In this document: positions 1 through 64,000 of the stretch, in pieces
Position numbering within the stretch: position 1 is the stretch's first letter
How the letters are laid out: each line of letters starts with the position of its first letter
Source of the DNA: Clavelina lepadiformis
Taxonomy: Eukaryota > Chordata > Ascidiacea > Aplousobranchia > Clavelinidae
Assembly: GCF_947623445.1 (NCBI RefSeq)
Contig: NC_135241.1
Span: 5,768,501 to 5,832,500 of the forward strand
Direction: 5' to 3'
Length of the DNA stretch: 64,000 nucleotides
Notes under the pieces: model-generated
Seen by the model: only the letters and a program-made list of their open reading frames with translations
Told to the model about the DNA's origin: nothing
Database searches by the model: none
Position numbers and translations under genes: made by a program

Positions 1-1653
1 TCAGCTTTAACTTCTCCTATTGATGAAGTTACCTCCCTGTTGGAAAATAGCAACGATGGTGATAGTTCAGCCATGTCTCCATCAGTAACTGTACAAAGTG
101 ACATTCCACATGCGGTTTATTCATCACCCAATGAAGATTGTAAAACTGATTTGCTTCAGACTGATTCCTTACCTGAGGAACTGTTAGTGGATTCTGTCAA
201 TGCAATGTCGTTAGTCTCACAAAATTTAGTCCAGTCTATCTTAAATGAAAATGATGACGCCCATGATGGGTCAAAGCTTGTTTTTAAGGAGTCTGAAGTC
301 CTGACTCCCGGAGTTGAATTACTTTGGGAATCTGAGTTTGCCAGGCAATACAGCGACGCAAATGAAGATGGTCCGAACAACAATTTGTTGGACAATAGCG
401 ACGATGATTATAAAGAAAGAGACAACAAAGCTCATAGTGGATGGAGAAAGTTAATGGACGGTAATGGGGCCTACTACTGGAATATTGAAACTGGAGCAAC
501 ACAGTATGAAGTGCCAAGAGAATTGGAGAATGCCACTGATAATAGCGATTTAGATACCCAGCATTTGGAATCTGTGGATTCCAGTTTAGCTGAATTGGAA
601 GGTGCTGCATTTCGATATGCGTCCCTGCATATTAAAGATGATGATACCACAGATCGTGATGATAGCAGTGAATGGACAGTTAGCAGTGATACCGGAAGAA
701 TGTTTTCGGTGCGTTCACTTGGTTGGCTACCAATGAACGAGTGTTCTTCTGATCCTGAAACTAGCAGTGCAAATGTGAATGCATGCATACGTCATTTATC
801 AAGCAGTCACGGTCAAATAATGGATGGCATTGGATCTTGGGGAGATGGTAAAAACCTGATGCTGATCATAGAGGATGAATTTTTGAAGCTAGTTGACCCC
901 ACCACGCAAACAGTCTTGTCATCACAGTCCATAAAACACATTCGGGTTTGGGGTGTGGGCAGAGAATGTGCGCATGACTTTGCATATGTCGCCAGAGACA
1001 GTCGGAGTAGGACTTACAAATGCCATGTGTTCCGTTGCGATGTATCAGCCAAAGCAATTGCACATGAGCTTCATACTGTTTGTAAAAGCTTATCCGATCA
1101 ACATAAAAAGGCAATACTTGAAGATAAAGAAGCTGAGAAAGAAAAACTTGCCATGAGTACTTCTATACCAGCACAAAGGTCCGAAGCAAGCACCAAGTTT
1201 CCAGTAAAATACTTGGGTAGTAAGCCAGTTGAATCTGTGAATGGAATACAAACCATTAAAAGCGTTATTCGGGACATAACAACAGACAATACAGCTTTAT
1301 GTGAAGATGCGACTGCCGCTATCAGTGCCTCTGTCCTGTTAATCACAAGTACAAGCACTCTCAAAACCCATGTTAATTGTCGCATGCGGTATATGTCATT
1401 TATGGGCATCGGAGATGATATAAGCTTGTTTGCTTTCATTAGCGTTGTTGGTGATAGTGCCCATTGCCATGTATTGCAATGCCTTCCTAATGCTGTAAAA
1501 CTAGCACTGTCCGTCCAAGAGGCTTGCATGTTAAGGTTTCAAAAAGTGGTAGACTCCAAGCAAGTTCTGAATAATCCACCAAAAGCTGAAAGCTCACGCC
1601 GGTCAGTCAGACAGTTTGTAAAAGGGATATTTTCTCGCAAGAAAACATCTTAG
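1..1653 (+). CDS. FE65/APBB-like adaptor protein, C-terminal part (WW + PTB1 + PTB2), 5' partial
   Basis: The frame is open from base 1 (Ser-Ala-Leu-Thr) to the TAG at 1651-1653, giving 550 residues that continue upstream of the window. The codon at 40 is TTG, so it is not a start. Domains: an acidic Ser/Asp-rich leader; a WW domain at about residues 145-174 (first Trp at 148, final Pro at 172); PTB1 at about 234-365; PTB2 at about 400-530, beginning FPVKYLG; and a basic tail. This order is diagnostic of the FE65 family (APBB1/2/3), cytoplasmic adaptors whose second PTB binds the tail of amyloid-precursor-type receptors and whose first PTB binds other partners. Odd points: the second WW tryptophan is Tyr (residue 169, codon 505-507), and all three domains lie in one exon. 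Which vertebrate paralogue is closest cannot be told. No AATAAA is seen close downstream. Confidence 0.9.
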   Translation, partial: SALTSPIDEVTSLLENSNDGDSSAMSPSVTVQSDIPHAVYSSPNEDCKTDLLQTDSLPEELLVDSVNAMSLVSQNLVQSILNENDDAHDGSKLVFKESEVLTPGVELLWESEFARQYSDANEDGPNNNLLDNSDDDYKERDNKAHSGWRKLMDGNGAYYWNIETGATQYEVPRELENATDNSDLDTQHLESVDSSLAELEGAAFRYASLHIKDDDTTDRDDSSEWTVSSDTGRMFSVRSLGWLPMNECSSDPETSSANVNACIRHLSSSHGQIMDGIGSWGDGKNLMLIIEDEFLKLVDPTTQTVLSSQSIKHIRVWGVGRECAHDFAYVARDSRSRTYKCHVFRCDVSAKAIAHELHTVCKSLSDQHKKAILEDKEAEKEKLAMSTSIPAQRSEASTKFPVKYLGSKPVESVNGIQTIKSVIRDITTDNTALCEDATAAISASVLLITSTSTLKTHVNCRMRYMSFMGIGDDISLFAFISVVGDSAHCHVLQCLPNAVKLALSVQEACMLRFQKVVDSKQVLNNPPKAESSRRSVRQFVKGIFSRKKTS

Positions 1654-2275
1654 GAAAAATCTCGAGAGCTTATTGAATAAGGATTTTATCCGCCAGTATT
1701 ACATCATGAAGCATTTTATTACAGTTCTTTCATATATTTTATACGTATGAAATTATATATAGCATATTTCATTGTTGTATAAATTTATCTTATACTTATG
1801 ACCTCCATTTAGGTGCAAACAGTTATTAAGCTCATATTTATAGTTATGTTTTAGTCTGATGCTGCTTATTTAAATTCATTAATTTATCAAAGAAGTATTT
1901 TGGTATAATATATATCTGACATAGTGTTCAGGATTATACATTTTTGTATCATAGTTATCAAAGTGCTTTATTTCAAAACATACAGTACGTCCTGAAAGGG
2001 TTTTATTCATTATAATGCTCTTTATTTTATTCTTTTACATGTTGCCTTCATGTTGCAACTTTTAGTTTTCTTTGATTTACACATCAACACTTCATATTTG
2101 TCATCTCAATGTTCACTGTTCCTCCAGCGATTTTAAACATTTGTTGCTGAGTCTTGTAACGCTAATAAGCTTTCTCAGAAGTGGCCATACCCAATGAAGA
2201 CCTTCAGTCAAATTGTAAGTTCTGTTTTGTACGCATTACAAAATTTGAGCCAAATCATTCTTAATTATAGTTACC
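1654..2275. other. 3' UTR / intergenic DNA after the FE65-like gene
   Basis: AT-rich DNA with no ORF of note. The first part must be 3' UTR, but I see no canonical polyadenylation signal that fixes its end. It runs up to the target duplication of the fold-back element. Confidence 0.5.
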
Positions 2276-2283
2276 ATGTATAT
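2276..2283 (+). repeat. Target-site duplication, left copy (ATGTATAT)
   Basis: Directly repeated at 2953-2960 on the other side of the fold-back element. Confidence 0.9.
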
Positions 2284-2952
2284 TAGGATGTTTCATTTTT
2301 TCACCATTTTGGAATTTAAAAAAGCTTGGGGTCTCCCTAGGCGGTATTTTGGGCACGATGAAAGAATCTAAACTTTTTTTTTATTTATGACGTCATTTTG
2401 AGGTTGCACCCCCTTGCTGAAGTTTCAGTGGAGGTGCATTGTTTTAATTTGGCGATATCTTGGTAACCGATTGAGCTAGGGCCATTATCAAGATGTCAAA
2501 AGATGCAGAATGGCTGGTTTCCTATAACCACTCAATACATTTTAATTGCATTTTCGCTCTAGAAAAAAAGTTAAGAAAAACCTAAGTTTTGACATATTTT
2601 GTATGTTGGGAACTACATTGTGATTTGCATAAAAAATATGTCAAAACTTAGGTTTTTCTCAATAACTTTTTTTCTAGAGCGAAAATGCAATTAAAATGTA
2701 TTGAGTGGTTATAGGAAACCAGCCATTCGGCATCTTTTGACACCTTGATAATGGCCCTAGCTCTATCGGTTACCAAGATATCGCCAAATTAAAACAATGC
2801 ACCTCCACTGAAACTTCAACAAGGGGGTGCAACCTCAAAATGACGTCATAAATAAAAAAAAAGTTTAGATTCTTTCATTGTGCACAAAATACCGCCTAGG
2901 CAAACCCCAAGCTTTTTTAAATTCCAAAATGGTGAAAAAATGAAACATCCTA
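2284..2952. mobile_element. Fold-back (long terminal inverted repeat) non-autonomous DNA transposon
   Basis: The left arm at 2284-2600 and the right arm at 2633-2952 are near-perfect reverse complements around a 32-bp spacer, so the whole 669 bp folds into one hairpin. The tips read TAGGATGTTTC and GAAACATCCTA. The 8-mer ATGTATAT occurs directly at 2276-2283 and 2953-2960, which is a target-site duplication. Differences between the arms are few single-base changes and short indels (for example near 2330-2350 against 2885-2905), suggesting fairly recent insertion or ongoing gene conversion. There is no coding capacity. An 8-bp duplication is seen with hAT and P superfamilies, but the tips do not let me assign one. 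A TGACGTCA palindrome sits in each arm (2388, 2841). Confidence 0.93.
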
Positions 2953-2960
2953 ATGTATAT
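2953..2960 (+). repeat. Target-site duplication, right copy (ATGTATAT)
   Basis: Matches 2276-2283 exactly and abuts the right tip of the fold-back element. Confidence 0.9.
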
Positions 2961-3678
2961 ACATAGTATAATATTTATTTTTGCAACCATCCAGTATGCC
3001 CTGTTTATCTTGCAATTAACAAGTAGATGTAATGTAAGAAGAAATCTTGTTTTAGTTTTGCTTTTGCAACCTGCTTTTTAGGTTACATGAATTTACTGGT
3101 ACTGATTCTCACTTTTTACTTGCAATTTAATCTATGTGATTATTCTATTGATTTTCACACATTTTAGTTGGTTGTGTGCTGTATATAATCTTACTTCAAT
3201 ATATATACTTCCTGCTATTGGTGCTTTAAAAAATTGTCAGTATTGTGCTTTTATTAAATTTTTTGCCATTTTACCAAATTGTATTCATATTCCAGTCATT
3301 TTTACCTTTTGTTATAGACATATCGTTTATTGTGTATGATACATGTTTAAAATGTTTTTTGAATAATTTTTATTTTTTGAACATTTTGTCGAAGACTACA
3401 TGTGGCCAGCGGCTGATATACTTCTGTAAATTATTTGTGTAGGTTTTGAATTTATATATATATATATATGGGTAAAATTTAAATTGATTACAGTCTGCTT
3501 GTTGGTGTTTTTATTTGTTAAACAGTTGTAGAATTATGTTTTTGTGACCAGTATATTGTTGCATTTTTATTTGCCCATTCTCAACATTTTACAAATTTGG
3601 TCAATACTTCTTTGCCTAGTTGACTGTAGTTTGCAATTTTTTGTAGGTTTGCTTGAACTAAGCAGTTGTTAATAAACC
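2961..3678. other. Intergenic DNA upstream of the GH3 gene
   Basis: T-rich sequence with a TA dinucleotide run at 3453-3469. Two AG acceptor-like sites lie just before the next gene: TTTTTTGTAG near 3645 and AACTAAGCAG near 3665. They could be 5' UTR or trans-splice acceptors, which tunicates use. No gene is seen. Confidence 0.4.
3453..3469. repeat. (TA)n microsatellite
   Basis: Seventeen bases of uninterrupted TA dinucleotide. Confidence 0.9.
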
Positions 3679-6600
3679 ATGCAGTATTTGAAAAGCACTT
3701 ATTTTGTCCTACTCATACTTTTTGGGAAGTTTTTAATAAATGAAGCTGTTAATACCTTTGTAAAAGACAAGCCACCAGATAGCTATAAAACTGGAAGACT
3801 AAGGCAACATGTTAATGATGATAGTTACCCATTTCGAAATATAAGCTTGTCTTATACAGAACGGGTGGAAGACTTGGTAAGTGTCATTTGTGTTAGATCA
3901 CCCTTTTTCAAAATATATAAAACTTAAACCATTGCGGTTTTAAAGACATTGCACAAGTAATTTTTTAACTTACCATTTAAAGCTACAAATTAAAAATATA
4001 AATTAACCGCATAACTTCAATCCATATATTAGCCAATGCATACCACTATGATCAATACCTGGTACGAAATTGTATAAATTGTTTGTTTTAAGGTTTCTAG
4101 GCTGACCTTAGATGAGGTTATCCTTCAGTTAAGCAGAGGAGGTGCTCATGAAAATGGTCCTGCTCCTGCCATTGAGAGACTAGGAATTCAACCGTATCAA
4201 TGGAACACTGAATGTCTTCATGGATATGTCACACAGACTGGAGGAGGAACGGGCTTTATTTCTCCTGTTGGCCTGGCTTCTACTTTTAGGTAAACTTTAA
4301 TTGATAAGAAATATAGATTAATACTGTCTTTTAATCAATGTGATTTGTGACTTATAGTTTGCATGTTGTCGTAGTCAATTAATTAGTTACTAAAGATCAT
4401 TTTCTGTTGTTTCATAGCACTAATGTTTTTAATGTGTTTAAATAGATTAACTTTTCTCCACCACATTAGTTCGTCTGGTTTTTCTTCTTTAGCACTAACC
4501 GTGCTTACATGGTGGGAAGGGTAGCAGCAGATGAAGCCAGAGCAAATCACAATAACTTTGTAAAACAAGGTGATTATGGAGATCACACAGGACTTGGCTG
4601 TTTTGCCCCTGTTGTGAATATTATGAGACACCCGCTATGGGGAAGAAATCAGGTTTGTATTTCGTATAATTGCATCCTGTATTTTTAGTTGAAAATAAAT
4701 GAAATTGTATGAATCAATTTCCAGATGTATATTTCTCGGTGTGATGTGTTGTAAAGAAATAAATGTTTTGATTTTCTTCATATTGGGTTGTGTAATCGTG
4801 TTGGCAATCCAATTCAGCTTACGGCAATAACTTATTGAAAAATTTCTCGTATCAGTCAATGCTGCAGTTGTTAGGAAAATATTTTTTGCCTATAATTGCT
4901 ACTTTACTTCCTCGAGCACATGCAAAATCTGGGTATGATTCCTTCCTTGTGCAATGCTAACGTAAACTTTTTATTTATTAGTCACCATTAATAATAATAG
5001 GAATACAAAAAAATTTTAAAGTTATAAAATTATGTTTTCCACATAAATATAGGAAATTTACAGTGCTACCTGCTTATACTCAATCATATTTACATGCATG
5101 TGTGCTCACTGAGGTGTTTTAGTTAGCCATGATGTATCAATTGCAATGTAATACTTTAAGGCAAGCATTACGCTTGTGATGTAAAGTATTTGTTAATAGG
5201 AAACCTACGGAGAAGATCCTATTCTCACAAGTTTGATGGCACGAGCTTATGTTAGAGGTTTGCAGTCAACCACCCCACTCCACAAGTCCTACAATAAGGA
5301 AAAGAAGACTTCAAACACAGCATCCACACACCAATATCCTGGCACTACCGCAACTTGCAAGCATTATGGTGTTCATGATGGTCCAGAAAATATCCCTACC
5401 TCGAGGTTTGATTGATTTGATTTTTTTAAGTAGACTGGATCAAATATTGAAATGAAACACTACACACTTAAGCTATTTTCGTCTGAAACAAATTTGGTGG
5501 TCATTGAGTAAAAGAATACTTTATCAATTTTGCAATTTTTATTAAATAAATGGAACATTATTGGATGACATTACCAAAACTGCCATATCCTTAAGTAAGA
5601 CACTATTGACAAATGAAATACGTTTCTATTTACAGTAACAGCTGTTTTTAACATGCTTAAGCCAATAAAACTATCTGGAGCTGCCTTTCTGTACCTAGAT
5701 TCAGTTTCAATGCAAAAGTTAGTGACCATGATTTGGGAACAACATTTTTGCCAGCATTTAGGCAATGTGTACTTGCTGGAGCTTATGGTGTAATGTGCAG
5801 TTACAATGCTATCAATGGTGTACCAGCTTGTGCTAACAAAGAAATGATGGGTAAGCTTGTGAGATCTAACAGGTAGTAAAAGTTTTTAGTAAAAATACTT
5901 TTATATCTTAAATGTAATTTTTATATTGCAAAAAGTGGTCACGTTTGTATATCAATAACAGAATAATATAACAGAGTTATATTCAGAATGGCCTGAATAT
6001 ATTTTATCAAAGCAATAAGTTTCCATATCATTTTCATACTTTTTCTGTTTTTTGGTCTTAATTCATTCTTTAATGGTGTTTTTCCTAATATTTTTTGTTT
6101 ATTTTCTGTGTTGTTCTTATTTCTTTGTTAAATTTAATATGGGTGCTCTAGCAAATTGATTATTATTATCTTTAGTTGTTTTGTAATTTTTATGGCTGTT
6201 TTTGTTTAGTTTTTAAATGTTTGGATAAATATATCAATATAAATCTTTTTCTTACTTGTAACTAATCAAATCGTTTAAAAGTTGTATTCAAATTGTAAGA
6301 ATTATCAAGTTATCACAAAGTATTTGATGTTACAGAGGATATTCTTCGTGGAACTTTCGGTTTCACCGGATATGTGGTGAGCGATGAAGGTGCGATTGAA
6401 CATATTGACACTTACTTTCATTACACAAACACCCCACTTGAAACGGCAATTGGTAAGTTTGCTTTTGTTATAAAATTTGTGAATAGAAATGCTTCATTGT
6501 CAGTGCAACATATGCATTGCTAATGACATGTAAATGATGTCAAAAAGTATTTCGGCAGTAAATATATGGTAAAGGTGAACTACTGTAATGTTGTTCTGTC

Positions 6601-9534
6601 AAATTTTATGCATATCAAAATAACAAGTAATAATTATCGCTGAAAATTTACATTCTTCACTAGTTTCAAAGAATGCCGGTGTTGATCTTGAGTTGACATA
6701 TATTGGCAAGACAAATCGCTTTACCTTGCTGAAAGAAGCAGTATCTGAAGGCAAAGTGAATGAGAAAGGTTTGAGGGAGTCGGCAAAGCGTCTCTTCTTC
6801 AATAGAATGAGTCTCGGAGAATTTGATCCTCCGGAGATTAATCCGTGGACATCTGTCACAACTGATGGTAAAATTTGAATCGTAAGCAAGTGTGGTTGTT
6901 ACCACTCGGTATCTCAACCAAATTTCTACTTTTTAGTTATTAATTGGTAGAAGTCAATCAGTGAGTAATGAGTTAAGTCTGCAACTGTAGCTAAATTTTT
7001 AATTGCAAGTTATTAGATTAAATTAAAAGCACCCTGAAATCTTGACAAAAATTTGACCTGATACTTTAATTTTGCAGGCAGAAATTAAAATTTAACCTCT
7101 GCACTGAGTCATATGTCTTACGCATGCAAAACAATTGTTTCACGAACATACATTTATTGCAATGTCGGTGTTTGCTCTGCAAAAATGGTGGACTTTCCAC
7201 TGAGCTATCTCGTTTTACTACGCAGATATTTTAAATGCGAATCACACGAAGCTTGCAGCTGAAATTGCACAAGATGCTATGGTTTTGTTGAAGAACAATG
7301 GCCTGCTGCCACTTCCGGAGAATAAATACGAGCACATAGCTGTAAGTGTAAGCTGATTGTAGATTAGTTTGCATTTATTATCTTGTGTTAACGCAAGTTT
7401 GAATTGTCAAACATGCGCGGTCTATCTTGCTTGCTTGTCTATCTTTTTTATTTTGCTTCAATTCTTGAATTCACTACTTTATAGGTGATTGGACCATTTG
7501 CAAATAACACAGACGCCCTCATGGGTGACTACGGAACCAACCCTAATGGACATTTTAGCACGCCGCTAGATAGCGCTAAAGCGCTAAGCGGAGATGCCAC
7601 AGTGGGCAGTGGTTGTGTCGGACCATGGGACGTCAATCTACCGAAATGCCTGGTATACGACTCCAAGCTGGTTACACAAGCCATCACGCCAAGAACTCAG
7701 CTTATTTTTGTGACCTTGGGCACAGGTAACTCCGTTGGTGATAGCTATATTTGTAACCAATTATTATTATTGATGGTCATACTAAAAATTGTAGTCTGTG
7801 TTTCGCACTGCGTAAACTTGGACTTGCTAAGTTGTGCTGGGCGTGTATCCTTTTAAGCAGCATTTTAGCGCATTATTATTATTTTTTTAGATTAACTTAA
7901 ATTTGTTATAACTATGAACTGTCTCATGTTTTTGTCACTATTTTCAGGCAGGGCGTTGGAAGCAGAAAGTAACGACAGGGCCGACATGTCCTTAGCTGGA
8001 CACCAATATCAGTTGCTTGCTGATGTACTGAAATACGGTGAGTAAAAATAGCGACGGAAGATTGTATTCACGATTGAATACAATTTTGAGTATTCCCGTA
8101 TTCATAGGTATAACATCATATGTCTTAATAACAAACTTTAATTCACTTCAGCCAATAAGCGTCCGGTCATCGTGCTTTTGTACAGCGCCGGACCACTCGC
8201 CATCGAGACCGAGGCTTTGAACGATCCTCGGGTCAGTGCCATATTCGCTTGCCACATCCCTGGCCAAGCTGGCGGCGCCTTCACTGACCTCATGTACGGC
8301 AAGGTGGTTCCAGCCGCCAGGTTACCCTATACTTGGTATCGGTCCAACGCTACGGTTGGTAAAACGTTTCCGTGCCTTTTGTGATACCTAATCACTTCTA
8401 ATCAGTAAAAGCTATTAAATATGCGGTTTAAGCAATCTATTTTCATAGCCGCTTACTGTTGACGTCATTAATGACGTTATGTTCTATGACGTATAGCTGG
8501 CATCGATTACAAATTACGACATGCAAGACGCAAAGCTGACTTATCGATACACTGATGATGCCCTTTTTCCATTCGGTTATGGCTTGTCCTACACGAGCTT
8601 TCTGTACAAAAACGCCAGATTTCATCCAAGTGACGTTGTGAGCGGTTGCACTGAACCTGTTGTTCTTGTCGACGTTAGCAACGAGGGAAATTACGACGCC
8701 GATGAGGTAATTTATGACATTATAAACTAGATTTTACCTTCTATTAAGCATTGGTAAAATGGCTTGTCTTTGTTAGTGATGGATGCCAGTAATTTCGAGT
8801 AACTATCATTGTATTTATACTTTTTATTCAATACATTTTGTAATATTTTAAACTATAAGCGCCGCTTAAATTTTTTGGCGTTGTGGTTGCAGTTACAAGG
8901 TCACACAATTTAAAACACACAGCGGTGTTAGTGAGTTTTCTTAATCAAATCTTCCCACTTTTCTACTTCGTTTATTTTTCCAGGTGATCCAAGTTTATGT
9001 GCAATCCCTGAACGCTACCGTACCTACTCCAAGACTCCAACTAGTGGCTTTCGATCGGACCCATTTCAACAAGGGTGAAATGAAAACCATATCATTGACC
9101 ATTGAATCTTTTGCCACCGCTGTGTGGAAGGAAGTTGGCGAAAGTATATGCGCTTTTCGTGCTGTGGTTTTTCTAGATTGTAATTGTGTCGTATAACCAT
9201 AGAATTCGCCCGATTACGTTTGCTCTTAGCAATAACTATATAATACATGTAATAAAATGCTTTCAACTGCAAACTAAACCACAGAAAGCTTTCCCATTCT
9301 ACTATAGTCGGCGAAACTGGTAATGTTTCTTCTGCCAAAAACTTACTCACTTGACTAACTTTGCCATTGATTAAATCCATAGAATATGACTACTACCTCG
9401 AGCCTGGAAAGTTTCTCGTGTTCATTGGTGGACAGCAACCCGGCCAGGCGACAAGGCTGGATTCGGACGTTCTGCAAATCCCATTTTCACGAACAGGCTC
9501 GACCGTACCGTTGAAGAAGTGCGACATGTCATAA
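3679..9534 (+). CDS. Secreted glycoside hydrolase family 3 protein, beta-D-xylosidase-like (14 exons, 801 aa)
   Basis: Exons: 3679-3876, 4093-4289, 4493-4652, 5200-5405, 5699-5850, 6336-6452, 6664-6867, 7226-7341, 7485-7725, 7948-8037, 8152-8354, 8497-8706, 8984-9143, 9383-9534. The frame closes exactly. The protein starts with a signal peptide (about residues 1-23), followed by the GH3 TIM barrel with WNTECLHGY, KHYG (239-242) and VMCSYN, then VVSDEGAIE, whose Asp321 (codon 6383-6385) is the expected catalytic nucleophile. The alpha/beta sandwich domain has AMVLLKNNGLLPLP. The C-terminal fibronectin III-like domain begins around PFGYGLSYT (653-661). GH3 enzymes of this type remove terminal xylose or arabinose from glycans outside the cell or in lysosomes; the substrate here is unknown. 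Exon 11 must end at 8354 (donor GTTGGT), because the stronger-looking GTAAAA donor at 8359 breaks the frame. Length is normal for the family. Confidence 0.93.
8460..8492. promoter_or_regulatory. CRE-like palindrome cluster in the last part of GH3 intron 11
   Basis: A perfect TGACGTCA at 8460-8467 lies inside a perfect 16-bp palindrome at 8462-8477 (ACGTCATTAATGACGT). A further ATGACGTA follows at about 8486-8493, right before the acceptor. These are CREB/ATF or AP-1-type binding sequences. Regulatory function is inference. Confidence 0.35.
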
Positions 9535-12179
9535 AGGCGAGTTTTTATCATTTTTTTGTCGTTTGTCAGCTGCGATGTGCAATGATTTCCACATTTAATG
9601 TCACATGATCACGAGTTTATCACTTAAAGATTTCGTGCCAAAATCGTATTAGTATGTACATTGCTTTGATTTTTGTTCAGTTCTGCACAGCCAAATTAGT
9701 GTTTCCTAAGATCATTTTTATCCAAACGCATCTGAATTTGTATCAGTTGACTTAAATCATGATTCTGAATGACGATTTCACAATCAGCTGCTTGCACTTG
9801 TCGTCGTCATATACATTTTTCTCGAAGTTAATGCCGTTAAGATTTTTGTATGAATCCATGTTGCATTTTATAATTTATCGAAGATTTGCGCTTAGATGTT
9901 TTCATAGCCGAGCATGGCATTGTGTGATATACTGTTTTGTCCAATTGTATCATTTATACACATTATTACTGTACATCCAAGTGATGCTGATTGCTTAAAC
10001 CTTGCTGTTGCGAATGTTGGTCCCAATGTTGTAACGTACTGTACCCATTCTGCGCTTAAAAAGGGTGAAGTTTTCTGATTGAAACGTTTGTGAATTACCC
10101 AAATTTCGTAATAAACGATGCCAGAAACTTTGTTTAGCACTGCTATCATACGCTCTACACATTGGAAAGAATAGATATATGAATTATGCAAATCCTTTGT
10201 GATACTGAAACGTTTAAGACCCTAAAATCTAAGTAATCGTGTGCTTTATCACGTAAATTCATTTTCTGGATGAAATGCTTTCTATTGCTAGCGACTCACG
10301 ACAATCGCATTATAACTTTTTCCATTGCAGTATATAACGTCATGCCATTATTACAATTATTTCTCAACCGAATAGTGTGTTGTCGTATTTCGCTAGTACG
10401 GCCAGGTGGACTTGACAGATGACGAAGAGGTAACACCCAGTCGAAAATATATTGGGTACAATCCTTTATTGTTCTGTAGTCTGGTTTTTTGTCTAAATGA
10501 TCTTTGGTGATAACTTTCAGCAAAGTTAAACAGAAGCATCTCGTGGCAATATTATCCTTTCATTGTCATTGTAACTGGTCCTATTCATACTTTCTCCAAC
10601 CGGTAGAAGTTAGAGTTAAACTTTTGACTTCTTATGTTTGCTTTGGATGACAGGTGGTACCCAGCGTTTTTCTAAAACATTTGCTTAGAGTATAGTGGTT
10701 GTTTGGCTGGCTGGTTGTTACTTTTGCCTTTAATCACATTTATACAGAGTAGTTCTTTTTGCATGTTTTGATGCTTTTGATTGCCCTCCCATGCGTATAA
10801 CAATACCGGTGCCTGAACAAATATTAGTACTGTATGGGACTATGGGCATATAACCTTAGTTGTTAAGGTTTTGTTGTCAATCAAAGTTAGTAGTTAGTAA
10901 AAGAATAGCTAATAGCTCTTTGTTTTGATAGTAATGTCTTCAAAACATTGTTAATCGCTATATTAAGGTGCACATAGAATTTTATCATGTGGTCATTGAC
11001 ATTTGAACAATAACAAATAACACATTTTAATGTTCTTATCCAAAGCTACCGTGCACATCAATGGCACTGCGAGCGTGTTCCTTCTCGTATATCATATTCA
11101 CATTCGACCTCCGTCGGATAATAGTCATCATATGCCGATAATTTTTATCTTTTTCGAATCATTTGTCCGATTTGTAACAAGACACCACGTACACGATGCG
11201 GTACAAATAGTTCACCCAAACGAATATGTAACACAATTCCGGGACTATAAGCACCTGCACTGGTCGCACAGGCGGGCTGAAACTTCTTGGGCGGGTATTT
11301 GTGATCAGTCAACAGGTAATAAACCTGAGCGACTGTCCCTTGTCTATAGATTGATATATCAATACAGTTGAAATGTGCGCTATTGTGTTCTATAAAAACC
11401 GAATTATGCGCTCTCTGTTGCGCTGGGACGGTTGTGCGGCAGGTTATATTAAACTTCTACCGTCTAACATCATTGTTGGTCCAAAAGGACGATGAAAGGG
11501 GCTTTGAATGTTTGTTTTAATTGGCTGAATGGCAGTGTAGGGATTGTTACCAAGGGTAGGCTTAACCACAGGTGTAACTCTTCAGACTGATGATAAACTA
11601 TCGCGTAAACTCAAGTAGCTCTTCTTAATATGGTTTTCTCGCGGTTAATGATTAGAAATTATACGTCGGTTAGCAAGAAAACACTTCAGTACACGTCGAT
11701 TGGCAATTCAGTCTAGTCATTGTTCTTGGCTTTAAATTGTTTTTCATTAGGCTATTAGTCACTCGCTCGTTATCATGAGGCTTAATAGGTGTTTCTACTT
11801 TTTGCATCAACAGACTAGATGTGCTTATTGGAGGAGAGTTTTTTTGAATATATTTCAATGTAAGAGTAGTTATTTCTTTTCCATATAGGTTGGCTTTGGG
11901 TATAGTCGGCAGTTTAGGTGAATCTCAGCTACGAGGTAGTTAACGCTTTTTGATTTTCAGTACTAATAGTTTAGTTTTACTCTGAAAAAGATAACTTTGA
12001 TAACAGTACAGACCCAATTTGTTTGACTTTAAGTCTTACATGTTTTTGATTTCCAGTTGCTTGCGTGAGAATTCAACCCATCCACTTTAGAAGATTTAAC
12101 GTATTTGTTGACTGATAAGTGCTCTTTATAAATTCGTGAAGGAACAACGGTAAGTATATAAACGTCAAAAACAGAGAAA
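9535..12179. other. Intergenic DNA between the GH3 gene and the unknown basic-protein gene
   Basis: About 2.6 kb. An AATAAA near 10111 is a possible polyadenylation signal for the GH3 gene. An ATG-initiated 113-codon ORF at 11030-11371 has no recognisable motif and is probably chance. An AG acceptor-like site (TTTCCAG, about 12050-12056) and a donor-like GGTAAGTATA near 12149 suggest a 5' UTR exon or trans-splice site for the next gene. Confidence 0.4.
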
Positions 12180-15100
12180 ATGAAGACTTTAAAATCTCAT
12201 TCGTCCTTGCACGGTCACGTGGTTTCCTCCCATCTTCCCGCTGGGAAAGATCGTGCGCTCGCCAACGCCCTCTTGCGCATGAGTGAAAGAACGACAATCC
12301 AGGAGAGAAACAAGACTGATGACGTCATTTATTGTGGTGACAACGAACCTATGTATGGTTGGACGAATGCAGTTCCTAACCCAAAGTAAAGGAATCGATT
12401 TTAGAGTTTCTTTTGCTTCTTTTAGCAACCAAAATATTTATTATTTGTAAAATACAGAACATTACCAGTCAATCAGTTCCCGAGACTAACCTAATGTAGG
12501 TATAAGAACTTTTAAAGCTTAAATCTGCTAATATTAATATTGATAACTTTGGTAATATACTAAACGGACGTTTTTCTATTCTGCTAAAACAGTTTCTTTG
12601 GCTTTTGACGGTTTTTGTTATTCTGTATTTTAATCCATTTTTCTTCCTAATTAATCACCTTATTTCAACTCCCTGATTTAACGTCACGCTGATCTGTAAC
12701 CCCAGATACTCGGATGGAAATAGACCAAAGAAGATTGTGGTAAAGAAAAAAAAGCTTGCAAAGAAGATTCAGATTGATCTTGAGAGAGCTGAACAGCTGG
12801 ATGAGTTGACTTTGAGTCTCAACAACGTGTCAACAAATGTTGACGGCCAGTATCATACTTACGCCACGTTACGCGATATGTATGACAACTATAAGGTAGG
12901 TACCGCTTGAAATTGAAATACTAGATACTATTTATTAATATTTGCTTTAAAATTGCTTTGATACTTGTTGCTCCCAATTTTTTCATGCTTTTGTACATAT
13001 TGTTTGGTTTTGATAAAGGACTTTAGCTCTATCATAACATATAAATCATTTTCTCTTGTATGGCAGAAAAATATGCAGCTTCGCTCTTTTTCGAAAAACA
13101 AGGAAATAATTGATCCAGTCACGTTCAAGTACATTCCATGGGACGAAAGGAAAGAAGGGAACAGTGGAGAAATTAAACTTCCCACTCTTAAAGTATGTTT
13201 GCTTTCACGCTTTTGTTGTCTATAACTATAAGAGGGCCCTGAATACATCCACTTACAGTATATAATAAATGCCGGCATGGACAATTCGTTATATTTGGTG
13301 ACTTACAAAAGTATGACGTAACTTCGTGGTTACAATATTTTTGATTAAATTTTCGAATGAATCAAATAAGCGAAGTTTATTTTGCTGTTTTAAACCCTTT
13401 TGAAGATGGCGCACGCCACTCAACCAAGCAAATTAATTGAAGTGTTGGAAAAGTATATGAAGAAACAAAAACAACCTAAGCGCAGAGGAAATCGAGTTAG
13501 TGATAGCAACTCATCATCGGAAGACAGTGAAGCAGCAGAATATTCTGACAAGTGAGCATCTTGCTGTTGTTGTGTAATAATATTAACACATACAGTATTT
13601 GTTTACATAATATTTGTCATTAAGCGTTGTTTTGCTAAGGACAAGCTGAATGTTATAAAATAGTTAAATAGAAACTTATTTATTCCATTCTAAATGGTTG
13701 GCCTTTTAATTGTTGAAATTTATGTAAAAAGGCTTTGCTTGTGATAATTAGACGCACTATTTATTGAGTTTATTCTTAAGCCAACAGTTTCAAATCGAAA
13801 AACGCCTGTCAGTGTCTAGTTGGTTTCATAGGCCAGTCTCTGCTGTTGTAAACCTAGGAGAAACTATAAACACACGTTCCATTATTCTTCGTATAGAAGG
13901 AGCTTGTTTGATATAGCAAAAGACACTGATATTTTGTTTCCCTAAACTATAACACTATCTAACTGTGAAGCTACCTGTTCTATGTTGCGGAGAATCGTCA
14001 AAACAGTGTCCGAAAAAAGAGCACTGGGCAGGCAAAGAAACTGATAAATCTATTTACTTAGTAAGAATTCTATCGTGAGTTGAGATTTAAGAAAGGGAAA
14101 GTACATAAAGCATACCGGTATTTGGATTTGGCAGTCCGGATTTTTGTGGCAATGAAACCTATTGACTATGCCGAAAAGGTCAGCGAGTTGTTTTAGTTGA
14201 TAGACGTTGCAATGAAAGCAATGTCCAAAACCGTACAACTGTCCAACTATTAAAGTGTTTCTTGATTTAAATGCAGATAAACTTGACCTAACTCAAGCAT
14301 TTGTTCAAACTGGGGCTTTGTAGCATTTCGAGAATTTGGGCATTGTTGTTTGTTCAATTTGAAGGTACAAATGGAACTTCAAGAAAGACAAGTCGAAAGA
14401 TAAGATAGCACAACGACGAGTTGCAGCAAAACGAAAAAAAGAACACATCCACCTTCCGGCCATCACAACTAGAGGAGATAATGTCGAACCGAACGTAAAA
14501 GAACGACTTATCAGGTTAAGCGACTTCCCATTTTGGCTTTAAGAACGAATCTATTTTTACGGACATAATCGACGATAATTAAACAAGCAGAGGTTATTTG
14601 TAACAAAAGTTTCTTGTTTGTTGGTGGTAAAATCGTGTTAACTTCAATAGTATTGTAAAAGTAAAAATTGGGCATAACCTCAAGGGTTAACTACAATTAC
14701 TTAACGCGAGTTTAGGCAGGCTTGATCTTGTTTCTTCAGGTGTAACTATAAGATGACAAAACGATTCTTGGTTGACAAAACACTGCTCACACCACACATA
14801 TTAACATAGGTTCCTGTTATTATGGTTACTTGTTTTTACCGTGCACACAACCCCACAGGTACGTGAACGGAGCCGTCCACAACAAGCGGAAAAACAACAC
14901 AATCTACAACAACGGAAGAAATGTATTCTATATAAACGTTCGAGGCGGTGACAGCAATTCAAACGGACCGGAGACAATTAAACTGGAACGCAAAAGAGAT
15001 ATGGGACCAAATGGTGGGGACCGATGGGTAGCGCGAGTGATTATCAAAGAGCCGGAGGAACCTGCTCCGAATGGTTCATGCAAAAATGATACAGAGTCGA

Positions 15101-18093
15101 GCTCTTCTGTCATCATTGTTCCGGATGACAGGTGGAAGAGAAACCAGGGTGGAGTCGTAGCTGGGGAAAGGGAGAGAATTCATCGCGAAATCGAAAATAC
15201 ACATCGGCGCCAGAAGCAGGAAGAAGGACTCAAACAATTAAGGAGGAGACTCTTTCAACATACAGTTCATGAAGCGAATTCCTTTAGGGACAAATACAGA
15301 CGGGTATGTCTATTTTGTGTGGGTTTATGTATCTGTGTTCTCGCTTGTTTGAAGTTAATTTAGCATGTAAATGTCCATCAACCCATATTGTACAAGCAAC
15401 TGCTAATTTCAGGCAGTATGGTGTTTTTCACATTGTACAATATTTCAGCAACCATCTTTTCCCATGCCGCCCAGCTATTCCTTGGTTGAAACTGCGAAAG
15501 TATCTGTTAAGTATAACGTCGAGACAGCGAAGAAAAAAGGAATCGTTCGAGCTGCCAACCAGGAGGAAGCTCTCATTGCTTACTCCAAACCGGGAGTAAC
15601 GTCGCATAAGAAAACTGATCGAAGAATCTCCGATCCTCATGCGAACCGGAACCTGACAATAGGCAGCGATCACGTGACCCGGATATTACCGCCTGTGGGG
15701 AAAAAAAGCGATCACGTGTCGAGGAAGGAGGAAAAAGAGCATTCGAAACCGGGAAGATTAATCTTAACTCGGAACACCGATCAAAGGGATGAAAAGCGGA
15801 AGACCTCCAGGAAGCAGATAAGAGTTAAACTTCCGGTTCTTCCCAAGCAGATCGAGAGGCCAGAACCGCTTCAAACTCCCGATACTTCCGGAGATGAGGA
15901 CTCGCCCCGGCGAATGGAAGACAAGGCGATGCAAAATGAAGATGATGGAAATAATAAAGATGAACCAACTGTTCTTCCTCAAGTCCAGGGAGCAAGTACA
16001 ACCTTTTACGCCGCACTTGGGTAAGTTTTTAATCATCTAATGCAGGGATGTCAAACTCAATCGCACCAGGGGCCAAAACTCAAAACTTATTTAACGTTGC
16101 GGGCCGTTAGGATAAAACTTGATTGAACGTTTCATGACACGAGTACATGAATTGGAACAGGCAGCGAAACAACAACAAGTTTTTGATGTTTTTGACGATT
16201 TTTGACGGGGCTATTTTTGATTATTCTTCTCTTACATCATTATGTTACATTCATCTCCTTGCAAAAGCATTAAAGAATTAACAAACAATAAAGAAAAAGG
16301 CAGCCCAGATTACAAGCGATTGAATAAATCGATTTGTTCTATCGTATGATGGGGCAACTGTTGTGCTGCTGTATTGTGCGATTTGTAATAATCTTGTTTC
16401 TTGCCTGAAAAAAGTAAGTTATATTGTACAATGATCTCGCGGGCCGGAAATAGTTCAATGTATAAAATAGCATTGCGGGCCAAGTTTTATTGTAAAGCGG
16501 GCCGGGAGTTTGACACGTATGATCTAATGCATACCTTCATTAATATTTTATGCGTTTGAAATTTTGATATACTGCACTGTACTGTAAATGCTATATAAAA
16601 TTTATTAAGAGGATTTTCGACATTTTTATGTAAATTATTAAAGTAATTTTATTGAAGGTGGTTACGACAGAAAGCCTCCGCGTTATTTCGTTTAAAGTTA
16701 TACGTGCTACGTATGTCAGTCTTGCTCTAGCCTGAAGCTCGTAGCCTACATTGTTTAGTTTTTCTTATAGGAACAATGAGGTAGACCGAGCACAGAGTCC
16801 TTCCTCGACGTTTGGGTCAGACGTGAAGTTGAAGCAGATTGTTGACTCTGCGCAAACCCTTAGTCACTCTCACTTTAGTAGGGATGCGCAGTTTTTGAGA
16901 TACAAGGTGACGATTCGATAGTTCCTCCAAAGTATCTGAAAGTAGCGATTTAAAAACAACATCATCACGTATTTCGAAAGGTGATTCCTCAACCGGGAGC
17001 AAAATCATCCAATGTCCCGGATGTTCATGATCGCAAGCCCATCCATCCTCCGCACAATCGAAATCGAGGACAGAAAAGGATACAGGATTGGATCGACCAC
17101 GAGAAAGGATTTGTCAACTCAGTTGCCCACCATCTTCACTCAAGTTGGATGTATGGAGACAAAGCTTATGTCCAGGTTTATTGGCAAATATTATGCACGT
17201 ATTCTCAGTTATACTGTACCGTCACACCGAGTTGTACCCAATTTATTTACTTCTAATAATATTTGTATAGTTTATGGTATTGTATTCAGTTAACTTTGGT
17301 TTTGCTTTGTATGTGTCCCTTGCTTAATGTTGTCAGCATAGAAAGCTAATAGAGAAACTTCTGCTTGCTTTAAGGAACAGCTTGGACATTCTGATGGTGT
17401 GAAAGCTGCGCTCGCTAAATCTAAACTGTTGGAAGAAAACAAAAACAACCAGGTAGTTAATTTTAACTCGCATCGACATACACTTCTGCATACTGTAGAA
17501 TAGATAGCACGACAATGAGTACGTCGGCTTGAAGCCAGCGCAGTAATCGCAACGTAATAGTAACAAAATACATTAGTCCCGTTAGTGGGTAAGAATGTGC
17601 TAATTAAAAGAAATTATTGCATTGCATAAAGCAGGTTCCCGCCAAGCTTGCCACCAATGGCGGCGGCGCTACCAACATCATCATGAAGAGGCGGGTTGTC
17701 CCTCCCATCATACCCACAACCTCCCCGACCGCCGCAAAACAGCCCGACAGAGACCCCCAATTGGACATACCGGTTGTGTCTTCCGGTGCTGCTAGAAAGT
17801 TTGATGACTCCTCATCTAAAGACGTCGCATCAACTACTAGGAAGCCAAAGACGAACAAAAAACGTCAAGTCAAAATGACCAACCGTCACGCCCAGGAGCG
17901 CGCCATGCGGCGTCACGAACTGGACTTTATCGATCCTAATTTCGATGACGTTATTTGCAGCGGTGACGTCATCGTCAGGCAAAGACCGACGCCGAAATTG
18001 CTCGAACATTCGTTTGCAGCTTCCATTACGTCAGTTAAGCCGTCACGAAGAATAGTTAATATCGCACCGACGTCACTAGCCCAACAGGGTTGA
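12180..18093 (+). CDS. Unrecognised basic, low-complexity protein (11 exons, 900 aa)
   Basis: Exons: 12180-12385, 12706-12895, 13067-13192, 13406-13551, 14365-14514, 14859-15303, 15449-16020, 16771-16906, 16981-17175, 17375-17452, 17635-18093. All junctions are GT-AG and the frame closes to 2703 nt, so the gene is real although I recognise no domain. The protein is Lys/Arg-rich. It has an early KKIVVKKKKLAKK patch, an acidic Ser stretch in exon 4, an Arg/Gln/Glu-rich helical (possibly coiled-coil) segment at the end of exon 6 (about residues 385-421), and a long charged disordered stretch in exon 7 (about 422-612). There is no signal peptide or membrane segment, so it is probably cytoplasmic, cytoskeletal or nuclear. 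The start at 12180 is the first Met of the frame; an upstream non-coding exon is possible. Confidence 0.8.
16043..16521. mobile_element. Non-autonomous hAT-superfamily element in intron 7 of the unknown basic-protein gene
   Basis: A 479-bp insert begins CAGGGATGTCAAACTC and ends GAGTTTGACACGTATG. It is flanked by the 8-bp direct repeat ATCTAATG at 16035-16042 and 16522-16529. The tips are imperfect inverted repeats sharing GTCAAACTC. The interior repeats GGGCCAAA, GCGGGCC and GGGCCGG motifs near both ends, as in the widespread hAT family whose termini I recall as CAGGGGTGTCAAACTC. It carries no transposase ORF, so it is a non-autonomous copy moved by a transposase encoded elsewhere. Confidence 0.93.
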
Positions 18094-20230
18094 ACCGTTA
18101 ATTTATGTGCATGTTTTATTTGTCTTTTGTCAGTATGTAGCACTCTGCCGCATCTCAGATGACCGCCAGTAAATCTATACTATATCTCTGCATAATTTTC
18201 ACTACCATATTTCGGTCCATTTATATAAAGCTCTTATATCCTATACGGTTGGTGGTATATGCTATCTGATAGTTATTTCTATGCGTTTTACTTGTTTACA
18301 GCAATCTCTTTTCTTATGCTTCTAATTAACTGCCGCCAGGTCTTCACTTTACTGTGTGTGTTTGGGTTTAGAATTTGTTATGTGCTTTCCAAACGTTTGT
18401 TGATTTTTTAGACGCAGTCGTATTGAAAACATTTGTTTAAATGTTATTCGGTCGTTGTCGTCGCTTTGTTTTCAGCTCGCGCGAAATTTCCGGACAAATC
18501 GCCCTAACTTATTAAATTTCTGTTATTGTTTTTATAAAAATGAAACTTACGATTTCTCTGAAGTGAAGGTTTGCAGCAATTGTTATACAGCCGTATACTT
18601 AGTTCAATGTTAACGATATGTGACCAACAGTTAAACCAAACGCTTACACCCGTCAAGTATAAAACGATTACACCCTTTGTAGATGATTTCTTAGTCTTAG
18701 CCGGCCTTTTTTGCACCATTTATATTAGCACAACACCGATAACATGTTCAAGCATCTGTGATTTAAGTATTATTATAATAAAGATGATAAACTGTGGCTA
18801 TAAGGCCTATGACAAAAACTGCTTGTTCTGTGTTTGCACAACATGACACAGCCTCAGCTCGTGAACCCAGCTTGTAATTATTATCGTTACAGTTACAGAT
18901 AACGTTTTTTCAGCCGACGGAAGAAGACAGTTAATTTAACTTTTCTTTATTCTTGTTAAATCACCTTGGCGAATTGAACTCGAACCGTTGACGACTTAAT
19001 TACCTCGCCCTAGTCCAGGACACAGGATTAATTTCTTTAAGCGTAACGTAGAACGTAACTGGACATAACATTGTATTTGAGAAATTAATTGTCATAACTT
19101 GTCATTGCAGTTTAGCGTTTAGTCGTCTGTCTGCCAATTTGGATCTATAGATAGTTAACTATAAATACTTTCGCGAACAATATTGCTTGTGGACTTAACT
19201 GCTTGTAATAACCATTATCAAGGCCACTGTATATGTAATAAACTTCTTTTGTCGGTATGAGTTTTTCGTCAAGATTTCTAATATTTCTATATGTTTGACA
19301 TAGGGTTTAAGTGCTTTTTTCAGCGCTATCAAACAAATCAAACAGTCGTATTAATTGACGTTTTGTTCTCCTTGTCACTCCAATAACATTTTAATATTAC
19401 AGCGTGTCATATACGACGTTGAAGTATATGTTTATTATTATGAGATTTGCACAAGTATTTCCGCAACGTTTATAACGATTGGCTTCCAATGCACGTTAAA
19501 ACGTGCTGTCTAATATTCAGGTTCACACCGCTATATCTCCATATATTGTTTTAAATCTAAATGTACAGGAACGTTTCCCAGAAAAGCAAATAGATAATTA
19601 CGCTGTCCCGTGAGCGTCTCTTTGATAGAACTTTCTAAATTCAAGCAACGTTCGCAACGATCAGGTATTCTATTGCATTTGCGTGATACAAAATTGAGAA
19701 AAATTTCTTTTTATTTTTGATCGATTACCCCCTCGTAATTAATATTATTGTTTGAACTTTAAGCGCTCTATAGAGCCCCAATTGTCTAATTCCTTTCATG
19801 CTAATCATTTTCCCTTCGGCATCTGACCGCATACTTAAACGCAATTTACTGCACGTTGCCGGAATAACTATTTAGATGCAGGTATTCAGCAGATGTCTGG
19901 AACGACAGAAAATTTTCTGCAAGGTTGTATCAAAGCGTTAGGTTCTCACAACGCGAGGTAAGAGGCACAAAGTAAGAACATGGTTATGCAGTCCAAGTCA
20001 ATCCATAGGGGATCGAAGTGTGGATCGTGAGCCATGTCCTTAGCAATTTGGTGTAAAAGTAACATTTAGTCTTGATTTTTGTAGCTGCAAAGCTTGCTGT
20101 TTGTCAATTAAGATCTGAGAAAAGGTCGAAGTTTGTTAAAACTTTCTGAAAAAGTTAGGTCTGCAAAAGCCCTTTGTAATCGTACGAGTAGAACTTTATC
20201 GCTATTAAGTTCAAATCGGAAGAGTTCAAA
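18094..20230. other. 3' UTR and intergenic DNA before the ShKT/TSP1 gene
   Basis: AATAAA occurs near 18776 and again near 19236, either of which could end the upstream transcript. I see no gene or clear repeat. The last ~100 bases are the presumed 5' UTR of the next gene. Confidence 0.4.
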
Positions 20231-23200
20231 ATGTTATTGACACATATGTTGGTGTTAATAACGACCTTCGTCTGTTCAATTCATGTCAGCGGGTTATCAA
20301 ATGATTCAAATTTTCTGATAGAAGAGGTAAATTTTCAACGTTCTGGTCTTATATTTTACAAAGACATTGATGATACAAAAGCTTGTATGTGTATTAAGAT
20401 TTTTACAAGTCGTTTTCTTGGGCAGGATCTTCCATTCGAATTCGACGTTGAGAGAAATGTTCATAAAACTGTGAAAAGGCAAGCGGAAGAAAATGTTATT
20501 CAGGTTGAAAAACGCTGCGAAGATCTACACAAAAATTGCAGGAGATGGGCAAAGCGTGAATATTGCAACCATCCCGACTATACGCGTTTTATGGTGTTAA
20601 AATGTCAACGCAGTTGCAATCTTTGCGACGGTAAGTCCAGTGCATAATTCATTGACTATTAGCCGTTTTTCGAATGTTAGCCGTTGATTTTATAAAATTA
20701 TACCAGCGTTAACTATTCGTTAAAAAAGAAATTGTTTTTGTAGATGGTGATGGCGTAGCGTCCTCTAACGTCAGTAAATCTTGCCATGATCAGCGCGATG
20801 AATGCGAGTACTGGGCCGACACTGGACATTGCCGAGATGAAATGTATCAAAAGTTTATGACCCTCAACTGCAAACGTTCTTGTCGTCTTTGTCCTGGTAA
20901 GTCTTTATTTCAAAACAATGTAAGTTTGCAAGCTACGTAATGAAATCTGTACAAAAAGTGTTGTAAAATACTATCTTTCAGTAGGCCAAAACAAGGCTAA
21001 ATTTTAGCGTTGCACTATTCTAGATCAACAGCCTTCTACATCTGCCAGTACAACCAGTACATCCGCGGTTGTGGTTACTGTTTCAACTTTCACCGTTTCC
21101 AATGTCACGATTCCTTTCGAGACCACTGCTGAGGCGCAAACAAGTTCAAAGTTGACAACAACAGTTACCGCATCTTCATACACAACAGGTAATCTGTCAT
21201 GGCTCATTTCAAGTTATGATTTATGATAGTTACATGCAGTCTCACAGATAGTGTGTCTTACAAATCCTTGATGTGTCTTGAAACGATATTTGCATGCTAG
21301 GCTGAAAGTGAGGGGTAAGTTCAAGTAGTCTTAAATCAAAGAGTAGTTGCCGGTAACAGTAAGTATACTGAAGAAAGGATTTTTAAAAGTATGTAGTGGT
21401 TAAGCAATTTTTGCCAAAATTGTCCCAAATTTGGTTTATTTCATGGCAGAGATGATTTTTTAGGAAGACATTATGACGTCACAATGTAAACCAATATGCT
21501 TCATCATTGGGATTTGCATTAGGTATGGTAGCATAGTAGCTAGCTAACGTGTTTTAGATGTCTCCATGGACCATACACAGGTGATTAGCAGCAGGTAATG
21601 TTATTTTCGGCATGGGAATGCCACATATGACAGTACATGGAATGGTAAGGCATTCTTGTTTTTACGACAGTTACGAGTACCATACTAGGCTAGTAGAGGC
21701 AGCCAATACTGAGCTGTGTCGTAGCATTTACATCCATCAGTACATATACACGAACGGTAAGTCAGTTTAGGGTTATTTAACGCAAAATATACCTGTTGTA
21801 CACTTAATTACGCTATAATTATACCTATAACTTGTCGGCCAAACGAAACATTCTATTCATATTTGATCCACATACATGCGTCATCGATGTTGATGCTTTT
21901 ATTGTGACATAATAACAGACGCTGTCTACGTCATAATTAAGCGACGAATTTGCGTATTTTTGCCACATATTTATGGTAATAACTGCTTAAACACTACAGA
22001 TTAGTACAAATCTTTTTTGGAGTATATTTAGTGACAACTACTCTTTGATTAAAGGCCAACTTGGTTTCTGACTTAACCTTCACTTTAATATCTTTGTGAA
22101 AGTTCCTAACTAATTCTTCAAGCAATCTTCAAATCTTACCTAATTCCTGTGAAATGCTACTTTAGTAGGGATGTACAGCACGGAATACTTAGCTATTGTA
22201 GAATAGTTTATAACAAATCGTTTAGAGTCGTAGTTGCACTTCGGTATTTGTAGATGTACAAGATCAGACAACGGATATGTATTTCATTTCCACTGCCAAC
22301 GTTACAGACGAAGTACGCCAGACGACAGAAATTCAAACACCCACGCAGTCGATTGTAACTTTTGCCACCAGTGCAGAGAATTTGGTTTCATCCACAGATG
22401 CCACTATAGAAAGTTATGTTTCGACCGTTGAAAGCTTGGTTGATAGTAAATTGGCAAATGATAGTATAAGCACCCCCGAAATTGACACTCTGACTACAAA
22501 AGTAATACAGAAAACCACCGCAGCAACTGCAATTCCGCAAAAAGAAACCGCCACTCCAAACGTTCACCATGCTAATGACGTCACCACAGATGAAACTTTT
22601 ACCACCGAACAGACAGATGTCACCATTCATACTTCCGAGTCTGCTGTCGGAGCCGCAACAACAAGACCTGAGTCGCAAACTCAAGGAGCCCCTCAATGTG
22701 AAGACAGACTCACAACTTGTCGTTACTTTTCCGAGAACAGCTGCAAGACATCAACGCTGATGAAGCTTTTTTGTCCAAAAACGTGTGGATTATGCGGAGG
22801 TACGTGCAGTCAGTAGCCTACGCATCTGATCACAGCAATTAATAAAACCAAAATGGCATAATCTTTATTGCTCGTCATCGTTAGTGATTTTCGTCCAAAT
22901 TTTGCTTGCAGATGTTGCCATGAAGACTGAAATACCATCAAGAACAAACACTGCTACAGATATAAACCCAACAACTAATCACGTAGACATGACAACAGTT
23001 TATACCGCAAGTGATGTTAGCTTCGTGTCTACACTTGCTCTCGACCTAATCGGCACAGGGCAAACGAGCATTAGCAGTGATATCAGCACTGCTCCATTTA
23101 AAACTATTCCCAAGTCATCTACTTCAGCTACAGTAAGTTCAAACGAAACGACATTCATACCAGAAATGACGACAGTAACAACCACAATCATTTCTGAAAC

Positions 23201-24166
23201 AAGTCTGCCTTGGCAAGATAAAACCCCAATGGAAGAAAGCACATTTAAACACAGCACTATTCCTGCAACCTTTGAATCAATAACGAGTCCAGCTACCAGA
23301 GGTAAAATCTACATTATATAAACTTGGTTCTCTCTGAAAGTTGCAGTCACCGTTCCTGATCTATAGCGAGATTTTTATGTTTACCACGTAGAGTGTTTGG
23401 ACTTGTTTGTAATTTTGTATCAGGTTGTTTCGATGAATATGCTGAATGTTCAACTGTATCTGTGTTCTGCGGTATCGTGGCGAATGTAACCGAAAGTTGC
23501 CGCCTAACGTGTGGCGTGTGTCAGGTGGCAAGTACTGTGCCGGCTGGAACAATCTCGGTCACACCAAGAACCACTCAACTAGCTACGACAGGTAAAAAGT
23601 TGCAATTGACAAAAATGGAATACTAAGTACCTATATGCCTTCACCTTTACGCAAATACCTATCCAGTAAATTTCTAACCGATCTGTTACAAAAGCAGCTT
23701 CAGTCAAATGTGAAGACACTTTCCCGAACTGCGCTGAAATGCTCTTAGGCTGTAAGCAGCCTCAAACGGTTGCTTTTCTCAGCAGAACGTGCAAAAGAAC
23801 ATGCGGTTTTTGTAGCGATGAGGTAGAGCTGACAACAATGAAACCTACAGAAGCTGCAAGTAAGTTAACATTCTCTGGCGGTTTCACAAAAAAGTCAATG
23901 GGTAAATTTCAAATCCAGTTACGCATATACCCTGGTGTTCTTTGAACAAAGGAAACAACGGTTACAACTTCCTGAGCATTCATATAATGAGCCTTCTGCC
24001 TACCATTTAATTTAATAACCGTAAGTAATTTGTTTAACAGAACCATGCAACGACACCGTAGAGGTTTGTCAAACTTGGGCAAACGCAGGGTTTTGCGATA
24101 CATATATTTATCCACAAATGGAAGAGTATATGAAAGTGCATTGCAAAAACTCTTGCAAATTATGTG
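20231..24166 (+). other. N-terminal region of the mosaic protein: signal peptide, ShKT1-6, mucin-like segment
   Basis: Exons: 20231-20326, 20426-20630, 20744-20896, 21024-21188, 22254-22799, 22912-23301, 23424-23591, 23698-23859, 24041-24166. A VKR and an EKR site precede the first ShKT (Cys at about residue 63) and could be processed by a proprotein convertase. ShKT1 and ShKT2 fill exons 2 and 3. Exons 4-6 encode about 360 residues dominated by Thr, Ser, Val and Ile, a likely O-glycosylated stalk; ShKT3 ends exon 5. ShKT4, 5 and 6 occupy the next three exons, with short Thr-rich linkers. The 99-nt intron 20327-20425 is a multiple of three with no stop codon, so it could be retained. Confidence 0.82.
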
Positions 24167-27100
24167 GTGAGTACAATACGATGTTGCAACTACTTTTAAA
24201 GCGAAAACCAGTTCGCATAAGACGGTCATTGGTCACCCTCAGTACAGCGTTTATGGTTGAAACGAGTTTTTAAATTTTAGATGTCAGCAGCTGGTCCGAG
24301 TGGTCGCAATGTAGCACGAGTTGCGGTGGAGGGGAAAAAACCAGACAACGACCTTGCAATGAAGGTAATGGAGGGAAGGGTAAATTTTATAGACAAAAAG
24401 AAAATTATAGCAAACCTATATACATAAACATCTACATATAGTTCCAGTTGGTGTAATAATTTATTTAGGTAGTTAGGCTAAGTCGTTCATCTTTCTGTTT
24501 TAGTGGGCTGTACTGAGCCAGTGATTGAACGACGCGAATGTTCCAGTGAAGTTTGTCCATTAGAGCCCAACAAATGCGTTGACCGAATGTCTACGAGGTC
24601 TTGTGTCCAGTACAAGGAAAAGGGTAAGAAAATATCCAGGCATATGTTCGACGTTTTGAAAAACAAACAAGCATTTGATTATTGTCAGGTGCATGCAACC
24701 AGGAACCCATCGATATTCTTTGCAACGCAACTTGTGGGTTCTGTTCAAATGACCCCCCTGCAGGCAACAATACTTCAACGGGTAATGAGCTTGGTTGGCT
24801 ACATTTCGATCAGTCTATATATAAACAAAAACTTACAACAACAATAATAGATAATCATGCACTTGCAATGTTCTTAAAGGCAGTGCATTTGCTCATATTT
24901 CTCATATTAATTGGTAGAAATTTCAGGTAATGAAGTATGTGAAGACCAGCACGAACGATGTACGAATTGGACGGAACGGGGATTTTGCCGTCAAACCTAT
25001 TCAAACTATATGAAAGCAAATTGCCCCAAATCTTGTGGATTATGTGATGGTGAGTGAATTGTTACATTCGAACTCTCATTGGCGAGTGCTTGCATAATTT
25101 ACATCCTTGTGTTTTCAGTATGGCTACAATGGAGCGGTTGGTCGCTGTGCAATGCTACATGCAATGGTGGGGTACAAAGCAGAAACCGAACTTGTGCAAT
25201 AGATAAATGTGTCGGAGAGACAACTGAGATGACAACGTGCAATACATTTCAGTGTAATAGTAAGTTTAAAGAAAATATAGTCTGAAAAAAATGTGGAAAT
25301 GGTTCATGCAATAGACCTAATCCAAGCAAGTACACTTGCCTAGGGAACAGTTATGTGCCTAAATTACTGTATTTATACTTAGCCTGTGTCGACCAAACAT
25401 CTAGCTGTTCTTTGCTGGAAAAGGTCGGAAAATGTCGAGAAGTTCTCTGGAAGTATATGTGCAAAAATACCTGTGGGCTATGTGCGGAGCCCCCAATGAC
25501 AGGTAGACGTTATACCACTCATTTATTAACAGTTATTTTTGTTGGTTGTGAATGAGTTGGTTGGTAGTTAGACACTGACTTGTGACATAAAATATATTTT
25601 AGGTCGTTGCGCCGACACCAGACAGGAATGCTCGAACATCACTTTGAGCAGCCAATGCTCAAATCCTTCCGTAGCCAACGCATGTCCAGTAACATGCGGA
25701 AAGTGTAATGCTCCAACTGAAGCAACCCCCATTACAACAAGTGAGGACGACTGGCTTGAAGTTTGTTTTTATGTCATGATCTCCCACTTGTTTGCAAGCG
25801 GAATATCGTTTATATAGCACTAATCAATAACTTCACAATGTTTGTGATTGAGGTACGCGGCGTCCGCAGAGCTGCGTAGATAACGACACTAATTGCCCGC
25901 TTGTTGCAAAATTGGGTCAATGTTCGGACAATCGAGTTTCCAGCACCTGCCCTTTCTCCTGTGGAGTGTGCGTAAAGAAATTCGCCGGACCCTCAGATAC
26001 TTCCGACAACGAAGCACCAGAATGTATCGACCGACTGAGCGTGTGTGCTAATCTTACTGCTGAGTGTGGAAACTCACTTGTGCGGAGTTACTGTCCCAAA
26101 TCGTGTGGACTTTGCCAAGAGCAATCAAGTATGTCTTGAGAAACATAACCGAAATATTTGCCAGAATAGACGTTGTTACGTATAAACCTGTAAGCTATTA
26201 GCATTTTCTACTTCAACTGTTTTCCCTTTAAAAAATTCTTATGTATACGTCACAGATTATGAATGTGTCGACATAGACTCGACTTGTCCAAAACTTGCCA
26301 GGTTAGGGCAATGTCAAGTAAGCTCATTGGTTGCTCAAAGTTGCAAGAAGTCCTGTAATCCTTCTTATTGCGAAACGCAAGTTCCAACTCTGATTCCTGA
26401 AAAACCCATCGCAATATGTGAAGATAAAAACCTAAACTGCGCCATCTTAACGACTTATTTCAGTTGTAGCAACCAGCTAACGGCTGATTCTTGTCCTAAA
26501 ACATGTGGCACTTGCATCGAACCTACCGCGACCAAAATACCTCAGGGTGAATTTTTTGAAATAATTTACAATAATTTATACTGTATAACGACTTGAAATC
26601 AGGAAAAAATAAAGTATACGTGCTTAACATGGTTTTTCTTACAACGTTTTTCGATAGTTCAGAACCATTTTCAATTTAAAAAATGGTTTAGGTCCCACAG
26701 AATGCAAAGATAACCACACAAAATGTCGGGAATACCATGCAGTCGGGAGGTGTCAGAATATGTTTATTCAGCATATCTGTCCATACTCTTGTGACTCGTG
26801 CGAGGATGTGGAATATATCCCACCCGCCTGTGAAGACAAATTTGGCAGTAGTTGCAGATATATGGAGTCAAAATGCAGCTCTTCAATTATGAAGTTTGGT
26901 TGTGAAAAAACCTGTAAGGTCTGCGATGAATGTCAAGACAGGAATACGGCAGCATGTGAAAGTTTGGCCGACGTTGGAATGTGTTCTCGCGGAAATTTCC
27001 AGGCACTTTGCCCGCGGACTTGCAACGTGTGCGCCGATGATACTATAAACGGTAAAATAAGACAAGATTTATTGATGACCTTCTTTTGCTTTTGGCGGTT

Positions 27101-30100
27101 ATGTTTACGTTAAGTTTTTCACGTCACTTTCGCATAACTAAACCATGAATAGGTAAACTTTGAGGTCCAACCTTCTAGTGCTTAACATGCAACCGTCGTT
27201 GAAATGTTTCTTCACTTTATCTATTTACAAGGAAATGATAACGCTGATGGTCGACTGGAAGTTTGTAAAGATGACATAAGTGAGTGTGCATTCTATGAGC
27301 AGCAAGGTCTTTGCAAGAACCAACCATTGATTCAAACCATGTGCAAAAAGTCATGTGATTTATGCCCTGCAACTGGAACAGGTATTGCAGAGTTTTTGTT
27401 TTTATTAAAGAAATATTTGTGAAACATTAATTACCAATATCATTCTTCAAAAATCTCTGCGTTCTTTGTTTAACGTTTGTGATTTCCTCACTTCAGCTGC
27501 AGATTTTCCCTGCGAGGACTTCAGCGCTCAGCAGTGTCAACTTATTAAGACTTTGGGCCAATGTCAACTTCACACGGAAACCTCGATGACATTTTTCTGT
27601 GCGAAATCGTGCGGACTTTGCCAGCGACCAAACGTTAAAAAAAGTTGGTATACCTAAGCCTATAACATGTCCTACTATTAAAAAACAAATCGTTATGTTA
27701 AAGATTGGGTTAACCAAAAAGCTATTTGGTCAAAGTCACATCTGTAACTATTAAGACTTGTTCTCGATGTGAAAAATGATCGGTTTACGCCTTGCCGCAA
27801 CATTCAAATAATATTTTCTTGTCCAGCCGTGCCACAGTGCAGAGACGACGACCCGTTCGAATGTAACCAGTATAAGGGATTGTGTTCTTATCAATCAATC
27901 TGGACAAAATGCAAACAGACTTGCAACAAATGTGATGAAATTGATCAAGAAGGTGCAGCAAATGACGGCGGTGAATATGATTATGGTATGCATACTTTAG
28001 AGGCTACATTTTATGGAACTGACTGCTGACTTAAACATGGATGAACAAAGGTATTTTTTGGATATTTTTCTCGCTATTGTGGCTACAACGGTACAAGTTC
28101 ATGTTCTTTCAAAAATCTTTTCTAGAGGAAGGTTGTCAGGATAACATGGTCCACTGTTCGAAACACAAAGGCTACTGTGGCATGGAGAGGGTGGGGAACT
28201 ACATGGACTCGATGTGTCCGAGAACGTGTGCAGCATGTCGGAAAGGTAAGGCGACGTATATAGGACAAAATTACTTTGTTATATCGGAAAGACCAAGATA
28301 ACAAGAGGACAGGATCGAAAATCTAATGAAATACTTAAACGACAGATAAACATTGTAAACGTTGTTATGCCCATACTGTAGTATACGCTATAACCAATGG
28401 TCCATTCGACTTCTGCAGTAGGCACCTGGAGCAAGTGGGGATCATGGAGCGGCTGTAGCAAGAGTTGCCACGACCAACCAGGGACCACGAACTTTCCGAC
28501 ACGCACCCGAGCAAGAACCTGCAAAGACGGTGCTTCCTGCAGCGGAAATGATACAAAGATTGGGTTCTGCAACAAGGATGCTTGTCCTTTAGAAGATGAT
28601 CCTGCTGGAAATGGTAATGCTACTTTCTATTAGGAATAGAAATGTTTTGTTTCAAAGTTTTGAATACCGTAACTCTTACTAGAATCTCTTGCTTAATATT
28701 TTACACTTCGTAGCTCCTGTCGCGTGTGTCGATAAAGATGCCCAATGCAGAAAGTGGAAGGAGAAAAAAAGATGTCGTGAACAAAGATACAAAAACCAAA
28801 TGCAAAACGTTTGTCCTTTGACATGCGGCTTTTGTGAGCCACGTAGGTTCTTACTCTTAACTTTTAAATTTGAGATTGAAATTTTGTACCATTTTAGTTT
28901 AATCAAATGTCTAACCATGCGTGTCTGTAGAGTTAATATGGTCAAACTGGAGTGACTGTAATGCTACTTGCGGAAATGGAACGCAAACCCGAACTTTAAA
29001 ATGTGAAGTGGAAAACAAGTGTCGTACTAATCCTAATTTTAACACTACCGAACAACAAAACTGTTTCATTAAGGTGATAATGGAAATTTCTTGAAACTAT
29101 TAATGTGTCTCATTGACATGGCAAAAGCTACCAACCGTACTGGATATAGAAAACTTGTTCATTCTTTTAGCCTTGTGAATCCTGGTCGACTTGGTCGTCG
29201 TGGTCGAATTGTTCCGCAACTTGCGGAACTGGTACCAAACTCCGTATCAGAACTTGCTCGGACGGCGAGGCTGGCGGGAAAATGTGCCCCGGACTTGATA
29301 TTGAAGAGATCGCATGTGCTTCAGATACACCGTGTTCATGTTAGTTAATACGGCTAAGATAGGCGATAAGACTTTCTTCTGTCTCAGCTTGTCTTATTGT
29401 AGCATTCACAACTTTGTCGCGTTTCTTGTCACAAACGCCAGTCTTGTCGATAAGCTGTTTAAAAGCTAATGTCACACAGCTTGGAGCACCTGGTCTCACT
29501 GGAGTGTCTGCAATGCAACTTGTGGACAGGGCTCCAAAACTCGATCCCGGAAATGTCTAAACGCATCTGAAAACTCTACTTGCGCAGGAGAAGCTACAGA
29601 GTCTGATAATTGCAACGGAGTGTCTTGTGTTCTGGTAATTTAACAATACTTAAAAGATAATCTAAATAAAGCTTTAAAACTGAATTTCAATATTCTATCA
29701 GTGGTCTGAGTGGCTGCCATGGAGCACCTGTTCATTGCCTTGTGGGGGACTGGGCACGCAAAAACGCCAGAGGACTTGCTTTGGCGGAAACTTGGCATGT
29801 GGTGATGCAAGTGATGCACGTGAAGAACGCTCATGTGGAAGATTGCAATGTGCACCTTCGGAAATTTGGAGCAATTGGTCAGAGTGTTCCGTTACCTGCG
29901 GCGAATTTGGAGTACAGGAGAGATTTCGATTATGTCCAGGAGAAATGGTATTTAAAAGCTTTTAGCTTCGTTCTTCAAGCCGCGTTAGCGTTAATCCTTA
30001 GTTTGCTGAACTGCTTCGAAACCTTTATATGATCAACGCCAAACAACTGTTGTCTACTCAGGTTTGTCCTGGAAACTCAACTCAAGTTCGTCAATGCGGA

Positions 30101-32323
30101 TCGAATTTACCTTGCATTCGATGGACAGCTTGGACTGGATTTTCTGAATGCACCGTCTCTTGTGGAGGAGGTGTCCAAACCAGAAAAAGACATTGCAAGT
30201 CAAGTATGTGATTCATTTTTGCATGCTGACCTATCAGTATATTTTATAAAGTATATTTCATCTAGGCCTATATGTTATCGTTTTTGTTTTGAAAGAAATG
30301 TCAAAACTTAACAAATCACGTAAACTTTCTAGTTGCACTCGACAAGAGTGGAGAGTGTTCGGGAGAATCGACGCAGTCTATGCTATGCAATTGCAGAGTT
30401 TGCCCCGACGTCGGAGTGTGGTCAGCGTGGGGAGCTTTTGGGGAATGTTCAGTAAGCTGCGGAGGGGGTAATAAGTTGAGGTAAGCGTTTTGCCTTTAAC
30501 ATTTCACGTCTTTTAAAGAAAAGTTAGAATATACAAATTACAATACCTGCTTTAACTATTTTTGCCTGAGATTAACTACAACAAGCTCCATTTAGACGAC
30601 GTATTTGTCTCAACGGTATTCCTGGGCGAGGAGGCTGCCAGGGTCCATCGCACAACGAACAGTCTTGCGGAAAAAACGAATGTCCTTTTGGAAGTTGGAA
30701 CGACTGGACAAGTTGGACAGCATGCAGTTTATCTTGTGGCACGGGAGTACGTTCAAAAGAGAGGTAGGATAGACTTTCGTTTCTAAATCGATTGTTAAAC
30801 AAAGCTAGACATAAAAAATATCGGACATTTATTCACTTAATATATGCAACTGGTCAAGCCTATTTTTCAATTTCTCATTTACACAGAGTTTGCATCGACG
30901 GCGAGGCGGGGGTAAGCGGATGTCCAGGTTTAAACGAGGTTGTTGAGTTGTGCAACAACCAATCATGCCCAGTTTGGTTTTGGCTAGATTGGTCTCCTTG
31001 CAGTACCTCGTGTGGCAATAATGGAATACGACAACGAAACAAAACATGCCTAGACCCATTAAGTAAGCAAAATGCCAGCCTTCAATCAAGGCGCATTATA
31101 GAAATTGATCCAATTATTTTGTTTGGTTTTTGGTGCTAATTTGGCTGTTTTTCTTCAGGTAAGGAAACGTTGAATGAATCATTCTGTGGGCCAATAGTAA
31201 ATATGGCCGAAGAAACACCTTGCAACGTTCGTGTGTGCCCCACCTGGGGTACGTGGGGTAATTGGAGTGAATGTACCGCTTCATGTGGCGTGGGATGGAC
31301 CGGTAGGCAACGAGTGTGCTTAAATGGAAGAGCTGGGGACACTGGATGCGACGATGGCGACGCACAGGAAAAGGAATCGTGTAATGAATGGGACTGTCCA
31401 AGTTGTAAGTTAATAGAATGCCGTCAGTAATTTGTAAATCAATGATTTCATTTCCGCAAAATATCCTTGTGCTTCTTATAACGCATGTGTAGCATGTGTG
31501 TCGGCTCATGTAAGGGTTTGACTGCTGCATTTTCAAGTGTTGTTGTTAAAACATGAAGGCTGTACTGTTGTTTTTTCAGCTTGCCCAGCCGTTCCCATGC
31601 AATTGATCAATGCTCCTGGAGCTTTGTTTTCCGCTTCCAGCGAACTGGAGGGATTTGAAGCCTATCGCAGCATCATGAATACAGACTTTGCTTGGTGTCC
31701 GAAAGCTAGTGACAATGCTAAATGGATTCAGGTAGATAAATGATCTGTGCCTGTTATTCCTACTTCTGAATTTCCTTATCATTTCATTTTTATTATGAAG
31801 CTTTATCAAATGCTTAAATGTACTTCAAACTTGTCTTGCAGATTGACTTACGTATTGCCTACTCTGTGGCTGGTATATCCGTACAGGGCTATCTAAATGA
31901 ATCAACCGGCCAACCGTTTTGGGTATCTCGTTTTCAGGTGCTATACGAAAACAGTAAAGGTAAATTTAAGCCCCTCCTGGATAACACTGGTGGTGCAAGA
32001 ACCTTTATAGGGCCTGTTGGACCAATAGAGATAGCAACGAGGTATGTCAATAGTGGATCTTGAAACTCATTGCTTTGTGCACTTCGGTGAATTTCGTGTT
32101 ATTTGCTGTTAGGCTACGTTTTTACGCAAATAGGCTATAACGTAAGATCGTTTAGGAAAATATTTTATTTTTAATCAGGCATTGGGAACCAGTGGAATCA
32201 CAAAGTTGGAGGGTTAAAGTTTTATCAGTTGAGCCCAGAAGAAAGGGCTGCCTGCGTATGGAGTTGCTTTCATGCCAAGGAAATCCAACTTTCGGTGGGG
32301 CTTTATCTGAAGTGGCAAAATGA
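20231..32323 (+). CDS. Giant secreted mosaic protein: ~22 ShKT domains, mucin-like stretch, ~13 TSP1 repeats, C-terminal F5/8C (about 37 exons, ~2248 aa)
   Basis: The first exon encodes a signal peptide (hydrophobic residues about 2-20). Thirty-seven exons joined by GT-AG sites give 6747 nt in a single closed frame, stop TGA at 32321-32323. Order: ShKT1-2, Ser/Thr-rich region, ShKT3-6, TSP1-1, ShKT7-8, TSP1-2, ShKT9-21, TSP1-3, ShKT22, TSP1-4 to 13, discoidin domain. Exons from 20744 to 28842 are all phase 1-1, as expected for exon shuffling and tandem duplication. ShKT is a six-cysteine fold named after a sea-anemone peptide and is common in extracellular animal proteins; TSP1 and F5/8C modules bind glycans, matrix or membranes. 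No transmembrane segment or GPI signal is visible, so a matrix, tunic, mucus or haemolymph protein is inferred. The exon list is in the four sub-entries below. I know of no named protein with this architecture. Confidence 0.9.
21331..22052. mobile_element. Diverged long-inverted-repeat element in intron 4 of the mosaic-protein gene
   Basis: AATCAAAGAGTAGTTG at 21334-21349 is the exact reverse complement of CAACTACTCTTTGATT at 22035-22050. The similarity continues inward for about 80 bp with mismatches (for example GTAAGTATACTGAAGAAAGG against the complement of the segment ending near 22030, and a TAGTG-TTAAGCA motif in both arms). TTAA lies at both outer edges (21331-21334 and 22049-22052), which could be a piggyBac- or Kolobok-type target duplication, although the arms are one base out of register there. 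It is about 720 bp with no ORF of note. Older than the other two elements. Confidence 0.6.
24281..28842 (+). other. Central region: ShKT7-22 interleaved with TSP1-1 to 3
   Basis: Exons: 24281-24364, 24504-24623, 24689-24781, 24927-25049, 25119-25259, 25383-25502, 25603-25740, 25853-26128, 26256-26546, 26692-27051, 27232-27381, 27497-27643, 27827-27985, 28126-28245, 28419-28613, 28714-28842. Most exons hold one ShKT in the pattern C-x-D...C...C...C-x-x-[ST]-C-x-x-C. Exons 25853-26128 and 26256-26546 hold two each, and 26692-27051 holds three. TSP1-1 is split between 24281-24364 and 24504-24623, TSP1-2 is 25119-25259 and TSP1-3 is 28419-28613; each shows W..W..C...C. ShKT7 is split by the intron at 24624. 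ShKT13 has wider spacing between its last two cysteines. Confidence 0.85.
28931..31404 (+). other. Tandem thrombospondin type 1 repeats 4-13
   Basis: Exons: 28931-29073, 29171-29339, 29480-29634, 29702-29947, 30062-30203, 30333-30480, 30596-30763, 30887-31062, 31159-31404. About ten TSP1 repeats follow one another with typical motifs such as WSNWSECSVTCG and WSAWGAFGECSVSCGGG. The WxxW motifs are C-mannosylation sites and the CSxxCG motifs are O-fucosylation sites in this family. Unlike the ShKT part, intron phases here vary (0, 1, 2) and introns often fall inside a repeat, so this block has a different duplication history. Confidence 0.88.
31580..32323 (+). other. C-terminal F5/8 type C (discoidin) domain
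   Basis: Exons 31580-31731, 31842-32041 and 32179-32323 encode about 165 residues. They begin CPAVPMQLI and include AKWIQIDLRIAYSVAGISVQG and FQVLYENSKGKF, and end with LRMELLSC. The first and last cysteines would form the usual closing disulphide. The Trp-Ile-Gln-Ile-Asp-Leu core and the final MELLSC are typical of discoidin domains, which bind phospholipid, collagen or sugars through loops that cannot be assigned from sequence alone. Confidence 0.88.
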
Positions 32324-34870
32324 TAGTAGGCTATAACAATTAATGGTTTTTTAAACTTTTTAACACGGCATAATTAATGTGTAAGTAGGATAATGGGCAA
32401 TCACCATACCAAATCGACCATTGAGTTACAATTAGCGTGATAATTGTCAGTTTTAAATTTGTAGGATTGCAATACGAGGGATCATCATTATAATAATCTG
32501 ACGATTACATGGACAACCATTGTTTGTAGCATTCATGTAAATGTTGTGCGCTTGCTGTCAAAATATTTTGAGATATTGTTTGACCTGGTGGTGAATTGGT
32601 TGGGTATAGCCTACTGGCTATTGCAATTTATGTATCGTCAGATGTGAACAGTTTGTAATAACCTGCTGCGTTTATATCACATATGAGTTAATAACAACAT
32701 TAACTTTATTTTGTATTACCCAATTGCACATTATCTTATCTTCATTTTAGATTAACCTTTACTTTTGTTGCAAACAATTTCAACTTTCATAACTTTTTAA
32801 TGCAAAGTAACAATTTTTAACAGGAACATTTGTAATACAATTAACAGCGTAAATTTTCTTTTCTGATTACTAACTTTTATTTGATGAAATTGCTAAATGA
32901 GTTTTAGCATTTTGTCCAGCTTATGGTTTAGCTGAAATCAATATAAATCGGGTTAAATAGCATTGCAGACTTTAATTGGAATTCTTATTGGTTTAAAGTT
33001 TTGGTAGGCTATAAAAGAGGTTTTTACACTGTAAAAGCTTATAGCCTACATGTTTTGCAGCATTTTTTGTATTTCCTTTTAGACTACGTTTTGTGGGCAC
33101 TTTTGGACGGTGTCATTGTATTTTTTAAAATAATGTTTTGTGCTATTAATCACTTTTTTGCGTTTCGCTTTTTTAAATAAAATTACTTTTTCCTAAATTT
33201 TTATTTGTTTCTAACTTGTACTTTCCCCATGTATCCATAGTAAGATAAATTTAGTGATTTGCGTATTGAGATATTTGCGATAAAAATTATTTTCACCTGA
33301 ATCTAAGCAAAATATCTAATTAGGTACTTCGCTCCCATTTTAATTAGAAAATAGATATTCAGTTTGTGGTATCATGACTCTCCAGCAGGGTTATTTACAA
33401 TTTACCGTCTCAAATTTACTCAAGCGTAACAGTAGTAAAGGCAGCGGTTTTGACCCAAGATTTGAAACTTGGAGCATTGGTTTAAGCTATAGACTTAGTC
33501 AGTCACTTATGCTGCTGTTGTGTGTGTGACCAGTTGAGTATAAGGACTTTGTGGATGCGATTTCGTGCAGATTACAGCACATTGTATTTTGTATTGTTTA
33601 TTTTTCGCCATTAACTGTGCGGAGCGAAAGGTAAGATGCTAACCGTTGTAGACTTGTTGACTTGTAGTTATAGCACAATAAAACACATGCTGACAAGCAG
33701 CAGGAAAAAGTGGCAAAGCCCAAGGGCTTAAAACACGTAAGATAGGCTTAGATCTTAGATAACAATAACAGAATTGTGTTATAAGATGGGTAGGTTTGCA
33801 TGCATGCTAACTTACCATGGCCACCAAACCCACAAAATAGTTCCTAAGTTTAACGAACTTAAAACCATAATATAACAAATAAAGAAATAACTACTGTACA
33901 CTATTGTTGGATACAGTTTGCATTAAAATGTCAGCTGATCTGGGAACATAAGCAAAATACACAGGCCTGCAAGGCACAGGCTATGTCTGTATGTCTTGAT
34001 GTTACATAAATGACATATAGCTACAGGCTGGCTCTGACTCGCAGAACAGTAGGACTGGATTTCCGACCATCGTGCCATTTAATATCTTTGCGACCATCAT
34101 TCACACCGGAAAGTTAAAACTTGTTTTTTTTAAGTTTCTTATTTTTGCATTCGTACCTCTTAGACAAAAACTCATTAGTGCTATATTCCGGTCGGCCCGC
34201 ACATTTTGGAATGAGAACATAGCCTGGCTAACTCTAATACGGTATTATTTGTATGATCTATAGGTCTGATAGTACTATTGCATTAACAGAAAAAAATGAG
34301 AAATGTTTTAACTTTGGTACACCTCACATGCCCGTAATTCTGTAGCCTATGGAAAGCTTGTATTTTAGCACAGGAGATTTATACCAAAAAGTTAAGATCT
34401 ATGTTTTACGCCATGCCAGGATTAGAACTCTAATAATTTTCCAACAAAGTTAATTCCTACTTTAATAAATGAAGCTGATTCTAAGGACGAGTTGGCTTCG
34501 CTCTGATTTATGCGTGCCACTGTCAAGGGAATTTAACTGCATTTGCAATCTTTGGATGCCTGTTTCTTGTAACACAATTTTATGACACTACAACTTTGGA
34601 TGGGGCTGGCAATTTTGACGAAGTTGGAACATCCCGGCTTTAGGTCCTTCAGACGTCTCGCCCAATTATAATGCTAGTTATGAATTTGTTAGATAATGTC
34701 CAGTAATAGATCAATTACTTTAATAGCATCAGATGACAGCATCAAATTGCAGTCTGGATTTATAATCACTTGCTTGTCTGATAGGTACGTGCTTTAAAGT
34801 GCTTTTTAGGGTTTTTAGAGAAAATACTTAAGTGAGTATTACAATAATACCCTAAGCAGGATACTCTGAC
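32324..34870. other. 3' UTR and intergenic DNA before the CCDC171-like gene
   Basis: About 2.5 kb, AT-rich, without a convincing gene. AATAAA near 33176 is a candidate polyadenylation signal. CCCTAAGCAG ends near 34859, twelve bases before the next ATG, and looks like a splice acceptor with no visible upstream exon, which would fit spliced-leader trans-splicing. Confidence 0.4.
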
Positions 34871-45169
<10,299 letters not shown>

Positions 45170-47094
45170 ATGCTCTTAGTTTTGCATATATGAAAATATA
45201 CATACAAGCAGTCTTTTGGTGCATTTTAACACGTTTAATGGTCGGTGAAAAAGTTTGTTATTGGAGTACTGAAGTAAGGGTATTTCCGTATTATCTTTTA
45301 GTATTATAAACGTTATACAAGTCCTTACACTATTTATGTAAGTATAGTGTGACAATAGCAATGTAGTAGACTGCTGTATCTCAAGGCATTGTTTTCGTGC
45401 TATACTAGAAATTTCTACTGCACCTGAATTGCGATTTTTAATGCATTTTACTTTATTAGAATGCTGATGCGTACAAGTGTCTGCTCTTGTTTTATTTTTC
45501 AATGCATATTGTGGAAACAAAATTAATCGAAATTTTTACGTATGCATTCCTTTATTGGATATTCTTATTGTTACGTGAGCGAAAGTTAGGATTTTAATTA
45601 GTAATAAACTTGTGAATTTATTTACGCTTTGTCCACAGTATTATTGCACCTTGCTTTGCTGTTGTTCATAACGTTTGTAAATAAGAGACGTTTCTATTTT
45701 AATAAATTAACTTTTGAAGTTTACACGCTGAACTTAGTAAACATAATTTTTTGAAAGTGTTGTGGAGATATGCAACTGTTATAAGATTTGTATGTCGTGG
45801 AAGCGTATTTCTGGCAAATGTGAGCCGAGAGTTGATGTTTTCTCCGCCCAAATCATTCTTGATTCGTCCAATGCAAACTTCAGCGAGTGGACAACTTTTT
45901 TGTAACTTTTTGACCTAAAGCAGCGTGTATTTGTATAAAGAGTATTTCAACCTCAACACGGCATTTTGCTGACTTACGTGGTTAGTCAAAAATTTTTCTC
46001 CACAGCGTTTGACGTATTTCGTTGGCCAATTCAAATCCGGTGTCTTCTTCATTTTGCGCTGCAATCTTTGCTGATGTTTTAGTTCATTTGGTATTTTAGT
46101 ATAACTAAGTACTCATGTCATTGTGTCAGAATTAAAGCGGGTCGTCGGTTAACGGCGCATTTGAATTTGGTTTCATATATTTTTCCCCATTGACTTTGGG
46201 GAGCGAGAAGTATGGTGCTTGCCTTGTTATAGGATAATAAAACAAGAAATACGCTCAATGTTCTGGCTATTTTACTGCGGTTAGCACGAACAGAAAGCGT
46301 TTACGTTGAGACTAAATAAATTAAAACAAACATGTCACAGAAAAAATAGCCATAAAAAACATAAGTCACATTGAACTGTAAAACTCGATCAAAAAAACAA
46401 CATGCCAGCAGCATAAGAACGTATCCCCAGGCATCGGAATCCCGGATTGGCCTAGTCCTAGTAGGTCTGTTCTTTACATCATTTATGAGGGTTGTTAACA
46501 CGGGGTTCGAGAAGGCTATATGTAGTTAGACCTCGTAATTGTTAACGGCCGAACTTTCCTATTTGGCTGTCGGCTCCACAACTTGCAAACAATATTTCGA
46601 TTTTTGCTACACCATTAACTACAGGCGCAAATGCGCAACGTATGTCGAAGAAAATAACCCAGCGGAAACTAGATGCCTATTGCTAGTTGCTACTATAATG
46701 ACGACAGCGTCAGACGCAAGACGGAAAAACTTATGGAAACGATACGTTGCAATTTGCATATCTATGAATCAATACGACACCCACTTAATTTATTACCAAT
46801 CTTCACTCACGAAAAAACTAACTTAGGTTAGGCTTACTCTATGAATTAAGTGGGGATTATGTATGGGAATACTGTAACATCTTTTCAACAGGTGGTATAG
46901 TACAAATTCACTACAGCGTGTAGCATAAGCAGTAAAGTACTTTCCCCGTTCACATTATTCACAATTTGCTGTTAGCGTGTAAATTATTAAGAAATGGAAA
47001 TGTATCTACAAAACTTTGTGCTGTCCACAAACCAACCAGTTGATATATTTTTGGTGGATATAAATAAGCAGTTACGTCAAGTTCTGTTAGCTGC
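45170..47094. other. 3' UTR and intergenic DNA between the CCDC171-like gene and tRNA-Thr
   Basis: AATAAA at 45603-45608 is the best candidate polyadenylation signal for the upstream gene. The rest is AT-rich DNA with no supported gene. Confidence 0.4.
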
Positions 47095-47166
47095 GCCTCT
47101 ATAGCTCAGTGGCAGAGCGCTGGTCTTGTAAACCAGCGGTCGTGAGTTCGATCCTCACTGGAGGCA
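47095..47166 (+). tRNA. tRNA-Thr (anticodon UGU)
   Basis: The 72-nt sequence folds as a full cloverleaf. Acceptor stem GCCTCTA pairs with TGGAGGC (one G-U) and the discriminator is A at 47166. The D arm is AGCTCAGTGGCAGAGC. The anticodon stem CTGGT/ACCAG closes the loop CTTGTAA with anticodon TGT. The T arm is CGTGAGTTCGATCCTCACT. The internal A box and B box (AGTTCGATCC) are intact and there is no intron. TTTT at about 47171 would terminate RNA polymerase III. Confidence 0.97.
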
Positions 47167-47824
47167 AAGAATTTTGTTTTTCAGTATTGAGAGATGTGTA
47201 ATAAATTAATAATGAGTTTATAAAGTTTTGTATTTTCAGAAATGCTTAAGATCTTTGTTCGTACTTTAACATTGACAGTAACATTTTAAACTTTTTCAAT
47301 AGTTTGAAAACTTTTTGTTTCATGACGTGATTAATTTATAATAAGTATACCCTAGTTGGCCTAGTAGAAGTAGGACTAAGTTGCGCTTACTGACAAATGC
47401 CTATATTTCATAATCTAATAATTGGAAGAATTATTTGCGAATTATTGCATGGTTGTTATTAATCAAAGTGTTCAAATTTTTTTAGAAGATGTTGCTTACC
47501 ACTCTTTGCGTTTCACATCTAGCCTCTTTAAATAACACGAATTACAGTCTTATATAATCACATTTTTAAAATTTTGTTAAGGTTTTAAAGAAAAATTGAA
47601 AAAATAATAAATGAAATAATTCAGCTTAATATAATAATTTGCTGGGTTTTTTTAGATCAAAATTTTATGTTTAATCTGAATTTATGCTCAATGTTTTGAA
47701 TAAGCATCAAGTAATGGATTAAAAAAATAAAATAATTTCTACAACACCAAGAAAAAACGGTGTTGCGCAATAACCAGCAACGTATTAAGTTGGTGACGTA
47801 AGCTGAGTCAGGAAAAAGACCGTT
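47167..47824. other. Intergenic DNA between tRNA-Thr and eEF2
   Basis: Strongly AT-rich with no ORF or repeat that I can support. The final part is the presumed eEF2 promoter; no clear TATA box is positioned before the pyrimidine tract at 47825. Confidence 0.4.
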
Positions 47825-47833
47825 CCTTTTCTT
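47825..47833 (+). promoter_or_regulatory. Candidate 5' TOP (terminal oligopyrimidine) start of eEF2 mRNA
   Basis: CCTTTTCTT begins about 72 bases before the ATG and is followed by AGCAGCC. Translation-factor and ribosomal-protein mRNAs in animals usually start with a C followed by a pyrimidine run that couples translation to TOR signalling. The exact transcription start is inference. Confidence 0.45.
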
Positions 47834-47896
47834 AGCAGCCAGTTGGAGAGTGGCGGTGTTATCGTAAGTGAAGAAAAGTAGCCAAAGACAAGCAAA

Positions 47897-53043
<5,147 letters not shown>

Positions 53044-56000
53044 CCGATCAGTGCAGATGGATCACTCTTTAAAGTGTTTTTATTTAACGCCCTTTCCCCT
53101 TTCAGTCGCCTCTACGTTACTATATTCTTTCCAGCAAATTAAAAAGGTTAGCCTATTTACTGACAAGTCAACGCTTCATTGCATGGCTTTGTGTCTCAGT
53201 TTACCTTAACTCTTTAAACACTCTTCTATTAGCTGTGCACTGAACGTGTGGGTTGCAAATAATTTTAGATCTGGGATGCGGTTACATGCATAGGAACTGT
53301 ACAGAGTATTGACATGAATTCCTGTGATAGGATGAAGTGCGTCCATTTGCAAATACAAATACTTGGTGTCCGACTTACTTCTAGTACTATTAGGACCCTT
53401 TGAATAGGTTTAGCCAAGCCTGTTAGAACAGTAGCGCCTATATTGAGCACTACTTTACATCGTTGAGAGCCCGACTTTAAGCCGAGTAACCTGCATTTCC
53501 GTTAACGTAACGACAAATTGAAGTAGGCAACCAATTCACCATTTAACTTCTCGAGCCCTGGATGCCGAGCTTTTCTGATGGATACTTTTGAGTTTGTGAC
53601 CATTACTGTAATGAGGCCCCCATAACGCTCTTCCTACTTTGTCGAAATAGACGACGGCTGACAGAGTTTTCGTTACCGTCTTCAGAACCTACAGCGAGCA
53701 TCATTTCCTTATGAAGTTGCATGTCTTTCGCGGGGATCGATCGGCCAACACATACGTATCAAAATAAAACTGCATTGAACACATAACTTAAGAAACAAAT
53801 GAACAACTGAATGACTTGATAAGCGGTGAATGGAATATAAAGCAAAGCAATCAACGCGAAATTAACTAAGAAATGTAAAAGATTCAGTTAAACAAAGAAA
53901 TTAAGGGAAGTGTCCAGTGACGTGAAGTTGACATGGTGCTAACTCCTACAGGCCTTTCAACCCTTTACAGTCCTTTTTTTGCCGTTTTGGTCATCACCGG
54001 TCCGACTTTTCTAAATGAATTTTTCGGTAATTTTTATGTGTAGGTCACGTTTTTGAAAGTTTTCTTTTTTATAAAATTCTCGAATTTTGAGACATTACAA
54101 CACATGTCGCAATTTAACTGAGTCAACAAAACCACCACCTTGTATGTAAGTTGTGTGAGCAAGAATGCAAGTGTGAAATTTCACAGATTTTATTTCTGCA
54201 TTGAACTTTGATTTCGATTTTCCATGCTTAAACGATAATGAAAAAAGGTTATAAAATGTGATGGTTTTGTGGCGGAAAGTGCCACACTTTGGATATTTTC
54301 CTTTTAAGTTTTTGTTTTCTTGCTTAATTTACACTCTTTTGATGATTACTTTCTTTGTTTACCCTTGCGTTTTCAATTTTGTTTAGTATCTTACTTCACA
54401 TTAGCTTCATCAATTTGCAAATAAAGTTTTATTATCTTTTTATTTTTCGGCTATTATGCTCCTTTGAAGACGTAGTTGTATCACCCGAGAAGAACACGCA
54501 ACTTCACTAAGAGCTAAATGAAACCTCCTCCCATGTTCAGAAAATCTGATCGCCCACAGTTTTAACAGTGGCCTTATGTTTCGTGTCGATAAAAGAAATT
54601 TATATCCATAAATTGCAAATTCAGATAGCGATGAGCGACTTAACTGTGAATCGCAAATTTACCAATTTATTTAAAAAGTTGCCCATTTTATGCTAATTTC
54701 ATTCACAGTGGTGTCCGCACACGTAGCATCCTCGCACCAACAGATATCACTCGAATCTGGTAAAGACCATGATATTTTTTCCTTAGTTACATTGTATAGT
54801 TTATTATTATTGTTTATTATTCACTAATATTGTTTCACAAAATATTCAACAACTAACTTCAAACTTGCAGTGTATTATAGATGCTGCATTCGTATAAATC
54901 TTGGAAATAAAACTTGTTTTGCACACTTTCCATTTATTAGTTTTTATAAATAGTTTTATGCAAACTCTGGCCAATTTATAATGTGTAGTTGTATTTATAA
55001 TACAGTATGTATAGTTCAAGTATAGATAGTATGACACTTATAAAACTAGCATTCTGTTCTTCATTAAAATATACTTTGATTTAACAGACAAATAACCATT
55101 GATTAAACCAAAAATATTGTCAACTTAGCGCAACTATTTTTCAACAAACTTTCAGACACTTTTCATCCACACGCTAGCGCTATGACTCCGTTTCACCGAT
55201 TAAATATTTTTGGTGTTTTTGTTTACCAAACTAGGAATATCAATCTTTACGTGAAAAAGGTAAAATTGATTTTAATTCAATCATTGTTATATTCAGAAAC
55301 TGGTCATATAGGAAATGACATTAAATTATGGCTTATAATTTTTATAAAAAGAGGTCAATTTCCTAAAAGCAAAGATTGTTGTTTCCAAAACCTTGAGCTG
55401 GTTACAAATAATATATATACACATTAGGCTTCTGACGTAGAATTAACATGTTTATCGTTATTTTTATCGAAGTGAACCTTGGCAACTCTGTTTTGGGCTT
55501 CAGTATCTGAAAACCCATATTCTCTAAATCAGAAAGACTTTTCATATCGTATTGTACTTTATGTTTTCCTAATATTTTACTGTAATTACCCGTCGTTTAT
55601 GGTTCGAATGCTTTGAAATAAAGAACATCATAATGGCGATGCTAAGCAATTTTTTTTTCGATAACTGAAGTCTAGCTTAAACCATTTCTTTTAATGGCTT
55701 AGCACACACATGACGTATTTGATGAAGGCGGATAGCCTGCATTGGAGGTTAAGTGGCTTGAGTTTTGAAATGGCCCTTCCCGCTATCGTTATATCCTCCT
55801 GCGAAAATAAATTACGTCATACGTAGTTGTTTATCGCACTATGGCTTGACTCAGTGCGGCAAGACGCCAACAAGCTTAAATTTCAGAGAAATTCCTCCAA
55901 AGGACGCAAATTACGTTATGACTAGATCGTGGTAAATATACCAACATTAATTTCACAAGTCTGTCCACTTTTTGTATAAAACGCAAATCAAAGCAACTTG

Positions 56001-56940
56001 TGACTGATAAGGATTGATTCATGTTGTCAATTATACTTTTATGGCAACATTATAATTGGATGAAACCGCTATTGGCGACTGACGTTTTGTTACGGCAAAG
56101 GATGAATCAGTTAAACAAATTAAGCTGTTACAAACAGGCCGGACAATACTTTAGAAACCAATCTGGTATACATAGTGCTATTAACTCATGAAGTTGAACT
56201 TGCAACTTTTGCCAAATCACTAATTTAATGATCTATATGACAAAATTCTAAAGCGTCTTTTTAAATTCACAGTTATAGCAGGCAGTGGGAGAACATAATA
56301 CAAGTTATAAGGAAATTAACCTCAACTATGTCCCAGACGCCATGGATAATTCGAAACTGAATTTAAACACATTTCCCCGATTAGTAATTGATGTTTTCGG
56401 CAGATGCTGCTCAAACCGTCCCATGTGAAACGAGTTTAAGTCAACCTAGTTTTCCACGCTACAATTATTGTAAATCCTGTTAGAAGCGATTTTTGACTCT
56501 TCCCTCATCGATGCGTTGCCGGCTGATGTGTAGCATTAGCTATAGTCAGGTAACCAGTCTACATTCAAGCAACGCCTATTGGGTCAACACATGTGGCTTA
56601 CCGCTTGCTATTTGCGGTGGTCACTTTAAACCGGTTCAAATAGGGTCGCAAAAACAAACTCGTTTGGCTTGATATACCTCACATGGGAATACAGAAATGT
56701 AAATATGAAATCGGAATGCCTAAAAAAAGAAACATCTCGGAATCAATCTAGGTTTATCAGTTTAAGGGTAAACGGTTTTTGGAGAACTTGAAGGGTCGAA
56801 CCGGGGTCGTTTGTCTCTCGCTGTGGAAGTAGTATCGTGTTTCTAGTTTTCATAATATTCTCACGAGTACATCAGCGGCCGGTTTGTTTTTATTTTATTA
56901 AACAAACAAGCTAACAGAAGGCTCAAACAAACGCCCAACA
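53044..56940. other. eEF2 3' UTR and gene-poor DNA
   Basis: ATTAAA at 53138-53143 is the nearest polyadenylation-like signal after the eEF2 stop; AATAAA follows at about 53763. Beyond this I see only AT-rich DNA and short chance ORFs with no motif on either strand. Confidence 0.4.
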
Positions 56941-56949
56941 CTCGTCGAG

Positions 56950-56955
56950 TATAAA
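56950..56955 (+). promoter_or_regulatory. TATA-box-like sequence
   Basis: TATAAA in the context GTCGAGTATAAACC, upstream of the doubtful ORF at 56998. Function is inference. Confidence 0.2.
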
Positions 56956-56997
56956 CCAAACATCTCAAAAGCTCTCAATAGCGTCGTACAAGAAAAC

Positions 56998-57321
56998 ATG
57001 ACAATATTAGGCACGGACTTTACACGAAGACGTCGCCAGAGTAACACAAAGGGAAAATGTTTGGAAAGAAATTACGACCGGTGGGAAGAAAAAAACGAAC
57101 ATTCAAAATTTCCACTCATATTCTGCATTTTATGCGGTTACTGTAATTACAGTGTTTGTATAACACAAAACTTGCCATCAAACTATATGTACACGTCAAC
57201 TAGTTATAACTTGTTCGACGCAGAATTTGATTATAATAAGGATGAAAATTATCTAAAAACAGCCCATCTGAGTATATGTTCTTCATTTACAATGTATGAC
57301 GCATTTTGGGACTTTAAATAA
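56998..57321 (+). CDS. Possible small ORF (107 aa), unrecognised, doubtful
   Basis: An ATG-started ORF ending TAA at 57319-57321 follows a TATAAA at 56950-56955 by 43 bases, which is a plausible core-promoter spacing with a very short leader. The peptide has an Arg cluster near residue 10, a Cys-rich hydrophobic centre and an acidic tail, but no known domain. It may be the first exon of a gene lying further right, or chance. Confidence 0.15.
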   Translation: MTILGTDFTRRRRQSNTKGKCLERNYDRWEEKNEHSKFPLIFCILCGYCNYSVCITQNLPSNYMYTSTSYNLFDAEFDYNKDENYLKTAHLSICSSFTMYDAFWDFK

Positions 57322-60300
57322 ATCCCTACGGTATATACTATATAGCTTGTGACGACAGATATGGTTTTTAGAAATGCATTTGCAGGCAAAGGTGAGCATC
57401 GTGCATTGACTTTCGTCTACTTGTGTATTAGTCACCAATTGGCTATTTTGGTATCACGTATATCAGCTACCATATCACGTTCTTCAGCTACGACGATCAG
57501 TATAAAAACAGTCAAACTATGCACTTGAATAGGATTTCTATTATTGGGTTAAACGTGTGTTATCCGTGGCTACTGACTCACAGCGAGGGCGCCCTTTGCT
57601 GACAAAGGTTGCAAGTGTGACGTTGAAAACAGAAAAAGGGTTTTGGAGATCACACAAAAGCATTATTTTTTTACTAGGACGTCGCAATCAATCAAAGAAT
57701 AGTCGTTTACGTCTCACGTACTTATCATGGCATTATGACGTTTTAATGAACTTGTTTTCATGTCTCAAAACTTTCGTGCCTTTTATCAATCCATCCGAGC
57801 GGATTGTGACATTTGCGTGATGAGTAACAAAAACACGTTTGTTTTGTGTTTTTCACTAACGTCAGGGTTCTACTTGTAAGGAGATGAATCAACTCCCAAT
57901 GCGGCACCAACGGTATGATGTATAAGGCTAAACCCCTCCAGAACTGCGCTAGAAAAAGTGTAAAAACTCGAACTGAGTCAGAAAGGCAACCGTAAAACGG
58001 ACTCCCGCGGAAAACACATTACATTAGAGCGGAACAAAACACTATTGATTTCCCGGGCGTTGTTGTTCAGTACAACGAAATTGTTTGTCTTAAGTTTGTT
58101 AGCTTTGCCTACTGTGGGCGGTTTGCTGATGTGCTTATGTGCTAATCTTGCTCAGTTTGCGAAAGAGCTTTACATAGACCATGTAGTCATCCAATTCATC
58201 ATGAGTTATTTGCCGCCTTTAACCATAAATATAACACTCACAATCTGTGTTTCGAAAGAATCAGTCATCAAAAAAAATCGGGAAAACATGGATCTTATCA
58301 ACCGACCAGCAAATTACTCGCTAAGAGCCTCATTTATTAAAGTTTCTGCGTTCCTTTTAGGGATAACAAACGGTAAATAGTCCCATAGTGATAGCTGCTT
58401 TCTGTTTTCGCCTTAAGAGAAATTACGACAACAGACAAAAAAATTTCTTTTCCTGCTATGTGGGAAATATAAAAGAGATAAGGCTTTATTTCTCTGATGC
58501 AACTGATATCAAAAAAGAAACAAAACGAGTGAAACTGGTGGAATTCTTTTTCTTAACGCAAAGCAGGTCAAGTTACGCCTTCGCCGAATTAATGACGCAA
58601 CAACCCAAGTTTGGCCAATCAGAGGCCAAGGCTCAGTTTTCAGATTCCTTTGTTTTTGTCTGGGATGACTCAGCGAGCCACAGCAGTCAGCTGATGTCTA
58701 AACATCACCATTACCTGTTGTTTGTGAAGTTTTCAAAATATTTTGAAAATGAGCACGGGTGTGCATTATATAGTATAAAAATGTTTGACCATTTTACCAC
58801 ACCAACATGCTGGTTCGAGCCTATGCAACACATACAAGTGTATAAATAGTAAAAATTGTTCTTGCTAAAAGTGACGTCACAATTTGAACTTCAACCAACT
58901 AAAATGCTTTTAATTTTGTCGGTTTTAGAACAAAGGGCGTTATTTAGAGCAAAATAACATTTATTATGGTGTGCGTGGTGTGTTTTGTTGACCCCTATAT
59001 TTCATATCTATGCATTGTTAAAACATCGGTTAGTAATTAGGTTAGTTGGTAATTAGTTATTTTTGCACTGAAGTGAATGGATCCAAAAAATGCTTTTGCA
59101 ATTGCACAGGTGAAAATTTGTTGCTTTCTGCTATTATTTTTCTCCAGTAGAAAAATGTAGGGCATTTGTTCTACATATAGTTAATGATAATTTATTTTCC
59201 TAAAAAAACTAAAAAAATTTGATTTAGCACAGAATGAGCTAAAATTGAAAGTGCGCAGAACATGTTTTATCAGCCGAACAGATTACGTCTTGTTTTATTT
59301 TTAACAATGCCAATGAAAGGCACTTTTTACCTTATTTGCCCGGATGTGATGGCGAACCCAACGTTAAAAACAACTTGAAAACGTGGGCTTGACGTCATGG
59401 ATAGGCACTGTTAAGAATGAGTAGAGTTTGTTATTCACAGTTGGACGGGAGCTCGATAAGCCCTTACAGCGAGCTATGAGTCAATTTGAGCGTGCGTGGA
59501 GTCACGCAGAAAAACACCGATCTACTCCACGTTGTTGTACTTTTCTTATTTCAGCCGAACATGAGCCAAACGGTCTATTTAGTCGAACGGGGTGAATAAT
59601 AATAGTATTTAAGACAAGAAAACAACAAGTGGAAAGAATGTCATTCGCTCGTTTCTCGTCGTTTTAAAAGGAAATGGTCGAATAAGCCGGACAAAGCTAG
59701 ACGCTAAGGTGCTTAAAAGGGGAAATGTCCTCGTATCATCCAGTAACTTTTACCCCTTCTTTTATTTCACTTTGCTGACCAGATGTTGGGGATGATTCGA
59801 GAATGACGTATAAATGACCGAGATAATCCATTTATTTTGACTTTTTTCAGGCGTTTAGGTTACACGTCATCACTTCGTCATAGTCTTTTGGTTAAAATAA
59901 CTCCGAGCGACTGACCAACGCTATAAGCCGTTGTTGTTGGCGGAGACTTGATTACTTTATGGACAACCACAAATTAAATGAAAATCTTCTCGATACAAAA
60001 ACAAAGTTTTGTACTAATTGCTGCTAAGCGGCAATAACAATATAGAAATGCAAAATACAGAACTTTACTACTCAATGAAGTAACTAAATAACCATCTCTG
60101 TTTCATGCGGTGTATATTTCATCCAACCAAACTGATTTTCGGGCGTGTCACCTTAGGTTCAATTGGGTTCGAGTCTGGCGTTTTTCCCGTCGGACTATAA
60201 TTTGACAGGAAACAGGACTCGAGTGCAGTAATGGTTGGGCTATTTACGCCCGAATAAAACACCCATTTAAATCGTATGAAAGTAGCGCTGTCTAAATAGA

Positions 60301-63300
60301 TTCGGACACGATTTTTCACGCCCCATGGCCCTTTTCTGGAGTCAGCTAGGATAATCGCACTGTTTACCAGCTCGTCTTTTGAGCTCTTAAATAAGCTCAG
60401 TGTTGGTCATACACGTTATCTTATTGAACGGCCATTTTGATCTTAATTGGGATCGCATGGGTTCGTTTTAAAAAGCTCACCGTCGTAAGAAGCCGTACGA
60501 CAATAAAAATGAAATTTTACTGCACGTTAAAATTTGTTTATCATACTACGGCTATATTTGTAGTTTGGATTCATAACTTTTGGTTTAAGCAAAATTAATC
60601 CGGTATTACATGACTTTACAGCAAACGTTGTAACGCTTTTGCAAAGAGGATAATGAATAAAATTGTATGCCGGGAACGATTTGAAAAGAAAATATAAACA
60701 AACAGGGAAAAGCTCCCAAGCACAATCATAAGCAAAAGTGCTTTGCCTGCCAGCGGAAAAAATACAAATCCTGTAAAATATACTGCAAACGCGCTCGTGT
60801 CAAAATGCCTGCACTTTAATGTCATTTAAAAAGAGTTAATTGTACAAGAAGGCGTGTTAAGGCAAGTTTTAAACAAAAACCTACAACACGGACGCAGAAA
60901 TTGTGCAATAAAACATTGAATAATATATGAATAAATAAATAATACATCATTGGTACGTTTAGATGGGTGCTCTTCAACAATAAATACTGTGATAAATATT
61001 TGATGTCAAAAAGCTGAAAAGAATTTTCATGGACAAGTTGTTTCACATAACGTTAGTTGCCATTTGACGTGTGCAATTCCACAGCTTTGTAAATATTTTT
61101 CATGTTGACGTGAAGTCGAACCGCAACAAGCACAAATATACTACACTCCCAAATACTCCCCTCATGGCGCTAGGAATAATCGCCAGTTGGCTTGTTGCTG
61201 ATTTAAATGCCAATCTTCTATGAAAAAACATAATATTTTTCTTATCTTGCAGTGTATCGTAAACGGCTGTTATGTTTTCCAGTCGTCAAAACATTGGAAT
61301 TCCCAAGTCAATTGAGTACAATTAGATGGTGTTTAGCAGGCAACCGCGCCTCCGCCACATTGCAGCGACGAAGGCAAATCAGCGAGTGCAATACAGTACA
61401 GTGCAGAAGTTGAAAGCTCAATTATTAAATCAACACATTGTCATGCGACTGCACGTAACAATAGAGGAAGTATGTCAGTGGTGAGAAGATTTAAGTAAGG
61501 TCTACGACCAGCTGACCATGATCGATTGATTCTTTTATAAGACATATGATCTGAAAAAAACATCCAGTGTTATAACTTATAACATAATATAAATGTGTAT
61601 CACGCACCATAACTATGGGTAATATCAGGTATTACACAATCTAACAACGCAACGTTACGTAAAAAGGATTTCTGCTACCATAAAGTAAAATATTACCTTA
61701 TGTAATTGCTTATTGTGTATAAGGCATTCCTTTTGCAGTTATGATGAATTTGACTTGGTTGGTATCACTGCCCAAAGCAAACTTCAGCGTAATAATGTAG
61801 TAAGAGGATACCCTCACGGTGGCGCAATTGCACTAACAATCCAAGAAAGTTAAGGCGAATTCAACAGAGTTAGGTCATGTGCTGTGGAAATTCTATGACA
61901 ACTCCTAGTTAGATAGATTGTACACAAAACTTACGGCGTTCACATCAAGATATGTACGCCAGACAGTTCACATAAAAATAATGACGCACCCATAAATCTA
62001 TGTATAAATCCAAGAGAAGCCTTTAACATGTATAAGCATCTTTCAGTTCGCTGCACTGAAGTCGAAAGAAAAATACTATATTCAATTCTATACAGACCTT
62101 GATTACAATTTCGAAATATATTGTCATTGACCTATAATATGGTAACGATTTAAACCATGATTCATCACAAGTATATCTTGGCCGGAGCACAGATTCCAAT
62201 TCCCAGAAGAAAGATTCCTAAAATTACCGATGCCGCGAAATGAAAGTGTGCGAGGCCAAAGGTTGGTTGGTTGGTTCAACATACGTTGAGCAAACATCAC
62301 GTTGTTACAAAATTGGATTCGTTTTAGACTAAATTCCAAAAATAGAACGTCTTCAGGAAAAAATATTATAAGATATTTATCACACGGCGGGAAAAAAGCT
62401 GGAACATTTGGAATGAAATCAATTTCTTAGACAAATAAACAAAAGTAAACAACAGATGAATTTGGTGAAAGCTAATGCTATTTGCACACAAAACAAACTC
62501 CTTTTTAATATTCGGATCATCATGTACGTTCACATTTGCTTGACTTTCTTCATAAGGAGGCTTTACGAGCCATCTGTGAAGGTTTTGTCAATAAATGCTC
62601 CATGTTTACTTTATAGTCGTAAAGTTGAAGACAGTAACAATATAACCTTCAGCTTTCGTTTTTTAAAATCTTTACAAAAGTCACCACAATATTCACTGGA
62701 ATATTTTACCAGGTGGCCTCGGTTTTGTTTGCGGATTTACAGCGTTCAAGCGGTCTCTTGCACAAAGCCTCCGTCATCATTCGACGTTTCTAGAAATTTA
62801 ATACGAAATTGAAAAAGCGAATCGAAAGCCACTGCTCATTATTAAACAACAAAGATTTCATTACTATGCTATTTTCGCAATAATCTCGATTTCTACACCA
62901 TCGCCATAGGTCCAATGGGAATCAGAGAGGTCAGAATGTCAACCGAGTGCACGGAGCAGCAGGTTTTTGACCGTGAAATAATTTCCGTTTTGGGTTATTG
63001 GTGTGATAAAAATCACATATCACTGTACAAATAATTAATCGAGCATGACGTCAAAACTTAATCACGTCATTTGACTGGAGTCGATGTTTTTTCGTGCACT
63101 GACCACTTCCCATAAAAATATATAGCGGATGTGATAGCATCATGGTCAGTTGCCGATCACTTGGTCATTAACCTAAAGAGATTAAACAAGAGAAAGGCAA
63201 AAACATTTCTCGAAAAATTAATGTATGTCCTGCAATATGCATCCTTTATTGACGTCAAACTAGAACGTTATACAGCTATTGCAAACTAAATTATAAAACA

Positions 63301-64000
63301 AACGTTTACATTATTTTCATTCGTAAAAATACCCTTAAGTTTGCTGCAAAATGTACATGAAAGTAACTAAATTTAAAACAGTAATGTGTTTTGACCCATC
63401 ATAAGTGCACTTCTTTGTTGATATGTATTATTGTGTTTACATTTTATGAATGTGACAAAGTTTCCATTTGTCTTTCTTGTCGCCATGTAGTTTGTCACGG
63501 ACATAATCACCACATAAAATTGAGACCGTGGCCTCAACGTTCTTTGCTGAGGTTATTAGTGAAACACTTGACCTTTTGCTCTTATAATGAAGTGGGGGTT
63601 CTCCTAAATTCTATTACTGACGATTCTCAACCGGTCATAAAGGATGCTGTATCATTAATACTGATTATTGTTTTTGTCCCACTGGTATTGAAGATTAAAC
63701 TGAATTTGATGTCTGTAGCTGTGTATTTGAGGGTAACACAAAACATTTGCAATTCCTTTTCGTAAAACATTAGAAAATGTTAGCAAAAAACACAAATTTA
63801 ATCAAGTTGTAAAATGAGCACAAGCAAACTCTTTCGGCCATGCTTCGTGATTCTGGGTAAAAGACTGAAAACAGTAACATAGGTTGATTTGATTCCACCA
63901 ACGTGATGTAGCCAACTCCAATGCAAATCTAATTCACGTAAAACGGCTTGCATAAACACAACAGCCTTAGCGTGCACGATAACAATTAGTCGAAAATTCT
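57322..64000. other. Gene-poor DNA with several CRE palindromes, possible regulatory region
   Basis: No ORF here shows a recognisable domain or a supported exon chain. TGACGTCA occurs at 58872, 59390, 63046 and 63250. A GCCAATCAG (CCAAT-type) and a TGACTCAGC (AP-1/Maf-type) sequence lie at about 58614-58675. There is an imperfect 21-bp tandem duplication at 57453-57491 and (GGTT)4 at 62261-62276. This may be upstream control DNA of a gene beyond the window; that is inference. Confidence 0.35.
62261..62276. repeat. (GGTT)4 microsatellite
   Basis: Four perfect GGTT units. Confidence 0.9.

Follow-up and report, generated by a model that had tools for sequence, protein, structure and literature searches.

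The window analysed here comprises 64,000 nucleotides of Clavelina lepadiformis chromosome 2 (C2:5768501-5832500, within a searched genome of 209,060,895 bases in 95 contigs). Positions 20231-32323 of its forward strand can be spliced into one frame of 37 exons and 2253 codons, running from an ATG at 20231 to a stop codon that ends at 32323, with no internal stop. Long open frames are absent from this region, the longest one between positions 15000 and 36000 having 186 amino acids, and exons were placed manually by three-frame translation and splice signals. The hand-built model with 36 exons encodes 2286 amino acids, with GT-AG at all 35 junctions and a single terminal stop. A probable 99-nt phase-0 intron splits its first exon, which gives the 37 exons and a protein of 2253 amino acids, in agreement with the size of about 2250 residues proposed in an earlier note on this DNA. 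A variant of exon 1 with an intron at 20385-20425 was discarded, as by hand reading it yields a stop. The features of the locus are the following.

20231..32323, + strand: whole coding span, 37 exons and 2253 amino acids (36 exons and 2286 amino acids with the first intron retained); all junctions GT-AG, one terminal stop
20231..20326, + strand: exon 1, start codon and signal-peptide-like hydrophobic segment; residues 1-19 are the most hydrophobic 19-residue stretch
20327..20425, + strand: probable 99-nt phase-0 intron (donor score 6.4, acceptor 2.7); frame also open if retained
20426..20515, + strand: propeptide-like stretch; of its two Lys-Arg sites, one is immediately before ShKT1 (the second); putative processing
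20516..20892, + strand: ShKT 1 and 2, the sole two of 22 with a basic and aromatic pair at the dyad place
21024..23301, + strand: Ser/Thr-rich mucin-like stalk (exons 21024-21188, 22254-22799 and 22912-23301), with ShKT3 inside
22697..22795, + strand: ShKT3, inside the stalk
23426..24165, + strand: ShKT 4-6
24283..24556, + strand: TSP1 module 1, two exons, interleaved (Pfam TSP_1, residues 706-754 of the 36-exon model)
24575..24744, + strand: ShKT 7, split by an intron
24938..25045, + strand: ShKT 8, which ranks first among the Pfam ShK matches listed genome-wide (E 6.8e-9)
25121..25258, + strand: TSP1 module 2, interleaved
25385..28238, + strand: ShKT 9-21
28041..28125, + strand: in-frame ATG and hydrophobic run within the intron that precedes ShKT21; weak candidate for an alternative start
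28427..28588, + strand: TSP1 module 3, interleaved
28725..28835, + strand: ShKT 22, downstream of TSP1 module 3
28843..28930, + strand: 88-nt in-phase intron, candidate gene break; no AATAAA, and the next exon has no in-frame upstream ATG
28936..31400, + strand: TSP1 modules 4-13, exons of mixed phase
31580..32320, + strand: F5/8C (discoidin-type) domain, three exons, with a Cys near each domain end; PDB matches to neuropilin and factor VIII C domains

As for the gene structure, 35 of the 36 introns measure 65-183 nt and the remaining one 1065 nt. Most junctions are in phase 1 (28/36, with junctions 2-25 all in this phase), 5 are in phase 0 and 3 in phase 2. A crude gene finder recovered 32-33 of 36 hand-placed exons exactly and in one chain, missing the first and the last two; because of its training on this same gene the result is circular, and it establishes no more than the chaining of the internal exons in one frame. 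For a 12.5-kb stretch it scored 633 on the forward strand, against 19 on the reverse strand and 0-14 in five 2-mer shuffles, and over longer stretches its prediction extends into neighbouring genes. Elsewhere in the window, a 537-residue open frame at 40-1653 (+) has a WW-like and PTB-like region and by eye is Fe65/APBB-like. Exons of a coiled-coil gene, also recognised by eye, are found at about 34874-36416 (+), starting ~2.5 kb downstream of the stop codon at 32323.

The encoded protein contains 216 cysteines. Past residue 30 every 19-residue stretch has a hydrophobicity of at most 1.42, that is, there is no second strongly hydrophobic segment, and the signal-peptide-like start supports the earlier proposal of a secreted protein. 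The order of modules is: signal-peptide-like start, propeptide-like stretch, ShKT1-2, stalk with ShKT3, ShKT4-6, TSP1-1, ShKT7-8, TSP1-2, ShKT9-21, TSP1-3, ShKT22, TSP1-4 to -13 and F5/8C. The earlier note had placed the ShKT modules, stalk, TSP1 repeats and F5/8C domain in simple succession. Its modules and the C-terminal F5/8C are retained here, but the stalk lies among the first ShKT modules, TSP1-1, -2 and -3 are interleaved and ShKT22 comes after TSP1-3. A purely bipartite layout, ShKT and then TSP1, is ruled out by the three TSP1 modules among the ShKT modules. The gene model is real and coherent, and its modules had been correctly counted (22 ShKT, 13 TSP1, a Ser/Thr-rich stalk and one F5/8C, from Pfam and cysteine pattern); the layout in the earlier title was simplified.

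For the Pfam search, the 36-exon protein was divided into two pieces (the first 1482 residues and the rest), with the F5/8C domain submitted separately. The 22 ShKT modules were counted by cysteine pattern. Pfam ShK stretches that individually pass E 0.1 number 17 in the first piece and 1 in the second (whole-protein E 1e-80 and 5.6e-7), and the four modules beyond these 18 were assigned from the cysteine pattern and a profile trained on those modules. Six cysteines and one Asp are invariant in all 21 aligned single-exon modules, the intron-split ShKT7 being excluded. Profiles built from the gene's own modules found no other ShKT or TSP1 module at E <= 0.05 when all 64 kb of the window were read in six frames.

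The six-cysteine ShK pattern of potassium-channel toxins is present in these modules. They were scored at the position that we take to be that of the channel-blocking Lys and aromatic dyad: ShKT1 has Arg-Phe, ShKT2 has Lys-Phe and the other 20 have no such pair. From these residues, potassium-channel block by 20 of the 22 modules appears unlikely, and block by ShKT1 and ShKT2 would be an unproven activity. Among solved relatives, ShKT2 matches a zinc metalloproteinase ShKT domain (2mcr, E 0.0024), while the match to MMP23 (2k72) is non-significant (E 0.43). ShKT1 (20516-20626) is basic-rich and directly follows a Lys-Arg site, in the manner of a peptide-toxin precursor, and this region might release a short ShKT peptide.

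Of the 13 TSP1 modules, Pfam TSP_1 reports 2 in the first 1482 residues and 11 in the rest. The WxxW motif, read from motif lists, is present in all 13, and the O-fucose motif C-x-x-S/T-C-G in 10, a count that excludes occurrences of the same text motif at the ends of ShKT modules. Modules 4-8 have PDB matches to properdin (E 3.7e-32) and thrombospondin-1. Mean identity is low, both among ShKT modules (33%) and among TSP1 modules (36%), so that a recent tandem duplication is without support. A separate observation concerns C5:9194315-9284030, where dozens of same-strand TSP1 matches over ~90 kb perhaps mark one or more giant TSP1 genes (best 150 of 873 candidates scored).

The stalk, found between ShKT2 and ShKT4, has 334 residues excluding ShKT3, with 37% Ser+Thr. 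At the other end of the protein, the single F5/8C domain is assigned by Pfam F5_F8_type_C with 40.4 bits (44.5 bits and E 2.1e-11 for the domain alone), above the curated cut-off of 28.2. No paralogue of this domain was found, as tblastn across the genome (E <= 0.001) returned 3 matches, all of them its own exons. A genome-wide Pfam search for F5/8C omits this very domain, which is split over three exons, and negative results of that search elsewhere, including the cluster described below, thus prove little. F5/8C matches are densely clustered at C6:4.03-4.25 Mb, C7:19.74-19.99 Mb and C2:24.59-24.79 Mb. Several matches in the C7 cluster are equal in score and ~10.5 kb apart, like tandem copies.

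We then consider whether the hand model joins two or more separate genes, which could be divided, for example, at 28843-28930 or at the intron of 1065 nt (21189-22253). No other intron comes near the latter in length, and it contains ATTAAA, a signal present in 3 of the 36 introns; AATAAA is also found in 3 of the 36. Our reading is that AT-rich introns contain such signals by chance. All of the remaining 35 introns are short, stalk sequence flanks both sides of the 1065-nt intron, and the exon at 22254 that follows it has no in-frame upstream ATG, which is found in 6 of the 36 exons after the first. As for a break near 28842-28931, which the earlier note had raised, it is not borne out: the site is the in-phase intron of 88 nt, which has no AATAAA. 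With ShKT22 placed after TSP1-3 and before TSP1-4, the alternation of ShKT and TSP1 continues as far as the break suggested at 28.8 kb. Separate genes are accordingly improbable, and one gene is the reading that we keep.

The locus could also encode, besides the long protein, a shorter product (ShKT21, TSP1, ShKT22, ten TSP1 and F5/8C) from an alternative first exon before ShKT21. Besides the true start, the only ATG that opens a strongly hydrophobic run (score 2.59) lies before the exon at 28126, with an acidic linker immediately before it. Hydrophobic frames do arise by chance in T-rich introns, however, and a clear cleavage site is absent by eye. The intron in question (27986-28125) has 140 nt and neither AATAAA nor ATTAAA, which leaves no room for two separate genes. 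We give the short form a very small chance, and a single long product remains the preferred reading.

In terms of relatives elsewhere in the genome, no close paralogue of the gene was found by tblastn (best 93 of 461 candidates scored for the N-terminal part). This search was made exon by exon and on candidates only, so that a split or diverged paralogue might escape it. The N-terminal ShKT/TSP1 part gave at least 102 matches, its own exons first and then TSP1 and ShKT similarity at 30-53% identity. Across the genome, Pfam ShK has 49 matches at E <= 0.001, and this gene accounts for 8. Eight other ShKT regions were considered, and in six of them an enzyme or CAP-like domain stands beside the ShKT modules:

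C2:22.8: ShKT and trypsin
C1:7.2: ShKT, astacin and trypsin
C2:5.0: ShKT, EGF and trypsin
C8:12.8: ShKT and astacin
C7:15.2 and C7:13.1: ShKT and CAP-like

Domains at C1:7.2, C2:5.0, C8:12.8, C7:15.2 and C7:13.1 were recognised in crude gene models from motifs and by visual inspection, with trypsin positions taken from genome trypsin matches. No enzyme or CAP-like domain was seen at C4:19.75 or in a 5-kb piece at C2:9.071. The genes at C7:15.19-15.23 and 13.09 Mb have three ShKT modules, and at both loci a CAP/CRISP-like domain, named CAP by eye, comes next in minus-strand predictions.

On the same chromosome, the cluster at C2:22812511-22875677 contains six loci, on both strands, in which TSP1 matches are followed by trypsin matches on the same strand. 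ShKT was found in five of the six by our own profile, two of the five being weak (E 0.011 and 0.047), and Pfam ShK is above cut-off at 22839669 and 22850725. Two short genes of the cluster were submitted to Pfam: trypsin was found in both and TSP_1 above cut-off in one, with no ShK at E <= 0.01, the ShKT there coming from our own profile. A one-sequence profile, which is a weak test, detected no F5/8C in the cluster. At C2:9.071-9.076 Mb there is another locus, with a ShKT and 13 or more TSP1; trypsin matches fall at 9.0699-9.0706 and 9.0878-9.0903 Mb. The pairing of ShKT and TSP1 is not unique to the gene in the window, as it recurs beside trypsin-like domains on the same chromosome.

From the module anatomy and the solved relatives of its parts, we infer that this gene, with no close paralogue found, encodes a secreted, non-enzymatic and multivalent extracellular scaffold, predicted to bind surfaces, glycans or proteins (probability of about 0.6). 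Its modules would have come together as phase-1 exons were shuffled and duplicated. Going by their motifs, the TSP1 modules may be modified with C-mannose and O-fucose and serve to bind proteins or glycans, and the F5/8C domain may bind a membrane or glycan surface. The ShKT beads would be mainly rigid protein-binding or structural units, not channel blockers. The whole molecule could then link cell surface, mucus or tunic matrix, possibly gathering related ShKT/TSP1 proteases. The role in matrix, tunic or immune surface suggested earlier is plausible on these predictions.

The same pairing beside trypsin domains allows for another origin, in which the gene is a derived member of a ShKT-TSP1-trypsin protease family and, after loss of the protease domain, now regulates the proteases. 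The hand-built model does have ShKT and TSP1 in one protein, but the catalytic domain is absent: Pfam finds no trypsin in the protein at E <= 0.1, and no trypsin match falls within the window among the matches listed (best 150 of 388 candidates scored). The matches of the N-terminal part elsewhere, among those listed, are also just 30-53% identical, and the cluster has no detected F5/8C within the reach of the one-sequence profile. We consider this origin unlikely.

A further proposal, drawn by analogy, is that the protein has no enzymatic activity of its own and is dedicated to docking proteases or acting as their cofactor. In this role, the ShKT and TSP1 modules would pair with those of the ShKT/TSP1/trypsin proteases from other parts of the genome and the F5/8C would anchor the complex to a surface, within a lineage-specific extracellular protease system. 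Factors V and VIII bear F5/8C domains and serve clotting proteases. The odds that we attach to this proposal are slim, and the general scaffold stands as the main reading.

If one transcript spans the locus, it would represent a large ShKT array (22 modules, the most per gene among the regions examined) on an enzyme-free scaffold with a domain of surface-binding type, in a close relative of vertebrates. It would also be a clear example of how matrix or defence proteins are built via phase-1 exon shuffling, and a concrete candidate for tunic, mucus or immune-surface biology in tunicates.

Finally, we compared the protein with known systems. SCO-spondin is a giant secreted protein with a TSP1 array and F5/8C, VWD, TIL and LDLa domains, and it is not known to have a ShKT array. 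Our protein shares the TSP1 array and F5/8C; unlike SCO-spondin, it has a ShKT array and no VWD, TIL or LDLa by Pfam at E <= 0.1. The Toxocara mucins Tc-MUC-1 to 4 are not known to have TSP1 or F5/8C, and they have far fewer ShKT modules. ADAMTS, ADAMTS-like proteins and papilin are marked by a metalloprotease and/or an ADAMTS spacer domain; Pfam finds neither in our protein at E <= 0.1, although TSP1_ADAMTS repeats are listed.

In the part of the literature consulted, a limpet TSP1 adhesive has been likened to SCO-spondin, and the ShKT domains of a limpet mucus protein and of the Toxocara mucins reportedly lack the channel dyad (PMC7333891). Those SXC (ShKT) mucins resemble our protein in having ShKT on secreted mucins (cited in the same source, PMC7333891). 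Properdin, described as TSP1-only apart from its signal sequence in the portion seen of PMC5446238, has chains matched by TSP1 modules 4-8, and our protein differs by adding ShKT, stalk and F5/8C. According to the portion seen of a review (PMC5793123), Ciona has ShKT domains, and other proteins combine these domains with thrombospondin-type repeats. Oikopleura house proteins include TSP1 and, per a supplementary legend, ShKT domains (PMC3390340, likewise in part).

No named protein with ShKT, TSP1 and F5/8C was found in the open-licence PubMed Central literature among the matches listed, where the slash in F5/8 may hide records. The portions seen of PMC12549020, PMC4820225, PMC4224354, PMC1867822, PMC3651406 and PMC11593599 hold no closer case, and that of PMC12373286 does not have the terms. 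The absence of a named orthologue is thereby weakly tested. The suggestion of an undescribed architecture holds for the full combination within that search, but not for the pairing of ShKT with TSP1. This is already known from the anemone Aiptasia pallida, whose Ap_Trypsin-like protein (2 ShK, 4 TSR and trypsin) was called a novel domain combination in the part consulted of PMC5446238, and it is also present in the C2 cluster. The anemone protein is alike in having N-terminal ShK modules and then TSP1 repeats in one chain, and differs in its C-terminal trypsin, with no stalk or F5/8C described in that part of the source (PMC5446238). The loci at C2:22.81-22.88 Mb share TSP1 repeats, mostly with ShKT among them, but have trypsin-like domains downstream, fewer ShKT modules and no F5/8C detected. 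What appears distinctive in the sequence is then the number of ShKT modules, the lack of an enzyme domain by Pfam, the mucin-like stalk and the C-terminal F5/8C. The protein is a new mix of familiar parts, made of shuffled phase-1 extracellular modules, and not a new kind of system.
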